A stretch of DNA of 64,000 bases. It comes from Paludibacter sp. (lineage in GTDB: Bacteria; Bacteroidota; Bacteroidia; Bacteroidales; Paludibacteraceae). Numbering within the stretch: the first letter of the stretch is position 1; each line of letters opens with the position of its first letter. Positions 1 to 64,000 of the stretch are shown here, in pieces. The position numbers and the translations under genes are program-made. The notes beneath the pieces were generated by a model, which saw nothing but the letters and a program-made list of their open reading frames with translations, was not told where the DNA came from and did not search any database. The stretch covers positions 1 through 64,000 of the forward strand of contig JAQVAV010000016.1 in NCBI GenBank assembly GCA_028690665.1, in the 5' to 3' direction.

Positions 1-153
1 TTTGCTTAGCATATTTTATTTGCAAGTTTTACTCTCTAAATATACGAAAACTTGCAAATTTAAACAAGAAATATGAATGTTATTTTACTGAATATCTTTA
101 TGTTATTCCCTTTTTAATGACCGACTATTTATCTATTTGTTGAATATTCAGAT

Positions 154-933
154 TCACCGATTACAAAGCCATTGTCGAAGTTCCGAAAGATACGCGTTTT
201 TATACGGATAATCATCCTTAAAACCGAAACTGTGTCCTCCGGAAGGATAAATATGCAGGGAAAACGGAATTTTATTTTTCATCAGAGCAGAAGCATATAT
301 TAAGCTATTTTCAGGCATTACAGCCGGATCATCCTCCGATGCTACAATAAAAGCAGGAACCGTATTTTCATCTACACGGTACTGTAATGACCAGGCTTTA
401 GCTTCCTCAGGAAAAGGATCTGATCCAAACATTCTTAAACGGGAAGGTTTATGAGTCAGGCTATCCTCCATACTGACTACAGAATACATCAAAATCTGAA
501 AATCGACCAGACCGTTAACAGCTGCATACGCTGCCATATAGCCTCCAATTGAGGTTCCCATGCATCCGAGTTTTTCATATTTCTCATTTTCTATTCCGGC
601 ACGCATTACCCGACAGGCAGATGCAATATCTGTAACCGGGCTTTTCTTATGCCCTTCAGGCAAATTATATTTTAGAACAGCTAATGTTATGTTTTGGTCG
701 GCAAACCACTTGGCATAATCAAAACCTTCATGTTGCATATTTACCTGTTTGAAACCTCCTCCCGGACAAAGAATTACAGCTTTTTCATTTCTTTGTTCTG
801 AAAGAAAAACAAACAACTTACCTCCCGCAGATTCATTCAATAAAGCTCGAACTTCCGATTCAGAAAATTCAGTCAAATCAAACATCTCCCGGCTTTCATT
901 ATCAAGATTTACTGCTATTAACTTTTTCAACAT
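154..933 (-). CDS. alpha/beta hydrolase (acetyl-xylan-esterase/dienelactone-hydrolase-like)
   Basis: 259 aa ORF; CPGGGF oxyanion region, GTSIGGYMAAY nucleophile elbow, C-terminal SGGHSFGF histidine. Confidence 0.85.
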   Translation of the reverse strand: MLKKLIAVNLDNESREMFDLTEFSESEVRALLNESAGGKLFVFLSEQRNEKAVILCPGGGFKQVNMQHEGFDYAKWFADQNITLAVLKYNLPEGHKKSPVTDIASACRVMRAGIENEKYEKLGCMGTSIGGYMAAYAAVNGLVDFQILMYSVVSMEDSLTHKPSRLRMFGSDPFPEEAKAWSLQYRVDENTVPAFIVASEDDPAVMPENSLIYASALMKNKIPFSLHIYPSGGHSFGFKDDYPYKNAYLSELRQWLCNR

Positions 934-1062
934 AAGCTCTATTTTTTACCGATAAATTTAGCCATTTAATTATGGAAATATCCATGCAAAATAGTTATGG
1001 GAAATAATTTATCATAATAATACACTCCGAATTTAATTGCTAACGAGCTCTATTTATATGAC

Positions 1063-1092
1063 AAGAGCTTCACTTATAAAAAATGAAGCTCC
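1063..1092 (-). terminator. hairpin downstream of hisC
   Basis: gagcttca...tgaagctc inverted repeat just 3' of the hisC stop; weak T tract. Confidence 0.4.
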
Positions 1093-1108
1093 TGTTATTT
1101 TTATCGTT

Positions 1109-2137
1109 TTAATATTTTCTTAATTCTTCGAGTAGAATTTTATTTTCTTCCGGAGTGCCTACCGTTATGCGCAAACAACCCAGACAAAGTGAAACGTTAT
1201 TTCGATTTCGGACAATAATTCCTTTCCTTACCAAATCTTTATAAATAAAGTTAGTATCATTCACTTTTACCAACACAAAATTAGCGTCCGTAGGATAAAT
1301 ATGCTGTACAGCAGGCACACTTTTTAATTCATTCAGTAATGTTGAGCGTTGTTCAGTCAATACTTTTACCCAGGCTTTTGTCTGATCGACATTTTCCAAA
1401 GCATGCAAAGCCTGTTTTTGCGTAAGAACATTAACGTTATACGGATACTTTATTTTGTTCAACACACCAATGATTTCAGTCGAAGCAAATGCCATTCCCA
1501 AACGTATAGCGGCACTACCCCATGCTTTCGAGAAAGTTTGCAAAATCACCAAATTGCTGTATTTTTCCAACATCTGCGAAAAACTTTCGTGCTGCGAAAA
1601 ATCGATATAAGCCTCATCGATTACTACAATACCGCGAAACCATGTAAGCACTTTTTCTATTTCTTCAGGATTCAGGTTGTTACCCGTAGGATTATTAGGA
1701 GAACAAAACCAAATAATTTTGGTATATGCATTGGTCGCATCAATCACCCGGTAAGCCTCGATATCAAAATCTTCATTGAGCAAAACTGTACGATAACCAA
1801 CATCATTTATAGCAGCACTCACCTTATACATGCCGTAAGTTGGTTCAATAGCTACTACATTATCGACACGGGGTTCACAAAATGCACGATACAAGAGATC
1901 AATTGGTTCATCACTTCCATTTCCAAGAAAAATATTCTCGGGAGCAACATGTTTTACCTTCGATATTTTTTCTTTTAATTCCCACTGCAACGGATCCGGA
2001 TAGCGGTTATACGGCGCATTATACGGATTTTCGTTAGCATCGAGATACACCGATGCTTCGCCCTTAAACTCATCCCGCGCACACGAGTACGGCTGGAGTT
2101 TACGGATATTCTCTCTTAATAAATCATCAAGTTTCAT
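1109..2137 (-). CDS. hisC: histidinol-phosphate aminotransferase
   Basis: ORF with class I/II PLP aminotransferase motifs ([49 protein letters not shown]). Confidence 0.95.
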
Positions 2138-2208
2138 TTATATATAATATATCATTCAATTCATAAAAAGAACTTTATCCAGGATAAAATCCTCTATATT
2201 TTCACGTA

Positions 2209-3762
2209 TTATTCAGTTTCCTTTGTCAGCAAAAACTCTACTCTCCGGTTTTCCTGCCTACCTTCGTCTGTTTTATTCGTTGCCACAGGCTCGGCACAAC
2301 CTTTTCCATAACAGGTAATTCTGTCTTCTGAAATACCTTTCAAACGAAGGAACATTCCTACCTGTCTCGCTCTCGACAAAGACAGCCGGTCGTTATATTC
2401 CTTAGTACCAATAGAATCAGTATGTCCTGTAATTTCAATTTTCAGATTTTCATTTTTCTTTAGAATAACCATCAAATGCTTTAATTCCGGCATAGACGTT
2501 TTTTTGTAAAGCACTTCATTAAAATCAAAATACACATTATTTAAAATATATTTTCGATTCACTTCTGCTTTACTTCTCCGGCTAAATTTCAGTGGCCGGG
2601 CAGCAAAATCATAAACACGGACAAGTTCATGCTGAAAAGTAGGTAAGCCAAACTGGCATATCTCATTTCCAAGATCAATCGCATTAAATCTCAATCCGCA
2701 ACTATTTTCCCTCTCATCAGGCTTATCAATTACCGAAAGTGAATTCTTATTATAATCAGCAATATAAATCCGGCCATCGACAGCCAATTGAAAAGCGCCA
2801 AGATAATCTTTGTTCTTCCCTATCAGTTTCATAGATGTTTTTAGTTCCTGCTCTGTACTTTTAGAGTTGTCAATCTGATAAACAAACCCTTTCGACTCCA
2901 GTCCAAGATACATATAATGATTATCAGGAGAAAATTCAATTCCATAAGGATTGGAACCTTCTGGAAATTTCAGGGTACGCGGATTTGTCAATACACCTGT
3001 CTCGTTATCAAAATCAAAAATCTGGACAAGAGCATCACCAGTAATCGCCACTGCAAGTCGATTCTTGTCCATCGATATTTTCATATATCCAATAGTATTA
3101 AAACGTGATTTTTCATGTTTAATACCTATATTGGAAACTACCGGCTGCTCAGAAAGACCATCTTCAGTCAGCAGGTAAGCACAAAACGCATCCGAGTTAA
3201 ACTCATGTATAATGATCCACAAATCACAGTTATTAGCATGTTTTACAGCCACAATCCGTTCGGTACAATGTTTTTTGATGAACTTATTTTTCATCACAAC
3301 ATCACCCATGCCGGCGGCTTTCGACATATCCACTATGGATTGGCTAAATCCTTTTACTTCGGCTTCCCAGTCAAGCGTAAAAATATAGTACTGTGAATCG
3401 CTTCCCGGTCGCGGGACAATCACAACTGATTGTGTTGAAGATATGTGTCCGTTCAACTGAAAACCATTCGGCATCACCTCGTTATTCCTATTCCATACCG
3501 TAATTCCATCTGTATAAAACAACAAATTACCATTAGCATCCGAAATACAGGCGCAACCTTCTGTTGTATGAATCTTACTGTCATTGAATACTACCGGCTT
3601 TCCGGTACTAAAATCAAGACCGACACCATAGCCAAAGATCCAAGTTGAAGTTTCAAGCTGCGCCCAAATAACATACTGTTGGAATAATCCCAACAGAACA
3701 ATCAGGGCGATACGAGTATCAATAGCGCGAATTATCTTCAGAATCAGCTTCGTCATCCTCAT
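2209..3762 (-). CDS. OmpA-family C-terminal domain protein with N-terminal beta-propeller (T9SS/gliding-cargo-like repeats)
   Basis: C-terminus YFDFNEVLYKKTSMPEL...ITGHTDSIGTKEYNDRLSLSRARQVGMFL...GKGCAEPVATN is an OmpA peptidoglycan-binding domain; N-terminus W.FG...GLDFSTGKPV...EGCACISDANGNLLFYTDGITVWNRNNEVMPNG; signal-peptide-like start overlapping the 3' end of hisD. Confidence 0.88.
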   Translation of the reverse strand: MRMTKLILKIIRAIDTRIALIVLLGLFQQYVIWAQLETSTWIFGYGVGLDFSTGKPVVFNDSKIHTTEGCACISDANGNLLFYTDGITVWNRNNEVMPNGFQLNGHISSTQSVVIVPRPGSDSQYYIFTLDWEAEVKGFSQSIVDMSKAAGMGDVVMKNKFIKKHCTERIVAVKHANNCDLWIIIHEFNSDAFCAYLLTEDGLSEQPVVSNIGIKHEKSRFNTIGYMKISMDKNRLAVAITGDALVQIFDFDNETGVLTNPRTLKFPEGSNPYGIEFSPDNHYMYLGLESKGFVYQIDNSKSTEQELKTSMKLIGKNKDYLGAFQLAVDGRIYIADYNKNSLSVIDKPDERENSCGLRFNAIDLGNEICQFGLPTFQHELVRVYDFAARPLKFSRRSKAEVNRKYILNNVYFDFNEVLYKKTSMPELKHLMVILKKNENLKIEITGHTDSIGTKEYNDRLSLSRARQVGMFLRLKGISEDRITCYGKGCAEPVATNKTDEGRQENRRVEFLLTKETE

Positions 3763-5032
3763 CCAATCGGATTTTCACGGCATTGCTATGTGCCTGAAGT
3801 TGTTCATTCTCAGCCATCAATATAATCGCATTAGACAAATTAGACAAACCATCTTTAGTGATATGCTGAAATGTAACTTTACGAATAAAACTATCCAGAT
3901 TCACACCGTTATAGGCTTTTGCATAACCATTAGTAGGCAGCGTATGGTTGGTTCCCGAAGCATAATCTCCGGCACTTTCGGGCGTATAATGTCCAAGAAA
4001 AACTGAACCGGCATTCGTTATATTTTCTGCAACCCCCATATAATAATGGGTTGAAATAATTAAATGCTCAGGCGCATATTCATTGGTCATTTCCACTGCC
4101 TCCTCAAGCGTTTTGACCAAAATAATCTTACTATTTTCCAACGATTTTGCCGCCAAATCCTTACGTGGCAATTGTTCCAGTTGCAGTTCAATTTGTTCCT
4201 GTACTTTTTCAATCAAGGCTTCATCCACCGTAATCAGTACAGACTGACTGTCAATTCCGTGCTCGGCCTGCGACAACATATCCGCCGCTACAAAAGCGGG
4301 ATGAGCAGTCCCGTCTGCCAGAACTTCCACTTCCGATGGGCCTGCCGGCATATCAATAGCTACATCTTTCAGGGAAACAAGTTGCTTAGCTGCTGTTACA
4401 TATTGATTTCCGGGACCAAATATCTTATAAACTTTAGGAATAGTTTCGGTTCCATAAGCCATTGCAGCAATTGCCTGAGTTCCACCTACTTTGAATATAC
4501 GATGTACTCCGGCAACCTTGGCTGCATAAAGTACTGCCGGATGAATATTTCCCGATTTATCAGGAGGTGTACAAAGTACAATTTCCTTACATTCGGCAAT
4601 ATTAGCAGGTATAGCCAGCATTAATACCGTTGAAAATAAAGGCGCCGTTCCTCCCGGAATATATAAGCCGACTTTCTCAATCGGAATAGCCTTCTGCCAG
4701 CAATAAACTCCTGGCGATGTCTGAATTTCCTCATATTCGTGCTGTTGTTCAACATGAAATTTCCAAATATTCCGACGTGCCATCTCAATGGCCTGCTTTA
4801 ACAAAACAGGAATAACCTGTTCCGCATCATTGATTTCCTTTTTGGTTACTTCGATAGTGTCGACACTTACTTTATCAAACATTTCGGTGTATTTACGTAC
4901 CGCACTATCACCATTTGCTTTTACATCATCCAAAACCTGCTGCACAGTAGCAAATAAACGACTATTGTCAATTACAGGACGGGCCAGTATAGAAGCCCAG
5001 GTTGAACGTTCAGGATATTTAATTATCTGCAT
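3719..5032 (-). CDS. hisD: histidinol dehydrogenase
   Basis: YIPGGTAPLFSTVLMLAIPA, FGPGNQYVTAAKQLV, DMPAGPSEVEVLAD, SVFLGHYTPESAGDYASGTNHTLPT motifs. Confidence 0.96.
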   Translation of the reverse strand: MQIIKYPERSTWASILARPVIDNSRLFATVQQVLDDVKANGDSAVRKYTEMFDKVSVDTIEVTKKEINDAEQVIPVLLKQAIEMARRNIWKFHVEQQHEYEEIQTSPGVYCWQKAIPIEKVGLYIPGGTAPLFSTVLMLAIPANIAECKEIVLCTPPDKSGNIHPAVLYAAKVAGVHRIFKVGGTQAIAAMAYGTETIPKVYKIFGPGNQYVTAAKQLVSLKDVAIDMPAGPSEVEVLADGTAHPAFVAADMLSQAEHGIDSQSVLITVDEALIEKVQEQIELQLEQLPRKDLAAKSLENSKIILVKTLEEAVEMTNEYAPEHLIISTHYYMGVAENITNAGSVFLGHYTPESAGDYASGTNHTLPTNGYAKAYNGVNLDSFIRKVTFQHITKDGLSNLSNAIILMAENEQLQAHSNAVKIRLDEDDEADSEDNSRY

Positions 5033-5141
5033 TATATTTTCTTATAATTCAGGTTTGTAAAATAAACCAATCCAGTATTAATATACATTTTTCTAATAAA
5101 CAAAATAATAATCAATCAGGAACTTACACAACGATAAATTA

Positions 5142-5942
5142 TTATTTCCAGGAGTCTTCAAAAGGCTCCCATTCGCGAAACAGTTGTTCCATGCTGTCAA
5201 GCACAACATTCGCTCCGTTTTTCGCTAGGACTTCCGGCTCAAGCGGCCCAGTATTTACTGCAATAGTGAATAATCCGGCTGCCACAGAGGCCTCTACTCC
5301 CAAAGGTGCATTTTCAATGACAACAACTTCCCAAGGGCAAACTCCGGACTTTTGTAGTGCTTTCAAATAGGGCTCCGGAGCCGGTTTTCCATGCTTTACA
5401 TCAAAAGCTGTCACCATTTTTTCCTTTTGAAAAACACCCGGAAAATGTTCCTGCAAACTATTGATAAGTGTTGGTTGCCCGGAACCGGTCACTAAAAAGA
5501 TATCATAACCCTTTGTTTTTATCTTATCAAGTAATTCCTGAGCATAAGCCATTTTAGGAGTAGGACCACAAGCCTCAAAATAAGCAGATTTCAGACTATA
5601 TATTTTCCGTTTTTCCTCTTCCGACGCACCTCGCCCTAAAAGCCGGTGATATACATCGTCAATAGTAGAATGTCCGGTACGCCCTTCATTCATATAAGCT
5701 TCGTATTTTGTAAAAGGAATGTTTACTGCATTCATGGCTTTTACCCACGAAGAGGCATGAAACTTCATCGAATCGAACAGCACACCATCCATATCAAAAA
5801 AAACAGCTTTAGGATGAAAAAACGGATATTGCTTTTGTAATAAAAAACTTCGTATAGCGGATGAAAACATTTTCTCTAAAATTTGTGCAAAGATACTCAA
5901 TTTGGCAATATTATCAGCCAACAAGCACATAAAACGGAACAA
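5142..5942 (-). CDS. HAD-superfamily hydrolase (beta-phosphoglucomutase/phosphatase-like)
   Basis: VFFDMDGVLFDSM motif I, VTGSGQPT motif II, GKPAPEPYLKAL and VIENAPLGVEAS motifs III/IV; the true start may be the internal M at KMFSSAIRSF. Confidence 0.85.
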   Translation of the reverse strand: MFRFMCLLADNIAKLSIFAQILEKMFSSAIRSFLLQKQYPFFHPKAVFFDMDGVLFDSMKFHASSWVKAMNAVNIPFTKYEAYMNEGRTGHSTIDDVYHRLLGRGASEEEKRKIYSLKSAYFEACGPTPKMAYAQELLDKIKTKGYDIFLVTGSGQPTLINSLQEHFPGVFQKEKMVTAFDVKHGKPAPEPYLKALQKSGVCPWEVVVIENAPLGVEASVAAGLFTIAVNTGPLEPEVLAKNGANVVLDSMEQLFREWEPFEDSWK

Positions 5943-6042
5943 TCTACAAAAGCCGCCTACAATAAATACTGAATCCGCGCACTATTTTTTAATTTAAAGA
6001 CAATTTTTAATGGGCATCTCATTAGTTTTCCCGAAAAAACAC

Positions 6043-6050
6043 TAAATTTG
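6043..6050 (+). promoter_or_regulatory. Bacteroidota-type -7 box (TAAATTTG) upstream of tRNA-Pro
   Basis: TAnnTTTG match about 17 nt upstream of the tRNA 5' end; no clear -33 TTTG. Confidence 0.45.
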
Positions 6051-6066
6051 CACCCGCAAAACTAAT

Positions 6067-6139
6067 CGGGATGTGGCGCAGTTGGTAGCGCGCTACGTTC
6101 GGGACGTAGAGGTCGCAGGTTCGAATCTTGTCATCCCGA
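6067..6139 (+). tRNA. tRNA-Pro, anticodon CGG
   Basis: cloverleaf read by eye: CGGGATG/CATCCCG acceptor, CTACG-TTCGGGA-CGTAG anticodon arm, TTCGAAT T-loop; CCA not encoded. Confidence 0.93.
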
Positions 6140-6150
6140 CTAAAAATAAA

Positions 6151-6187
6151 GAAGGAAACACTTTTTTTGTGTTTCCTTCTTTTTTAT
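6151..6187 (+). terminator. Rho-independent terminator after tRNA-Pro
   Basis: GAAGGAAACAC-TTTTTTT-GTGTTTCCTTC followed by T6. Confidence 0.85.
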
Positions 6188-6314
6188 ACACTAATTCACA
6201 AAAAAATACGTTTCATTAAAAAGAAATGGTATAATTTTTGTAAATTTGCACTATATTTTATTAAATAATCTTTAATAAAGAAAACGATCAACAACAATAC
6301 AATAAATATATTAT

Positions 6315-6869
6315 ATGAAAGCCCGTATTTTCATAATTCTTGCAGTAATTGTAGCTTTTTTGAGCTCATGTAGTCTCGATGGATCAAGTAATTACACGCC
6401 TACTTATGCAATTGCAAGACCATATAATACAAATGGGGATTCTCTCTATTTTCATCCGACTGATGTTTCCGGAGTTTATCGGTTAGATACTATCAGTGTT
6501 GGCGACACAATCGTTTTAAGAGTTTATGTCACAGGAATTTCAAACAATCTGACAGCATTTTATATCAACCAGTCAGCCGACAGCGTATCAAAAATTCTCT
6601 TACCTGATCAGATTTCTATGGATTCAACATTTACCTCTGCATCAGACTATCAATCAGGAAAATTTATCATGCCAGGAACAAATACCGATTTATATTTCCC
6701 ATTCAAATATATTGCTATAAAAGCCAGCAACGAAGCAAAACTTGTATTCACTGTAGTTTCAGATGCTCAATTTGATGACAGTTTTGTTAGTTCCAACTCA
6801 ACAACATTCACTATAAAAACGCCCATAATAGAAAAAGTGGAAGAGGATTCGACAGAGACTAATTTGTAA
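6315..6869 (+). CDS. hypothetical lipoprotein
   Basis: MKARIFIILAVIVAFLSSCSLDG lipobox-type signal peptide; no recognised domain. Confidence 0.65.
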   Translation: MKARIFIILAVIVAFLSSCSLDGSSNYTPTYAIARPYNTNGDSLYFHPTDVSGVYRLDTISVGDTIVLRVYVTGISNNLTAFYINQSADSVSKILLPDQISMDSTFTSASDYQSGKFIMPGTNTDLYFPFKYIAIKASNEAKLVFTVVSDAQFDDSFVSSNSTTFTIKTPIIEKVEEDSTETNL

Positions 6870-6921
6870 AAATAAGATATAATATAGTCAAGTCCGGTTA
6901 GGTTTATATAATCAAAAATTC

Positions 6922-8055
6922 TTAATTAGATAGAACCACAACATTAGCTCTTATACATAAAAATCGAAATAATTCTTCTAATTTTTCCTTATCTTCAATA
7001 GTATCTACATCTACGCGCATAAAACCTTTTGGCATATTTCTAATAATCTCTGACACCAATACAGGCAAGGTGTCATTATTAAGATCATTATAAAACTTCC
7101 GGGCATCTGCAGGTGTATAATAGATTTCAATTTTCTCAGCAAAACGAATTATTTTTTTTGAATCTGCTTTATAAAAGGATATTAGCTTTTCAAAATATTT
7201 AGTATAAGCGTTTTTAGTACGACTCTTCATACTTCTTACATTTGCTTCATAGCAACGAGCTAAATGTTTATTACCTGCCTTTCTTTCCAATACCGGGAGT
7301 AATATTTTATAACGACGATATACTTCTTTTTGAATCAATGGAAATGGGACAGTTAGATAATCAGATAAAAAGAAAATAGATCTGAACCTTGTAAAATACA
7401 CTTCAAAATTGCCAATAACTGAATTTGTATAATTTTGATCGTAAACACGATAATGATACCATGGGTATGGAGTATATTTCAAATTAAGACAGGAAACATC
7501 ATTTGAAGAAAATTTAAGCCAATATGGCATATAGTATTTAAAATAATTATACCGAACATTGACCTCAAACTTATTACGGCGGACAAAAAAATGATCAAAA
7601 ATAATATTAGAGCCTAAAAGAGTTAATAGTTTCTTTACTGCAGATTTGTCCATTCTCTTTGGAGCAGCAACAATTTCATCAGGTTTTCCCGAATCAAAAA
7701 ATTGATGAAAATCACTAAATAAACCATCAACCTCTGGATCTTCAAAATATTTTAAATTAACTTCAATTGTATCTGCACAAAACAAACTATCATCGGAATG
7801 CAACATAAGAACAAAATCACCTGTAACATAGGGGCATAAATTATTTAAAGCAACCAATTGTCCTTTGTTTTCCTGCCTAAAATAGAAAATACGGGAATCA
7901 TTAAATGTTCGAACTACTTCTTCTGTATTATCTTTACTTCCATCGTCCATAATAAGCAATTCCCAGTCTGTATAAGTTTGATCAATCACAGACTGAATAG
8001 ATGATGCAATGTGGGTTGCATCATTATATGTAGGCATTATAATTGAAGTTTTCAT
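6922..8055 (-). CDS. glycosyltransferase family 2
   Basis: SIIMPTYNDATHIASSIQSVIDQTYTDWELLIMDDGSKDNT N-terminal GT-A signature. Confidence 0.92.
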   Translation of the reverse strand: MKTSIIMPTYNDATHIASSIQSVIDQTYTDWELLIMDDGSKDNTEEVVRTFNDSRIFYFRQENKGQLVALNNLCPYVTGDFVLMLHSDDSLFCADTIEVNLKYFEDPEVDGLFSDFHQFFDSGKPDEIVAAPKRMDKSAVKKLLTLLGSNIIFDHFFVRRNKFEVNVRYNYFKYYMPYWLKFSSNDVSCLNLKYTPYPWYHYRVYDQNYTNSVIGNFEVYFTRFRSIFFLSDYLTVPFPLIQKEVYRRYKILLPVLERKAGNKHLARCYEANVRSMKSRTKNAYTKYFEKLISFYKADSKKIIRFAEKIEIYYTPADARKFYNDLNNDTLPVLVSEIIRNMPKGFMRVDVDTIEDKEKLEELFRFLCIRANVVVLSN

Positions 8056-8077
8056 TTACTTATTTAGATACAAGATA

Positions 8078-9058
8078 TTAAATAATTTTCAATCTTTTTC
8101 GTAGTTTATATATAAACATCTCGGAAACATACTCCGAAGTATAACTCATTTTTTGCTTAATAACAACTGGATTAAGAATGTTATTATTTCCATTTTCAAG
8201 CGACAAAATAAATTCTGAAACAAAAGCGAATAGATTGTACTTGTTTAAAATTCTTTTTTTTGAATTTAAAATAGAATTTAATTTGTTATCGTAATAATGA
8301 GGATCATCAACCAGTTCTTCTATAACTAATTTACTTCTATTAAAGTCATTAATATCAATTCTTTTATATGATTCAGCATCAAAATAATTTTCAAGATTTG
8401 GACAGCCATAATAAATTGGTAGTGTGTGAGCTAAAAAACAATCATTAATTTTCTCAGTAAAGTAATTATTTGTAAAACTATTTTCAATCGCAATAGAGTA
8501 TTTATATGGCGACAAAACATCCCATTTGTCATCAAACGGCTGAATTCCTCTTCCATATAGATCAATCTTATCTTTAAACACTTCCTTTAACTTCAAAGCA
8601 AAATACAATCTTTTTTGTTGTCCGGGCAAATTTATTTTGTTAGATGAAATAATAGATATATTGCGACTTTTCGGGACAAAATCAATTTTCGCCAACTCAT
8701 CGTGTGATTTTCCTACAAACCATTCTGATAAAGGGGGTGATAACACAGCATTTGAAAAATGGTTCAATATATAGCCTTGAAATGAAATAATATGAGCAAA
8801 CTGTTTTAAAAAAGCTTTTGGGTAAATTTTAACACTAAGAGGTTCAATGGCAATAAATATTGTATTTTCTTTAGGACAGTTAGTTTGCTGATCAAAATAG
8901 CCTGGCAAAAAGTTAAATACCAGCCAATAGTCGTATTTTGTATTATCAGAAGGAGGATTTAAAATATATACTATATCATTGCTGTATCCTGATTTTGGTA
9001 ACATTTTCATTAAAAAATCACTATTATTTTCAGGATAACTAATCTTAACTGTAATCAT
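8078..9058 (-). CDS. GT10 alpha-1,3-fucosyltransferase-like glycosyltransferase
   Basis: C-terminal YKYSIAIENSFTNNYFTEKINDCFLAHTLPIYYGCPNLENYF, typical of the GT10 donor-site region. Confidence 0.82.
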   Translation of the reverse strand: MITVKISYPENNSDFLMKMLPKSGYSNDIVYILNPPSDNTKYDYWLVFNFLPGYFDQQTNCPKENTIFIAIEPLSVKIYPKAFLKQFAHIISFQGYILNHFSNAVLSPPLSEWFVGKSHDELAKIDFVPKSRNISIISSNKINLPGQQKRLYFALKLKEVFKDKIDLYGRGIQPFDDKWDVLSPYKYSIAIENSFTNNYFTEKINDCFLAHTLPIYYGCPNLENYFDAESYKRIDINDFNRSKLVIEELVDDPHYYDNKLNSILNSKKRILNKYNLFAFVSEFILSLENGNNNILNPVVIKQKMSYTSEYVSEMFIYKLRKRLKII

Positions 9059-9059
9059 T

Positions 9060-10445
9060 TTATTTAATTGAAAATTTTTTAATAATAGAGATAAAATCTT
9101 TTATTTTTATATTAGATTCTTTAATCGTTTCCAATGGCCATTTCCAGTTCTGATATGCTGTCATGGTTATCCCCGGAGCCAAAATCATAGCGAGTACACC
9201 CAGATGAAAATAACGGAGCATTATCATCAACACGACAAGAGAAACCAGCCCGGATATTAAAACAGACTTAAAAAACGGAACCTCATTTTTAGTCAACAGC
9301 GTTGATGTAGAAATAGACTGACATGAATCTAAAAATCCAAAAACAAGCATTAACATCAAATATCCGGTACCAAGCAGGAACGTTTTACTATGAATAAGGT
9401 GTAACAATGGATTGCCCAATAATAGCAAACCGACTCCCGTAACAATAAAAACAAACAAAACAACCAGTAGCCCCTTAATATATAACCGTTTTACACTTTC
9501 AATATCATTTCTTACTCGATATTGCGTCAATTGTGGATAGAATGTTCCAAACCAAGTTCCACCCAAACTCATAATCAGGCTAATCACTTGCTTTGAAATT
9601 CCGTATTCGGCAACTTCTGCCAAAGAAAGATAGAACGGAGATATCATTGTTATTGCCTGATTCAAAGCAAAATATCCCAATGTTGTAAGTCCAATTTTAA
9701 AAGCATTTGGGGTCATTATTTTCATAACATCCTTCACTGGCATAGCTATGGCCCCCTTTATTCCGTCACGAATTTCTTTATCAAAAAAAACTTTATATGA
9801 CAAAACTCTGTTCACAACATCACTAATAAGTATTCCCAGAACCAAAGAGATTATTCCAAATCCAGACAAGAGCAATACCAATGTAGCTATAATTCTTAAT
9901 GACTGAGAAAATACAATAATCTGCATATTTTTTTTAATCAGACCACGTCCTGTCATCAACGAATTATAATAGTAAGTATAAAACTCGTATGCAACCAACG
10001 TTCCATAAGTGAACCAGGCAATCCAAATTTCTGTTTTTTCGCCTGAATACTTTTCAAGAATCGTTCCCAGATAATATGGACTAACCAGATAAAAAAGAAT
10101 TAAAAAAAGCAACGACATTAACCCATAATAAGTTCTCATTGCTTTAATTACACTTTTCAACAAGCTAAAATTAATATGTTCGTTTTTACTTTCAACTATT
10201 TTATACCCATGCACCTTCAACTCATCAACACCACTAAAGACATAGGCCACATTTCTGGAAAAAGAGTTTGAAAATCCAAAATCCATCAATGCTGTCAATG
10301 AGCTGACAGTCAAAAAAATACTCCACAGGCCAACTTCCTGCGAAGGCAAAAGCCTTAATACCAATGGAAGAATAATTATTCCAGAGGCTATACGCATAAA
10401 AGTTGCCAGATAATTCCAGAAAATATCTTTACGACCTGTGTTCAT
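9060..10445 (-). CDS. polysaccharide flippase (Wzx/MATE-like oligosaccharide translocase)
   Basis: 461 aa polytopic protein starting RKDIFWNYLATFMRIASGIIILPLVLRLLPSQEVGLWSIFLTVSSL; located in a glycan cluster. Confidence 0.87.
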   Translation of the reverse strand: MNTGRKDIFWNYLATFMRIASGIIILPLVLRLLPSQEVGLWSIFLTVSSLTALMDFGFSNSFSRNVAYVFSGVDELKVHGYKIVESKNEHINFSLLKSVIKAMRTYYGLMSLLFLILFYLVSPYYLGTILEKYSGEKTEIWIAWFTYGTLVAYEFYTYYYNSLMTGRGLIKKNMQIIVFSQSLRIIATLVLLLSGFGIISLVLGILISDVVNRVLSYKVFFDKEIRDGIKGAIAMPVKDVMKIMTPNAFKIGLTTLGYFALNQAITMISPFYLSLAEVAEYGISKQVISLIMSLGGTWFGTFYPQLTQYRVRNDIESVKRLYIKGLLVVLFVFIVTGVGLLLLGNPLLHLIHSKTFLLGTGYLMLMLVFGFLDSCQSISTSTLLTKNEVPFFKSVLISGLVSLVVLMIMLRYFHLGVLAMILAPGITMTAYQNWKWPLETIKESNIKIKDFISIIKKFSIK

Positions 10446-10452
10446 ATTTTAA

Positions 10453-11523
10453 TTATATTTTCTGAATCTCTTTAGCTGCAATCTCTGCTGCATGTCCCCT
10501 CCCATAAAGATTTAAAGAAAAATCCGATTTTCTATCTTTAAGAATATCAAATGCCGATTGTAGTTTTTCGGAATTACTCCCCACAAGTATATTAAAACCA
10601 TTATCGACAAGTTCAGTCCATTCTGTTTGTTCCCTTAGTGTTATACAGTGTTTTCCAAAGAAAAAAGCCTCTTTCTGTACCCCTCCGCTATCAGTTATAA
10701 CCAATTCACAACTCTTTAATAACATTATCATATCAAAATAGCCAACCGGATCAATAATCGTAAATTCCGGCAACTGAAAATTATGAGCAAGTATGTTTCG
10801 TGTACGCGGATGCATTGGAACTACAACAGGAATTTGCTTATTTATCTGATCCAATCCATGAATGATATTCCTTAAATTTTCAGGAGAGTCGGTATTTTCC
10901 TGACGATGTATAGTAGCAAGGACAAATTTCTTGAATCCAATCTTTTTTATAATACTGGATTTCAACATGGCTGATTCTGCATAAAACATAGCGGCATCCT
11001 GCATAACATCTCCATTTTTAATTATTTGAACAGGCATTGCATCAAAACCTTCTCTCTTTAGATTTGCAACAGCTGTATCTGTAGGGCAAAACAGCACATT
11101 TGAAATTCTATCTGTTAAAATTCGGTTAATCTCTTCCGGCATTTGCATATTGAATGAACGCAAACCGGCCTCAACATGTATTAACGGAATCTGTAGCTTA
11201 GAGGCAGCCAAAGCTCCGGATAAAGTCGAATTCGTATCTCCGTAAACCAACACACCATCAGGCTTTTCATTTTGAAGAATTGATTCAATACCCTCCAGCA
11301 TTCGACCAGTCATTGCCCCATGACTAAGGCCATGTATATCAAGATTGTATGCAGGTTTAGGTATTTCCATTTCCTCAAAAAACACTTGAGACATATTTTC
11401 ATCAAAATGTTGTCCAGTATGTACAATTTTTTCGTCTATACCACGTATTAAAAACTGACGGCTCAATGTAGCAGCTTTGATAAACTGTGGACGTGCACCA
11501 ACAATTGTAATAATTTTATCCAT
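10453..11523 (-). CDS. wecB: UDP-N-acetylglucosamine 2-epimerase (non-hydrolysing)
   Basis: VGARPQFIKAA, VHTGQHFDENMS, VYGDTNSTLSGALAA, HVEAGLRSFNMQMPEEINR, TDSGGVQKEA motifs. Confidence 0.95.
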   Translation of the reverse strand: MDKIITIVGARPQFIKAATLSRQFLIRGIDEKIVHTGQHFDENMSQVFFEEMEIPKPAYNLDIHGLSHGAMTGRMLEGIESILQNEKPDGVLVYGDTNSTLSGALAASKLQIPLIHVEAGLRSFNMQMPEEINRILTDRISNVLFCPTDTAVANLKREGFDAMPVQIIKNGDVMQDAAMFYAESAMLKSSIIKKIGFKKFVLATIHRQENTDSPENLRNIIHGLDQINKQIPVVVPMHPRTRNILAHNFQLPEFTIIDPVGYFDMIMLLKSCELVITDSGGVQKEAFFFGKHCITLREQTEWTELVDNGFNILVGSNSEKLQSAFDILKDRKSDFSLNLYGRGHAAEIAAKEIQKI

Positions 11524-11546
11524 AAATATTTATTCTGATAATAACA

Positions 11547-12842
11547 TCAATCTTTGTCCATAATCTGATTGACCAATAGCTTTGTAAGGTTTTCTCTGGA
11601 ATATTTTTCAATATCCTTACTTTCAACAAACAACTCATTTTTCTTAAACAAATTATAGTATTGAAGCATTGCTTTTTTCGTTTTATCAAGCTCATCAAAT
11701 CCCACAACAACTCCAGCATTTGTTTCCCTAATAATTGTTGCTGCATCTCCATGTACATGTGCAACACAAAATATGGGTCTACTTGCATTCAGATATTCAA
11801 AAAGTTTTCCGGTTAAGATATTTTCAGTTCCAGGCGTATTTACAAGCAATAATAGAAGTACTTGCGAGGCTTGTTGTAATTTGAGTGCTTCAGTGTGTGG
11901 AACATAAGATAATTTTTCCAGATTGTCCAACAAACCAGCATTTTCAATACTTTCAATCACAGGATAATCAATTTTACCAACTAATCTGATTATCAATTTT
12001 TTTTTAAATTCGGGAAATTCATCGCAAAGCTCTTTTAAAACTTTCCAAAGTAGCAACGGATTTTGTTTTTGAGTTAACAAACCTATATGAGAAAGTGTAA
12101 ACTTTGTATCTAAAGCTCCCTTTTCTGTCGGTTCTTGTTCATTATCATATCCATTGCTAATTACTGTTATTGGCACCGATGTTTGTTGTTCAAAATCCTT
12201 TTTCATTCCATTAGAAACAACAATAAGCTTATCTGCTTTCTGAAGAATTTTATTTTCTAAAAAATGATGTATTTTGTCGGAAATATAGCTTAAGTTCAGA
12301 TCTTTATAAAAATAAATTTTAGTCCAAGGATCTCTGAAATCAGCTATCCAGTTTATAGATGCATTCTTTTTCTTAAGTCCATATCCAATAAAATGCATCG
12401 AATGTGGAGGGCCGGTTGTAATAACCGTGTCTATATCATTTTCAGTAATGTACTTTGACAAGAATTTCACCGAAGGTCGAATCCAGAATACCCTCGGGTC
12501 TGGAATTAGAAAATTCCCGCGTATCCATATTGACAATCTATCTTTCCAACTAGCTTGAGATTTTTCAGAAATGAATCCTGCATTTATCGCTTCACCTTTT
12601 TTCCCTATAAGCTTCCTATATATATTATAAGGTTCCCAAATAGGACGTTTAAGAATGGTAATATCTGATGGGATATCGCTATCCATTGAATGATCTATTG
12701 ATGGATATTCCGGATTTTCTGGAACGTAAATAACAGGTTCAACACCAAATTTACGCAAATACTTCGTAAACTTTACCCACCGTTGCACACCTGAACCTCC
12801 GCTTGGTAACCAGTAGTATGTAATAATCAATATTTTTTTCAT
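11547..12842 (-). CDS. glycosyltransferase family 4
   Basis: MKKILIITYYWLPSGGSGVQRWVKFTKYL start and GKLFEYLNASRPIFCV C-terminal donor-binding region. Confidence 0.88.
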   Translation of the reverse strand: MKKILIITYYWLPSGGSGVQRWVKFTKYLRKFGVEPVIYVPENPEYPSIDHSMDSDIPSDITILKRPIWEPYNIYRKLIGKKGEAINAGFISEKSQASWKDRLSIWIRGNFLIPDPRVFWIRPSVKFLSKYITENDIDTVITTGPPHSMHFIGYGLKKKNASINWIADFRDPWTKIYFYKDLNLSYISDKIHHFLENKILQKADKLIVVSNGMKKDFEQQTSVPITVISNGYDNEQEPTEKGALDTKFTLSHIGLLTQKQNPLLLWKVLKELCDEFPEFKKKLIIRLVGKIDYPVIESIENAGLLDNLEKLSYVPHTEALKLQQASQVLLLLLVNTPGTENILTGKLFEYLNASRPIFCVAHVHGDAATIIRETNAGVVVGFDELDKTKKAMLQYYNLFKKNELFVESKDIEKYSRENLTKLLVNQIMDKD

Positions 12843-12849
12843 TCAAAAA

Positions 12850-13632
12850 TTAAATTTTTACAATGTAATATCCAGCCGTGGAGACAAAGTCTCTAAAATA
12901 AGGTATTGCAGATAGTACCTTCCATAACTTTCGGGGTTTTAAACCAAATTTTATCTGATAATTCGGGTTAATAAAATACAAGGTTTTCCGGACTATTTTG
13001 TAATCATTTTTAGCTACAATACGTTCAAAGCGATCCAAACTTATCCCTGTATCTTTAATTTCGGCCAATCCTTTGATTTTAGATTCACTTTCGCCAAAAA
13101 TTTTTAAAATAAATTTATACAACTGCATTGGCAATAAATGAAAATAAGGCACTAATGACAGAAATTTATTTTCACAAACCTGTTGATGCCCGCCAAATGG
13201 ATTCTGCCAGGGAGGAAATGCAAAAAAAGCAATTCCATCAGGTGTCATAAGCTTTTTCATCAATCCAAGGAATTTATCCTGATCGTGGATATGTTCAATA
13301 ACATCTCTTAAAATAATCAAATCAAATTTTGCTTCGAATTCCTTCACATTATAAATATCTTCGCTGATAAGCGTAATATTTTCTACATTGGGATCGGTAG
13401 CATAAAAAGCCTTTCCTTTTTCGATTTTCGGAGTGCTAAAATCGACTCCGGTACAAATACATCCGGCATCGAGGAAGGGCTTCAGATTACCGGCCTCTCC
13501 ACAACCGATTTCGAGTACCTGCATACCCCGTACAACAGGTTTTACCTGAGCAATATACGGAAGAACATATTTCTGGGTACTCTGTATTTGTTCGTTAAGA
13601 TAGCGTAAAGGATCGGAATGGCGTTTTTGCAT
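12850..13632 (-). CDS. class I SAM-dependent methyltransferase
   Basis: VLEIGCGEAGNLKPFLDAGCICTGVDFS, FDLIILRDVIEHIHD motifs. Confidence 0.9.
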   Translation of the reverse strand: MQKRHSDPLRYLNEQIQSTQKYVLPYIAQVKPVVRGMQVLEIGCGEAGNLKPFLDAGCICTGVDFSTPKIEKGKAFYATDPNVENITLISEDIYNVKEFEAKFDLIILRDVIEHIHDQDKFLGLMKKLMTPDGIAFFAFPPWQNPFGGHQQVCENKFLSLVPYFHLLPMQLYKFILKIFGESESKIKGLAEIKDTGISLDRFERIVAKNDYKIVRKTLYFINPNYQIKFGLKPRKLWKVLSAIPYFRDFVSTAGYYIVKI

Positions 13633-13655
13633 GATATTTTTATTGAATTAAAAAA

Positions 13656-13689
13656 CAAAACATTTCCGAAAAAAGATGGAAATGTTTTG
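13656..13689 (-). terminator. terminator downstream of gltX
   Basis: CAAAACATTTCC...GGAAATGTTTTG with T-tract on the minus strand. Confidence 0.8.
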
Positions 13690-13698
13690 CAAATATCC

Positions 13699-15258
13699 TT
13701 AACCTAATACATTAACGGCCTTTTGGAGCCGGTTTACTGTTTCTTCTTTACCAATAATGGATGTAATGTCAAACATGTGAGGTCCTTTCCCTTCACCAAC
13801 AATAGCAAGGCGAAATGCATTCATAATAACTCCAAGTCCGTATTCTTTCGATTCGACCCAAGCCTTTACAATAGATTCGGTATTGTCTACCGAAAAATCC
13901 TCAATACTTTCCAAAACTCCGATTAACTCAAACATCTGTTTGGGAGAATCTTCTTTCCAGCGTTTTTTTACCGTTTTTTCGTCATAAGAGGCCGGAGCAA
14001 CAAAAAAGTATGAAGCCTGCTCCCAAAGATCAGACACAAATGTAGCCCGCTCTCTTACAAGCCCGACGACTTTCTGAACTTTTTCCGAATCTTCAAAAAT
14101 CTCTTTTTCTACAAGAATATGGTGAAATGCATCTGAAACTTCTTCCAATGGTTTATTTTGCAAATATTTATGATTAAACCATTTCCCCTTCTCATAATCG
14201 AATTTGGCCCCACTCTTACTTACCCGGTCAAGCGAAAACAAATCTATGAGTTCCTGCATCGAAAAAATTTCCTGTTCTGTACCTGGATTCCAGCCCAGCA
14301 AAGCAAGAAAATTCACAACTGCCTCCGGAAAATATCCGGCTTCGCGATATCCGGAAACTGTTTCCCCTGATTTAGGATCTTTCCAATTCAATGGAAAGAC
14401 AGGAAATCCCAGACGGTCGCCATCTCGTTTACTAAGTTTTCCATTACCATCCGGTTTTAACAGTAAAGGTAAATGGGCAAACTCCGGCATGACGTCTTCC
14501 CAGCCTAGATAACGATACAACAATACATGTAACGGGGCCGATGGCAACCATTCCTCACCACGAATTACATGCGAAATTTTCATCAAATAATCGTCGACAA
14601 CGTTAGCCATGTGATAGGTAGGTAATTCATCTGCCGATTTAAACAGGACTTTATCATCAAGAACAGAAGAATTTATCACAACTTCGCCCCGAATCAAATC
14701 CTGCACTTTTATTTCTTCATTAGGTTCTATTTTGATGCGAACCACATATTGATCACCATTTTCTATGCGTTTTGTAACCTCGTCAGCCGATAAAGTCAAC
14801 GAGTTATTCATCATACTACGGGTTTTGGCATCATACTGAAAATTAGGAATTTCCTTACGTTGCGCTTCCAGTTCAGCAGGTGTATCAAATGCAATATACG
14901 CCAAACCGGCCTCAATCAACTGGTCGACATACTTGCGGTAAATAACTTTACGTTCGCTTTGACGGTAAGGGCCGTAAGGTTCTTCCGAACCGTCCTTAGC
15001 TCCAATTCCTTCATCAATTCTGATTCCCAACCAGTTTAGAGCTTCTACAATATAGTCTTCGGCTCCCGGAACAAAACGGGCCGAATCGGTATCTTCGATA
15101 CGCAACAACATATCTCCACCGTGTTTCTTTGCAAAAAGGTAATTATAAAGAGCGGTACGCACTCCTCCGATATGAAGTGGTCCTGTTGGACTTGGCGCAA
15201 ATCTCACTCTGACTTTTTTATCCATGTATCTATTTGAATTTTTATCAAGAAGGCACAA
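13699..15258 (-). CDS. gltX: glutamyl-tRNA synthetase
   Basis: [30 protein letters not shown]-type motif and [15 protein letters not shown]-type motif; probable start is the internal M ([15 protein letters not shown]). Confidence 0.97.
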
Positions 15259-15302
15259 ATTTACAGAAAAAACGGCTATCTGTCAACAATGATAATTAGT
15301 TT

Positions 15303-17528
15303 TCATTCCGACAACAATACTGATGAATTATAAAGACGCCTGTATCCTCCATCAAAAGACATTAACTCATCATGAGTTCCATGTTCGGTTATTGTTCCAT
15401 TTTCAAAAAAGAAAATTTTATCGACCCAACGGACTGTACTCAGGCGATGGCTGACAATAACTGCTGTTTTATCCCGACTTAAATTCTTCAGTCCATCTAT
15501 TACCTGCCGTTCCGAAGCTGCATCAAGTGCACTCGAAGGTTCATCCAATAAAATCAACGGAGCATCCCGGTAAAATGCACGGGCAATAGCCATTTTCTGC
15601 CATTGTCCTATACTTAGTTCTTCGCCCCCGCTAAATTGATTTCCCAACAAAGTTTCATACCCTTTCGGGAGTTGCTCAATAACATCTGCAATACCGGCAG
15701 CTTCTGCAGCAGTCATAATTAATTTCTTATCCGGTTCCTCTTTATAATTTCCCAAGGCTATATTTTGAAAGACCGGCAAATAGTAAAGTGCAAAATCCTG
15801 AAATACCGCAGCAATATTTTTGCGTAAAGTATCCCCGCCTATTTGTTTTAAATCGGTATCATCCAATAATATCTTCCCTGAATCGGGCTGATAAAATCCA
15901 CATAATAATTTTATTAAAGTAGTTTTTCCAGAACCGTTTTCTCCAACAAAAGCAACCGTTTGTCCTGCAAAAATCTCAATATTAATATCAGAAAGGGCAT
16001 TTCGCAGACTGGTTTCATAACGAAAACTCAGATTCTCAATTACAATTCTTTGCTTAAGTTCAAAATTTCCATGTGCATTAAAACTCTTATCTTCCAACAC
16101 AACAGAATTCAGAAAATCAACAAAATCATTCAAAAATACATTGTCCTCCACTATCCGTGTTGCGGAACGGAACAAATCGTTCATTACAGAATATCCTCGC
16201 TGAAAGGCAAAAAAGAAAAGCACAACCGTACCAATTGTAATAGCTCCGTTTATTTTAAGAAAAGAGACGTAACCCAATGAGCAAAAAATAAGCAAAACGG
16301 CAAACACCTGAGCATATATTTGGAGTTGAAGATCAGATTTTCTTATAATTATCTTTTCTTGGAAAAGCTGGTTTTGTAACTTTTGAAACTTTGTCCTGAA
16401 AAACCCCGGGAACTGAAAAAGTTTCATCTCTTTTGCGAAAGGGAAGCCAGTCAATACCCGGTTATAGTAATACATTTCGCGCTCACTTGCAGCCTGAGCT
16501 GTTTTCTGTTTATATAACCGGGAGGCAAAACGCAGCTGAACAAAAACTTCAGGCAAAACAGCCAGCATTATAATAAGTGCCAAATACCATTTAATAAAAA
16601 TAAAGATTCCCAGAAAAAACAGAGATGAAGTTATTGCCCTAACAACATTCAAAATTTCATTCAGAATTTTTTGAGGGCGATATGATGCTTCCTGGACTGC
16701 ACGATGAATTCTATTTTGCTTTTCGGGATGTTCATAAGCAGACAAATCAAGTCTGGCATGTTTATCATGGAGCCTCTGATAGACCTGTTTCGAAACAGAC
16801 TGCGAAAGTTTTTCGCCCCAATAAGCTCTAAATTCATTCAATAAGCCGTTTAATAAAAAAGCCAATGAGGTAAGTATCAACAAAACATAAAATCCGCAAT
16901 TTGATGCGTGTGCAAAATCTCCGTTGGTCAGATGATCTATTAATAATTTTATCAACACAATCACTAAAAAAGGCAGAACTCCTTGAAAAACGGAGATTAT
17001 TCCATTCAGAATAAAAATTCCGGTCGAGCCTTTCTGAATTATCCTGAGATTAGATTTAAGCGTACCGATTTTTAAGATTTTATTCTCAACATTCAGACGG
17101 AAACGATTAACACGAGAGCAAAGCATTGGTACAAGCAAAGCCATAAATCTATACAAATTCCAACGACTATTTCTGAGTTTGCACTTTTTACCAGCACGTT
17201 CAAAGCCAATAACCTTTCCAACAATGGACGATTCAGGGAAAGGTTTATCATAATACAGATTGTTGTCCCCTTTGGTTATGAATAAGTTTCCTTTTTTTCG
17301 AATAAGCCGGTGAGCTATATATTTTCCGGAATCATTCTTCATAACAACAATATCACCGTTTCTTATTTCGTTGAAACTGCATCTGATAATCAGCCCCCAA
17401 TCTCCATTCCTCAGCACAGGAAACATACTTTGACCGCTTAATTTAATTTTTAAACCAAAATCATTAGATAAAAGCTCCTCGGCCCAATCAAGTATCTGTT
17501 TTTCTGTATGATTTTTATCCATTGTCAA
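15303..17528 (-). CDS. fusion: N-terminal S24/S26 (SipW-like signal peptidase) domain plus ABC exporter (TMD-NBD)
   Basis: N-term KLSGQSMFPVLRNGDWGLI (Ser) and SGKYIAHRLIRKKGNLFITKGDNN (His); then TMDs; Walker A GENGSGKTTL, signature LSIGQWQKMAIARA, Walker B LILLDEPSSALD. Confidence 0.9.
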   Translation of the reverse strand: MTMDKNHTEKQILDWAEELLSNDFGLKIKLSGQSMFPVLRNGDWGLIIRCSFNEIRNGDIVVMKNDSGKYIAHRLIRKKGNLFITKGDNNLYYDKPFPESSIVGKVIGFERAGKKCKLRNSRWNLYRFMALLVPMLCSRVNRFRLNVENKILKIGTLKSNLRIIQKGSTGIFILNGIISVFQGVLPFLVIVLIKLLIDHLTNGDFAHASNCGFYVLLILTSLAFLLNGLLNEFRAYWGEKLSQSVSKQVYQRLHDKHARLDLSAYEHPEKQNRIHRAVQEASYRPQKILNEILNVVRAITSSLFFLGIFIFIKWYLALIIMLAVLPEVFVQLRFASRLYKQKTAQAASEREMYYYNRVLTGFPFAKEMKLFQFPGFFRTKFQKLQNQLFQEKIIIRKSDLQLQIYAQVFAVLLIFCSLGYVSFLKINGAITIGTVVLFFFAFQRGYSVMNDLFRSATRIVEDNVFLNDFVDFLNSVVLEDKSFNAHGNFELKQRIVIENLSFRYETSLRNALSDINIEIFAGQTVAFVGENGSGKTTLIKLLCGFYQPDSGKILLDDTDLKQIGGDTLRKNIAAVFQDFALYYLPVFQNIALGNYKEEPDKKLIMTAAEAAGIADVIEQLPKGYETLLGNQFSGGEELSIGQWQKMAIARAFYRDAPLILLDEPSSALDAASERQVIDGLKNLSRDKTAVIVSHRLSTVRWVDKIFFFENGTITEHGTHDELMSFDGGYRRLYNSSVLLSE

Positions 17529-18372
17529 TCACAAAATCAATGATATGGTTATCAGGTACAAAACCCAGCTCATAAACATTAACCGTCTGAATCATTTTGC
17601 TTAAAAAAGCCAGGTTACCAACAATAAAACTTTGAGAGAAATTATTTTGAATGCAAAAAGCTAATACTTTTGACACAGCAATTGCGCCTTCTATTTTGCG
17701 AATTTTATTTTCCGGGAAGTGCCTAATTAAAAATATGGACCTCAAGACAGTAGATTTCGGTACATCGGCATAATACATAGGTGTATTATACGCTACAAAC
17801 TCTTCTCCCTGACGACGGATAATTATCCTGTCATCGTTTATAACCTGATAGCCGACATCCTTCCATATTTTAGCCATTGTGCTTTTCCCTCTACCGGAAA
17901 ATCCGGCAAAAAGCTGTCCTGTCTTTCCATCGGTTACGCAGGCTGCATGAATCATCACTGCCTCTGAATTCACAGTCAGATATTGCATAATCAATGGGCC
18001 CATTGGGTAACGCAATGGATTTATTTTCCCGTTCGATAATAAGTCGGTATAAATTGTCCAATGCTTTAAATCAGAGCTTAACACGGCTAACTGCTGAATT
18101 TTTCCTTTTTCCTGCTGGTTATATATCAAAAAGGTCAACTCTTTTCCCGTTTGATAAATAGCATAAAAACGTTGCGATTCATTTTCTGCAACAAAAACAG
18201 CTTCACCCAATTCCAATGCCTCAGAAATACCGGCATAGCATGCAATTTCAACATCCGGAGTTTTATTCGACTGAGATTTAAAGGGGTAATACCCTTCTTC
18301 TAAAGAAATCTCGACCTCTGAATTCAAAGATAATTCAAAACCGGCAATTGCTATCTTAGAACTATATCTCAC
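17515..18372 (-). CDS. HPr-kinase-like P-loop protein (PqqD-associated HprK-related)
   Basis: LFAGFSGRGKSTMAKIWKDVGYQVINDDRIII P-loop and DD motif; between pqqD-like and ABC exporter genes. Confidence 0.8.
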   Translation of the reverse strand: MRYSSKIAIAGFELSLNSEVEISLEEGYYPFKSQSNKTPDVEIACYAGISEALELGEAVFVAENESQRFYAIYQTGKELTFLIYNQQEKGKIQQLAVLSSDLKHWTIYTDLLSNGKINPLRYPMGPLIMQYLTVNSEAVMIHAACVTDGKTGQLFAGFSGRGKSTMAKIWKDVGYQVINDDRIIIRRQGEEFVAYNTPMYYADVPKSTVLRSIFLIRHFPENKIRKIEGAIAVSKVLAFCIQNNFSQSFIVGNLAFLSKMIQTVNVYELGFVPDNHIIDFVIDNG

Positions 18373-18378
18373 CTAACG

Positions 18379-18654
18379 TTATTTTAGAGTTGCAGCTATT
18401 TTATTGAGAAATGTTTCAACATCTATTTTGGCAGTTTCTGCCTCAACATCAAACTCCTGAACCAATAAAGCAATAATATCCTCCTTAGTATTCTTCCCAT
18501 CAACTTGTTCCCAAATAAATTTTCCAGTCTCATTTAACGTAAATAAGACATTCATTTGTGCTACATTTCCACTCAACGGGACTAATACCAATTCATCACC
18601 AATTTCACGGGTGATATATTTCGATTTTAACTCAAACAAGAAATGAATATTCAT
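18379..18654 (-). CDS. PqqD-family protein (RiPP recognition element-like)
   Basis: 91 aa; YITREIGDELVLVPLSGNVAQMNVLFTLNETGKFIWEQVDGKNTKEDIIALLVQEFDV matches the PqqD fold pattern. Confidence 0.88.
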   Translation of the reverse strand: MNIHFLFELKSKYITREIGDELVLVPLSGNVAQMNVLFTLNETGKFIWEQVDGKNTKEDIIALLVQEFDVEAETAKIDVETFLNKIAATLK

Positions 18655-18673
18655 AATATATTTTTAACTCCTA

Positions 18674-18705
18674 CAAAGATAAATATTATTTTATCTTCAA
18701 ACAAA
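18674..18705 (-). promoter_or_regulatory. candidate promoter for the pqqD/hprK/ABC operon
   Basis: minus strand TTTG-N20-TATCTTTG, close to the Bacteroidota TTTG-N19-TAnnTTTG consensus; begins in the T tail of the upstream hairpin. Confidence 0.5.
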
Positions 18706-18729
18706 GAGTCCCGGAAGCATCCGGGACTC
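18702..18729 (-). terminator. terminator/attenuator between peptide gene and pqqD-like gene
   Basis: perfect GAGTCCCGG-ATGCTT-CCGGGACTC stem followed by TTTGTTT on the minus strand. Confidence 0.8.
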
Positions 18730-18743
18730 ACTCTTCTTAGTCA

Positions 18744-18923
18744 TTACGCTAAATTTGTTTTATATGGATCATTCAATGAATTCTCCTGAAAATTTTTTGT
18801 TTCTCCAGGACCAGCTGGAGGAGTTGATTCAAGCTGTAATGAAATCTCATTATCAAGCTTAATCTCTCTAATTTCCGGTTGATGATAATTTCTTTTTTTT
18901 GTTATATTCATTTGAAGTTTCAT
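18744..18923 (-). CDS. 59-aa candidate precursor peptide (not in supplied ORF track)
   Basis: translated by hand: MKLQMNITKKRNYHQPEIREIKLDNEISLQLESTPPAGPGETKNFQENSLNDPYKTNLA*; starts 11 nt after the stop of the T9SS gene and is followed by a strong hairpin; next to PqqD/HprK/S26-ABC genes. Confidence 0.7.
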   Translation of the reverse strand: MKLQMNITKKRNYHQPEIREIKLDNEISLQLESTPPAGPGETKNFQENSLNDPYKTNLA

Positions 18924-18934
18924 ATTTTTAATAT

Positions 18935-21337
18935 TTATTTTATTACTATTTTTTGGAGTTTCGTATTCCCAGAATTTAGAGATCCCACAAAATAAACACC
19001 GGTATTTAATTTATCGGATATAACAGTTTTACCAACAACATCCCGTTCCATTATTTTCTGACCGACAGCATTATAAATCACAATTCTATTTTCGGTTTTT
19101 ACATTTACTACAATATTGTTTTGTTTATCTACATAAGTATAAAACGAATTATTTACTTTTTCATTCTCTGTTGTCGTCCCTGTCATTCTAAAAATAAGAC
19201 CAAAACGGTCTGTATTATCAACAATATCAGATATAAAAGTATAAAAATAGCCTGAAGAAATTTCCATTTCATCATTTATTAACTTATCATGCAGGTAAAG
19301 TTTTAATCCGGTTGCAAAGTTAGAAAATTCGGTTGACTTTATAGTAAAATCACCTTGTTCTCCTGTTCTGAAACCAAGGGGAATTTCCACATCAACCGGA
19401 ATCTGGTTCATTCCATTTATAACTAACTCGGAATTGTCTGCTTTTGTATAGATTTCAGGAATTACATCGTTTTCATTCGATATTTTTTGAGAATCATAAC
19501 TATCAAGATCATTATCCGCATTATCATTAAAATATAAAACGGTTTCATCTGTATTCTCCTGGTTTTCGACCTGAATTCTAACAACTTTGTTTAATGAAAC
19601 CTGAGGTGCTTTTAAAATATTGGCTGCAATATCCCGGTCTGCCCGGTCTGTCAATTTAAAGCCCAGACTTCCGGTTGTCGCATTTTCTACCCTAACCCAA
19701 AATGCTTGCATAGAAGGTACGAAATTAGTAACCCCGGCAGGAGAACCTATTTCCCCTCCTCCATAGCCTGCTTCTGAACCATTATAGGTATAAAACTTAT
19801 AGGAACTGCCCTCTTTGGTTCTATACCACATGGTATTATTTAAATAACTTTTTGTTAATGTATTCCAATTCAAATAGGCAGGATATGGATTTCCAACCAA
19901 ATTAAATCCTTCTTTTACCTGACCAGTTGTTCTGGTTAAATTAACGGTAGTATCCTTATTAAATATAGTTCCGGTAAATGTATAAACCTGCCCATTTGAG
20001 CTTCCTATTGAAGCAACATAGCCGATTCCATTTATAAATTCAGATGCAGTAGACCAGCTTGCACCGGCTTCATCTCTAGAATATAAGGCATTTCCAACAA
20101 CATCTGTTACTACCGCTGCACTCGCTGAACTAACAGGACTGGCAATATAATAATTTCGATCTTTTTTCAAAAATTGCTCTACATTATACGAACCGGATCC
20201 GGATATTGCAGAAGGTGTAATTAACGTTGCGGTTCCATTAATTGTATCTGATTGCAATGTAACTGTTCCATTATTGGTCAATACCCCGGCAACAGTAAGT
20301 TGTTTTCCAGCAGCTAAACTAATAATTCCATCAACAATCAAACTTCCAGAGGCCGCTCTATTGGTATTTAAATTTACTGTGCCTGAACTCACCGTTATAT
20401 TTTGTGGTACTTCCGTTGCTGACCAGGAATAATCATTGGCATTTACATCATAAGTAACTTCGGTACCCTGATTAAACTTCAAAATTGCTGTTGAATTATA
20501 AAAATTAGTTGGTGGCGCCGTCGAGACAAATCCTCCATTTCCAATTTCAAGAGTACCAGTAACACTAACGCCTTCACCAAATGAAACTCCTACATTCGAA
20601 CTGCCTGCCGTTTTATTTACCGTAATATTCTCAAAAGCAATAGTTCCAGAAACAACATGTATTGCATCTCCTGAACTTGGTTCTCCTGAAAAAACTACAG
20701 TATTTCCACCCAAGCCATTATCCCATGTTCCACTGTTTGACAGAGTTGAATTTGAACCAGAGATTGAATTATTAAGAGTCAAAATACGTGGAGAAGCATC
20801 ACTCGCGGTGAAAGTAGCACCAGAATTTATGGTGAGACTATAGATAGTAACATTTGCATCCAATGTTATATTATTAGCAATTATGTAACTTGCAGTAGCA
20901 GATGTTGGAACAAATCCATCGCACCAGGTTGACGCAGAATTCCAATAGCCATCTGACACCGTTGTCGGATTTATTGAGATTGCATAATTATTACTACTAT
21001 TACTATCCCAAACATCTGCGCCCCAATCATCCCAACCATGAAAATAATATTCTGTGGCAGTAGACTTAACGGTAATATTCGCAGACCATGTTGAATTATT
21101 TCCGTTATTATCTCCTTGCGTTAAAGAGTAAGCAACCCACGTTCCACCCTCATTTATTTGAACTTCTGCATGACAGCCCGAATAGCTATCATACATTTCT
21201 ACATAAAAGTATATTGTTTGAGAACCTTCTGGCTGTGAACCCGTAAAATGATTTCCCATCCATGATATTGTAGAAAAGACAGGTATCCTTATAAAAAGCA
21301 ACATAAAAAACAAATAAATGCACTTTTTAGTATTCAT
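18935..21337 (-). CDS. T9SS type A sorting domain-containing surface protein
   Basis: signal peptide; C-term NRIVIYNAVGQKIMERDVVGKTVISDKLNTGVYFVGSLNSGNTKLQKIVIK; shares C-terminal modules with the adjacent 1158-aa protein. Confidence 0.9.
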   Translation of the reverse strand: MNTKKCIYLFFMLLFIRIPVFSTISWMGNHFTGSQPEGSQTIYFYVEMYDSYSGCHAEVQINEGGTWVAYSLTQGDNNGNNSTWSANITVKSTATEYYFHGWDDWGADVWDSNSSNNYAISINPTTVSDGYWNSASTWCDGFVPTSATASYIIANNITLDANVTIYSLTINSGATFTASDASPRILTLNNSISGSNSTLSNSGTWDNGLGGNTVVFSGEPSSGDAIHVVSGTIAFENITVNKTAGSSNVGVSFGEGVSVTGTLEIGNGGFVSTAPPTNFYNSTAILKFNQGTEVTYDVNANDYSWSATEVPQNITVSSGTVNLNTNRAASGSLIVDGIISLAAGKQLTVAGVLTNNGTVTLQSDTINGTATLITPSAISGSGSYNVEQFLKKDRNYYIASPVSSASAAVVTDVVGNALYSRDEAGASWSTASEFINGIGYVASIGSSNGQVYTFTGTIFNKDTTVNLTRTTGQVKEGFNLVGNPYPAYLNWNTLTKSYLNNTMWYRTKEGSSYKFYTYNGSEAGYGGGEIGSPAGVTNFVPSMQAFWVRVENATTGSLGFKLTDRADRDIAANILKAPQVSLNKVVRIQVENQENTDETVLYFNDNADNDLDSYDSQKISNENDVIPEIYTKADNSELVINGMNQIPVDVEIPLGFRTGEQGDFTIKSTEFSNFATGLKLYLHDKLINDEMEISSGYFYTFISDIVDNTDRFGLIFRMTGTTTENEKVNNSFYTYVDKQNNIVVNVKTENRIVIYNAVGQKIMERDVVGKTVISDKLNTGVYFVGSLNSGNTKLQKIVIK

Positions 21338-21473
21338 AAATATTTATGGATTTATTATAGTTAACCCACAAATATATTTATTTTTTCGGATTATTATTAC
21401 AAATGTCAGTCTTAAATTAATCTACTAAGTTGCAAACGATTGCAAGATTTATTCTGTTATAATACCAAAACAA

Positions 21474-24400
21474 TTACGGCACTACAATTTTAACAGTTGA
21501 ATTAATTTTTCCGGATATAGCCTTTATAAAATAAATACCGGAAGACAAACTTTGATCTAAAACAGTAATATCGCCAACAGACAATTCAGTAGCTACCTGT
21601 TTACCGGTAACATCAAATACCCGTATGTCAACAGGGTCAGCAATAGATGACATTACACAAATTTTTCCGGACTGGTTCAGATAAGCTTTTATAGTTCTGA
21701 CATTCTCTTTCTCCAAAGCAGTAGTCAAATCTTTAGTTTTCAATAACAATGCAAAACGATCAGTAATATTCTCTACCGCATCCGAACTGAAACTATATGA
21801 TTTTTTTTTGGTAACATCTTCAATTTCATTATTATATTTATCTAAAATAAATATCTGAAATGACTGTTTTAAGGCCTCACTCGATTCCATCTCTATACAG
21901 AAAGTGCCTTGTTTCCCAGTTGTAAAACCAAGTGGAATTTCATTTTGCATATCACTAATTCTAACATTCCGGATCACCATATTTTCATTATTCTTCACGG
22001 TATAAATCTCTGGAATTTCGGCATTTTGATTACTCATTTTCAGCGCATCAAAATCACTGTCATATTCAGAATCGGGCCTTATCACCAAAATTGTTTCATC
22101 TGAATTTAAGCCATTCGAAATGCTGATTCTTAAAATTTTATCCAGTGATACGGATTTCATTTTTAATCTATTGGTTTCTACTTCATGTGTACGTAACGCA
22201 TTTGTAAAATTTACCACGCCAGTTTTACTTCCATCCGTCACTTTTACCCATACGCTTTGCATAGGAGGAATCATTCCGGTAACTGCACCTAACTTATTAT
22301 TATTAGTTCCTATTCCATTAAAAGTATCAAAAACATAATTTCCTGCAAGATTTTTTGTTCTGTACCAAATGGTATGGTCTACATCAATTTTTTCAGCTTC
22401 AGACCAATCTAAGTATGATGGATAAGGATTTCCCAATAAATTATAACCTTCTTTTTGCTTTCCGGCTGTTCGTGTCAAAGTAACAGACAAATCTCCATTG
22501 TTTAACTTTGTTCCGGTAAATTCAATATAATTTGAACTCGCTGTTTGTTTTGTTATAAATCCCATTGCAGGGGAAAGATCAGACCCGATTGAAATTAATT
22601 CCCAGTATTCTGTTTCAGGAGAAACGTAGTCTATATTATTGCCAGGTTCATCATATTTATAAATTGTAAAACCAGCTGGAGCCGGAGCATTATATACAGG
22701 GGACGACATATACCAGTTACGAACTGAATTAAGGAATTGACTCACAATATAATTTCCTGTTCCTCGCATCTCCTCGGGCGTTAAAATAGTAGCTAATTCA
22801 ATTGAATTTGAAAATAATTTTATAGTACCATTATTCGTAAAATTAGAAGTACATGTCAGATTTTTTCCGGCGTTGATTGTAAGCATTCCGTTAACGATCA
22901 AGTTCTCTATTGTTACATCTCCATTCAATGCAATAGAATGACCACTCTGAATTTCCACTAAGCCATCTGTATCAGGTTCAGAACCCGCATCAATCCAAGA
23001 GTTTCCTCCATCAACAGATTTAGTCCAACAGCTTGAACTTTCCCAAATTCCACTTGCTTTTGTTTTATAATACTTTGTAGGTTTGTGAATTGTATTGCCG
23101 GGAATTGAGATTGTCACACCCGAAGGGACTGAAGGGCCATAATTTTGATCAAAAATATTGGATATCGTTATAATGCCGGGACCACCTTTTGTAAAAGATG
23201 AATTTGGCTGCTTAAAATATGGTACCGATATATTGGAATCAGCAGTAAATATTTTTCCAGATCCGGTAAAAATTAACCATCCGGAACCAGAACAATAAAA
23301 TGGTTCATACCCTCCTTTAGACACAGTTATGTTTCCTCCTATAAAAATGCTTCCATCACTATATTCAATACGGGAATTCCATTCATTTGGAGTATTTGTA
23401 AAATCTCCGATAATAGTCAAATTATTCGATCCAACGCTTACTGAACTTTGATTTGTGAGAGACAAACTACCATTAACCATAAAATCATGATTAAGAATCA
23501 AATGACTATTATAAACCGTCATATCTAATCCGGCACAGGAAAGGTCTAGTACATCGACCGTAACGGTATGTCCCTGACAAAATATAACAGTATCAACAGA
23601 AGTAGGATATGAACCGGAATTTGTACTTCCACCACATCCTTCCGTTGTCCATGTCGATGGAGTTGTCCAATTGCCTGATTGCCTGGAATAATACTTTTTA
23701 GGTTTATTACTAAACGTCGCTTGCTCAGAATACGTGACTCCGGAACTGTTTTTTGCATACGCTTTAAAATAATACGTAGTGTTTGGCGATAAATCTGTTA
23801 CCGGTAAAAGATATTGGCCAAGTCCGAAATTTCCTGCTTCTGCAATCCGGATTCCAGCTCCGTCTGCAAAACCATCGATCGTACTTACATAAAAACCTCT
23901 TTCTGATATTACATCCGAACTACAACCGGTTAATGTCACAGTAGCTCCCAAAGTAGCGGTTGTACCCGTTATGGCAGAACTAATCAATGAGTCAACTTTG
24001 GGTACCACATTATAAGATCCGGCACCTGTTACCTGTATATTTACACTCTCGGCTCCTCCTCCGGTGACAACGATATTACCATTATACAACCCATTAGCAT
24101 CCGGAGAAAATTTTACAAAAATAGTTTGAGAAAAATTTCCTCCATTTTGATCAAAAGTCAATGTTGTTGTATATAAGCCATCATTCGATGTTGATAGTGT
24201 ATATCCATCTGGAACTGTAACATAAATATCCTGATCATACAACCCCAATCCGGAAAGTTCAAAAAATTGAACATCTGAAGTTAAACCGGGACAAACAACT
24301 CCGAAATCCATCGAATCGACAGCTGACAATGTCGAAGCACATGGTGTCGCATGAATTTTAGTTGCTGCTGTAGTATTGATCCCCGAAGGTATTGATGACT

Positions 24401-24950
24401 GAAAACAATTATAATCATATACTCCGGAAACCGTCAACTCTGTTGTATTATTGAGGACGAAAGCAAATGACGAAGAACCAACCCGAAAGTTAGCAATTTC
24501 TTTTTCTACATAAAACATCGGTATCGTTCCGTTTATTTGCAAATATCCGGTAGTCTGAGAAATAGTTGATTTATTCCCCCAGTCAACAGACCAACTATTT
24601 TCCACCACTAAATCAAAATCACCTAAGTTAATTACACTCGCAGAACCAGTGTTATCAAAATACAAATTTGCACAAGTTGCATCTTCTGTAAGTGTTATAG
24701 TAACAACATTTCCATTATTAGCAATATGCGCATTATCTCCACTCTGGGGATAAGTACCTGCATTTCCCACTCCATTCCAACCACCATCCGTTGTCCATGT
24801 TTCTGGACTATTCCACAGACCGGATTGACGCTGATAGTAATCAGTAGCAAAAAGAAATCCGGCATAAAAAACAAAAAATACGACAGTAAAAAGAAATTTG
24901 CATCCCGGCAGTTTAGTTTCAACGCAGGACGGACGACAAATTACACCCAT
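21474..24950 (-). CDS. large T9SS type A sorting domain-containing surface protein with internal repeats
   Basis: C-term VDIRVFDVTGKQVATELSVGDITVLDQSLSSGIYFIKAISGKINSTVKIVVP; three repeats of the type YYxRQSGxWxxPxTWTTxG...P.S.D; the true start may be downstream of the annotated M. Confidence 0.88.
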   Translation of the reverse strand: MGVICRPSCVETKLPGCKFLFTVVFFVFYAGFLFATDYYQRQSGLWNSPETWTTDGGWNGVGNAGTYPQSGDNAHIANNGNVVTITLTEDATCANLYFDNTGSASVINLGDFDLVVENSWSVDWGNKSTISQTTGYLQINGTIPMFYVEKEIANFRVGSSSFAFVLNNTTELTVSGVYDYNCFQSSIPSGINTTAATKIHATPCASTLSAVDSMDFGVVCPGLTSDVQFFELSGLGLYDQDIYVTVPDGYTLSTSNDGLYTTTLTFDQNGGNFSQTIFVKFSPDANGLYNGNIVVTGGGAESVNIQVTGAGSYNVVPKVDSLISSAITGTTATLGATVTLTGCSSDVISERGFYVSTIDGFADGAGIRIAEAGNFGLGQYLLPVTDLSPNTTYYFKAYAKNSSGVTYSEQATFSNKPKKYYSRQSGNWTTPSTWTTEGCGGSTNSGSYPTSVDTVIFCQGHTVTVDVLDLSCAGLDMTVYNSHLILNHDFMVNGSLSLTNQSSVSVGSNNLTIIGDFTNTPNEWNSRIEYSDGSIFIGGNITVSKGGYEPFYCSGSGWLIFTGSGKIFTADSNISVPYFKQPNSSFTKGGPGIITISNIFDQNYGPSVPSGVTISIPGNTIHKPTKYYKTKASGIWESSSCWTKSVDGGNSWIDAGSEPDTDGLVEIQSGHSIALNGDVTIENLIVNGMLTINAGKNLTCTSNFTNNGTIKLFSNSIELATILTPEEMRGTGNYIVSQFLNSVRNWYMSSPVYNAPAPAGFTIYKYDEPGNNIDYVSPETEYWELISIGSDLSPAMGFITKQTASSNYIEFTGTKLNNGDLSVTLTRTAGKQKEGYNLLGNPYPSYLDWSEAEKIDVDHTIWYRTKNLAGNYVFDTFNGIGTNNNKLGAVTGMIPPMQSVWVKVTDGSKTGVVNFTNALRTHEVETNRLKMKSVSLDKILRISISNGLNSDETILVIRPDSEYDSDFDALKMSNQNAEIPEIYTVKNNENMVIRNVRISDMQNEIPLGFTTGKQGTFCIEMESSEALKQSFQIFILDKYNNEIEDVTKKKSYSFSSDAVENITDRFALLLKTKDLTTALEKENVRTIKAYLNQSGKICVMSSIADPVDIRVFDVTGKQVATELSVGDITVLDQSLSSGIYFIKAISGKINSTVKIVVP

Positions 24951-25178
24951 ACAGAACCAATATTACTAAATTCAATTAAACTATACAAATAAGGAGTTTA
25001 GATGGTATAAAATTCTATAAACACACAAGTTTCCTCCAAATGCACACTAAAATTCAAGAACACAAATGTAGTATTTTTTATTTTTATTTTGTAATAATTA
25101 ATACCACAAATAATTGCAAATACTTTAATTATAGTTAATATCGGGACATACTCTCTGCTATCAAAATTTATCTCAATA

Positions 25179-25213
25179 AAAAAGCCTTTTGAACTAATGT
25201 CCAAAAGGCTTTC
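25179..25213 (-). terminator. terminator of tsf
   Basis: AAAGCCTTTTGG...CAAAAGGCTTTTTTA on the minus strand. Confidence 0.8.
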
Positions 25214-25233
25214 TTGTAAAAAGTTTAGTTATG

Positions 25234-26052
25234 TTACTCCTGATTCAAAGTAACACGTTTAAACGCCGTTGCTGTTGCTTTGTTAGCTTTCAGATATGCA
25301 GCAACCGTTTGTTTATTATCTTTAATAAAGGTCTGTTCGAGCAAGGTAGATTCCTGGAAAAATTTATTCAGACGACCCTGAGCAATTTTATCCAACATGT
25401 TTTCAGGTTTACCTTCCTGACGAGCTTTATCTCGACCAATTTCTAATTCTGTATCAATTACTTTCTGCGGAACAGATGCCCGGTCAAGCGATACAGGATT
25501 CATAGCTGCAGCCTGCATTGCAATATCATGAGCTACCTGATATTCAACGCCTTCTTCAGCAAAAGCAACAACAGTTGCTAATTTATTTCCCGGATGTACA
25601 TAAAACGCGGTTGTTCCTCCCTGTACAAATTCATAATAATCCAGTTCCATTTTTTCCCCGGTCACTCCGGAACGGTCTGTAACCAAATCTGCAATGACAC
25701 GACCATCCAAAGTAAGAGCTTTTACTTCATCCAAAGAAGTGCATTTTGCAGCCATAGCTGCATCAAGGACAGATTTAGTCAATGCTATAAAATCTGCATT
25801 TTTGGCAACAAAGTCGGTTTCACATTTTAAAGCAATGATGGCGGCAAATCCATCTTTTGCTTCTGCGAGAACACAACCTTCAGATGCTTCACGATCACTA
25901 CGCTTTGCTGCGATAGCCTGACCTTTTTTACGAATAATTTCAACTGCTTTTTCGAAATCGTTTTCTGCTTCAACCAAAGCATTTTTGCAATCCATCATAC
26001 CGGCTCCGGTCATGGTACGCAATTTCGAAATTTCTGCCATTGTTACTGCCAT
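25234..26052 (-). CDS. tsf: translation elongation factor Ts
   Basis: AEISKLRTMTGAGMMDCKNALVEAENDFEKAVEIIRKKG; IALKCETDFVAKN. Confidence 0.97.
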   Translation of the reverse strand: MAVTMAEISKLRTMTGAGMMDCKNALVEAENDFEKAVEIIRKKGQAIAAKRSDREASEGCVLAEAKDGFAAIIALKCETDFVAKNADFIALTKSVLDAAMAAKCTSLDEVKALTLDGRVIADLVTDRSGVTGEKMELDYYEFVQGGTTAFYVHPGNKLATVVAFAEEGVEYQVAHDIAMQAAAMNPVSLDRASVPQKVIDTELEIGRDKARQEGKPENMLDKIAQGRLNKFFQESTLLEQTFIKDNKQTVAAYLKANKATATAFKRVTLNQE

Positions 26053-26096
26053 AATAGTAATATTTTTATTGTTTTATTAATATTTTAATCAAGAAA

Positions 26097-26138
26097 AACG
26101 AGTTACAAGCTACAAAAAATTATAACCCGTAACTCGTT
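26097..26138 (-). terminator. hairpin between rpsB and tsf (attenuator or terminator)
   Basis: AACGAGTTAC...GTAACTCGTT followed by TTTC on the minus strand. Confidence 0.55.
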
Positions 26139-26223
26139 AATATCGGAAATTTCATTTACATTTAATCAACGGTTCATACATTTCTAATTAAAACTATGAC
26201 ATTGATTAAATTGTAATAGAAGA

Positions 26224-27063
26224 TTAATCTTCATCCTCTTTGTTGATGAATTTTTTTGCCACATTGGCATTTAAAGCATCATCATCCTCTTTCTGAGTTC
26301 TCGGACGTTTAGAAACACGGGATTTTTTCTCTTTTGCTGTCGGAGCTTCAGCTGCTTCAGCATCAACTTTTTCAACTTTACGTTCATCAAGTCCTTCCTG
26401 AATAGCTTCAACCATAGCTGCAAGAATTACGTCTACCGATTTTGTTGCATCATCGTTGGCCGGGATAACGAAATCAATTCCGTTAGGATTAGAGTTTGTA
26501 TCAACAATACCAAATACAGGAATACCTAAGCGTTGAGCTTCTTTAACGGCAATGTGTTCTTTCATTACGTCAACTACAAAAAGCGCTGAAGGAAGACGGG
26601 TAAGGTCTGCAATAGAACCAAGGTTCTTTTCAAGTTTTTCACGCTGACGGGCAATCTGAAGTTTTTCGCGCTTCGAGATATTATCGAAAGTTCCATCATT
26701 AGTCATTTTGTCGATAGTCGACATTTTTTTGATAGCCTTACGTATTGTCGGGAAGTTGGTTAGCATACCACCAGCCCAACGTTCGGTAATATATGGCATA
26801 GCTACTGATTTTGCTCTTTCGGACACAACATCTTTAGCCTGTTTTTTAGTAGCTACAAATAAAACTTTACGACCTGATTTTGCAATGCTTTTAAGAGCAG
26901 CAGCAGCTTCATCGATTTTAACTACTGTTTTATGTAGATCGATAATGTGGATATCGTTGCGCTCCATAAAGATATAAGGAGCCATTGCAGGGTTCCATTT
27001 ACGTTTCAGGTGACCAAAATGACAACCTGCTTCTAATAATTGTTCAAAATTTGTTCTGGACAT
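26224..27063 (-). CDS. rpsB: 30S ribosomal protein S2
   Basis: QLLEAGCHFGHLKRKWNPAMAPYIFMERNDIHIIDLHKT; GMLTNFPTIRKAI. Confidence 0.97.
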   Translation of the reverse strand: MSRTNFEQLLEAGCHFGHLKRKWNPAMAPYIFMERNDIHIIDLHKTVVKIDEAAAALKSIAKSGRKVLFVATKKQAKDVVSERAKSVAMPYITERWAGGMLTNFPTIRKAIKKMSTIDKMTNDGTFDNISKREKLQIARQREKLEKNLGSIADLTRLPSALFVVDVMKEHIAVKEAQRLGIPVFGIVDTNSNPNGIDFVIPANDDATKSVDVILAAMVEAIQEGLDERKVEKVDAEAAEAPTAKEKKSRVSKRPRTQKEDDDALNANVAKKFINKEDED

Positions 27064-27240
27064 TTTTGTTTAATTAATTTGTTTACTTTCTTCTTTGTTG
27101 AAATCAATTTGCGGGTAGCCATCCAGTGCCTATGAGTCCCGTAAATTTAGATACTAAACGAGTATTTAATTTGCCTACAAAAACAACTGCCAATAAGTTA
27201 TGCACAGTATTGGCATATTGAAAACGGGCACATTAACACA

Positions 27241-27627
27241 TTAACGTTTCGAGAATTGGAATCTCTTGCGAGCTTTTGGACGTCCCGGTTTTTTACGTTC
27301 CACTTCACGCGGATCACGGGTCATAAATCCTTCAGCTTTCAATGCAGGTTTATCTTCCGGGTTAATTTTCACCAATGCGCGTGCAATAGCCAAACGCAAT
27401 GCTTCAGACTGACCTTTGAAACCGCCTCCATCAAGATTTACTTTGATGTCATATTTTTCAGCCACACCTAATTTGTTTAAAGGCTGTTTTACAACGTATT
27501 GCAAAAGAGGTGATGGGAAATATGTAACGAGATCACGTTTATTGATAGTGATTTTACCGTTTCCTTCGCTTACGAAAATGCGAGCCACAGCTGCTTTTCT
27601 TCTTCCTAAGGCATTTACTACTTCCAT
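27241..27627 (-). CDS. rpsI: 30S ribosomal protein S9
   Basis: ALGRRKAAVARIFVSEGNGKITINKRDL ... RDPREVERKKPGRPKARKRFQFSKR. Confidence 0.97.
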   Translation of the reverse strand: MEVVNALGRRKAAVARIFVSEGNGKITINKRDLVTYFPSPLLQYVVKQPLNKLGVAEKYDIKVNLDGGGFKGQSEALRLAIARALVKINPEDKPALKAEGFMTRDPREVERKKPGRPKARKRFQFSKR

Positions 27628-27632
27628 ATTGA

Positions 27633-28088
27633 TTATTTAAGTGTGTTTAAATCGATTTGTTTGGGTTGCTGAGCCTGCATGTTATGTTCCGGACCGGCAA
27701 AAACATACAGATTGCCTAAAAGTTTTGCTCCAAGTTTATTTTTTGGCAACATACCTTTTACTACTTTTTTCACCAATTTTTCAGGAGATTTCTCCATCAG
27801 TTTTTCAGGAGTAATTTCACGCTGGCCTCCGGGATAACCGGTATGGCTCAAATAAATGCGATCGGTCCATTTTGCACCTGTCAACTGAACTTTTTCTGCG
27901 TTCACAATAATCACATTGTCTCCGCAATCAACATGAGGGGTGAAATTAGGTTTGTATTTACCGCGCAAAAGTTTGGCAACTTTCGAACCCATACGTCCCA
28001 ATACCAAATCGGTAGCATCCACAACTACCCATTCTTTCTGCACTGTTGCTTTATTTGCAGAAATGGTTTTATAACTTAACGTATCCAC
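27633..28088 (-). CDS. rplM: 50S ribosomal protein L13
   Basis: WVVVDATDLVLGRMGSKVAKLLRGKYKPNFTPHVDCGDNVIIVNAEK. Confidence 0.97.
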   Translation of the reverse strand: MDTLSYKTISANKATVQKEWVVVDATDLVLGRMGSKVAKLLRGKYKPNFTPHVDCGDNVIIVNAEKVQLTGAKWTDRIYLSHTGYPGGQREITPEKLMEKSPEKLVKKVVKGMLPKNKLGAKLLGNLYVFAGPEHNMQAQQPKQIDLNTLK

Positions 28089-28229
28089 TTTTAATAAAAA
28101 TGTTTTTGATTAATAAATTGTCGTTTTCAACCTGTTCTAATCTCTGCTTTTGAATGAGGCTAATCGGCACAAAAACAGGATATTTACATCAAGTATCACC
28201 CGACTATTACACTGGATAATAAACGGACT

Positions 28230-28261
28230 GCAAAAATACTCCTTTTATTTGGATTACCAAA
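28230..28261 (-). promoter_or_regulatory. Bacteroidota sigma-ABfr-type promoter upstream of rplM
   Basis: minus strand TTTG-N19-TATTTTTGC, exact match to TTTG-N19-TAnnTTTG. Confidence 0.75.
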
Positions 28262-28385
28262 CAGTTACAAAGAATATTTTTCAAACTTATAAAAAGCGAC
28301 AGAATTACTTATTTTTGCACTTCATTTCTAGTGACAAACAGACATATAAAAAAACGAATAAATAACAACACGGAGTAAAAATATA

Positions 28386-28901
28386 ATGAAAATTAATGAG
28401 GATTTTTTCAAGCAAGATGCAATCACTGTGGCACGTGAACTTTTGGGAAAAGTCATTGTACGAACATGGGATGATGGTACGGAAAGCCAATATTTAGTAA
28501 CAGAAACTGAAGCTTATTATGGTGAAGAAGATTTAGCATGCCACGCAAGCAAAGGACGTACTCCGCGAACTGAAATAATGTATGCCGTTGGAGGGCATGT
28601 TTATGTATATCTGATTTACGGCATGTATTGGATGCTAAATTTCGTAACCGGAAGCAAGGATCACCCCGAAGCTGTTCTTATTCGTGGTATCAACCACATA
28701 AAAGGCTCAGGCAAAGTCGGTCGTGAACTAAAAATAGACAAATCTTTTTATGGAGAAAATCTGAATCTGTCCGCCAGATTGCGGATAGAAGCAGGAATAG
28801 CGGTAACTGACTTTGAAGTCGCTCCGCGCGTAGGAATAGATTATGCCGGAGAAATATGGAAAAACAAACCGTGGAGATTTATTGCAAAGTTCCTGCAATA
28901 A
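28386..28901 (+). CDS. AAG/MPG-family DNA-3-methyladenine glycosylase
   Basis: ELLGKVIVR, ETEAYYGEEDLACHASKGRTPRTEIMYAVGGHVYVYLIYGMYWMLNFVTG motif. Confidence 0.94.
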   Translation: MKINEDFFKQDAITVARELLGKVIVRTWDDGTESQYLVTETEAYYGEEDLACHASKGRTPRTEIMYAVGGHVYVYLIYGMYWMLNFVTGSKDHPEAVLIRGINHIKGSGKVGRELKIDKSFYGENLNLSARLRIEAGIAVTDFEVAPRVGIDYAGEIWKNKPWRFIAKFLQ

Positions 28902-28952
28902 ATAAAAACAAGCTCATTAATCCTGCTAATGAACTTGCTCTATACCATAAAA

Positions 28953-29261
28953 TCAGGCCTCTCCCCCACCAAATCCCATAGGAACCGGAGGAACGAAAGA
29001 ATTATCCGGGACTTTGATTTTCCCGTTTTGATTTTCAAATTTTGTAATATTTTCCTGCAATGCGAACAATAAACGCTTGGCATGTTCGGGAGTAAGTATT
29101 ATACGTGACTTCACATTGGCTTTAGGAGTTCCCGGCATCATGCGGATAAAATCCAACACGAACTCTGAGGTTGAATGAGAAATAATTGCAAGATTTGAAT
29201 AAATACCTTCAGCTACTTCGGCTGACAATTCGATGTTTAGTTTGTTTTCCTGTTGTTCCAT
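28953..29261 (-). CDS. DUF3467 domain-containing protein
   Basis: LNIELSAEVAEGIYSNLAIISHSTSEFVLDFIRMMPGTPKANVKSRIILTPEHAKRLL. Confidence 0.85.
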   Translation of the reverse strand: MEQQENKLNIELSAEVAEGIYSNLAIISHSTSEFVLDFIRMMPGTPKANVKSRIILTPEHAKRLLFALQENITKFENQNGKIKVPDNSFVPPVPMGFGGGEA

Positions 29262-29302
29262 TACAAAAATATATTTTACTGTTTACTCACAAAATTACTA
29301 TT

Positions 29303-30556
29303 TTATTCAGTGGACTGATTATCTTCTTTCTTTTTTTCTTCACCCGATGCTTCTCCATTATCCTTTCTGATAGCATCTTCAATGGCGACTACAATACGCG
29401 GGGGCTTAGTCATCATACCAAACATCATAATTATTGCCGACAGTAAAATCACCTGTATAATTAAAGAATTATTTACAAAAGGAATCTGCATATCCGGATC
29501 TATTGATAAAAACAATAAAATGGTGATAAGTCCCCGGGGTGCCACAAACAACAAAGTCCTGACAGGCATACGGGAAGCCTTAAGTTGCAGATACCTGACA
29601 ACATAAATTAAGATAACAATACCTACTGCCCAAAATATCGTCGAAGGATTCAATATTTCTGATGTTTTTAACAAGTATCCAAATAAAAGAAAAAACATAG
29701 CCCGCACAAGAAAAGCTGCTTCACCAGTCAGTTCTTTAAATTTTTTGGTTTCTATTTTCAATAATTCAGGTTTAAGGCGCTGCATCGATTTAAATTTTGA
29801 GAATCTGTCGAGATTTCCCAAAAATAAGCCAAACAGCAGAATAAAAACCAATGATGGCAAATGATATACCTTTGATACTGTGTAAATTAATATTACCAAC
29901 GAAATGATAGGCATAAATTTAATATGATGCTCTATTTTTCGAAGCAAAATAGCCAACGCAATTGAAGCTCCAAAAGAAATTACAATTTCCAGAATAAAAT
30001 TGAATCCGAAGTTGGCAAAAGTTCTGAATCCAAAACTCGAATTAAGGGTTACAAAATTGAAAAAAATTACACCAATAATATCAGACAAGCTACTCTCATA
30101 AATAACAAACTCCCGGCAAGTCTTATTCAAATGTCTCACAGTAGGGATCGCGATCGCACTACTAATCACACTGAACGGGATTGCATTCGCTAAAGAATCC
30201 TTATAAGAATATCCGCTAAAATACTGAAAGACAAAAGCCAGCAAAAAAGAAATTATCAGTAAAGGGAACAGAGCTCCCAAAAAAGATTTTGCAATAAGGC
30301 CTGTTTTCGACCGGCTCAGTTCCAATTCAAGTGAACCTTCAAGTACAATCAAAATCAACCCGACAGTTCCTAAAATTGGTAGTACACCAGAGAAATCAGG
30401 GAGGTCAATTCCGAAAAAATTAGTTGCCTGCCTTAACAACCAGCCTAACAGCAATAATAATATTACGGATGGAATTCTTGTCTTCGACGCTGACAAATCA
30501 AAAAAATAAGCCAGAAGCAACAATATGCAAAGGGTTATTATTATACCTGAAGTCAT
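29303..30556 (-). CDS. cation:proton antiporter (CPA family)
   Basis: 417 aa polytopic; VLEGSLELELS and ISSAIAIPTVRH motifs. Confidence 0.87.
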   Translation of the reverse strand: MTSGIIITLCILLLLAYFFDLSASKTRIPSVILLLLLGWLLRQATNFFGIDLPDFSGVLPILGTVGLILIVLEGSLELELSRSKTGLIAKSFLGALFPLLIISFLLAFVFQYFSGYSYKDSLANAIPFSVISSAIAIPTVRHLNKTCREFVIYESSLSDIIGVIFFNFVTLNSSFGFRTFANFGFNFILEIVISFGASIALAILLRKIEHHIKFMPIISLVILIYTVSKVYHLPSLVFILLFGLFLGNLDRFSKFKSMQRLKPELLKIETKKFKELTGEAAFLVRAMFFLLFGYLLKTSEILNPSTIFWAVGIVILIYVVRYLQLKASRMPVRTLLFVAPRGLITILLFLSIDPDMQIPFVNNSLIIQVILLSAIIMMFGMMTKPPRIVVAIEDAIRKDNGEASGEEKKKEDNQSTE

Positions 30557-30841
30557 ATTAAAAACATTTAAGATTACGAAATAAGAATCTTTAAATAATA
30601 TACTTTTAAAACAGCCGTAAAAAAAGAATTGTTTAAGCAGACATTTTCATTGTACAAAGCTACAAAAAATTTAATTTTTAATATTCCATTTATATTTTTT
30701 ATTGATCTTTGTAAGTAGAGATCTAAAGTTGCAAAATCCAGACAGATGTAACAGGAAAAAGACAAGAGGACAATATGCTAGTGAATCAATGTGTCAATAT
30801 GACAATTCCGAAAAATCGGAACAAGTTGTACTAATAAACGT

Positions 30842-30907
30842 CATGAACTGATAAACATTATGAATTATGAGCTCCATGAACTAATTAACTCGCTGAACAA
30901 ATAGACC
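30842..30907. repeat. degenerate short intergenic tandem-like repeat
   Basis: ATGAACTGATAAACATT / ATGAATTATGAGCTCC / ATGAACTAATTAACTCG / CTGAACAAATAGACCTC quasi-repeats of about 17 nt. Confidence 0.45.
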
Positions 30908-30929
30908 TCAAACAAGGAACAAATTTACT

Positions 30930-31955
30930 TTACTCCCAATTCAGAATAACTTTTCCGCATTCTCCACTTTCCATCACATCAAAACCCTTTTGAAATTCAT
31001 TAATACTAAAACGATGTGTAATTACGGGTGATAAATCAAGGCCGGTAATAAGCATTTGTTCCATTTGATACCAGGTCTCCCACATTTCTCGGCCATAAAT
31101 TCCTTTCAAGGTCAACGCTTTAAATATTATTTTATCCCACTCTACAGTCGTTGTATTCGGCAAAATGCCCAGTAAAGCTATTTTTGAACCGTTATACATA
31201 TTATCAATCATACTTTCAAACGCTTTTGGCGATCCCGACATTTCAAGTCCGATATCAAAACCTCTTAAGCGAAGGTCTTTTAAAGCTGCCTCAATCGTCT
31301 CTCCCTTCGATGGATTAACGGTTATAGTAGCTCCCATTTTTTTTGCAATTTTGAGTCGATAATCACTTAAGTCACTTACCACAATATAGCGGGCTCCTGC
31401 AAAACGACAAATAGCAGTAGCCATTGACCCGATCAATCCAGCTCCGGTAATAAGCACATCTTCTCCAATCAAAGGAAAAGACAATGCAGTATGCGTTGCA
31501 TTACCAAAAGGATCCATAATAGCAGCCATATCATTTGTAATACGATGATCGAGTTTCACAACATTTTGAGCTGGCAGCGAAAGATACTCGGCAAAAGCAC
31601 CATCCCGGTTCACTCCTACGCCGACTGAATTTTCACACACATGAAGCTTTCCCCGACGGCAATTACGGCAATGCCCGCAAGCAATATGTCCTTCGCCTGT
31701 AACCCGGTCGCCAATCTGAATATTCCGGACACCCCGCCCTTTTTCAACAATCTCTCCGACGTATTCGTGCCCTATCACCATAGGAGTTTTTATGGTTCGC
31801 TGCGACCACTCATCCCATTTATAAATGTGTAAATCCGTTCCGCATATAGCTGTTTTTTTTATTTTTATCAAAACATCATTTACACCAATATGGGGTACCG
31901 GAACATCTGTCATCCAGATTCCTTTCTCCGGACGAAGTTTTACAAGTGCTTTCAT
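30930..31955 (-). CDS. tdh: L-threonine 3-dehydrogenase
   Basis: [44 protein letters not shown] zinc site. Confidence 0.95.
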
Positions 31956-32118
31956 GCGAGAAGATTTTTAAGTTTATTTATCGGTTTTTCGTCTAATGGT
32001 TATTCGTTTATAAAGTTCATACAGTTGAGAAGGATCAAAAACCACTCATCATCAATCACTTATTTCACCTTACAAACTACAGGTTATCAGCCTGCTTATA
32101 ATTACAAAATTCTCATTA

Positions 32119-33306
32119 TTAAATCACAGCCAATTCTTTCCCAACTTTTTCAAAAGCAGAAATACAACGATCAAGGTGTTCTTTTTCATGAGCAGCAGAA
32201 AGTTGCACCCTGATTCGGGCCTGCCCTTTTGGTACAACCGGATAATAAAACCCGGTAACATAAATCCCCTCATCAAGTAAACGGACTGCCATTTCCTGCG
32301 ATAATTTGGCGTCGTACAACATGACCGCACAAATAGCCGATTGCGTGGGTTTTATATCAAATCCGGCCTGTTGCATTTTATTTACAAAATATTGGGTATT
32401 TTCATGCAGTTTATCTTGTAATTCATTCGTTTCCGACATCATTTCAAACATCTTGATACCGGCTGCTGCCACCATAGGGGGAATAGAATTTGAAAACAAA
32501 TAAGGCCGCGAACGTTGACGAAGCAAATCGACAATTTCTTTTTTACCTGTAGTAAATCCGCCTATGGCACCGCCGAAAGCTTTTCCTAAAGTACCGGTAA
32601 TAATTTCAACGCGGCCTCTCAGGTTGTACAATTCCGTAACACCACGTCCGGTATTTCCGACAACACCAGCTGAATGAGATTCATCAATCATAACCATGGC
32701 ATCATATTTATCAGCCAGCTCATAAATCTTATCCAACGGAGCCACATTACCATCCATGGAAAAAACACCATCCGTCACAATCAAACGAAAACGTGTCGAT
32801 TGTGCTTTTTGTAATTGTAATTCCAAATCCGCCATATCCGCATTAGCATATCTGAACCGTTGCGCTTTCGACAAACGAACACCATCAATAATAGAGGCAT
32901 GGTTTAAAGCATCCGAGATAATAGCATCTGCCTCCGTCAGCAAAGGCTCAAAAACACCACCGTTTGCATCAAAGCAAGCAGCATATAAGATGGCATCCTC
33001 AGTACCGAAAAAATCCGAAATTTTCTTTTCAAGTTCTTTGTGTAAATCCTGAGTTCCACAAATAAACCGGACAGACGACATGCCATAACCATGCGAGTCG
33101 ATAGCGGCTTTGGCAGCATCCTTCAAAGCTGGGTGATTAGAGAGTCCCAGATAATTATTTGCACAAAAATTCAAGACGTCACGACCATCTGCTATTTTTA
33201 TTTCAACGCCTTGGGCTGAAATAATTACCCGTTCATTTTTGTACAAACCGGCATCCGAGATTTCCTGTATAACATTCTGAAGAAATAATTTATAATTTTG
33301 ATACAT
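32119..33306 (-). CDS. kbl: glycine C-acetyltransferase (2-amino-3-ketobutyrate CoA ligase)
   Basis: FCANNYLGLSNHPALKDAA, DESHSAGVVGNTGRGV, GTLGKAFGGAIGGFT. Confidence 0.95.
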   Translation of the reverse strand: MYQNYKLFLQNVIQEISDAGLYKNERVIISAQGVEIKIADGRDVLNFCANNYLGLSNHPALKDAAKAAIDSHGYGMSSVRFICGTQDLHKELEKKISDFFGTEDAILYAACFDANGGVFEPLLTEADAIISDALNHASIIDGVRLSKAQRFRYANADMADLELQLQKAQSTRFRLIVTDGVFSMDGNVAPLDKIYELADKYDAMVMIDESHSAGVVGNTGRGVTELYNLRGRVEIITGTLGKAFGGAIGGFTTGKKEIVDLLRQRSRPYLFSNSIPPMVAAAGIKMFEMMSETNELQDKLHENTQYFVNKMQQAGFDIKPTQSAICAVMLYDAKLSQEMAVRLLDEGIYVTGFYYPVVPKGQARIRVQLSAAHEKEHLDRCISAFEKVGKELAVI

Positions 33307-33623
33307 AACAGTATATTTTAAATATATTGGGAGTCCAACAGTTAATTTCGAATTAATAATTTACAAAACAAATATAAGCAATAAAATAAATATTTATTCA
33401 TTTAAAACTCATTTTTCAATGAACTTATCTTGACTTTTAAATCAAGGCAGAATTAATGAGTATAATATTCCCTTTTCAGACAGAAAATACAGAAAATACA
33501 GATTTTATTCTCTACAGATTTCTGTAATCCTGATTCTATCGAGGAATCTTTTGTCTTATTTTTCTAATCTTTATTGAAACAAAGAATTATTACGAAAAGT
33601 CAAGACGACTTCAATATAAAAAA

Positions 33624-33651
33624 CGCTTCATTCCAAATTTGGAATGAAGCG
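33624..33651 (-). terminator. terminator of the DUF4395 gene
   Basis: perfect 28-nt palindrome CGCTTCATTCCAAATTTGGAATGAAGCG followed by T6 on the minus strand. Confidence 0.8.
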
Positions 33652-33677
33652 CCAGCAACATTATCAGACTTTATCGG

Positions 33678-34133
33678 TTAGCTCTGCGATACTTCTCTGT
33701 TAGTTAGTTTATAAACAAATGGATAAACCTGACAAGCAACACAAAAGCCGAAAACAGCTTCGAGAAAAGCGCATATTCCAAAAACAACTGTTATCCCCAA
33801 AGCGACGTCCAAAAATCCGATAGAACTAAACAACATAATTCCTGCACTAAATACAACACCTATACGGGCAGCAAAAATCTTAGGACCGGCATTGATTGTT
33901 TTTTTCTCAAATTTTAAAATCTTCAGCAGGCTACGCGACAAAAATGCAAGCGGACTGTACAATGCCAAACCGGCTCCTCTTAAAATAAAATCGGCCAACA
34001 AAAAAATTGCAGGAACAACGTTTTGTGTAACGACAAAAACTATTAATAATCCTACTGTGAAAAAAGCTGTCAGACGAGCGACGTTTTCGTCTGTTTTTTT
34101 ATTTGAAATCGGGCAAAAAATATTGGTATTCAT
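33678..34133 (-). CDS. DUF4395 domain-containing membrane protein
   Basis: NARLTAF-type start, FILRG...SPLAFLSR, GPKIFAARIGVVFSAG, CVACQVYPFVYKL. Confidence 0.8.
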   Translation of the reverse strand: MNTNIFCPISNKKTDENVARLTAFFTVGLLIVFVVTQNVVPAIFLLADFILRGAGLALYSPLAFLSRSLLKILKFEKKTINAGPKIFAARIGVVFSAGIMLFSSIGFLDVALGITVVFGICAFLEAVFGFCVACQVYPFVYKLTNREVSQS

Positions 34134-34274
34134 AACTATCTGATTTTTATTGATTCATATTACAAAAGTAATCCATGAAAATCTGTAGACAAATACCATT
34201 AGTCGTGTATTTTCATACCATCATTGTGGTACGAAAAAGAACGTCTCAATATTCTTTATAAAACTTAGTTGCTC

Positions 34275-35015
34275 TTAATTCAATATTTTTTCAAATTTTC
34301 TGACAATGATTCCATTACCTGTAAATATTTGAAGTAAATAGGTTCCTGCCTTAAATGAGGTCACAGATATTCTGTTCCCTGACGCCGATTTTAAAGTTTT
34401 TCCGTTCAAATTAAGAACAGATACCTTCCTGATACCGAACCCAGTAACATAGATCTCGGTAACAACCGGATTCGGATATACCTTATACAAAATTTCTCCA
34501 TAAATATTAGTAACAGCTGTGTTGTCCGGAATCCATGACATAGAAACTGCAGTAAATGACGGCAAAACATCCGTTGGATTTAACGAAGAAACTGTAGTTC
34601 CTTTTGTAAACGGGAAAGAAGCATTTTTCCCGGAAAAATCATCGTCGGTAAGTTGCATTTGCAGAACATAATCACCATCTGAGACAAGTGATCCATTCAC
34701 GTCTCTTCCATTCCATGAACAAGTACGTGTTGTATGCGACGTTCTGGTCGCTCCCGTAATGGCGTCTGTTTTATCCCCGCCTGAGGCCTGATTCCATAAA
34801 TCCAACCATTCACTCCTTATCGTACCATACTCAAGAAGCGTTTTTATAAATTTACCATTAGAATCTTCAACCCATACAGCCATAACATGGCTTGGTGCAT
34901 AATATCCTATTCCCGTTGCAGCTGTACTAACTGAAACATTTAGCTCCCCATTCGTTTGAGCCGATAATGTCAACATTACAAATAAAAAAATTGACACAAA
35001 AGTAACTTTACGCAT
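34275..35015 (-). CDS. DUF2271-like protein with T9SS sorting domain
   Basis: GYYAPSHVMAVWVEDSNGKFIKTLLEYG...DAITGATRTSHTTRTCSWNGRDVNGSLVSDGDYVLQMQLTDD; C-term T9SS domain. Confidence 0.82.
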   Translation of the reverse strand: MRKVTFVSIFLFVMLTLSAQTNGELNVSVSTAATGIGYYAPSHVMAVWVEDSNGKFIKTLLEYGTIRSEWLDLWNQASGGDKTDAITGATRTSHTTRTCSWNGRDVNGSLVSDGDYVLQMQLTDDDFSGKNASFPFTKGTTVSSLNPTDVLPSFTAVSMSWIPDNTAVTNIYGEILYKVYPNPVVTEIYVTGFGIRKVSVLNLNGKTLKSASGNRISVTSFKAGTYLLQIFTGNGIIVRKFEKILN

Positions 35016-35140
35016 AATATAAAATCATTACAAAATTTATTGAATTATAAATTTATAATAAAATCTACTTATAAAAGTTCTTCTCTGAACCATATTTCAA
35101 GGTTTATGTATTATATTATAGGTAGAAACTCATATCACAA

Positions 35141-35173
35141 AAAATCCTCCCAATCAATTAATCGGGAGGATTT
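35141..35173 (-). terminator. terminator of the DUF2271/T9SS gene at 35197
   Basis: AAATCCTCCC...GGGAGGATTT with T6 on the minus strand. Confidence 0.85.
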
Positions 35174-35196
35174 CAATATCAATTTCAAAACGTATA

Positions 35197-35994
35197 TTAT
35201 TGCTTTTGGAACTTTTTCATAATCATTCCGGCCGGAGTCGTCATCCGTACAAAATAAGTTCCTCCTGATAAATCACTTACATCAATATGTTGATTTTTCG
35301 TCGTTAATAACAACTTACCATTCAAATCAATCAGTTCAATTTTTTCAATGCCATAACCACTTGCATAAACATAAGATTGTGCCGGATTGGGGTATAATTT
35401 ATAAGCCGGATTATCGCTGATATTTTTTACTGCTGTTGAATTTGGAACCCAACTTATAGTTATGTTACTAAATCCGGTTACATTCGAAGGGGTTATGGTT
35501 TGCGCTGTAGTACCTTTTGTAAAAGTAGCACTTGTATATCCTCTGTTACCCGTTGTCATCTCAAAGTCTACCTTATAATCGCCATCTGGAACTGAAGACA
35601 AACTTACCGTTTTGCCCCAATAAACCACCTGATTGACCAACAGACTTGAAGCTGTGGCTCCGGTAATGGCATCTGCATCCGCTTTTACAACCGTTTTCCG
35701 GGTAGTAGACGATGGCCAGCTCGATCCGATCAAAGACCACCATGTGCTCATTTTCTGAGCTGAGCTATGTCCATTGTTAGTCCGGTATAGCAGCGTATTA
35801 ACCAACTCCCCGCCAGAGTTAGTGATATACACGGCAACAGCATTTTTGGGAGAATAACCTCCACCGGCGTTAGTTGTAGAAAAAGTCACAGTTAATGTTC
35901 CACCTGTAGTTTGAATTTCTTCCGGACTATTTTCCTGTGCCAATGCAAAAAGACCGAAAAATCCGGCAATCATCAACGTAAAAAATTTTTTCAT
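35197..35994 (-). CDS. DUF2271-like protein with T9SS sorting domain
   Basis: paralogue of 34275..35015: GGGYSPKNAVAVYITNSGGELVNTLL...DAITGATASS...GDYKVDFEMT; C-term T9SS domain. Confidence 0.83.
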   Translation of the reverse strand: MKKFFTLMIAGFFGLFALAQENSPEEIQTTGGTLTVTFSTTNAGGGYSPKNAVAVYITNSGGELVNTLLYRTNNGHSSAQKMSTWWSLIGSSWPSSTTRKTVVKADADAITGATASSLLVNQVVYWGKTVSLSSVPDGDYKVDFEMTTGNRGYTSATFTKGTTAQTITPSNVTGFSNITISWVPNSTAVKNISDNPAYKLYPNPAQSYVYASGYGIEKIELIDLNGKLLLTTKNQHIDVSDLSGGTYFVRMTTPAGMIMKKFQKQ

Positions 35995-36321
35995 GCAATT
36001 CGTTTTTTAATTATAATACAAATTCTATAACTTATATAGGATTCAAAAATAAAACATATATTTTATATAAAACTCCACTTCAATATTTTTTAAATAATCA
36101 TCCAATATATTACGGTTTATATAAGTTTGAGAAATAACTATATAGCTTCACATAGTTTTTTTTGTTGTTACCCTGTTTAAACAGGCAGACATAGCTACAA
36201 ATGTTTAAAATATTCACTTTAGAGAATGCAGACATTATTTCCAATAGAAAACAAATTGCAGCGCTTTTTGTTCCACCCAAAGAGCGTCTAAAATCTTTTT
36301 TATTATTTCGTTATAAAAATG

Positions 36322-36329
36322 TATTTTTG
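36322..36329 (+). promoter_or_regulatory. -7 box for lptB (TATTTTTG)
   Basis: TTTA-N19-TATTTTTG upstream of ATG 36351; lies inside the N-terminally over-extended ORF call. Confidence 0.5.
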
Positions 36330-36350
36330 TCATTCCAAAAATTAAGACAG

Positions 36351-37103
36351 ATGGAAAACGAAGGCATGGTGCTACGGACAGAGCATCTTTTCAAAAAATA
36401 CGGGAAACGTACTGTTGTCAACGATGTATCAATCAATGTGAAACAGGGAGAAATTGTTGGACTGCTCGGACCGAACGGAGCCGGTAAGACAACAACATTT
36501 TATATGACAACGGGATTGGTAACCCCCAATACCGGTAAAATATTTCTGAATGATGTTGACATCACAAAATATCCTGTTTACCGTCGCGCTCAAAACGGGA
36601 TCGGATATCTTGCACAGGAGGCATCGGTCTTCCGGAAAATGACAGTAGAAGATAATATCCGTTCCGTATTGGAAATGACTAAATTCGATAAATACTACCA
36701 AAAAGAAAAATTAGAAACTCTTATTGCCGAATTTAATCTTGAACATGTCCGCCATAATATTGGAGACAGACTTTCGGGAGGCGAACGACGAAGAACTGAA
36801 ATAGCGCGCTGTTTAGCCATTGAACCTCGTTTCATTATGCTTGACGAACCCTTTGCAGGAGTCGATCCGATTGCAGTACAGGATATTCAGGACATTGTAT
36901 GGAAACTGAAAGATAAAAATATCGGTATTTTGATTACTGACCACAATGTAGACGAAACATTATCGATAACAGACCGGGCATACATGCTTTTCGAAGGTAA
37001 AATTCTGTTCAAAGGAACATCACAGGAACTTGCCGACAATCCGTTAGTTCGTGAAAAATACCTCGGTCGCGACTTTAAACTAAAAGAAAAAACCAGGATT
37101 TAA
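36351..37103 (+). CDS. lptB: LPS export ABC transporter ATP-binding protein
   Basis: [49 protein letters not shown]...[16 protein letters not shown]...[13 protein letters not shown]; start moved from 36201 because the 50 upstream residues are non-homologous in character and contain a promoter-like box. Confidence 0.93.
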
Positions 37104-37233
37104 CAACGATAGCATTTTCTAGTTGGAGGTTGGAATTAATTGGTTGATTAGTTTATAAAGTTAATTAGTTAGTTGTATCGTTCTATTCTTTCATCTAACA
37201 TCTTGACTCTAATATCTAAAAATCTAAAAAAGA

Positions 37234-38145
37234 CTGAAAGCAAAACTCACCATATTAGGTTGCGGCTCGGCATTGCCGACAAAAAATAATTTTCCAAGTT
37301 CACAGATTCTCGAAATCCGTGACAAATATTTTATGATTGATTGCGGAGAGGGAACTCAAATCCGAATGAGGCAAATGGACATAAAAACCAATCGCCTCGG
37401 CCACATTTTTATCTCACACCTACATGGCGATCATGTATTTGGACTGATAGGATTAATTTCGAGTTTTGGTATGCTGAACCGTACTGCCGACTTATACATT
37501 CATTCCGTTCCGGAACTTGAAAATATTTTACGCCCTCAACTTGATTTTTTCTGCGAGGGATTACCTTTTCGGGTTATATTTGAACCTTTTAATCCTAAAA
37601 CGCATACTCTAATTTTTGAAGATCGGTCTGTCGAAGTTTACACAATTCCACTAAAACACAGAATTGCAAGCTCAGGGTTTCTTTTCAGGGAAAAGCCGCA
37701 CGAAAGACATATCATTCGCGATATGATTGATTTTTATAAAATTCCGGTTTCTATGATTCGTAAAATAAAACAGGGAGAAGATTTTATTACAGAATCCGGC
37801 GAAATAATCCCGAACGAACAGCTTACAAAAGCAGCCGACAAATCTATCAGTTTTGCGTATTGCTCAGACACAGCCTATTCCGAAAAAATCATTCCGATTA
37901 TACAGCAAGTTGATTGCCTTTATCACGAGGCGACTTTTATGGAGCATGAAGCAGCCAGGGCTAAATCCACGCTACACTCAACTACTATTCAGGCAGCTAC
38001 TATTGCAAAAAAAGCAAATGTAGGGAAGCTTATTATCGGGCATTATTCAGCCCGTTACAAGGATAAAAACGACCTGCTTGAAGAAGCAAAAACTATTTTT
38101 AAAAACACTTTCGCAGCTGAAGATATGAAAAGTTTCGGAATATAA
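37234..38145 (+). CDS. rnz: ribonuclease Z
   Basis: L)KAKLTILGCGSALPTKNNFPSSQILEIRDKYFMIDCGEGTQIRMRQ ... HLHGDHVFGL; start extended to CTG 37234 because the conserved N-terminus has no ATG (in-frame TAA at 37225). Confidence 0.88.
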   Translation: MKAKLTILGCGSALPTKNNFPSSQILEIRDKYFMIDCGEGTQIRMRQMDIKTNRLGHIFISHLHGDHVFGLIGLISSFGMLNRTADLYIHSVPELENILRPQLDFFCEGLPFRVIFEPFNPKTHTLIFEDRSVEVYTIPLKHRIASSGFLFREKPHERHIIRDMIDFYKIPVSMIRKIKQGEDFITESGEIIPNEQLTKAADKSISFAYCSDTAYSEKIIPIIQQVDCLYHEATFMEHEAARAKSTLHSTTIQAATIAKKANVGKLIIGHYSARYKDKNDLLEEAKTIFKNTFAAEDMKSFGI

Positions 38146-38169
38146 ATATAACCGCATTTTTCGGAAAAA

Positions 38170-38231
38170 ACGCAAATGACACAGGTTATAAATATTTGAT
38201 ATAATTGGATTTATAAAGATAACATTTGCGT
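38170..38231. repeat. intergenic inverted repeat/hairpin downstream of rnz
   Basis: ACGCAAATG(ACACAGG)TTATAAAT ... ATTTATAA(AGATAA)CATTTGCGT. Confidence 0.55.
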
Positions 38232-38406
38232 CATTTGTGTTCAAAAAATACTTGTAGGACACCCCTCATAGAAATCTGTAAAGGTATAAAATCTGTCATT
38301 CCGATTCTATTGGGAATATCCTATGTCTAAAAAAATATGAAGTTCATAATCTATTTTTAAATTTTCATCAACAGACTCCCAATATACCTAATTCAGAAAA
38401 CAATCA

Positions 38407-39090
38407 TCACATCAATTGAAAATTAACCGGAATGAAAAACTTGACTCGAACCGGTTTTCCGTTTTGTATTCCGGGACGCCATTTAGGCATATTCCGAAGA
38501 ACTCTCATAGCTTCTTTATCCAAAACAGGATCAATACTTCTAATCACTTTTAAATCCGTAATTGAGCCATCTTTATTGACAACAAACTGACAAATGACAC
38601 GGCCCTCAATTTGATTTTCAATAGCTATTACCGGATAACGTATATTATCCGACAGATATTTATTTACATCTCCATTAAATTTTGGTGCAATTTCGGCCCA
38701 GTCGTGAATTTCTGAATCTGCATTATCCTCAATTTCATTTCCATAGCTTACACTTCCAACATCACTTATCTTTACATCGGAATTATCAGTTGCCGGATCC
38801 GAGCTTAATTCAATTACAGATGATTCATTTTCTGAATTATCAACTTCGATATAAGTATCGGATAATTGGCGCGGAGGTGGTGGAGGAGTAACTTCGTTTT
38901 GTCGGGTTATTGGAGGTAATTCATAAACAGCCGTTTCCAGAAATTCGTTCTTAGTAACTGCTTTTACAATATCAGCTTTACCCCATTCGAGCACGATATA
39001 TACAAGAGAAAGAACCATGATGAAACCTAATAAATAAGAAATTGTCTTCTTATTTTCAAGGTTGGCCTGAGGTGATTTTCGGGTTACCAT
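38407..39090 (-). CDS. TonB-family energy transducer protein
   Basis: single TM near the N-terminus, PPPPP region, C-term EGRVICQFVVNKDGSITDLKVIRSIDPVLDKEAMRVLRNMPKWRPGIQNGKPVRVKFFIPVNF. Confidence 0.92.
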   Translation of the reverse strand: MVTRKSPQANLENKKTISYLLGFIMVLSLVYIVLEWGKADIVKAVTKNEFLETAVYELPPITRQNEVTPPPPPRQLSDTYIEVDNSENESSVIELSSDPATDNSDVKISDVGSVSYGNEIEDNADSEIHDWAEIAPKFNGDVNKYLSDNIRYPVIAIENQIEGRVICQFVVNKDGSITDLKVIRSIDPVLDKEAMRVLRNMPKWRPGIQNGKPVRVKFFIPVNFQLM

Positions 39091-39300
39091 AATTAATTGA
39101 TTTTAAATAGTAAAACACATATTTAACAAAGGCCTTTTCTGTAAATAAAACGCAGAGATAATTCTTTTTATTATAAAAAATATAAAATATTTTATAATAA
39201 ATTTTTTCAGTAAGGATTTTCGCGAAGATTATTTTGTTCCCTGCAATATTATAATATAGAATTATTAACTATATTTGTACAAAGTTTATCCACATCATTT

Positions 39301-40512
39301 ATGAAATTTAAATTCTTATTCGTTATACTATTCATAACATTATTATCTGTAGAACTAAAATCACAGGACAAACGCTCTCAGATTCCTACAGGATTACAAA
39401 AAGGGTATTTTGAGGTTAATATTGGTTCGATCAATTATCCGTTCGGGCAGGCATCCCTTGCCGATGGATACACATTGGTTGATGCTATTGTTGTTCCTCA
39501 TACCGCAGTTCGTCTGGTACTTGCAGGGTATGATTTCAATAAATATCTTTCCGGACAGATTATATACATACGTCCGGTATTGTGGGTAAAATACAAAGGA
39601 GTTCAAACGCCCGAAAATAACACTATAAGCCATGCTGTAAGAATGAATATCGGGGGACTGACATTAAAAGGGAAACTTCCTTTGAGTTCGAGGTTCAGCT
39701 TGTTTGGGGAAGCTGGTCTGGGAGTTATAACCAGAAAAGGATTTTCGGATGAATATACACAGCAATCTGTAGTAACCAATGCCGGCTATGCCACTGTTAT
39801 GATGGGAGGCGGTGTAAAATATCACATCAATGATGGCTGGGCTTTGCAACTCGTAGGAGATTATGTTCCCGGGAAATCAAATATAGGTCAGCCACATACA
39901 AGTTTTTTGGGAGCCGGATTTTCGTATAATCTCCGGCCGCTATCTGAGGAAAAATTACAGAAGGGAAAAGAGTCCGGCTATATTCACCCGAAACAATGGA
40001 TACAAATCGGATACTCAACCAACGTGTTCGGTTATGGAATAAATAAATTAGTATCGGGCAATGTATTACCTATTTTCTGGGGAGGCGATGCTCAGGTGAA
40101 ACAAGGATTGACATTTAATTACCAAAGAAACATATTTCATAATCCAAAAGTATTTGCCCTGGATTGGGGTGTAGAAGCGGGATTCTGGCAATCTAACCTG
40201 AAAAAAGATGAATTTTTTACGCTGTCATTATATCCTGTTTTCAGACTGAACTTCCTGCATACCAAACCTTTCGACGCATATTTCTATTATTCTGTTGCAT
40301 CGCCTACATTCATCTCAAAAATTATAATTGACGATATTAATACCGGGGAACATTTCACTTTCCAGGACAATATGGGAGTAGGATTTTTCTTTGGAAAAGA
40401 ACGAAATATGAATGCTGAAATTAAAATCGGACATTATTCAAACGGAAATTTGTTTCCTTACAACGATGCAGTAATGATTCCGTTATCCTTTAATGTAGGA
40501 TACTGTTTTTAA
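39301..40512 (+). CDS. outer-membrane protein with N-terminal beta-barrel and C-terminal PagL/acyloxyacyl-hydrolase-like region
   Basis: signal peptide; FGEAGLGVITR...GGGVKYHINDGWALQLVGDYVPG barrel half; C-term EIKIGHYSNGNLFPYNDAV resembles the PagL His/Ser motif; terminal aromatic F. Confidence 0.75.
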   Translation: MKFKFLFVILFITLLSVELKSQDKRSQIPTGLQKGYFEVNIGSINYPFGQASLADGYTLVDAIVVPHTAVRLVLAGYDFNKYLSGQIIYIRPVLWVKYKGVQTPENNTISHAVRMNIGGLTLKGKLPLSSRFSLFGEAGLGVITRKGFSDEYTQQSVVTNAGYATVMMGGGVKYHINDGWALQLVGDYVPGKSNIGQPHTSFLGAGFSYNLRPLSEEKLQKGKESGYIHPKQWIQIGYSTNVFGYGINKLVSGNVLPIFWGGDAQVKQGLTFNYQRNIFHNPKVFALDWGVEAGFWQSNLKKDEFFTLSLYPVFRLNFLHTKPFDAYFYYSVASPTFISKIIIDDINTGEHFTFQDNMGVGFFFGKERNMNAEIKIGHYSNGNLFPYNDAVMIPLSFNVGYCF

Positions 40513-40550
40513 AAAACGATTTTTCAATAATAACCCAATATCTTAAAACT

Positions 40551-42089
40551 ATGTTAGTAAAAACCTTTGGCTCTGCTGTGCAGGGCATCAATGCCACGAT
40601 TGTAACCATAGAAGTTAATGTAAGCAGAGGCATCAAATTTTTTCTGGTCGGATTACCGGATAATGCTGTAAAAGAAAGCCATGAACGCATAAACTCGGCA
40701 CTCGAAGTCAATGGTTACCACCTTCCCAAAAAGCAAATCATCGTCAATATGGCTCCGGCTGACATCCGGAAAGAGGGTTCTGCGTATGATCTGGCATTGG
40801 CCATAGGGATGCTGGCTGCCGACGAAAAAATAGATAGTACCGATCTGGAAAAATACGTCATTATGGGAGAACTTTCATTAGATGGCAGTTTACAACCCAT
40901 AAAAGGCGTGTTACCCATTGCCATAAAAGCGCGAGAAGAAGGTTTTAAAGGGTTTATTCTACCCGGACAGAATGCACGCGAGGCCGCTGTTGTCAATAAT
41001 CTTGAAGTGTATGGAGTCGAAAAAATTACGGAAGTGATCGATTTCTTCAACGGGAAAAACAATCTTGAACCAACAGTCGTTAATACACGCGAAGAATTTT
41101 TCCAAAACATCTGTTTTTCCGAAATTGACTTCAGCGATGTAAAAGGACAGGAAAACGTAAAACGGGCATTGGAAGTTGCCGCTGCCGGAGGTCACAACAT
41201 CATTATGGTAGGCCCTCCGGGTGCAGGAAAATCAATGCTGGCAAAAAGAATTCCAACAATTCTGCCTCCGCTCACTTTACATGAAGCGTTGGAAACTACA
41301 AAAATCCATTCTGTAGCCGGAAATATCGACAGCAATACTTCACTGATTGCACATCGTCCCTTCAGAAGTCCTCACCATACAATTTCGGATGTAGCTTTAG
41401 TTGGTGGAGGAACTTTTCCGCAACCAGGAGAAATTTCATTAGCCCACAACGGAGTACTGTTTTTGGATGAACTTCCTGAATTTAAACGAACCGTATTAGA
41501 GGTTATGCGTCAGCCTCTTGAAGACAGAAAAATATGTATCTCACGGGCAAAATTCACCATTGAATATCCGGCCAGTTTCATGCTCGTAGCTTCCATGAAT
41601 CCGTGTCCATGCGGATATTATAATCATCCCACCAGAGAATGTGTATGCGCTCCGGGCGTCGTTCAAAAGTACCTGAGCCGGATTTCCGGTCCTTTGCTCG
41701 ACCGCATAGATATTCACATCGAGATTGTCCCTGTCCCTTTCGAAAAGCTTTCGGAGATGAAAGAAGCCGAAAGTAGCGAAAAAGTACGCGAACGCGTTAT
41801 CAAAGCCCGGCAAATTCAGGAACAACGCTTCAAAGATGAAGATGGGGTTTACTGCAATGCACAAATGTCGTCCAAACAAATGCGAACTTATGCTCAGATA
41901 GACAAAGCCGGTTCAGAACTACTGAAAAATGCTATGCTAAAGCTGAATCTGTCAGCCCGGGCATACGACAGAATTATCAAAGTTGCGCGCACTATAGCCG
42001 ATTTAGAGGACTCGGAGAACGTTTTATCCAATCATATTGCCGAAGCAATTAACTACCGTAATCTCGACCGGGAAGGCTGGGCCGGATAA
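40551..42089 (+). CDS. YifB/ComM-family Mg-chelatase-like AAA+ ATPase
   Basis: VEVNVSRGIKFFLVGLPDNAVKESHERI; GGHNIIMVGPPGAGKSMLAKRIPTILPPL; HRPFRSPHHTISDVALVGGG. Confidence 0.95.
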   Translation: MLVKTFGSAVQGINATIVTIEVNVSRGIKFFLVGLPDNAVKESHERINSALEVNGYHLPKKQIIVNMAPADIRKEGSAYDLALAIGMLAADEKIDSTDLEKYVIMGELSLDGSLQPIKGVLPIAIKAREEGFKGFILPGQNAREAAVVNNLEVYGVEKITEVIDFFNGKNNLEPTVVNTREEFFQNICFSEIDFSDVKGQENVKRALEVAAAGGHNIIMVGPPGAGKSMLAKRIPTILPPLTLHEALETTKIHSVAGNIDSNTSLIAHRPFRSPHHTISDVALVGGGTFPQPGEISLAHNGVLFLDELPEFKRTVLEVMRQPLEDRKICISRAKFTIEYPASFMLVASMNPCPCGYYNHPTRECVCAPGVVQKYLSRISGPLLDRIDIHIEIVPVPFEKLSEMKEAESSEKVRERVIKARQIQEQRFKDEDGVYCNAQMSSKQMRTYAQIDKAGSELLKNAMLKLNLSARAYDRIIKVARTIADLEDSENVLSNHIAEAINYRNLDREGWAG

Positions 42090-42496
42090 GTTATTATATG
42101 AAAACAAACTCATTTTAAACTCAGATCTCGTCTTGAGTTTTGAATCAGATAGAATTAAAAATATCATATTTCTTTTTTCTGGGAAAAGAGCCTCCTCATA
42201 AAGCCTGGATCACAAAAATTTCTTAAGGAATGAAATCTATTGATTCTCCAATCATTAATTTTTAATAAAATTTACATCCCCAACGATTTAATAATTTAAA
42301 CTACAACATACTTAAATACAATAGTTTATATGATAATATTGGCCTATAAATTAGTTTTTAACGAGAATATATTCATAAAAATAAGAAAAGAACAAAAAAA
42401 TTAAACCTAAAAAAATATTGAATTATTTTTTCAGGTTTAATTAAAAACAGAATTTAAAGAATTTTCAATCGAAATAATCAACAATTCGATTTAGAA

Positions 42497-44155
42497 TTAA
42501 TTTACCTTTATAAATTTATTGATAGATAACAATTGAGATCCTTGATCTCCTTTCACAATTAAGTAGTACAAACCATTGTCCATATTTAGAGAGAATGGTA
42601 TATGTCCAACATTATTTGTACTGAAACTCTTTATTTCCTGCCCAAGCATATTCGCAATTATCACACTCACAGACTTAACAGAAGAATCTACATCGATATA
42701 AATAACATCTCTTACCGGATTTGGATAAAATCTGACAACTTCATCAACTTTTTCTTGTTGTATTGATGTTGCCTCTGTTTTTTCAAAAGAATATCTGGAA
42801 ACGGCACTATTAAACAATACCTGGAGACCTGCTTCAGAGACAATGTTATATGTTCTTACTGTTATTGTATCATACGGAACAGATGTCGTTGTTGTCAGTA
42901 TCACTTTATTATGATTCGACGGATCTAATGCAGCCTCTGAAAGTTCAATTGTATCTAACACATTAGCTCCCAAATCATCAGGTTGTCTGTAAGTTACTAA
43001 ATAATTTGCAGTACTACCAACACTATTTTCATCAACAGCATCACTAAAATAAATATTAATTTTATTATCATCCTGTGATTCTGCCATTGTTACTGTTGGA
43101 TTTACCCCCGTATAATTATCGGAAATAAAGGCATATCCCCAACCTCCTATAAAAATCTTATGATCAGGAAGTACATTTACCGAACCTACTGCAAGGTTTA
43201 TAAAAGATGGATGTCTTGTCCATGTTTTCCCGTTATCAGCAGAATATGCAAGGCCATAAAGTGAACTAGTTGAGAAATAAACCTCATGAACCGGATCATA
43301 TTTAATTCTTTTCAAAAACCAATAGTCTCCATCCTGTTGATCCCAAGTAGTACCTCCATTATCTGTGGTATAAACACGGTAATCATTGTTTGTTGCATCT
43401 GAAATCACAACCATTCCCTGATTATCATTTTTAAAATCAGCGCTCAAATACGAATTGCTTGTTGCCGGAGTATTAATTACAGTCCAATTATGTCCTTTGT
43501 CATTTGATTTAAACAAACGTCCACCGCTGGTCGTAAAATAAATTGTCTCATTCCTTACCACAACATGGCTGCTTGAGTTTAGTCCCCATTCAGAATTACC
43601 ACTAGGCATTTGACCAGATGGCACGGGTTCCCATGTCTGCCCAGCATCTGACGTTGTATATAATTCAAAATTTTCGTTGGGATAAGCATCTCCCATGGTT
43701 AATCCTTCATTTTCATTCCAGAAATATACAAAATTAGGAAACGATGAACTTGAAAACACATTGGAAACTTTCGTCCAAGAGATTCCCCCATCTGTAGTTT
43801 TATACAATCCTGTTTTCGACACAGTTTCGGCATATGCTCCAGCAGCAACAATATAAGCAGTAGTCTCACTTACTGCAGAAAAAGAACCTAGGGTACAACC
43901 ATCAAACAACTCAGTATAAGGACGGTTAACCCAGGTCTGGCCATCATCTGTCGAAATTGAAACTGAAAGATTCGTTTGATCCGTTAACCAAATAACATTC
44001 TGGTTTACTACGGAAACATTATCAATATAAGAAGTTTGTAAAGCATTACGCTGAACCCATTGGGCATCTACAAAAACAGCTACACTAAAAAAAATCAAAA
44101 TAAGATACAGATTCTTCATACACATATTTTTTAAATTAAACATAAAAAAAGACAC
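42497..44155 (-). CDS. T9SS cargo with YCF48/BNR-like beta-propeller
   Basis: repeated STDDGQTWVN, TTDGGISWTK, TSDAGQTWEP, SNDKGHNWTV, TTDNGGTTWDQ, SADNGKTWTR blades; C-term T9SS domain. Confidence 0.88.
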   Translation of the reverse strand: MSFFMFNLKNMCMKNLYLILIFFSVAVFVDAQWVQRNALQTSYIDNVSVVNQNVIWLTDQTNLSVSISTDDGQTWVNRPYTELFDGCTLGSFSAVSETTAYIVAAGAYAETVSKTGLYKTTDGGISWTKVSNVFSSSSFPNFVYFWNENEGLTMGDAYPNENFELYTTSDAGQTWEPVPSGQMPSGNSEWGLNSSSHVVVRNETIYFTTSGGRLFKSNDKGHNWTVINTPATSNSYLSADFKNDNQGMVVISDATNNDYRVYTTDNGGTTWDQQDGDYWFLKRIKYDPVHEVYFSTSSLYGLAYSADNGKTWTRHPSFINLAVGSVNVLPDHKIFIGGWGYAFISDNYTGVNPTVTMAESQDDNKINIYFSDAVDENSVGSTANYLVTYRQPDDLGANVLDTIELSEAALDPSNHNKVILTTTTSVPYDTITVRTYNIVSEAGLQVLFNSAVSRYSFEKTEATSIQQEKVDEVVRFYPNPVRDVIYIDVDSSVKSVSVIIANMLGQEIKSFSTNNVGHIPFSLNMDNGLYYLIVKGDQGSQLLSINKFIKVN

Positions 44156-44289
44156 ATTTATAATAGATATTGAACAATATTTGTTCTAAGTAACATAAAG
44201 ATTCACAAAAATAAAACATTTTGTATAATAATTATATTTAATCGATTTAATAATTAAAAAAATAAACCTGCATGCTATTGAAAATTTCT

Positions 44290-45066
44290 CTATTTTATTT
44301 CAAACATGTCTGCATCTCTCCAGAAAGCCGATTTTACTCTGAATTTTTGTAATTTCTCCAGTTCCAACTCATAAGTTTGCACCGAAGTTTCACTCTCAGG
44401 GAAAGAAATCAGGGGATTCCCTTTAAAATCGAGCAGAGCAGAATGTCCATTATATTTTATTCCGAGTCCATCCGTTCCAATGCAGTTTACTCCACACACA
44501 TAAGATAAATTCTCGATGGCACGAGCCTGGAGCAATACATTCCAGCTACGGATGCGGTTTTGAGGAAAATTAGCAACATAAATAAGCAAATCGTATTCAT
44601 TGTCAACATTTCGGGCCCAAACCGGAAAACGGATATCGTAACAAATCAGCAACCGGATATTAAACCCACAATAATTAACGATCAATTTTTCTGTTCCCGG
44701 ACTGAAATGGTTGTGTTCGCCTCCGATAGAAAACAGATGCCTCTTATCCGCTGTTTTTATCACTCCGTTGGGAAAAACAAAAAAACCCCGATTGTAATTT
44801 TGTCCATTTTCCCTGGCTATAAAACTACCGGCAATCGCTAATTGAGAATTAACCGCTAATTGTTTCAGGGCATGCACTGTCTCCCCACTCATTTCTTCAG
44901 CTAACCCGGGTTGGTCAGTACAAAACCCGGTAGAAAACATTTCAGGAAGTACCACTAAATCGGTACCGACAAGACTTTTAATATGGGTTTCAACTTTTTC
45001 AAGATTGGCTTTAATGTCTGCCCATATTATATTGTCCTGAATAATAGAAATTTTTAATGTATCCAT
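44290..45066 (-). CDS. nitrilase-family amidohydrolase (omega-amidase-like)
   Basis: LVVLPEMFSTGFC (Glu), KRHLF (Lys), RLLICYDIRFPVWARN (Cys). Confidence 0.92.
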   Translation of the reverse strand: MDTLKISIIQDNIIWADIKANLEKVETHIKSLVGTDLVVLPEMFSTGFCTDQPGLAEEMSGETVHALKQLAVNSQLAIAGSFIARENGQNYNRGFFVFPNGVIKTADKRHLFSIGGEHNHFSPGTEKLIVNYCGFNIRLLICYDIRFPVWARNVDNEYDLLIYVANFPQNRIRSWNVLLQARAIENLSYVCGVNCIGTDGLGIKYNGHSALLDFKGNPLISFPESETSVQTYELELEKLQKFRVKSAFWRDADMFEIK

Positions 45067-45118
45067 TTAATTATATTGATTATATCTCACATATATTTCT
45101 TAAAATAAAATTATGTTA

Positions 45119-45143
45119 CATCTGTCTCATGTTGTGACAGATG
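45119..45143. promoter_or_regulatory. candidate operator/hairpin in divergent intergenic region
   Basis: CATCTGTC-TCATGTTGT-GACAGATG inverted repeat between divergent genes. Confidence 0.35.
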
Positions 45144-45345
45144 AATATCTTGTTAATAAATATTTATGCCAAGATATTTAAATAAATCTCCCGATATAAT
45201 TTTATTCGCTATTTTTTAATTATTTTATCAAAGCCAGAGCACACATCAAACAATTAACACAAAGTTAATATATTTTATATTGAATATAATGTGTAATTTT
45301 GAGAAATTTTGGGGTAAAACGACATCTTAAACAACGAGCTAATCC

Positions 45346-46104
45346 GTGATTATTTTCAGGTACGATAAAACATTTGAGGGATTACTAACAGCTGTATTTG
45401 ATGCTTTCAACCGAAGAACTTTTCCAGACAAGTTACTTGGAACAGACGATATAGAACCTCTGTTTGTAACCGAAACAGTAGAAATCATTTCTGACGAAGA
45501 AAAATCAAAGCGAGTTTGGAAAGGATTGGAAAAAAAACTCATGCCTGTTACATTGAACATGATAAGTTATGCATGGTTATCGGAACTGCCCGAAAGCGAT
45601 GAATTAATATTCAGATACATTCGAAAAGTCTTTAATAGTAAGCAATCCATAGAATTAAACTTTGCCGACGATGATGTGCTTGCATTACGCAACCTCGCTA
45701 AGAAGGTAAATACTGAGAAAACAAGAATGATTGAGTTTGTACGTTTTCAGAAAACGTCAGACGATATATTTTTTGCTCCGATATCTCCGGATCATAATTG
45801 TTTACCACTCATTATTTCGCACTTTAAAGATCGATTTTCCGATCAAACATGGATTATTTTTGACACAAAACGCAGTTATGGCTATTACTACGATCAGAAA
45901 ACTGTAAACGAAATAACTTTTGATTCAACAGACCTATTCAAAGATGGCAAAATGAACGAAAATTTAATGGCCAAAGATGAAAAATTGTTTCAAAAAATGT
46001 GGAAAGCATACTATAAATCGTTGACAATAAAAGAACGCATAAATCCAAAACTTCACAAGCAACTATTGCCTCGAAGATATTGGAAGTATCTGACAGAAAA
46101 ATAA
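45346..46104 (+). CDS. TIGR03915/DUF4130-family putative DNA metabolism protein
   Basis: FRYDKTFEGLLTAVFDAF...FVRFQKTSDDIFFAPISPDHNCLPLIISHFKDRFSDQTWIIFDTKRSYGYYYD; GTG start. Confidence 0.85.
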   Translation: MIIFRYDKTFEGLLTAVFDAFNRRTFPDKLLGTDDIEPLFVTETVEIISDEEKSKRVWKGLEKKLMPVTLNMISYAWLSELPESDELIFRYIRKVFNSKQSIELNFADDDVLALRNLAKKVNTEKTRMIEFVRFQKTSDDIFFAPISPDHNCLPLIISHFKDRFSDQTWIIFDTKRSYGYYYDQKTVNEITFDSTDLFKDGKMNENLMAKDEKLFQKMWKAYYKSLTIKERINPKLHKQLLPRRYWKYLTEK

Positions 46105-46200
46105 AAAATCATCGTTAGTCATTTGAATAATAGGGTAAGTAATAGAAACTCAATAATGTCATATAAAGTTTAGGTAAAAAATAATAATACGCTTAGTAAT

Positions 46201-46921
46201 TAGTCGAGTCTTAAAAAGGAGATAAACAAAAGAATATCAATAAAATAGAATGTAATCAAGGTATCGGTCTGATATTGATTTGTTGAAGCGTATTTTAAGT
46301 CAGCAGAAGAACGATAAAAATAAAATCTATTCAGTACATGAGCCTGATGTTCAATGCATATCCAAAGGCAAAGAGCACAAAAAGCATGAGTTTGGTAATA
46401 AAGTTTCGATTATCTATACCCAAACAACGGGAGTGATTATCAGGGCTATGGGATTTAGAAATCCTTATGATGGACATACCATAGAGCCGGCACTGGAACA
46501 AGCGGAAAGACTATTGGGCAAAAGAACAATAAAAACGTTGATTGGAGATAGGGGCTACAAAGGTAAAAGACAGGTTAAGAAAACGACAATCGAAGTTCCA
46601 AAACCTTTTAGCAACAAAAAACAAACTCAATATCAACAAAATAAGCTGAAAAAACAATTTAAAAGAAAGGCAGCCATAGAACCCATAAACGGTCATTAAA
46701 AAAACAGACCATCGCTTAAATCGTAATTTCTACAAAGGAATTACAGGCGATAATATTAATGTGATGCTTGCTGCAGCTGCATTTAACTTCAAAAAGATGA
46801 TGAACAAATGGAAATCATCTTTTTGGCTCGTATTTAAAACACAAATTGTTGACTTGATAATCTATGTTTTAGCAAATCAACAATCAATTATCAATAAAAT
46901 GGCCTTTTTAAGGCTCGACTA
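46201..46921 (+). mobile_element. internally deleted IS5-family insertion sequence remnant
   Basis: terminal inverted repeats TAGTCGAGTCTTAAAAAGG (left) and CCTTTTTAAGGCTCGACTA (right) flanking a truncated, frameshifted transposase. Confidence 0.8.
46280..46855 (+). pseudogene. IS5-family transposase, N-terminally truncated and frameshifted
   Basis: ...KTLIGDRGYKGKRQVKKTT...AAIEPINGH in one frame, then KTDHRLNRNFYKGITGDNINVMLAAAAFNFKKMMNKWK in the next frame after CATTAAAAAAACAGAC. Confidence 0.85.
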
Positions 46922-46954
46922 TATATACTTTTTTGAGAAAAATCAAAAACACTA

Positions 46955-46989
46955 AAAAGGCGAACATGCAATTGCAATGTCCGCCTTTT
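46955..46989. terminator. bidirectional-looking terminator
   Basis: AAAAGGCGAACAT...ATGTCCGCCTTTT (one mismatch) downstream of the EF-hand gene on the minus strand. Confidence 0.7.
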
Positions 46990-47014
46990 GGAAATTTGTA
47001 GCTTGGTGATATTT

Positions 47015-47416
47015 TTATTTCTTTTCTTTATTATCGCAAACACCGTTTTTATTAGCATCTACATAATTTTTTCCGTGAACTTTAGTTGAATCGCTGCAAC
47101 ATGTAGCTTTTTTCTGTCCGCAATTGCCTTTGCCCTGCCCTTTGCCAAAGCACTTTCCATTAGTGTTTGCATTTGACTTTCCGCAACAATTACCCTGTCC
47201 GTTACCTTTACCTTTCATTTCTCCCGAACCATTTCCTTTTGTGCAGGTTTTGTTCTCATAATTGTCGCAGACGCCATTATTATTTTTGTCTACATAGCAC
47301 GATTTTTTAGCGGTTGTAGTCGTTTCCGCTTTTTTTTCAGTAGTTGTTGTTTGTGCAGATACTACAGCAAAAGATGCCAATACGGTTACCAGGAGGATAA
47401 AAAATTTTGTTTTCAT
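47015..47416 (-). CDS. secreted Gly/Lys/Cys-rich protein with two EF-hand-like loops
   Basis: signal peptide ...VVSAQ; YVDKNNNGVCDNYE and YVDANKNGVCDNKE flank a GKGNGQGNCCGK low-complexity core. Confidence 0.75.
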   Translation of the reverse strand: MKTKFFILLVTVLASFAVVSAQTTTTEKKAETTTTAKKSCYVDKNNNGVCDNYENKTCTKGNGSGEMKGKGNGQGNCCGKSNANTNGKCFGKGQGKGNCGQKKATCCSDSTKVHGKNYVDANKNGVCDNKEKK

Positions 47417-47451
47417 AATGATTTGATTTTAATTGTTTTTATATTATTATT

Positions 47452-47979
47452 CTATTCATGATTATTCATACAATTATCACAGTTACGCCCTGTGTTTTCG
47501 TTATTGCGGCATCCCCGGTTAAGAAACAGCGGACTAAAAACCTCCTGCATTTGATTTACCTGTTCAGGCGTACATATTTTGAAGACTTTCAAATAAAAAC
47601 GATTCGTTTCTTTTTTCAGTTCTGCATGGCACCGTCCGGTTTCTTCCGATAGTTTATTCAACAATAAAGTATCCGGGGTATCTTTCTTCAACTCTGTAAA
47701 CATTTCGTTTTTGAGCGAATCAATAGTTCCGACTATCTGATTTGCCCGAGGTTGAAATTCATGCTTGGCTTGCCTGAATATTGCCATTTGCTCATGGTCA
47801 AAACCGATATTTTGCCTGAAATATTTTCCGTTCATCATATTACAACCATCTGCCTGTACTACGATTGTCTCCGGTTCCGCAGGCATTTGAGAATTATTGT
47901 AAAGGATAGTCCCGACTGTTGCAATATTCAGTACAACTAACAATACTATAATCCAAACCAAAATTTTATTTTTATTCAT
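47452..47979 (-). CDS. periplasmic heavy-metal-sensor/Spy-CpxP-like protein
   Basis: MNKNKILVWIIVLLVVLNIATVGTILYN anchor; GFDHEQMAIFRQAKHEFQPRANQI...CTPEQVNQMQEVFSPLF; start set to the internal M, overlapping the upstream gene. Confidence 0.78.
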   Translation of the reverse strand: MNKNKILVWIIVLLVVLNIATVGTILYNNSQMPAEPETIVVQADGCNMMNGKYFRQNIGFDHEQMAIFRQAKHEFQPRANQIVGTIDSLKNEMFTELKKDTPDTLLLNKLSEETGRCHAELKKETNRFYLKVFKICTPEQVNQMQEVFSPLFLNRGCRNNENTGRNCDNCMNNHE

Positions 47980-48256
47980 AAACTGCATCACTGTAAAAAT
48001 CAAGATTCTCAATCTTATTATCGTCAATTACAATACTGCTGTAAGCCGCTTCGTGAACATTAAATTTACCACCCAGTTTCACTCCGAGCATAAAAACAAT
48101 GGCAATACTTGCTGCTATAGCCAGCTTAGGCCACAAAACATAATGCTTGTGTTGTTGCTCTGTTGTTTCGGTGAGAATTTTTTTCTTCAATTCCGAATCC
48201 GGAACAATATTTTTTTCAGCATCAATCAACTTGTCAAGTAATTCCTGTGTTTTCAT
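47972..48256 (-). CDS. small single-TM protein, putative anti-sigma factor
   Basis: 94 aa, central TM (LAIAASIAIVFMLGVKLG), directly downstream of an ECF sigma gene. Confidence 0.6.
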   Translation of the reverse strand: MKTQELLDKLIDAEKNIVPDSELKKKILTETTEQQHKHYVLWPKLAIAASIAIVFMLGVKLGGKFNVHEAAYSSIVIDDNKIENLDFYSDAVYE

Positions 48257-48292
48257 AATTCAAATGCTTTATTTTATTAGACAACACTAATT

Positions 48293-48847
48293 TTATTTTC
48301 CTACTAAATGTTTCAGTTTTTTTTGAAGACTTTGCTTGGCCCGCTGCAACAACTGTTCGACAGCCCCCTCTGTTACCTGTAAAATCTCGGCAATCTGCTT
48401 TTGCGGCATATCTTCATATTTACTCAACACAAAGGCGGTCCTTTGCTTATCTGGTAAACTGTCAATGGCTTTTCTGATAATACGGGCATTTTCGTTTCCG
48501 ATTATTTCATCAGCGGGATTCAGATCCTCACTATATCTGTTTTCATGATGCAAAAGATTATCCGTGAAACCAATCAACAACCGGAACTTATTTCTGTTGA
48601 GATGATTCAAACTCACGTTTACTGTAATCCGGTATAACCATGTCGAAAACGAAGCGTCGCCTTTAAACCCTGCGAGCGATTGATATACTTTCACAAAAAC
48701 CTCCTGCACAATATCTTCCGCATCCTCCTTTACATGAACGAAACCAATGGCTGTAAGAAAAACAGCAGGCTGATATTTATCAATCAGCACCTCAAAATAT
48801 TGAGTTTTTCCGTTTAAAATATTTTCTATCAGTTCCGAATCCTGCAT
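48293..48847 (-). CDS. ECF-type RNA polymerase sigma-70 factor
   Basis: EDAEDIVQEVFVKVYQSLAGFKGDASFSTWLYRITVNVSLNHLNR; LPDKQRTAFVLSKYEDMPQKQIAEILQVTEGAVEQLLQRAKQSL. Confidence 0.95.
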   Translation of the reverse strand: MQDSELIENILNGKTQYFEVLIDKYQPAVFLTAIGFVHVKEDAEDIVQEVFVKVYQSLAGFKGDASFSTWLYRITVNVSLNHLNRNKFRLLIGFTDNLLHHENRYSEDLNPADEIIGNENARIIRKAIDSLPDKQRTAFVLSKYEDMPQKQIAEILQVTEGAVEQLLQRAKQSLQKKLKHLVGK

Positions 48848-48970
48848 TAGGCAATTTTACAGCTTTATGATTATAATAGACAAGCGTAATCTTTAATTCC
48901 TACTATCAATCTCAAAAATAATTATATTTTATTTATACAGGGAAAAACAAATTTCAAACAATAATGTTAT

Positions 48971-48988
48971 AATGAACGATCATTCATT
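48971..48988. promoter_or_regulatory. probable TetR operator
   Basis: AATGAACGATCATTCATT palindrome just upstream of the tetR-type gene. Confidence 0.65.
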
Positions 48989-48996
48989 ATAATGAT

Positions 48997-49572
48997 ATGA
49001 GAACAAAAGACGAAGAAAAAGTTATCCGCATTTATAATGCCGCCATTAAAGTAGTAAACTCCGACGGATTTGAAGGCAGTTCCATGTCAAAAATTGCGAC
49101 TGAAGCCAATGTATGCGCTGCTACCATCTATTTGTATTTTGAGAATAAAGATGACGTGATCAAAAAACTTTTTCTCCATATCAAAAATAAACTCGGGACA
49201 ACACACGTTTCCGGTGACAACGAACTTTCTCCGTCAAAAGGGACTTTCAGGACACTCTGGATAAATCATTATCAGCAGATTACAAATAATTTCGAAGAAT
49301 TTATTTTTTACGAAAATTTCATCAATTCTCCTTTAATAGATAAAATAGAAAAAGAATATACTCAAGACTATTGTAATGTATTTCAGTCTCTTTTCGACCG
49401 TTCAAAAAAAACAGGATTGATTCAGCCACTTGATAACGATATTTTATTCAGTCTGCTTTTTGCACCCATTAATCATTTAGCTAAAAAATCGAAACTCAAT
49501 GATTCAGCTTTAAATATGAACGAACTGATTCAGGTGTTCGAAGCATCTTGGAAATCTGTTTCCAAAGAATAA
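48997..49572 (+). CDS. TetR/AcrR-family transcriptional regulator
   Basis: AAIKVVNSDGFEGSSMSKIATEANVCAATIYLYFENKDDVIKKLF HTH. Confidence 0.93.
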   Translation: MRTKDEEKVIRIYNAAIKVVNSDGFEGSSMSKIATEANVCAATIYLYFENKDDVIKKLFLHIKNKLGTTHVSGDNELSPSKGTFRTLWINHYQQITNNFEEFIFYENFINSPLIDKIEKEYTQDYCNVFQSLFDRSKKTGLIQPLDNDILFSLLFAPINHLAKKSKLNDSALNMNELIQVFEASWKSVSKE

Positions 49573-49580
49573 ATTCAAAC

Positions 49581-49606
49581 ATAAAATGAACAATCATTCA
49601 TTTTAT
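49581..49606. promoter_or_regulatory. second probable TetR operator
   Basis: ATAAAATGAACAATCATTCATTTTAT, related to the palindrome at 48971; upstream of the nitroreductase gene. Confidence 0.65.
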
Positions 49607-49646
49607 ATGTTTCAACAAAAAATTTCAAAACCAAAATATAAAAATT

Positions 49647-50282
49647 ATGAGTTTATTAGAATCATTTCAATGGCGATATGCCACAAAGAAATTCGACCCA
49701 ACTAAAAAAGTAAGCGAAGAAAACGTCAACAATATACTTGAAGCCGCTCGTTTAGCACCAACTTCTTCCGGATTACAACCGTTCAAAGTTCTTTTGATAA
49801 CGAATCAGGAAATAAAAAAACAGTTAGTGGCTGCGGCAAACGGTCAGGAAATGGTTGCCGACTGTTCTCATTTGCTGGTTTTTGCGGCATGGGACAATTA
49901 CACAGAAGAACGCATCGACCATATTTACGACATTACGACTCAGGAACGCAACATGCCTGCGGACAGGTACGATGCTTATAAAAACCGTTTAAAAACTGTC
50001 TATCTGAACCGTGCATCTCAAACAAATTTTGAACACGCCGCCCGCCAGGCATACATTGCCTTGGGATTTGCCATGGCAGAAGCTGCAAGTTTAAAAGTTG
50101 ATTCTGTTCCTATGGAAGGTTTTGCCGCAGCAGAAGTTGATCAAATTCTGAATTTAAAGGAGTCCGGATTAAAAACGGTTTTAATGTTACCTTTAGGTTA
50201 TCGTGATGCAGACAACGACTGGCTGCTACCTCAAAAAAAGGTTCGTCATCCGAAAGATGAATTCATTGTTGAAATAAAATAA
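49647..50282 (+). CDS. NfsB-like NAD(P)H-dependent nitroreductase
   Basis: FQWRYATKKFDPTKKVSEENVNNILEAARLAPTSSGLQPFKVLLI. Confidence 0.93.
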   Translation: MSLLESFQWRYATKKFDPTKKVSEENVNNILEAARLAPTSSGLQPFKVLLITNQEIKKQLVAAANGQEMVADCSHLLVFAAWDNYTEERIDHIYDITTQERNMPADRYDAYKNRLKTVYLNRASQTNFEHAARQAYIALGFAMAEAASLKVDSVPMEGFAAAEVDQILNLKESGLKTVLMLPLGYRDADNDWLLPQKKVRHPKDEFIVEIK

Positions 50283-50307
50283 TGAATCTTTATTCTCACC
50301 TCACTCC

Positions 50308-50337
50308 GACCCCGCCAGTTTTATAAATGACGGGGTC
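50308..50337 (+). terminator. terminator of the nitroreductase gene
   Basis: GACCCCG...CGGGGTC hairpin followed by an AT-rich tail. Confidence 0.6.
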
Positions 50338-50428
50338 AATTATATTTTGTCTCTTTTCACGAGAACTTTGGCAGTATTTTCAAAATTCATTTACAAACAA
50401 TTAAAGCCCCCGATTGTTTTAAAATGTA

Positions 50429-50459
50429 TTTTATGCACTCTTAAAAATCATTACCTTTG
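50429..50459 (+). promoter_or_regulatory. Bacteroidota-type promoter for mtaB
   Basis: TTTT-N19-TACCTTTG upstream of ATG 50483. Confidence 0.6.
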
Positions 50460-50482
50460 CAAACTGAATCCGAAACAATAAA

Positions 50483-51796
50483 ATGATCGATAACAACATA
50501 TTTCATAATAAAAAAGTTGCATTTCACACATTAGGTTGTAAACTGAATTTTGCCGAAACGTCGGCAATAGGGAAAAAAATGGCTGAAGAAGGCTTTGTAA
50601 AAGTTCGTCCGGGAGAAGAAGCCGATGTTTGTGTCATAAACACCTGCACGGTAACGGACACAGCCGACCGGAAATGCCGTCAGGCAATCGGAAAATTCCA
50701 TAGAATGTACCCGAACTCCATTATGGTTATTACTGGTTGCTATGCTCAGCTAAAACCTGAAGAAATCACAAAAATTGAAGGCGTTGATCTTGTATTGGGA
50801 GCCAATGAGAAATTCAGTATTCTTGAATATCTGAGAGATATTGACCCGGAAAAACCGGCAGAATTTCATACGACCAAAATCAATCAAATCAAAGAGTTCA
50901 AACCTTCATGTTCGAGAGATGACCGTACCCGTTACTTTCTGAAAGTACAGGATGGTTGCGATTATTATTGCACTTATTGCACCATTCCATTTGCCCGGGG
51001 ACGTAGCAGAAGCGCATCGGTTGCCGAAACCGTTGCCATAGCACATGAAGCTATCGATGCCGGTGCCAAAGAAATTGTACTGACAGGTGTAAATATCGGG
51101 GATTTTGGAGTGCATACCGACGAAACATTTTTCGATCTGGTGAAAGATCTTGACAATATTGAGAGGGATGTTCGTTTTCGCATTTCATCTATTGAACCTA
51201 ACCTGCTTACGGATGAAATTATTGAATATGTGGCCACAAGCAAACGTATTATGCCCCATTTTCACATTCCCCTGCAATCGGGAACCAATGAGGTATTAAA
51301 ACTCATGCGACGTAAATACAATCGTGAACTGTTTGCACATAAGGTTGAGAAGATAAAGAGTTTGATGCCACACGCGTTTATCGGAGTTGATGTAATTGTC
51401 GGGGTGCGCGGTGAAACGCCGGAACTTTTTGAAGCATCCTGCCAGTTTATCGACTCGTTAGATGTTTCTCAGCTCCATGTTTTCACTTATTCGGAACGTA
51501 CCGGAACAAAAATGCTTGAAATAGAGCAAAACACACCAGTAGTCGAACGCAAAAAGCGCAGTGATATTCTGCATTTGCTGTCTGAAAAAAAGACAAAAGC
51601 TTTTTACGAAAGTCAAATGGGAAAAACTTATCCTATTTTATGGGAAAGTCGCCGTTTCGGAGATAATATGGTTGGATTCACCAATAATTATATCCGGGCT
51701 GAAAGGTCTTACGATAAAGACATGATAAATAAAGTGCAGGAAGTAACGCTTGGCGAATGGAATTCGGATGGTTCGGCACTCGTAATTAAAGCATAG
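50483..51796 (+). CDS. mtaB: tRNA (N6-L-threonylcarbamoyladenosine(37)-C(2))-methylthiotransferase
   Basis: TLGCKLNFAETSAIGK, VINTCTVTDTADRKCRQ, VQDGCDYYCTYCTIPFARGRSRS radical SAM CxxxCxxC. Confidence 0.93.
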   Translation: MIDNNIFHNKKVAFHTLGCKLNFAETSAIGKKMAEEGFVKVRPGEEADVCVINTCTVTDTADRKCRQAIGKFHRMYPNSIMVITGCYAQLKPEEITKIEGVDLVLGANEKFSILEYLRDIDPEKPAEFHTTKINQIKEFKPSCSRDDRTRYFLKVQDGCDYYCTYCTIPFARGRSRSASVAETVAIAHEAIDAGAKEIVLTGVNIGDFGVHTDETFFDLVKDLDNIERDVRFRISSIEPNLLTDEIIEYVATSKRIMPHFHIPLQSGTNEVLKLMRRKYNRELFAHKVEKIKSLMPHAFIGVDVIVGVRGETPELFEASCQFIDSLDVSQLHVFTYSERTGTKMLEIEQNTPVVERKKRSDILHLLSEKKTKAFYESQMGKTYPILWESRRFGDNMVGFTNNYIRAERSYDKDMINKVQEVTLGEWNSDGSALVIKA

Positions 51797-51829
51797 AACA
51801 GGTTAATAATAAATATAAAAAATATAAAA

Positions 51830-52585
51830 GTGTTAGCAAAACGAATTATCCCCTGCCTGGATATTAAAGATGGCAAGACCGTAAAAGGCATTAACTTTTT
51901 GAATATAACTGATGTAGGAGATCCCGTTGAGTTAGGAGCACTCTATGCTAAAATGGGTGCAGATGAACTTGTTTTTTTAGACATTACAGCTACCAACGAA
52001 AAAAGAAAAACTTTATCGGAATTAGTTACCCGTATTGCCAAACACATCAATATTCCGTTTACTGTCGGAGGTGGGATTTCGAGTGTCGAAGACGTTTCGG
52101 TTTTACTATCGTGCGGAGCTGATAAAATTTCAGTCAACACATCGGCCGTAAAAAATCCGCAACTGATTAAAGAGCTTGCCGGACAATTTGGAAGTCAGTG
52201 CGTTGTTTTAGCCATTGATACAAAATGTATTGATGGAGAATGGTATGTATTCCTGAACGGAGGCAGAATTCCGACCGACATCAAAACAATTGAATGGGCC
52301 AAACAAGCGGTTGAACTGGGAGCCGGAGAAATTTTGCTCACATCAATGAATCATGACGGTACAAAAGACGGATTTGCTTTAGACATCACCCGTACAGTTT
52401 CTGAAGCTGTAAATGTCCCGGTCATTGCCAGTGGAGGCGCCGGAAAAATGGAGCATTTTGTCACTGTTTTCGACGAAGGAAAAGCCGATGCTGCCTTAGC
52501 GGCGAGTATTTTTCATTATAAAGAAATTGGGATTCCGGAACTAAAAGCCTATCTGAAAGAACATAATATTGCGGTGAGATATTGA
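51830..52585 (+). CDS. hisF: imidazole glycerol phosphate synthase cyclase subunit
   Basis: [56 protein letters not shown] start. Confidence 0.96.
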
Positions 52586-52807
52586 TTAGATTTAGTTCTT
52601 TGGTTTAGATGGCTCTCGAAAAGAACGATTGATAATTTGTTATTTAGTTATTTACTTCATGTTATTTGTCTTTCGGACAACTTATTGTATAACCTAATAA
52701 CTATCAATAACGCAGAGCAAATAACAGTTTTTAGTTTTCGATTCACTCATTGACTCATTAGCATATTATTAAACATCTTAGTTTCTGATTATAGAAAATA
52801 CAGATTC

Positions 52808-53809
52808 ATGAAAATTTATCATATAGTCATATTTTTTCTGCTTATAAGTTTTACCTCCTGCAATGATGCAGTAGAATCTCCTTATCCGAATGTCACTCCG
52901 GTTCAAAAAAGCGGCTTACCAACCAAAGGACGGTCATCGGCAGTAAGCTTTGTTATCAACGACAAAGCCTATATAACTTTAGGTCGCACCGGATTAAGAA
53001 CCGGGAAAGTAGCTGATGTATGGCAATATGATCCTGATAATGACAGTTGGTCACAAAAAGCGAATTTTCCGGGTATCGGACGTGTTAAAGCCATAGCTCA
53101 GGTAGTTGATGGCAAAGCTTACGTCGGATTGGGATTTGACTCTGATTCGACAGTTTACAAGCCCAATTCTTATTTAAATGATTTTTGGATGTACAACCCC
53201 GACAACGACACATGGATACGCAAAACCGATTTTCCCGGGACAAAAAAAAACAACGTTTATTATTCTGATGCATGTGTAAGTTTTGTCTATGGACATTATA
53301 TTATTGTAGGATCCGGATTTGACGGTTATAGTTTTCGACCCCAATTTTGGAAATATGACACCACAAACGACCAATGGGAGCAATTATCTGATTTTCCATA
53401 CTACGGACGGGCTGCTGCGACTGCATGTACCGATGGAGAACGATACTTCTTTGGTAGCGGTTACAACACACGAAGTCGCAAAGACTGGTGGGAATACTTC
53501 CCGGCAACAGACTCCTGGAAAGAAAAAGAATCACTACCCGAGAACGGCAGGGAAAATGCTGTTTCTTTTTCAACTGAAAATCGCTTTTTCGTAGCAACCG
53601 GCAGGCACTTCGGAGGAACACTTACTACCAATGAGTTCAAATCCGATATTCTGGAATATGATGCCGATAATAATTGCTGGTACAGACGCGGAAACCTTGC
53701 TCAGGGACGTGAAAATGCGATATGTTTTGTCATAAAGAACAAAGCTTATATAGGTTTCGGCGACAATGATGAGGAGGTTTTTAATGACTTATGGTGTATC
53801 GAACCTTAA
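52808..53809 (+). CDS. kelch-repeat (galactose-oxidase-like) lipoprotein
   Basis: lipobox LISFTSCND; repeated VWQYDPDNDSWSQKANFPG, WMYNPDNDTWIRKTDFPG, WKYDTTNDQWEQLSDFPYYGRAAA kelch blades. Confidence 0.9.
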   Translation: MKIYHIVIFFLLISFTSCNDAVESPYPNVTPVQKSGLPTKGRSSAVSFVINDKAYITLGRTGLRTGKVADVWQYDPDNDSWSQKANFPGIGRVKAIAQVVDGKAYVGLGFDSDSTVYKPNSYLNDFWMYNPDNDTWIRKTDFPGTKKNNVYYSDACVSFVYGHYIIVGSGFDGYSFRPQFWKYDTTNDQWEQLSDFPYYGRAAATACTDGERYFFGSGYNTRSRKDWWEYFPATDSWKEKESLPENGRENAVSFSTENRFFVATGRHFGGTLTTNEFKSDILEYDADNNCWYRRGNLAQGRENAICFVIKNKAYIGFGDNDEEVFNDLWCIEP

Positions 53810-53812
53810 AAA

Positions 53813-55240
53813 ATGAAAATCATGTTGATAAAAAGATATTCTATACTCATTATCTCTTTTTTAGGGTTCATAAATTTTCCCATAAAAACTACCGCACAGA
53901 CAGATACTATTCATTATGATATTTCGGCCTCAGGATTAATCTCTTCGGGAGACTATGCTCCTTTCTGGTTACAAAATAAATCTTATGGAACAACATCGTC
54001 TAAACCAGGCAGTTCCCAATTGAATGTTTCTGCAGAAAAAAACATGAACCGCAACGGAGATTGGTTTGATTTCGGAGGAAAATTTTCAGCTGAATGTCAA
54101 GTAGATAAAACAGGTACAAACGTTTTTATTGATGAATTGTACTTGAAAACAAGATTATTTTTCGTTGATTTTTCGATTGGAGCCAAACATGAAATTTACG
54201 GAAATCAGGATTCCGTACTTTCCTGTGGTGGGTTACTTTTCTCGCAAAACAGCAGGGCTATTCCAAAGATATACGCAGGTATTGAAAACTTCAAACCAAT
54301 TCCTTTCACTTATGGTTATTTAGAAATTAAAGGAGGGTTGTCACACGGAGTATTCAACGATAATATTTACGTTCAAAGCATTTTTCTTCATCATAAATAT
54401 GCTTATGCCCGGGTTGGAGGAAAACTCCCTGTAAATATTCAATATGGTTTAGACCATGTTGCTCAATGGGGAGGAACTCACCCCATTTATGGAAAAATGT
54501 ATGATGGATTCAATGATTATTTAAATATCTTTTTCATTCATGGAGGAGGTAACATAACCTCTGAACAAATCAATGCTCAAGGAAACCATATCATTTCACA
54601 AAGTGCAAAAATAGAGCTTAAAATCAGTAATTTCAGAATATCCGGTTACATGCAGAATATCTCTGAAGACAGACCCATAAAACTCTTCTGGGAAGCCCCT
54701 AATAAAAGTGATGGTTTGTGGGGAATGTCTGTAAAAAACAAAAATTTTCCTTTTATCAAATCAATCCTGTATGAGTATCTGAGCACTACAGACCAATCCG
54801 GCCCGTATCACGATAAAGATGGCATTATTTACGGAGGAAATGACAGTTACTTTTATAATGGGATTTATCCTACCGGCTGGAGCTATTTCCAAAGGACAAT
54901 TGGAACTCCGTTTATAACTTCATCAGTTTATAACAAAAACGGAGAAATATACATAACCAATAACCGGACTCAGGTACATCATTTTGGTTTATCCGGAGAA
55001 TTCGGTAAGTACTATTTCAAAGCTTTGGCTTCTTTCTCAAAGAACTATGGAACTTACAACAAGCCTTATTCTGCATGCAAAACTTCAAGTGATTTTCTAT
55101 TGGATGTAAACCATAAGTTTGAACATTTATGGGGTATCAATGCTGGATTGAAAATAGGAGCTGATTTTGGAGCAATGTATGGGAACAATACCGGAATCCA
55201 GATTACTTTACGCAAAAGTGGTGATTTATGGAAATGGTAA
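53813..55240 (+). CDS. capsule assembly Wzi family outer-membrane protein
   Basis: IHYDISASGLISSGDYAPFWLQNKSYGT; GLDHVAQWGGTHPIYGKMYDGFNDYLNIFF. Confidence 0.88.
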   Translation: MKIMLIKRYSILIISFLGFINFPIKTTAQTDTIHYDISASGLISSGDYAPFWLQNKSYGTTSSKPGSSQLNVSAEKNMNRNGDWFDFGGKFSAECQVDKTGTNVFIDELYLKTRLFFVDFSIGAKHEIYGNQDSVLSCGGLLFSQNSRAIPKIYAGIENFKPIPFTYGYLEIKGGLSHGVFNDNIYVQSIFLHHKYAYARVGGKLPVNIQYGLDHVAQWGGTHPIYGKMYDGFNDYLNIFFIHGGGNITSEQINAQGNHIISQSAKIELKISNFRISGYMQNISEDRPIKLFWEAPNKSDGLWGMSVKNKNFPFIKSILYEYLSTTDQSGPYHDKDGIIYGGNDSYFYNGIYPTGWSYFQRTIGTPFITSSVYNKNGEIYITNNRTQVHHFGLSGEFGKYYFKALASFSKNYGTYNKPYSACKTSSDFLLDVNHKFEHLWGINAGLKIGADFGAMYGNNTGIQITLRKSGDLWKW

Positions 55241-55243
55241 CAT

Positions 55244-55903
55244 TTAGACTTGCATAGCGTACACGGCAATTGAAATAACACTTAAAGCCAGGACAACAAC
55301 AGGAATTCTAACCTGCTGATCAGACATTTCAGTGTCGAAAAGAGATTTCCTGTACTTTTTCAAAAGGAAGTATATTCCATAGGCAACGGACAAACCAACA
55401 ACCATTCCGCCCAAAATATCAAAGGGATAGTGCACTCCCAGATACATTCTTGAATATGAGTTGACAACAGCCCAAAGGAATATTGCAATGGTATAAAAAC
55501 GTTTACGCATTATGTAGGAGGTCATCAGTGCAAATGCAAAAGAATTTGCGGCGTGAGAAGAAACAAAACCATATTTACCGCTTCTGTAATTATTGACTAT
55601 GTGCACAAGTCCGTCCAATGCAGGATCCCGGCTCGGACGCAACCTCTGAACAACATTTTTTATAACTCCCGATGCCAACTGATCAGCCAATACAATAGTC
55701 AGAACAACAGCTAATATAATCCATATCGATTTATATTTATATTTTATAACGACAGGAATCAAGAATGCCGCATACATAGGAATCCAGACTTTCACGGTAC
55801 TGAAAGTGATCATAAAATGATCGAAATAATCATTATGCCAGCCATTGATTAGCAACAGAAGCCACGTATCAATATTATTCAGAAACTCAAGCATCGGCTC
55901 CAA
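55244..55903 (-). CDS. PAP2-family phosphatase
   Basis: KNVVQRLRPSRDP, KYGFVSSHAANSFAFA, SYSRMYLGVHYPFDILGG motifs. Confidence 0.93.
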   Translation of the reverse strand: MEPMLEFLNNIDTWLLLLINGWHNDYFDHFMITFSTVKVWIPMYAAFLIPVVIKYKYKSIWIILAVVLTIVLADQLASGVIKNVVQRLRPSRDPALDGLVHIVNNYRSGKYGFVSSHAANSFAFALMTSYIMRKRFYTIAIFLWAVVNSYSRMYLGVHYPFDILGGMVVGLSVAYGIYFLLKKYRKSLFDTEMSDQQVRIPVVVLALSVISIAVYAMQV

Positions 55904-55909
55904 ATTGAA

Positions 55910-56668
55910 TTATATTTTTTCTATGGTCGAATCTTCCACCCATCCAACATTTCCATTACCCAGAAGAATTTCCGACCAAGTTCCCAGTGTGCTTTTAACT
56001 TTTACTTTTGTACCTTCATGCAGCTGAAACAAATCGGTTCCGCTTTTATCCGGGGAGCTTTTCACAATAACGACACCGGACATAATTATAGCATCATTAT
56101 GATGAATCATTTGATTTTTCCGGATTCCGGAAAACAACATAGTGACAATGCAGAGTCCGAATAAAACGACTGCACCGTAAAAAGATATTTTACGAAATGA
56201 GACAGAAAATGCAAAAACAAAAATCAACACTAATGTCAAACTTAGTACAAAAGTAATCACACTAACAACTAACCACTGATTGGAAGTCAAATCTTTTACC
56301 AATAATTCCATCCAGCGCTTTATAAAAAACGATGGAGGGGAAACCACATTATCAATCACCTTTAACTGGGCCATTTCCAAATTCACTTTAGCATCATCAT
56401 ATCCGGGCTTTAAACGCAAAGCGCGCTCGTAATTCAGGATAGCTTTCGCTGTTTCATTTTGCTTATAATAAGCATTTCCGAGATTATAATATAATTCCGC
56501 GGCAACTCCGTTTGTCTTTAATATTTCTTCGTAAGCTTTTGCTGCTGCCTGATAATCTCCTTTTGAATAGAGAGCATTAGCCTGCTTTGCAACATCTGTT
56601 TGAGCGTTTAATGTAGCCGCTACAAAACTAAAAATAACCGTAAAAATAAAAATACTACGTTTCATCAT
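55910..56668 (-). CDS. batE: BatE-type protein (TPR + TM + SH3-like)
   Basis: TPR ANALYSKGDYQAAAKAYEEIL..., TMs, C-terminal SH3-like KVKVKSTLGTWSEILLGNGNVGWVEDS; position in the Bat operon. Confidence 0.85.
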   Translation of the reverse strand: MMKRSIFIFTVIFSFVAATLNAQTDVAKQANALYSKGDYQAAAKAYEEILKTNGVAAELYYNLGNAYYKQNETAKAILNYERALRLKPGYDDAKVNLEMAQLKVIDNVVSPPSFFIKRWMELLVKDLTSNQWLVVSVITFVLSLTLVLIFVFAFSVSFRKISFYGAVVLFGLCIVTMLFSGIRKNQMIHHNDAIIMSGVVIVKSSPDKSGTDLFQLHEGTKVKVKSTLGTWSEILLGNGNVGWVEDSTIEKI

Positions 56669-56679
56669 CTGCTTACTTG

Positions 56680-58506
56680 TTATTTTCTGACTATATTTTC
56701 GAGATTACTGATTGCCTTTATGGTTTCTGCATACAGATTACCCATCTCCTGCTGGCCTGTATTCGGAGCAAAACGGGCGAATTCACAGGTATTCAATATT
56801 TGCATCAGTTCGTTTATGGCATCAGGGCTTACACCTTTAGCACTTAATTCCTCCTGAACTCTTTCTTTGGTAAGAGAAGATGCAGGAATCGTAAGTTTGT
56901 CACTCAGATAGTTCCATACGGCCTTCATAACTTCTTCGTAGAACTGGTCTTTTTTGCCTTCGGACAGTAACTTCTGAGCCAGGTTCAAACGCTTACGCGC
57001 CACTTTATTCGCTTTTTTATTCTTTACAAACTCTATATTTGAGTTTTCCTCCGTATGTTTTTTCAGGAAGAAAAATAAAAACAGAGCTATTACTAAAGGT
57101 ACTCCGTAAAGCAACCAGCCTAACAGTGTTCCAAACGCCGGAACCGATTCTGCACTACTAATAGCAATAGGATTGGTTTCGATAAAACGAATATCTTTGG
57201 CCAACTGCTTTACGTCTTCTTTATTGACGTAAGTACCTACAACTGTATTATCCGAACTCCCATCGCCTTTCAATACTTTTAAATTATAGGCTGGGCTCTT
57301 CAATATCTTATATTTCTTATCCTGAGAATCGAAGTATGAAAATTCAGCTTCCGGTATTACATAATCACCGGCATGACGCGGAATAAACATATATTCGATT
57401 GTTTTCGTACCCGAAACTCCGGCAGCAGATGCCTTGAAATTATTAGTTACTTTCGGATCATAAACATCAAAACCATCAGGTGCTTTAATGTCAGGGTTTT
57501 TAATCAGTTTCATGTTTCCGCTACCACTAATACTTACTTTAATAGTAATAGCATCATTTTCTTTAACCTGATTTGCCGATATATTCGACTTCATGCTGAA
57601 ATGTCCGACAGTACCGTTAAATCCGGCAGGTTTGTTCTCGGGCAAAGGCAACACCCTGATTTTCAACGATGGTGCTACCAAGTTTTTATTTACATTGGTG
57701 TATGAGTCAAAAAAATCGTCGAATATACTTCTTACCTGCGAACGGTTCTGCACGCGGACAACCGCCTCGTAGGTTGATTTATCAATGGTTATCTCTCCGG
57801 AATGCTGGGGATACAAAACTACCTGATACAGAACTACAGAGCCATAGTTTTTGCCATTAAAATTCTCATAAGAAAACTGTTTATTCTGGTCCTGATCCAA
57901 ATCCTGCTTCATAAAACCATTAAAATCAGGCATTTTCTTATTTACACATTGTACCACATCTACCAATGTGTATAGTTTATAAGTAACAGTAACAGCCTCA
58001 TTCTCATAGATATTTGATTTAGATATGCTGGCTCTTACAAACAAATTTTCGTTATTAATTGACTGTCCGGAGGAAGTGCTTCTGCGTGAAGAACTTCCGG
58101 AACTCGCAGCAGAAGGATCCTCCGGAGGTAATACCTTAATGGATAAACCATTTGAAATATACTTTGTTCCATCAACCATAATAGTAGCTGAAGGTATTGT
58201 AAAAGTTCCCTGCTTTGATGCCTGAAGGGTATAAGTATATGAATTTGATACCGAAGATGTTGCCTTGCCATTGATAATCTGGTAGCTGGAGCTGGTAGAT
58301 TTAAATGGACCGGCAAGCACCTCAAAATTAGTTATTTCGGGAGCTCTGAAGTCGGAACCTGATGCATTCACAGTATAAACCAATTGAAAAGGCTTATCTG
58401 CAATAACAGTGGATGGAGCTGATGCTGTGAATCTTACCTGCTCCTCTGCATTCACTCCCCATAAAGTAAAAATCAATAACGTCAGAAATAATATTTTGTA
58501 TCTCAT
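56680..58506 (-). CDS. batD: BatD-type protein
   Basis: VRFTASAPSTVIADKPFQLVYTVNA...; oxygen-tolerance/BatD-family architecture with C-terminal TM. Confidence 0.88.
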   Translation of the reverse strand: MRYKILFLTLLIFTLWGVNAEEQVRFTASAPSTVIADKPFQLVYTVNASGSDFRAPEITNFEVLAGPFKSTSSSYQIINGKATSSVSNSYTYTLQASKQGTFTIPSATIMVDGTKYISNGLSIKVLPPEDPSAASSGSSSRRSTSSGQSINNENLFVRASISKSNIYENEAVTVTYKLYTLVDVVQCVNKKMPDFNGFMKQDLDQDQNKQFSYENFNGKNYGSVVLYQVVLYPQHSGEITIDKSTYEAVVRVQNRSQVRSIFDDFFDSYTNVNKNLVAPSLKIRVLPLPENKPAGFNGTVGHFSMKSNISANQVKENDAITIKVSISGSGNMKLIKNPDIKAPDGFDVYDPKVTNNFKASAAGVSGTKTIEYMFIPRHAGDYVIPEAEFSYFDSQDKKYKILKSPAYNLKVLKGDGSSDNTVVGTYVNKEDVKQLAKDIRFIETNPIAISSAESVPAFGTLLGWLLYGVPLVIALFLFFFLKKHTEENSNIEFVKNKKANKVARKRLNLAQKLLSEGKKDQFYEEVMKAVWNYLSDKLTIPASSLTKERVQEELSAKGVSPDAINELMQILNTCEFARFAPNTGQQEMGNLYAETIKAISNLENIVRK

Positions 58507-58555
58507 ATATTTATAAAACTATAAATGGTTAGTTTTTATAAAAGTCTATATCGTA

Positions 58556-59272
58556 TTACCAGTCTTTATCTGCACTTTTACGCGTGCGAACCTGCTGTTT
58601 CTTAGCATTTTCCATAGTGCCTTTTTCATCCTGCATTAAGGCATCAAGGATTTGCTGCGCATTTTCCTTCGACATTTGCTGTTTTTGTTGTTGCTGCTGT
58701 TGATCCTTGTTTTGCTGATCCTTTTTCTGCTGGTCTTTATTTTGTTGATCCTTATTTTGTTGATCCTTATTTTGTTTTTGATCTTTCTTATCGTTTTTCT
58801 TGTCTTTGTTATCCTTATTGTCCTTATTTTGCTGCTGTTGCTGCTTCTTCAACATAGCCTGCGCATAAGCCAGGTTATAACGGGTTTCATTATCAGCAGG
58901 ATTCGCTTTTAGAGCCATTTTATAGGCATCAATACTTTCCTGAATTTTGTTATCGCTCAACAAAGCATTTCCAGTATTATGAAAAGCAGCAGCCATTTTC
59001 ATTTTATCCTTATTATTCAATGAAACGGCATTTTTATATTGCTGTAAGGCATCTCCATATTTTTTTTGCCGGAAAAGTGCATTTCCCAAATCGTAATTTG
59101 CTTCAAACGATTTGGAATTTTTCTGCAAACCTTTTCGATAGGCAATTTCGGCTTCAGTATATTTTTTAGCATTATAATATTTATTACCTGCTTTTACATC
59201 ACCTGATTCTTCTTGTGCAGAAACCGAAAAATATACCCACGATAATAAAATTACAATTCCAAATTTATGCAT
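58556..59272 (-). CDS. batC: BatC-type TPR protein with K/D/Q low-complexity linker
   Basis: TPRs plus NKDQQNKDQQNKDQQKKDQQNKDQQQQQQKQQ. Confidence 0.85.
   Translation of the reverse strand: MHKFGIVILLSWVYFSVSAQEESGDVKAGNKYYNAKKYTEAEIAYRKGLQKNSKSFEANYDLGNALFRQKKYGDALQQYKNAVSLNNKDKMKMAAAFHNTGNALLSDNKIQESIDAYKMALKANPADNETRYNLAYAQAMLKKQQQQQNKDNKDNKDKKNDKKDQKQNKDQQNKDQQNKDQQKKDQQNKDQQQQQQKQQMSKENAQQILDALMQDEKGTMENAKKQQVRTRKSADKDW
58681..58860. repeat. low-complexity tandem repeat encoding (K/N)KDQQ
   Basis: iterated ttttgttgatcctta-type 15-nt units inside batC. Confidence 0.75.
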
Positions 59273-59303
59273 AATTTCTCTTTATTTTGAATTATAATAT
59301 CAA

Positions 59304-60359
59304 TTACTTATTCTGTTTTCGAACAAATTTCTCTTTAATGTCGAATATTCTAAGTTTACTAAGTTTCTTATTTATCCGGTCAAAAATAAATGAGTCAACC
59401 ACCAATAAAATAAGCGCAATTAAAGCAAATGATTGAAATTGTTCGTTATAATCTGAAAAAACTTTACTCTGGAATTCACTTTTAGAGAGTTTATCAAGTT
59501 CCTTGGCAACAACCTTATAAGCATTATTAGTATTGTCGGCTCTGACATAAATACCTCCACCTGCATCAGCAATACTTTTACACATTTCTTCATTCAGCTT
59601 CGAAACCACCACATTACCGTCCTTATCCTTCCAGAAACTCATAGTACCATCAACCGGAATTGGTGCTCCGTCCGACTTACCCATTCCGATAACATTTACC
59701 GTAATGCCACTTTCTTTAGCCAATTTTGCAGCCCCCACAGCGTCATCTTCATGATTTTCGCCATCGGTAATTAATATAATTGATCTTCCGGCATTATCTT
59801 TTTTCTCGCCAAAAGATTTTATACACAAATCAATGGCACTCCCGATAGCAGTTCCCTGCCGGGGAACCAATTTCGGAGTAATTGCAGAGAGAAACATCTT
59901 GGCCGAAACATAATCCACCGTTATCGGTAACTGTGTATAAGCATCTCCGGCAAACACAACAAGTCCAACTCTGTCATTATCCATATCGTCAATAAGCTTC
60001 GATAAAACCTGTTTGGACTTTTCCAAACGACTCGGCTGAATATCCTGAGCCATCATCGAATTCGAAACATCTAATGCAATCATTACCTCGATTCCTTTTC
60101 GTTTCGATTTTTCCATCTTTGTTCCGAACTGGGGTTGTGCCAGTACTATTATTATTAAAAACATGGCAAAAAGCTGGATATAAAATTTCACCTGAGGCCT
60201 CATCTTGGATACATTGGGCATCAATGAAGCCAAGACATCGGGATGACCGAAAAGCTTGATTTTTTTTCTTTTTTGTGCCGTTGTATAGATAAATATTCCT
60301 ATTAAAACAGGAATAACCGACAATAAAAAAAGATATTCAGGATGTGCAAATCTAAACAT
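59304..60359 (-). CDS. batB: VWA-domain BatB-type protein
   Basis: VMIALDVSNSMMAQDIQPSRLEKSKQVLSKLIDDMDNDRVGLVVFAGDAYTQLPIT. Confidence 0.92.
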   Translation of the reverse strand: MFRFAHPEYLFLLSVIPVLIGIFIYTTAQKRKKIKLFGHPDVLASLMPNVSKMRPQVKFYIQLFAMFLIIIVLAQPQFGTKMEKSKRKGIEVMIALDVSNSMMAQDIQPSRLEKSKQVLSKLIDDMDNDRVGLVVFAGDAYTQLPITVDYVSAKMFLSAITPKLVPRQGTAIGSAIDLCIKSFGEKKDNAGRSIILITDGENHEDDAVGAAKLAKESGITVNVIGMGKSDGAPIPVDGTMSFWKDKDGNVVVSKLNEEMCKSIADAGGGIYVRADNTNNAYKVVAKELDKLSKSEFQSKVFSDYNEQFQSFALIALILLVVDSFIFDRINKKLSKLRIFDIKEKFVRKQNK

Positions 60360-60400
60360 TACTAATATAACCTTTCAATAAATATTTCAATATAATTTAT

Positions 60401-61384
60401 TTATGGAATACGTTTCAATAGCGTATTTCTCAACAAGACTTCAACCAGCAGTAACACGAAAGCACCCAAGGCAAAAAGATAAAACTCTTCACTTTTTTTG
60501 CTGTATTCTTTTACGCTGATTTTCGTTTTTTCCATCTGATCAATTTCCTGGTAAATGCTACGCAACTTTGTATTGTTCGTTGCCCGGAAATATTTACCTC
60601 CCGTCATTGACGCAATATCCTGTAAAGTTTTTTCGTCAAACTCGGAATCCATCTGCTGATATTGCATTCCAAGCGGTGTTTGCACAGGGATATTTACAGT
60701 TCCATGAGAACCTACTCCGATAGCATAAACCCGGATTCCAAATGTTTTAGCAATTTCGGCAGCTGTTATCGGAGCAATATCACCCCTGTTATTCGAGCCA
60801 TCAGTCAGAAGAATAATTACTTTCGATTTTGCCTTACTGTCCTTTATACGATTTACGGCATTGGCCAAACCAAGTCCGATAGCTGTTCCATCTTCAATAA
60901 TACCATACTTCACGCCATTAAATAAATTTACAAGGACTGCATGATCGGTAGTCAACGGACATTGTGTAAAACTCTCCCCGGCAAAAACCACCAATCCGAT
61001 ATTATCATTCGGCCGCGACAGGATAAACTCTGTGGCAACGGATTTGGCGGCTTCCAAACGGTTAGGTTTAAGATCTTCAGCCAACATGGTACCAGAGACA
61101 TCAAGTGCCATCATAATATCAATACCTTCAGTGTTTTCAGTCCGCCATGAGTTGGAAGCCTGAGGTCTGGCTAAAGCAATAATCAATAATATAACAGCCA
61201 AAGTTCTTAAAATAAAAGGCACATGAAGAAGTTTTACCTTAATGCTTTTCTTGGAAAGTTTCAGGTTCCGGTGCGACGAAATTTGCATACTCGCATCCGA
61301 CTTATACATTTCTTTCACATACCAATATATCATTGGTATGAGCAATAAAAGTAAAAATAAATATTCGGGGTTATTAAACGTCAT
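60401..61384 (-). CDS. batA: VWA-domain BatA-type protein
   Basis: IMMALDVSGTMLAEDLKPNRLEAAKSVATEFILSRPNDNIGLVVFAGESFTQCPLT. Confidence 0.93.
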   Translation of the reverse strand: MTFNNPEYLFLLLLLIPMIYWYVKEMYKSDASMQISSHRNLKLSKKSIKVKLLHVPFILRTLAVILLIIALARPQASNSWRTENTEGIDIMMALDVSGTMLAEDLKPNRLEAAKSVATEFILSRPNDNIGLVVFAGESFTQCPLTTDHAVLVNLFNGVKYGIIEDGTAIGLGLANAVNRIKDSKAKSKVIILLTDGSNNRGDIAPITAAEIAKTFGIRVYAIGVGSHGTVNIPVQTPLGMQYQQMDSEFDEKTLQDIASMTGGKYFRATNNTKLRSIYQEIDQMEKTKISVKEYSKKSEEFYLFALGAFVLLLVEVLLRNTLLKRIP

Positions 61385-61433
61385 CTTCAGTTACAATAAA
61401 AATTCAGTTTCTATATTTTCTTTTTGCAGCACG

Positions 61434-62435
61434 TTATTCTGCATCAGGAGCTGTGTTTTCTTCAACCACTGGCTGTGGCTTGGTCAGTTCCACAAATAAA
61501 TATGAATTATTCAAACTCAACTCATGTTCTTCCATCAGGGGCTTCCACTTGGCAAACTTAACCAAATCAGCCAATTTCAACACCTGTTGCAAAACATCGT
61601 AAGCCTGTTTCGACTCAAACCGCAAATGATTCAGATTTTCAAGAATCTCATCGGACGTCATTTCCATGCTATGAATGTCAAATGACCGTTCAATATATTC
61701 GCGAAGGACATCGGTAATGGCTGTATAATATTCTTTAGTCCGGTTATGCTGCCACATTTTTTCGTTTTTAATCTCATTCAGTTTTGCTACTGCAACTTCA
61801 AACGGAGGTAACAACATTTCGGGCGCAACAAATTCGGATACAGGTTTCTTTTTGATAAACTTGCGAATTACAACAATAAGTGCCAACACTAACAGCAGCA
61901 AGAGTAAAACGATCAGCAACACTTTAAAAAAAGCTTTCCAGTTAAACGGAGCCGACATAACTGGTTTTATATCAGCAATCTGATGTGACGCAGTATCAAC
62001 CTGAAACGGCTGAACAACCTTCAATGACAAAGACTGTGTCCATAAGGTATCTCCATTTTCAACAAATGGATAAGATGGGATATATAAAAGAGAATCTTCG
62101 AATGAAGTCACCGTATAATTCTGCTTTATAGTCCAATGCCCATCCTCTGATTTTATAGTATCAACCTTCAGCGGATTCACAATTTCTAATCCACCAATAA
62201 TCGTATCTGAAAAAATCGGAGTTATAATTTTTTGATTAGGCCTCTGGGATATTTCAAACGAAAAATTCGTTTGATTTCCAATCCACATCATCGTTGAATC
62301 GATATGTGCCTTCACTGTAAAATTCTGAGATTTCAGACTAAAACAGGAACCAAAAATGATTACGAAGGAAAGTATAATGGATTTTTTCATAAACGCTCTA
62401 ACTATTTTCCAATTCATACCATACAAATTATCCAA
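61434..62435 (-). CDS. Bat-operon membrane protein (BatD/DUF4381-like, unnamed)
   Basis: signal peptide, Ig-like N-term, single TM, cytoplasmic tail; between DUF58 and batA genes. Confidence 0.7.
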   Translation of the reverse strand: MDNLYGMNWKIVRAFMKKSIILSFVIIFGSCFSLKSQNFTVKAHIDSTMMWIGNQTNFSFEISQRPNQKIITPIFSDTIIGGLEIVNPLKVDTIKSEDGHWTIKQNYTVTSFEDSLLYIPSYPFVENGDTLWTQSLSLKVVQPFQVDTASHQIADIKPVMSAPFNWKAFFKVLLIVLLLLLLVLALIVVIRKFIKKKPVSEFVAPEMLLPPFEVAVAKLNEIKNEKMWQHNRTKEYYTAITDVLREYIERSFDIHSMEMTSDEILENLNHLRFESKQAYDVLQQVLKLADLVKFAKWKPLMEEHELSLNNSYLFVELTKPQPVVEENTAPDAE

Positions 62436-62446
62436 TTAAACTTCTA

Positions 62447-63313
62447 TTATGCCCTCATTTTAAAAAGTTTCATCAAGGCCTTCACATAATCTTCGGAAGT
62501 ACTCATCGTAACCGAGTCGACACCCGATTTCGTAAATACTTTTTGCAATGCCAACTGACTTTCACCCCAGGCGTGTTTATAAGTTGTTCTGAGCCTTTTG
62601 TCCGAAGTATCTACCCAGATACGTTCTCCGGTTTCAGCATCTTTCAGCTTTATCAAACCAACATCAGGCAATTCGGTTTCACGAATATCATAAACCTGCA
62701 AAGCCGCAATATCATGTTTTCTGTTAGCAATGGTAAGCTCTTTTTCGAAATTCGGAGCAATAAAATCGGAGATAATAAAGGCGGTAGAACTTTTCTTAAT
62801 GGCATTTGTAAAATACTTCAAAGCCTGCGCAATATCTGTCTGATTACTTTCAGGCCGGAAGTCAATCAATTCCCGGATAATCTGAAGAACATGTTTTTTA
62901 CCTTTCTTGGGAGGAATAAATTTTTCAATTTTATCTGAAAAGAAAATAACACCGATTTTATCATTATTCTGAATTGTGGAAAAAGCGAGAGTCGCAGCAA
63001 CTTCGGTAAAAATATCCCGTTTCATTTGTGCTACGGTACCAAAGTCACGACTTCCGGAAACATCTACCAGCAATACAACCGTAAGCTCGCGTTCCTCTTC
63101 GAAAACTTTGATATACGGATGTCCGAAACGCGCAGTTACGTTCCAGTCAATTGTTCTAATGTCATCTCCGTACTGATACTCCCTGACTTCGGCAAAAGTC
63201 ATACCCCGGCCCTTAAAAGCAGAATGATATTCACCCGCAAAAATATTGTTGGATAATCCGCGTGTTTTTATTTCAATCTTACGAACCTTCTTTATTATTT
63301 CACTCGTTTCCAT
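62447..63313 (-). CDS. DUF58 domain-containing protein
   Basis: FAGEYHSAFKGRGMTFAEVREYQYGDDIRTIDWNVTARFGHPYIKVFEEERELTVVLLVDVSGS. Confidence 0.94.
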   Translation of the reverse strand: METSEIIKKVRKIEIKTRGLSNNIFAGEYHSAFKGRGMTFAEVREYQYGDDIRTIDWNVTARFGHPYIKVFEEERELTVVLLVDVSGSRDFGTVAQMKRDIFTEVAATLAFSTIQNNDKIGVIFFSDKIEKFIPPKKGKKHVLQIIRELIDFRPESNQTDIAQALKYFTNAIKKSSTAFIISDFIAPNFEKELTIANRKHDIAALQVYDIRETELPDVGLIKLKDAETGERIWVDTSDKRLRTTYKHAWGESQLALQKVFTKSGVDSVTMSTSEDYVKALMKLFKMRA

Positions 63314-63429
63314 AATAATTCATGCCAATTTAGAAATGTGCTTCTCATCAAATAAAAAAATTTTCTTCCGGCTACATAGCAATATTCATATCTGAGAATT
63401 CCGAAAAGCCAAAAGAAAAACCAAACTTA

Positions 63430-64000
63430 TCAGGGCACCTCTACGGTATTCAGAATTTCCGTAATAATTTCATCCGATGTCATATTGTTAGCTTCAGCTT
63501 CGTAACTCAGACCAATACGATGACGCATCACATCGTAGCAGACAGCACGGATATCTTCCGGAATTACATAACCACGACGCTTAATAAATGCATAAGCACG
63601 CGCAGCCAGTGCCAGGCTGATTGAAGCACGCGGAGAAGCTCCGAAAGCAATCATTTCCTTGAGTGAATCAAGCCCATAATCCTGGGGAAAACGGGTTGCA
63701 AAAACAATATCAACAATGTAACGTTCAATTTTTTCGTCGATATAAACCTGACGTACAATGTCTCTTGCATCAATAATATCTTTAGGAGAAAGAATCGGAG
63801 TAACAACCGGTTTCTGTTTTAAAAGATTCTGACGAATAATCAGTTTTTCTTCTTCCTTTTTAGGATAATTGATAATTACTTTTAGCATAAAACGGTCTAC
63901 CTGAGCTTCTGGCAACGGATAAGTTCCCTCCTGCTCGATAGGGTTTTGAGTTGCCATTACCAAAAACGGCTCTTCAAGTTTGTAGGTATTTTCCCCGATA
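63430..64000 (-). CDS. moxR: MoxR-family AAA+ ATPase (partial, runs off the window)
   Basis: [26 protein letters not shown]; reading frame stays open to 64000. Confidence 0.93.

Follow-up and report, generated by a model that had tools for sequence, protein, structure and literature searches.

What is made by the small gene set between tsf and gltX in Paludibacter sp., and why does it stand behind genes for T9SS surface proteins? The window, that is, the whole stretch of DNA analysed (64,000 nt; GCA_028690665.1, contig JAQVAV010000016.1, positions 1 to 64,000), carries a PqqD-HprK-S26-ABC triplet and a 59-aa peptide. Judged by sequence, these are best explained as a Bacteroidales version of the pathway for linear polyphosphorylated peptides (LPPs), which was reported from Bacillota (P. 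alginolyticus lpp cluster; Nat Commun, May 2026; PMC13381572). The favoured reading is an LPP-like RiPP pathway, the mature product of which would most likely work with, or be delivered with, a T9SS partner (estimated probability about 0.7).

Locus and features

Six ORFs, all on the minus strand, lie between tsf (25234-26052) and gltX (13699-15258), in the order and at the coordinates reported in an earlier note on this DNA. Features of the locus are as follows.

21474-24950, minus strand: T9SS surface protein B, 1158 aa (TIGR04183, 31 bits; C-terminal module common with protein A).
18935-21337, minus strand: 800-aa T9SS surface protein A, whose gene immediately precedes that of the peptide (its C-terminal module and sorting domain could be aligned to 22 homologues).
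18744-18923, minus strand: 59-aa predicted precursor peptide, with Y13, P16 and D24; the leader is predicted to end at S28, and the invariant S/T position, S33, is the likely phosphosite.
18840-18923, minus strand: predicted leader, residues 1-28, carrying Y13..P16.I18 as its RRE-binding motif (spacing taken from LppA).
18747-18839, minus strand: predicted core, residues 29-59 (S33 codon 18825-18827; S/T at Y+20).
18706-18729, minus strand: predicted intrinsic terminator hairpin, end of the T9SS-peptide transcript (10-pair stem and T-rich tail; comparable hairpins in related loci).
18674-18705, minus strand: predicted promoter of Bacteroidota type for the triplet (TTTG at 18702-18705 or 18698-18701; -7 box TATCTTTG at 18674-18681).
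18379-18654, minus strand: PqqD, a discrete RRE (PF05402, E 2e-18; N41, D78 and F82 near-invariant, alignment A4).
17515-18372, minus strand: HprK-like kinase (H142, P-loop GFSGRGKST and D180-D181 conserved, alignment A2).
15303-17528, minus strand: S26 (SipW/Sec11-type) peptidase fused to an MsbA-like ABC exporter (S34, H73, D88 and D94 conserved).

Predicted precursor peptide

Members of the peptide family stand beside PqqD-HprK-S26-ABC genes at 21/38 related Bacteroidales loci, with one further partial copy at a contig end. Between close relatives dN is 0.19-0.39 and dS 0.66-1.94, dN being well under dS. Since the family is conserved beside homologous triplets and is under coding constraint, the ORF is beyond chance, and by these sequence criteria the 59-aa peptide is a real gene. 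Translation, on which the earlier note made its proposal depend, is predicted from this constraint.

The description of the peptide is based on family alignment A1, a 57-member position table and the dN/dS values. The family motif is Y..P.I..I.ID..ISL.M.[S/T], followed by a variable, proline-rich tail. Leader [YF]..P, with P at Y+3, and an acidic residue at Y+11 are present in 57/57 peptides, a small residue at Y+15 in 56/57. Ser or Thr occupies Y+20 in all 57 (register of L048 set by eye), Thr in 15 of them. This invariant residue, S33 here, is the predicted phosphosite. The most likely point of leader cleavage follows the small Y+15 residue, S28 in this peptide, as predicted from spacing; cleavage after Y+20 is conceivable.

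Conservation and co-occurrence

In a set of 295 Bacteroidales genomes, kinase and peptide tend to occur together (23/26 versus 5/269; Fisher p about 2e-26, not corrected for phylogeny), 23 genomes carrying both. The triplet occurs without a detected peptide in some genomes, and the peptide without a strong HprK match in others. Among 395 genomes sampled across the phylum, the greater part of those listed being from outside Bacteroidales, the peptide was matched in the source genome only. Extra genes at locus L063 were considered as tailoring enzymes and rejected; read by eye, they look like a methylase/HTH insertion.

Probable transcription units

The hairpin at 18706-18729 has a GC-rich stem followed by TTTGTTTG. 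In the window and in most of eight related loci the peptide is followed by a hairpin with T-run, then by a TA..TTTG -7 box of Bacteroidota type, and then by pqqD; the box upstream of pqqD is present in 9/9 loci examined (sequence match only). This recurrent order is therefore read as a terminator and a separate triplet promoter. With the hairpin read as closing the T9SS-peptide transcript and the triplet as having its own promoter, peptide and triplet are probably transcribed separately.

T9SS surface proteins and their pairing with the peptide

Protein B consists of a variable N-terminal region and a conserved C-terminal module of about 440 aa with the sorting domain, and passes the TIGR04183 cut-off. 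Protein A falls just under it (16 or 22.6 bits against 23) but still aligns with the C-terminal module and sorting domain of protein B. The module was considered as exclusive to the peptide system and rejected as such, being present in 120/295 genomes.

All three peptide genes of the source genome lie at distant loci, each 10-50 bp behind a T9SS protein of one subfamily, and the genome has one processing set. A T9SS gene is directly upstream of 43/55 testable peptide genes overall. For the remaining 12/55 none was called by script; at one of these, L100, a T9SS-like C-terminus is seen upstream by eye. The co-occurrence of T9SS genes with the system in relatives, as expected in the earlier note, is thus found as co-occurrence with the peptide.

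The product could also be LPP-like and act alone, as a signal or antimicrobial, the T9SS gene being a mere neighbour with shared regulation. Such a role is compatible with the LPP enzyme set and leader, and with the peptide genes at L115, L122, L126 and L128, which have no T9SS neighbour. It accords poorly with the 43/55 count, and with 3/3 distant loci of the source genome following the same T9SS subfamily despite about 148 sorting-domain places in that genome. An independent product is considered possible but unlikely.

Tight gene pairing, and a T9SS transcription unit ending with the peptide, would also suit a peptide that serves the T9SS protein as its own chaperone, or aids its secretion, and is not itself a secreted product. 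Against this stand the leader-like N terminus with its RRE motif, the presence of a dedicated peptidase-exporter, and a C-terminal part that varies as RiPP cores typically do; this role is regarded as improbable.

Predicted processing enzymes

PqqD residues N41, D78 and F82 correspond to N33, D70 and F74 of LppB, and leader binding is predicted. PDB matches are TbiB1 (5v1u), LppB (9x8z) and PbaB1 (9x90), all three weak.

The kinase has H142, the P-loop residues and D180-D181 invariant across 35 homologues. It resembles HprK remotely (Hpr_kinase_C E 0.003, HprK_rel_B E 2e-9, both under cut-off), and scores far under the HprK cut-offs. This weak similarity to true HprK leaves a small chance that the protein is a regulator, or a kinase of another protein, and that the peptide is merely cut and exported. 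Three observations argue otherwise: the peptide gene, when it was found in distant clades, sits between pqqD and the kinase gene; the S/T of the peptide is invariant at a fixed position; and in LPP and paeninodin systems the precursors are substrates of kinases of the same type. Phosphorylation of the peptide is accordingly predicted by analogy with those systems.

In the exporter a Peptidase_S24 domain (E 4e-9) is joined to ABC_membrane and ABC_tran (Pfam). The best NCBIfam match is the MsbA model (307 bits, under its equivalog cut-off), and the best PDB match of the peptidase domain is SEC11. S34, H73 and D88 are present in 38/38 cases, D94 in 37/38. The Ser-His spacing is 39, as between S29 and H68 of LppS.

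An NTP transferase (PF14907) adjoins 8/38 loci; the source genome has one unlinked copy. It is present in 23/26 system genomes against 70/269 others (p about 4e-10).

Comparison with known systems

In PCAT exporters (C39 peptidase-ABC), which handle double-glycine peptides, the ABC exporter likewise carries an N-terminal peptidase domain and trims its cargo. Unlike in PCAT, the peptidase here is of the S26 serine type, the leader has no GG site, and recognition is assigned to a separate RRE.

Features common with LPPs (PMC13381572) are a discrete RRE, an HprK-like kinase, a SipW/Sec11-type peptidase, an MsbA-like ABC exporter, the YxxP leader, a conserved Ser/Thr past the predicted cleavage zone and, as far as the inspected loci show, the lack of a cyclase. 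The NTP transferase, which belongs to the core LPP cluster, adjoins some of the loci here. From Y to the cleaved T-1 the spacing in LppA is 15, the same value as predicted here. Of the LPP leader consensus YxxPxVLxHQxIxFETxxS, the YxxPx[IVL] part and the spacing match, whereas the HQxIxFET part is missing. LppK did not accept Thr, whereas the predicted site here is Thr as well as Ser. In the same article LPPs are stated to be restricted to Bacillota, their biological role is given as unknown, and capsule loci are their setting. The present system differs in belonging to Bacteroidales, in the fusion of S26 to ABC in the Paludibacter-related clade, in the T9SS surface-protein partner, in having more than one precursor gene per genome for a processing set that would act in trans, and in a usually unlinked NTP transferase. 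Phylum, S26-ABC fusion and tight pairing with T9SS surface proteins are new relative to LPPs. No earlier description of the Bacteroidales version was found in the literature searched, most subscription papers and all preprints lying outside the search.

The earlier note had proposed that PqqD recognises the peptide, that the HprK-like protein possibly phosphorylates it, and that the S26-ABC fusion cleaves and exports it, a course now backed by close LPP parallels. It had also expected any chemistry to be unlike that of the classic classes. A class with the same enzyme set having since been described, the chemistry of the Paludibacter locus is not without precedent.

Phosphorylated lasso peptides (paeninodin, pseudomycoidin) share PqqD (B1), the HprK-like kinase, the NTP transferase, the ABC exporter and the [Y/W]xxP leader. 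Their phosphorylated Ser is C-terminal, whereas the predicted site here is near the core start. A lasso product would need a cyclase and a B2 peptidase encoded at other places in the genome, and is very improbable despite this common set: the transglutaminase-like B2 leader peptidase PF13471 is absent from the source genome, which weakens a pathway in trans, and from 19/23 system genomes, no gene resembling the asparagine-synthase-like macrolactam cyclase was seen by eye in the inspected loci, and leader cleavage can come from the S26 peptidase.

Proposed pathway

The LPP-like pathway is proposed with its chemistry assigned by homology. PqqD would bind the YxxP leader of the precursor, and the HprK-like protein would phosphorylate S/T at Y+20. 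The S26 domain would remove the leader, and the fused ABC half would send the linear phosphopeptide to the periplasm. The phosphate may be decorated further by the NTP transferase. A single processing set would serve several precursor genes across the genome. Each precursor gene probably shares a transcript with the gene of its T9SS surface protein, and the mature peptide therefore most likely works, or is delivered, with that protein. Tentatively, the phosphopeptide might be a dedicated T9SS partner, bound or attached to the C-terminal module in the periplasm and carried to the surface together with it. No RiPP is known to us to take part in surface-protein display in this way.

Significance

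An LPP-like pathway is now placed, at the strength of its sequence parallels, in a Gram-negative order. The peptidase-exporter fusion would couple leader removal with transport. The gene-by-gene link of the peptide to secreted surface proteins of a defined class is a concrete and testable clue to phosphopeptide function. If the phosphopeptide is indeed a dedicated T9SS partner, a single RiPP machinery would supply matching phosphopeptides for a set of surface proteins.

Gene content and transcription signals

The gene set and coordinates that the earlier note assigned to the interval between tsf and gltX are present in the window. All features are on the minus strand.

Features of the tsf-gltX interval, minus strand
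Two large T9SS-type proteins
59-aa open reading frame
Hairpin
PqqD-like protein
HprK-like protein
S26-ABC fusion

The PqqD, S24/S26 peptidase and ABC exporter assignments are upheld by domain searches. These gave only remote HprK matches for the HprK-like protein, all under curated cut-offs. No match to the 59-aa peptide is found in Pfam or NCBIfam. The peptide gene is followed by a hairpin with a T-rich tail, and pqqD is preceded by a TA..TTTG box, both in the window and in related loci. Read from these signals, the T9SS transcript most likely has the peptide gene as its last gene, and the triplet (PqqD, HprK-like kinase and S26-ABC exporter genes) is most likely under its own promoter.

Peptide family and distribution

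The HprK-like protein as query yielded 18 named-contig loci, from assemblies of Paludibacter and other Bacteroidales. Of 295 Bacteroidales genomes, 26 have strong matches (E below about 1e-13), and 20 regions from these were read. The order PqqD-HprK-S26-ABC is kept in most loci read. S26 and ABC are fused in the Paludibacter-related clade and form two genes in other families. In related locus L063 (10615-14041) a DNA-methylase/HTH-like gene group, read by eye, separates kinase and S26 genes; it looks like an unrelated insertion, mobile or defence-related.

The 59-aa peptide is real. A peptide sharing its N-terminal motif is conserved next to homologous triplets: 21 of 38 loci have it, and 1 further locus has a partial copy where the contig ends. 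Among close relatives dN is 0.19-0.39 versus dS 0.66-1.94. The peptide gene is flanked by the T9SS gene and pqqD in the near clade, and by pqqD and the kinase gene in distant clades.

Conserved positions over 57 distinct peptides, numbered relative to the conserved Tyr (a Phe in one peptide). The register of L048 was corrected by eye; the second copy in L112 (no Y..P part) is omitted; L101 is a doubtful member.
+3: Pro, 57/57
+11: acidic residue, 57/57
+15: small residue, 56/57; Ser in most, otherwise Ala, Thr, Asn or Cys
+20: Ser or Thr, 57/57
After +20: variable proline-rich tail, often ending in an NDPFK-like motif

Peptide and strong HprK occur together in 23 of the 295 genomes, HprK only in 3 and peptide only in 5 (p about 2e-26, in a test that assumes independent genomes, an assumption that does not hold here). 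Apart from the own genome, none of 395 genomes sampled across the phylum gave a match to the peptide family. An NTP transferase adjoins the triplet in 8/38 loci, is present as one unlinked copy in the own genome, and is enriched in system genomes (23/26 vs 70/269 others).

In many Bacteroidales a diverged HprK-like gene stands close beside a PF14907 NTP transferase, no peptide family member being detected nearby (genome:contig G230:C35, G208:C21, G258:C2, G055:C101, G277:C25 and locus L031, G245:C20). Such pairs are probably a separate HprK/NTP system.

Pairing with T9SS protein genes

The T9SS cargo set of the own genome (G000) is very large, about 148 sorting-domain places (e.g. C1:34287-35397 and 42533-42727).

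This genome has 3 peptide genes and 1 triplet. All 3 are preceded, at a distance of about 10-50 bp from stop to start, by the gene of a T9SS protein belonging to the same subfamily as window protein A (800 aa, directly upstream of the window peptide). Strong members of this subfamily number only 4, all in the 3 peptide loci. Taking all loci together, a T9SS protein lies upstream of 43 of the 55 peptide genes with enough flank (same strand, within 900 nt, PqqD allowed between; doubtful L101 left out). This is far from chance, the background being about 4.5% if 148 places are set against an assumed 3,300 genes. The T9SS C-terminal module is common by itself (120/295 genomes), and the pairing is therefore specific from the peptide's side only.

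At L120, L123 and L099 a PqqD gene directly precedes an off-triplet peptide gene, with a T9SS gene ahead in two cases.

Comparison with linear polyphosphorylated peptides

Linear polyphosphorylated peptides (LPPs) were described in Bacillota in May 2026 (Nat Commun, PMC13381572). Their enzyme set comprises a discrete RRE, HprK-like kinase, SipW-like peptidase, NTP transferase and MsbA-like exporter. Precursors bear YxxPxVLxHQxIxFETxxS; LppK phosphorylates core Ser3, and LppS cuts after T-1 with RRE assistance. Biological roles are given as unknown, and LPPs and paeninodins are stated to be Bacillota-restricted (PMC13381572).

Window PqqD aligns to LppB (PDB set). LppB D70, N33 and F74, which grip the leader Tyr and Pro, match near-invariant D78, N41 and F82 (from the printed alignment, constant numbering offset of 18). 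The Ser-His distance of the S26 domain is 39 residues, as in LppS (S29/H68), and the conserved Asp residues are present. Tyr and the small residue are 15 apart, like Tyr and T-1 in LppA. The HQxIxFET part of the leader consensus is, however, absent from the Bacteroidales peptides. For this reason the window system, judged by sequence, is best termed LPP-like, a new variant and not a proven LPP member. The own genome gave no hit for a lasso B2 peptidase.

Proposed processing and significance

The leader is predicted to be cut after S28 (+15); the preference at this position for small residues, among them Ala and Cys, is in keeping with signal-peptidase cleavage. Phosphorylation is predicted on S33 (+20): this position always has a hydroxyl residue and never Ala or Gly, which points to a phosphosite. 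The earlier interpretation, a peptide handled by the triplet, is supported in outline, the S28 cut and S33 phosphorylation remaining predictions. New are the occurrence in Bacteroidales, the fusion of peptidase and exporter and, most of all, that peptide genes are paired with T9SS protein genes.

Follow-up and report, generated by a model that had tools for sequence, protein, structure and literature searches.

A predicted serine-type leader peptidase joined to a peptide ABC exporter in Bacteroidales, and a RiPP-like cassette whose putative precursor genes are paired with type IX secretion cargo

The stretch of Paludibacter sp. DNA analyzed here (the window; 64,000 nucleotides, positions 1 to 64,000 of contig JAQVAV010000016.1, assembly GCA_028690665.1) encodes a protein in which an S26 peptidase domain and an ABC exporter are joined in one chain. 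Our current hypothesis, which we consider likely, is that this protein unites a serine-type leader peptidase with a peptide exporter and completes a RiPP-like pathway working like the linear polyphosphorylated peptide (LPP) pathway of Bacillota. Sequence evidence shows which parts make up the system, that they are conserved, that the fusion exists, and that the precursor peptide is paired with type IX secretion cargo, while peptide cleavage and its site, modification, and the direction of transport are inferred. All of the evidence consists of sequence and prediction.

The fusion gene lies on the minus strand at 15303-17528 as one uninterrupted frame with no stop codon or frameshift. The TTG at 17528, up to which the frame stays open, is a mechanical start; since homologues begin at the codon matching the ATG at 17522, the protein is most likely 739 aa long (15303-17522). 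It consists of an N-terminal S26 domain of the Sec11/SipW type (residues 1-117, 17172-17522), an exporter transmembrane domain (residues 171-438, 16209-17012, Pfam ABC_membrane), and a nucleotide-binding domain (about residues 490-735, 15318-16055) with a Walker A motif GENGSGKTT, the signature LSIGQ, a Walker B motif LDEP, and an H-loop. Pfam analysis placed Peptidase_S24 at residues 8-105 (36.4 bits, cut-off 23.3), ABC_membrane at residues 171-438, and ABC_tran at residues 510-663. A fold search with the full-length model (pLDDT 76, pTM 0.58) revealed resemblance to MsbA and, across the full length, to PCAT1.

The joining of the two domains is genuine. A single open frame of 741-809 aa runs across the match in 23 of the 60 related genomes searched, the window's own included, which carries one fusion gene. 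In a tree of exporters (n = 42), the 27 fused proteins form one clade with a support of 100/100, and the fusion arose once in this sample. A gene-call error or frameshift was ruled out by the intact frame, the homologue alignment, and the clade.

The S26 domain contains the motifs SGQSMFPVLRNGD, with Ser32 (codon 17427-17429), and YIAHRLI, with His71 (17310-17312), followed by Asp86 (17265-17267) and Asp92 (17247-17249), all on the minus strand. Ser32, His71, Lys84-Gly85-Asp86, and Asp92 are invariant in 21/21 aligned fused homologues, which share about 28-38% identity with the window protein across the S26 region, and the Ser, the His, and the first Asp are retained in all 57 S26 relatives, fused and separate. 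The invariant catalytic residues rule out a degenerate domain. The N-terminal 157 aa match NCBIfam TIGR02228 (archaeal-type signal peptidase I) with 59.8 bits, above the cut-off of 51.85. Assignment to the Ser/Lys LepB type or to the Ni-SOD protease type was rejected, as TIGR02227 and TIGR02754 stayed under their cut-offs. When aligned with the family profile, human SEC11A/C has its Ser, His, and Asp at the positions of Ser32, His71, Asp86, and Asp92, and the predicted S26 domain (pLDDT 89.5) returned SEC11C as its first fold match and LexA next. No membrane span was found before TM1 of the window protein (best 19-residue mean of 0.67 in residues 1-160), and the S26 domain is therefore predicted to face the cytosol, unlike SipW/Sec11 and as C39 does in PCATs.

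The earlier note, made from the sequence alone, had claimed a SipW-like S26 domain fused to an ABC exporter, with a Ser motif and the YIAHRLI His motif arranged as in SipW/ER-type signal peptidases rather than as the Ser/Lys of LepB. These claims held, and the dyad is extended by Asp. The note would have been refuted by homologues lacking the catalytic residues or by two separate ORFs; the residues are conserved and the frame is single. Two of the checks that it proposed, an N-terminal structure prediction and a survey of domain architectures, were run and gave the SEC11C match and a fused clade set against separate neighbors in other families.

The fusion gene is the last member of a cassette in which all genes are on the minus strand, in the order cargo, peptide, RRE, kinase, and fusion, with gaps of 11, 89, and 6 bp followed by an overlap. 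The RiPP recognition element (RRE) is a 91-aa PqqD-type protein (18379-18654; Pfam PqqD, 66.7 bits), whose best NCBIfam match is a lasso PqqD model, under its cut-off. The HprK-like kinase (285 aa, 17515-18372) contains a P-loop, GFSGRGKST, and an NDDR motif, and its gene overlaps the start of the fusion gene. Across the HprK-like proteins, the P-loop and DD motif are intact in 42/42 and the Arg of DDR in 41/42. In other Bacteroidales families, the S26 protein (about 150-175 aa) and the exporter (about 600 aa) are encoded by separate neighboring genes. At the 15 loci with both separate genes, the S26 gene is upstream of the exporter gene on the same strand, and the two overlap at three (L107, L114, and L124). 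The order RRE, kinase, S26/exporter is kept in both the fused and the separate-gene clades. More distant RRE, HprK-like, and S26 neighbors occur in gut Bacteroidales (L062, L064, L065, and L132-L134), where the Ser and His are kept and the second Asp is changed; these could be an additional branch of this type of system.

An NTP_transf_5 gene is present in 15 of 16 genomes and adjoins the exporter gene in six (G015, G369, G118, G430, G143, and G312); in the window's genome, it is located on another contig (C24). NTP_transf_5-like genes of about 390-405 aa were seen near the exporter gene at L117, L118, L120, L107, and L128, and this gene is likely the counterpart of LppN. Elsewhere in the window, positions 8078-13632 carry apparent surface-polysaccharide genes (flippase-like, UDP-GlcNAc 2-epimerase-like, and glycosyltransferases, named by sequence reading only), and a glutamyl-tRNA synthetase gene lies between these and the cassette. 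The LPP clusters of Bacillota are likewise found near capsule loci.

The putative precursor is a 59-aa peptide (18744-18923, minus strand) with the leader YxxPxIxxIxLDxxISLxLxS at residues 13-33. Cleavage is inferred to occur after Ser33, leaving a core of about 26 residues. The peptide family has three copies in the window's genome, and its genes are dispersed, with 1-29 copies per genome in 31 of 48 same-genus genomes. Third codon positions are the most variable among the peptide genes, which shows that they are coding sequences; a spurious ORF was ruled out by the dispersed conserved copies and the synonymous variation. An alignment of 57 distinct precursors revealed that Y-21, P-18, D-10, I-7, L-5, and S-1 are invariant and that position -3 is Leu (Met in one). 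Numbered from the inferred cut, core position +3 is Pro in 51/57 and Ser in 1/57. No conserved Ser or Thr was found in the core among the 57 precursors, two of which have neither residue in the core, and the cores are nearly alike within one genome. As a minor option, cleavage could instead follow the small residue (Ser/Ala) at -6; this is disfavored because a mostly acidic residue would then sit at -3, and the L-E-S preceding the preferred site fits the F-E-T of LPP.

The precursor and the fusion tend to occur together. Among 36 same-genus genomes, 21 contain both, one the fusion only, three the peptide only, and 11 neither (Fisher p 6.5e-6). It should be noted that this value is optimistic, since genomes of one genus are not independent. 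The single fusion-only genome (G034, locus L027) has the cassette and cargo domains, and no peptide was found in it by profile; its peptide may have diverged or be absent from the assembly. In the three peptide-only genomes (G012, G017, and G023), all draft assemblies, no fusion was found. We consider it likely that the 59-aa peptide is the substrate of the fusion protein. The earlier note had proposed this peptide for a processing assay, and its role as substrate is supported by the expected leader; processing by the fusion protein has not been shown.

A link to type IX secretion, which was absent from the earlier note, emerged from the genes upstream of the peptides. The gene 11 bp upstream of the window's peptide gene encodes an 800-aa type IX cargo (18935-21337, minus strand), assigned by a weak TIGR04183 match and a comparison of C-terminal domains (CTDs). 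All three peptide copies in the window's genome sit behind a type IX cargo gene. When 42 of the dispersed peptide genes were sampled, 40 were found to start 6-134 bp behind a gene ending in a type IX CTD on the same strand. The paired cargos have in common a domain of 350 aa before the CTD (19148-20197, minus strand, in the window), which profile comparison shows to be a distant relative of RemA and RemZ and for which no credible Pfam name was found. In G022, comparison of the copy lists placed a peptide gene behind 17/17 strong copies of this domain, and the copy numbers of domain and peptide across 20 genomes are correlated (Spearman 0.91, with the domain counts made by hand). Weak relatives of the domain occur in genomes without the system, and thus the pairing is with one subfamily. 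The subfamily was seen at 18935-21337 of the window and at L181-L220 and L225-L244, with a peptide gene behind it in almost all cases. Another member of this subfamily (1158 aa, 21474-24950, Por_Secre_tail just under cut-off) lies in tandem upstream in the window but is not itself immediately followed by a peptide gene. The pairing is also present in the separate-gene clade, where the cargo gene can adjoin the cassette (L109, L112, L113, L115, L237, and L244) and where the peptide gene at some loci lacks a cargo neighbor. Because the pairing is found in this clade as well, it likely predates the fusion.

The closest described system is the LPP RiPP pathway of Bacillota, which consists of LppA/B/K/S/D/N (Popov et al. 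2026, PMC13381572). In that work, the SipW-like LppS removed the leader in vitro only with the RRE LppB, its S29A, H68A, and D93A variants were inactive, LppK phosphorylated Ser+3 of LppA, and the F-E-T leader end was cut after T-1; in lasso and LPP leaders, the RRE binds the YxxP motif. Both systems combine a discrete RRE, an HprK-like kinase, a SipW-like Ser/His/Asp peptidase, and an MsbA-like exporter in one cluster, and in both the YxxP leader ends in hydrophobic-x-Ser/Thr (in Bacteroidales, YxxP with Leu/Met at -3 and Ser at -1 in 57/57). The fifth LPP part, the NTP_transf_5 gene, is beside the cassette in several Bacteroidales. The Bacteroidales system differs in its host phylum, Bacteroidota, in having the peptidase fused to the exporter, in a spacing from the Tyr that is 5 residues longer, in the absence of the phospho-acceptor Ser+3 from the cores, and in precursors that are dispersed and paired with type IX cargo; in the window's genome, the NTP-transferase gene also lies on a contig other than that of the cassette. 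We do not class the Bacteroidales system as LPP, since Ser+3 is absent, LPP was described as restricted to Bacillota, and phosphorylation, which is only inferred here, is without a test; strict membership thus fails. The earlier note had regarded a serine-type equivalent of the leader-cleaving exporters (PCAT) as mechanistically distinct. This needs correction in so far as LppS (PMC13381572) is a precedent for serine-type leader removal in RiPP maturation; the joining of such a peptidase to the exporter is the part that appears unreported.

Other known systems share single features. PCAT/AMS transporters have an N-terminal leader peptidase followed by an ABC exporter half in the same order, and the full model aligns with PCAT1; however, their peptidase is a C39 cysteine enzyme rather than an S26 serine enzyme, and the Bacteroidales leader ends in LxS with no double-Gly site and has a separate RRE encoded alongside. 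SipW and the archaeal and ER signal peptidases (Sec11) share the fold, the Ser/His/Asp/Asp residues, and the TIGR02228 match, whereas the window domain lacks the N-terminal membrane anchor and its substrate lacks a Sec signal peptide. Paeninodin-like lasso clusters also encode a PqqD-type RRE, an HprK-like kinase, and a [Y/W]xxP leader, but the window cassette has no B2 transglutaminase-like peptidase or macrolactam cyclase. A lasso peptide cluster was rejected on this absence among the cassette genes and the next genes on both sides, the only genes checked.

In the proposed mechanism, the PqqD-type RRE would bind the YxxP part of the precursor and present the extended ISLxLxS stretch to the cytosolic S26 domain. 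Modification of the peptide, probably phosphorylation, would be the task of the HprK-like enzyme. The S26 domain, with Ser32 as the nucleophile, His71 as the base, and Asp86/Asp92, would cut after the invariant Ser33, and the attached exporter would move the core into the periplasm; the fusion would couple cutting with transport, as in PCATs. Each peptide copy is apparently co-transcribed with one type IX cargo, and because the copies form a genome-wide family arranged in this way, the peptide most likely would act on or with its cargo in the periplasm or at the surface, which is the least certain part of the proposal. For Bacteroidales members, no data on processing, modification, or transport came to light, and nothing that would carry the core through the outer membrane was identified. 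A bolder reading, against which we lean slightly, is that a type IX cargo family has the peptide as its dedicated partner, with one serine PCAT maturing and exporting all copies and the peptide then joining or escorting the cargo, for example by serving as a surface tag that is covalently attached or bound. A core specific to each cargo, which would be expected if each peptide fits one cargo, was rejected on the likeness of the cores within a genome. That the cores are nearly alike while the cargos differ argues for a common tag or a dose-matched factor and against a cargo-specific chaperone.

The rival explanation that survives best concerns the kinase, which might not phosphorylate the peptide: cutting and export would be the whole maturation, or the kinase would act on another residue or group. 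The lack of a conserved Ser/Thr in the core, including two cores with neither, speaks for this possibility, while the intact P-loop and DD motif of all 42 HprK-like proteins and the activity of LppK on LppA (PMC13381572) speak against it, and we rate it less likely than the proposed phosphorylation. It is also possible that the product is an ordinary secreted RiPP, a bacteriocin or a signal, and that cargo adjacency reflects shared promoters or co-multiplied units without a physical partnership. RiPP pathways typically have an RRE, a kinase, and an exporter of their own, near-alike cores per genome are as would be found for one product from several genes, and some separate-gene loci lack cargo beside the peptide. 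Against this stand the near one-to-one pairing with one cargo subfamily, complete in G022, its recurrence in both clades, and the tracking of peptide number by cargo-domain number. Much less probable is that the S26 domain is a peptide-binding or self-cleaving (LexA/UmuD-like) regulator of the exporter; LexA is among the fold matches and the Pfam name is S24, but the invariant residues are Sec11-type Ser/His/Asp/Asp and not Ser/Lys, and LppS provides a precedent for leader removal (PMC13381572). An assembly or gene-call artefact, suggested by the separate genes of other families, is all but excluded by the fused frames in 23 of 60 genomes, the fully supported clade, and the absence of a stop between the domains across many independent assemblies.

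Both the fusion to the exporter, a "serine PCAT," and the presence in Bacteroidota appear to be new. Searches of the open-access literature, which mostly leaves out subscription papers, returned no account of either an S26-ABC fusion or the pairing of peptide and cargo. As proposed, the protein is a serine-peptidase counterpart of PCAT transporters, and its relatives provide a natural before-and-after series in which peptidase and exporter are separate neighbors in one group of families and a single protein in another group. The system would extend LPP-type peptide maturation from Bacillota to Bacteroidota. If the bolder reading were true, two secretion routes would meet in the periplasm, with each cargo gene bringing its own copy of the peptide. 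The function of LPP peptides was stated to be unknown by the authors who described them (PMC13381572), and the finding that peptide genes and type IX cargo genes are paired almost one to one provides a concrete, testable lead on the function of such peptides.

Follow-up and report, generated by a model that had tools for sequence, protein, structure and literature searches.

The window, by which we mean the whole stretch of 64,000 nucleotides analysed here, contained a group of minus-strand genes in which a short peptide gene was located between a gene for a large secreted protein and genes for putative modification and export functions. The features are given here in their order along the minus strand.

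18935..21337, minus strand: gene for a T9SS-type secreted protein of 800 aa with a C-terminal sorting-signal-like domain (TIGR04183, 22.9 bits)
18744..18923, minus strand: gene for a candidate precursor peptide of 59 aa (matching hand translation, family alignment, Ser/Thr at Tyr+20)
18707..18730, minus strand: GC-rich hairpin after the peptide gene, a likely terminator or attenuator (folding compared with shuffles)
18674..18705, minus strand: match to a -33/-7 promoter of the Bacteroidota type, TTTG-N20-TATCTTTG, ahead of the RRE gene (pattern match only)
18379..18654, minus strand: gene for a PqqD-type discrete RRE of 91 aa (PF05402, 2.3e-18)
17515..18372, minus strand: gene for an HPrK-like kinase of 285 aa with a GTG start (H142, P-loop GFSGRGKST, N179-D180-D181-R182)
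15303..17528, minus strand: gene for a 741-aa fusion of a SipW/S24-S26-type serine peptidase with an MsbA-like ABC exporter (GQSMFP, AHR, KGDNNLYYD)

The first-pass annotation had claimed a 59-aa open reading frame at 18744..18923, and a frame with exactly the translation it gave was present. The coordinates were right, but the strand had not been stated; the frame is on the minus strand, while the plus strand of this segment contains many stops and is not open. It was also correctly noted that the gene starts 11 nt downstream of the stop codon of the T9SS-type gene (18935..21337) and that a strong hairpin begins 15 nt past its own stop. The hairpin is a perfect, GC-rich stem of 10 bp with a folding energy of -23.6 kcal/mol (z -6.2), and no shuffle was equally good. 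A search for the pattern TTTG-N20-TAnnTTTG gave a match between the hairpin and the RRE gene. Since the peptide gene is followed by a hairpin and then by a promoter pattern, the T9SS-type gene and the peptide gene look like one unit and the following genes like another, and we infer that the first two are cotranscribed. The peptide gene was thus rightly described as the terminal gene of a T9SS unit, but its assignment to that operon alone missed the RRE, the HPrK-like kinase and the fused S26 peptidase-ABC exporter, which are functionally tied to the peptide. The TIGR04183 score of the 800-aa protein was just below the cut-off of 23. A second T9SS-type protein of 1158 aa was encoded upstream of it (21474-24950, minus strand), with no peptide gene seen behind; the 2 proteins share a similar region ahead of the C-terminus (GYNLLGNPYPSYLDW versus GFNLVGNPYPAYLNW).

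We identified 2 more copies of the peptide in the same genome, on another contig, and gathered 72 distinct peptide sequences from fetched Bacteroidales loci, several of which were near-identical paralogs of one genome. Purifying selection, for which a dN/dS check had been proposed, was evident from values of 0.05 to 0.18 in most of the informative close pairs, with a value of 0.57 in one. Neither frameshifts nor stops were seen in homologues among the listed family members; the stops inside some profile matches fell outside the ATG-to-stop frame in those members that were read. Given the 2 paralogs, the 72 distinct members and the purifying selection in close pairs, the gene is more than a chance frame and is real, as had been suggested. 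The peptide had no match in Pfam or NCBIfam, and a search of its profile against PDB sequences gave chance matches only.

A profile search of 393 Bacteroidales genomes found the family in 35, and in 16 of these there were at least 2 matches. Its leader has the form YxxPx[IV]xxIx[LI]Dxx[I]S[L], followed by Ser or Thr at exactly Tyr+20 and then by a variable Pro/Gly-rich tail. In the peptide studied here these elements are Y13-P16-I18...L23-D24...I27-S28-L29, S33 at Tyr+20, a tail starting with PPAGPGE and a C-terminal NDPYK. The Tyr was present in 71 of 72 leaders, and the spacing from it was fixed: Pro at +3 (72/72, in part because the pattern served to place the sequences), an aliphatic residue at +5, mostly Ile or Val at +8, Leu or Ile at +10, Asp at +11 (70/72), Ile at +14 and Ser or Thr at +15 (86%). 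Position Tyr+20, which is itself contained in the profile used to gather the family, was Ser or Thr in all 72 members (Thr in 17), compared with 15% Ser/Thr in the tails. Furthermore, D+11 and S+20 were kept in 4 peptides that came from a genus of another class and had been left out of the profile. The conserved Ser/Thr points to phosphorylation, and S33 is the predicted phospho-acceptor; alternatively, the position could be one that determines cleavage.

The layout of a leader and a Pro/Gly/Ser/Thr core proposed earlier agreed with the family alignment, but the YxxPxI motif, immediately ahead of the segment called the leader, had been missed, as had the conserved Ser/Thr at Tyr+20. The short LDNEISL...PP peptides that had been mentioned do exist in Bacteroidales. 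Thioether or lanthionine chemistry had been considered unlikely, and we likewise rejected these classes as well as rSAM RiPPs: the peptide contains no Cys, only 1 of the 72 cores does, and no LanM/LanB or rSAM enzyme is adjacent. Two family members from genome G382 (L138:912-1085 and 3526-3738) are YxxP...SG peptides (APLLMGSG) encoded behind Rpn-family transposase-like sequences, with no T9SS neighbour and no strong kinase match. They look like a different YxxP group, possibly a separate family of short Bacteroidales peptides.

The predicted model of the RRE (pLDDT 90) had its best fold matches in the lasso B1-leader complexes TbiB1 and TfuB1, and the profile matched LppB (9X8Z) and PbaB1 (9X90) by sequence. 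In LppB, N33 and D70 hold the leader at its Pro and Tyr (PMC13381572). The RRE residues N41 and D78 align with these 2 residues and were invariant in 9 aligned RREs, whereas PbaB1, with its preference for WxxP, carries Gly and Gln at the aligned positions; the 18-residue offset of the deposited chains applied here is our reading of their numbering. As judged from the alignment, the Asn/Asp pair fits the Tyr of the leaders.

The fold matches of the predicted kinase model were HPr kinase and PEPCK, and the kinase keeps the His, the P-loop Lys-Ser/Thr and the Asp-Asp residues that matter in BsfK, the kinase that phosphorylates core Ser3 of BsfA, located at Tyr+19 (PMC10368454, PMC8498205). All 3 peptidase motifs, with Ser, His and Asp, were present in the window protein; in 30 relatives, GxSMxP and HR were each found in 28 and KGD..D, by pattern, in 16. 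The best match of the exporter domain was TIGR02203 (2.4e-91), below its equivalog cut-off. The order PqqD-(peptide)-kinase-peptidase-ABC was kept in many Bacteroidales, with the peptidase and the ABC domain either fused or split, and the peptide gene was located inside or just before the cluster, in several genomes between the RRE and kinase genes. An NTP_transf_5 protein (PF14907) of about 390 aa was encoded beside the cluster in several relatives (G001, G411, G086, G250, G144 and others) but not in the window. The only PF14907 match in the Paludibacter genome is on another contig (G000:C24:85244-86002, L144), with no RRE or kinase of the system apparent nearby. A polysaccharide-type gene group was observed at 6922-13632 (minus strand), with GT2, GT10 fucosyltransferase-like, UDP-GlcNAc 2-epimerase, GT4 and methyltransferase genes and a gene for a 461-aa protein without a Pfam match; it is separated from the cluster by gltX.

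The co-occurrence of the peptide and the kinase across genomes was nearly perfect. With a strong kinase match defined as over 100 bits, 27 of the 393 Bacteroidales genomes contained both, 8 only the peptide, 3 only the kinase and 355 neither (Fisher p 2e-31; counted by hand from 2 listings, with related genomes not independent). Two of the 8 genomes without a strong kinase match were less than 80% complete, and one or two of the peptides in these 8 genomes may belong to another family. In 327 genomes from across the phylum, strong matches outside the Paludibacter genome itself were found only in 2 genomes of a single genus outside the order, both with peptide and kinase. One genome of the genus Paludibacter itself that had no kinase also lacked the peptide. 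NTP_transf_5 occurred in 27 of 32 genomes with the kinase, against 7 of 32 that lacked it (p 9e-7). The precursor genes were dispersed, often with several per genome. In the complete genome G001, which may serve as a model for the system, the peptide and kinase genes were 1.2 Mb apart, which means that in this genome the machine has to work in trans.

The peptide genes were also linked to T9SS genes. Among 61 distinct testable upstream same-strand neighbours of peptide copies, 50 had a Por_Secre_tail match (E<=0.05). With a background of roughly 5% of genes, an estimate that was assumed in the binomial, this adjacency is far from chance; the Paludibacter genome itself had at least 150 Por_Secre_tail domain matches. 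Among the exceptions were 2 copies downstream of tsaD and a small number downstream of other genes. In a Paludibacter-labelled MAG (L044:1-9287), 3 tandem pairs of a T9SS gene and a peptide gene were followed by the RRE and kinase genes.

The best explanation, in which we have good confidence, is that the gene at 18744..18923 encodes a precursor from which a linear, phosphorylated RiPP is made, a Bacteroidota version of the type known as linear polyphosphorylated peptides (LPPs). By analogy with characterised systems, the neighbouring genes very probably phosphorylate, cut and export it. The PqqD-type RRE would bind the leader through Y13xxP16xI18 and present the peptide to the HPrK-like kinase, which would phosphorylate S33, and the NTP_transf_5 enzyme may extend the phosphate by a sugar or nucleotide-derived group. 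The SipW-like Ser-His-Asp peptidase would then remove the leader by a cut that probably falls within Tyr+15 to Tyr+20, and the ABC domain to which it is fused would export the Pro/Gly-rich core. One such machine would serve several precursors whose genes are spread around the chromosome, and as a rule each of these would be produced along with a T9SS-secreted protein. The site of action of the modified peptide is therefore probably the cell surface, where it would work with the T9SS protein or in the same response. A further reading, possible but doubtful, is that each modified peptide, carrying a phosphate or phosphoglycosyl group added in trans by the shared machine, is the dedicated partner of one T9SS surface protein, for example by binding or being attached to it at the outer surface.

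The YxxPx[LIV] leader and the discrete RRE are hallmarks of lasso peptides, and paeninodin-like and bsf lasso clusters contain both an HPrK-like kinase and a nucleotidyltransferase. The Thr at position -2 of lasso leaders has a spacing from the Tyr that matches the Ser/Thr preference at Tyr+15. The peptide could then be a lasso precursor whose cyclase and B2 protease are encoded elsewhere in the genome. However, the B2 family PF13471 was absent from the Paludibacter genome (G000), G001 and G052, and it exceeded the cut-off in only 4 of 30 genomes with the kinase; no Asn-synthetase-like cyclase was found among the window cluster genes, and the tails lack a conserved Gly1...Asp/Glu7-9 ring pattern. 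We rejected the lasso class on the PF13471 and cyclase results, and consider this origin very improbable.

A small and conserved protein that belongs to the T9SS unit and stays unmodified by enzymes, such as a chaperone, regulator or secretion accessory, would account for the T9SS genes upstream of most copies and for the persistence of this link where the machine is distant, as in G001. Yet the peptide tracks the kinase cluster, being absent from nearly all kinase-less genomes, and in several genomes it is encoded within the cluster, between RRE and kinase, which makes this reading unlikely, though less so than a lasso origin. Compatible with the phosphorylated precursor that we favour, as a further step, is a final group larger than phosphate, such as a phosphosugar placed on the conserved Ser/Thr by the HPrK-like protein and NTP_transf_5. 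The co-occurrence of the 2 proteins and the phosphoglycosylation of pseudomycoidin (PMC8498205, PMC10368454) argue for it, whereas deletion of lppN had no detectable effect in a heterologous LPP test (PMC13381572) and the NTP transferase gene is outside the cluster here. We regard this addition as possible but doubtful.

Literature searches on RiPPs combined with T9SS and on the name PF14907 brought up nothing relevant, and the parts of a survey of Bacteroidales RiPPs that we consulted (PMC10352776) report no PqqD-HPrK clusters. If true, the T9SS partnership would link RiPP chemistry to type IX secretion, for which these searches found no report. The proposed system would also account for short Bacteroidales proteins of the form YxxP...DNEISL...PP that match neither Pfam nor NCBIfam.

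In comparison with known systems, the partner gene belongs with the T9SS cargo genes (Por_Secre_tail, TIGR04183/PF18962), whereas the peptide is a separate frame without a sorting signal. The phosphorylated lasso peptides paeninodin, pseudomycoidin and bsf of Bradymonas share the RRE (B1), the HPrK-like kinase, the nucleotidyltransferase, the ABC exporter and the YxxPxL leader, but here there are no ring residues, lasso cyclase or B2 protease, and the leader is presumably removed by the serine peptidase.

The LPPs (lppA-K-B-S-D-N, Paenibacillus alginolyticus; Nat Commun 20 May 2026) are known only since May 2026, are of unknown function and were stated to be restricted to Bacillota (PMC13381572). 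In LPPs the kinase phosphorylates core Ser3 several times and LppS has a Ser-His-Asp catalytic set, and their loci are often within capsule loci (PMC13381572). In the window we find the discrete RRE with the Asn and Asp of LppB, the HPrK-like kinase, the SipW/archaeal-type signal peptidase with Ser-His-Asp and the MsbA-like exporter (albeit below the TIGR02203 equivalog cut-off). Further likenesses are an inventory without a cyclase, a YxxP leader, a conserved Ser 18 to 20 residues past the Tyr, a variable C-terminus and, in this single case, a nearby polysaccharide locus (6922-13632). The NTP transferase of the LPP clusters has a counterpart beside the cluster in several relatives and on another contig here. 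The LPP leader consensus is YxxPxVLxHQxIxFETxxS, and the phosphosite S3 of LppA is at Tyr+18, where LppK did not accept S3T (PMC13381572). By contrast, only YxxPx[VIL] is common to both leaders, the downstream motif IxLDNEISLxLxS and the spacing differ, and the predicted acceptor is Ser or Thr 2 residues further out. The host is a member of Bacteroidota, the peptidase is often fused to the exporter, the NTP transferase gene is often not adjacent, and the precursors are dispersed, occur in several copies and are linked to T9SS proteins, features not found in PMC13381572. Because the leader consensus differs and the NTP transferase is outside the cluster, we do not assign the system to the LPPs in the strict sense but refer to it as LPP-like, a term based on the 4 defining parts recognised in the sequence and implying no claim of common descent. 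A similar logic would thus exist in Bacteroidota, and a single machine with scattered, T9SS-tied precursors would give a first functional lead for LPPs, towards the cell surface and a T9SS partner.
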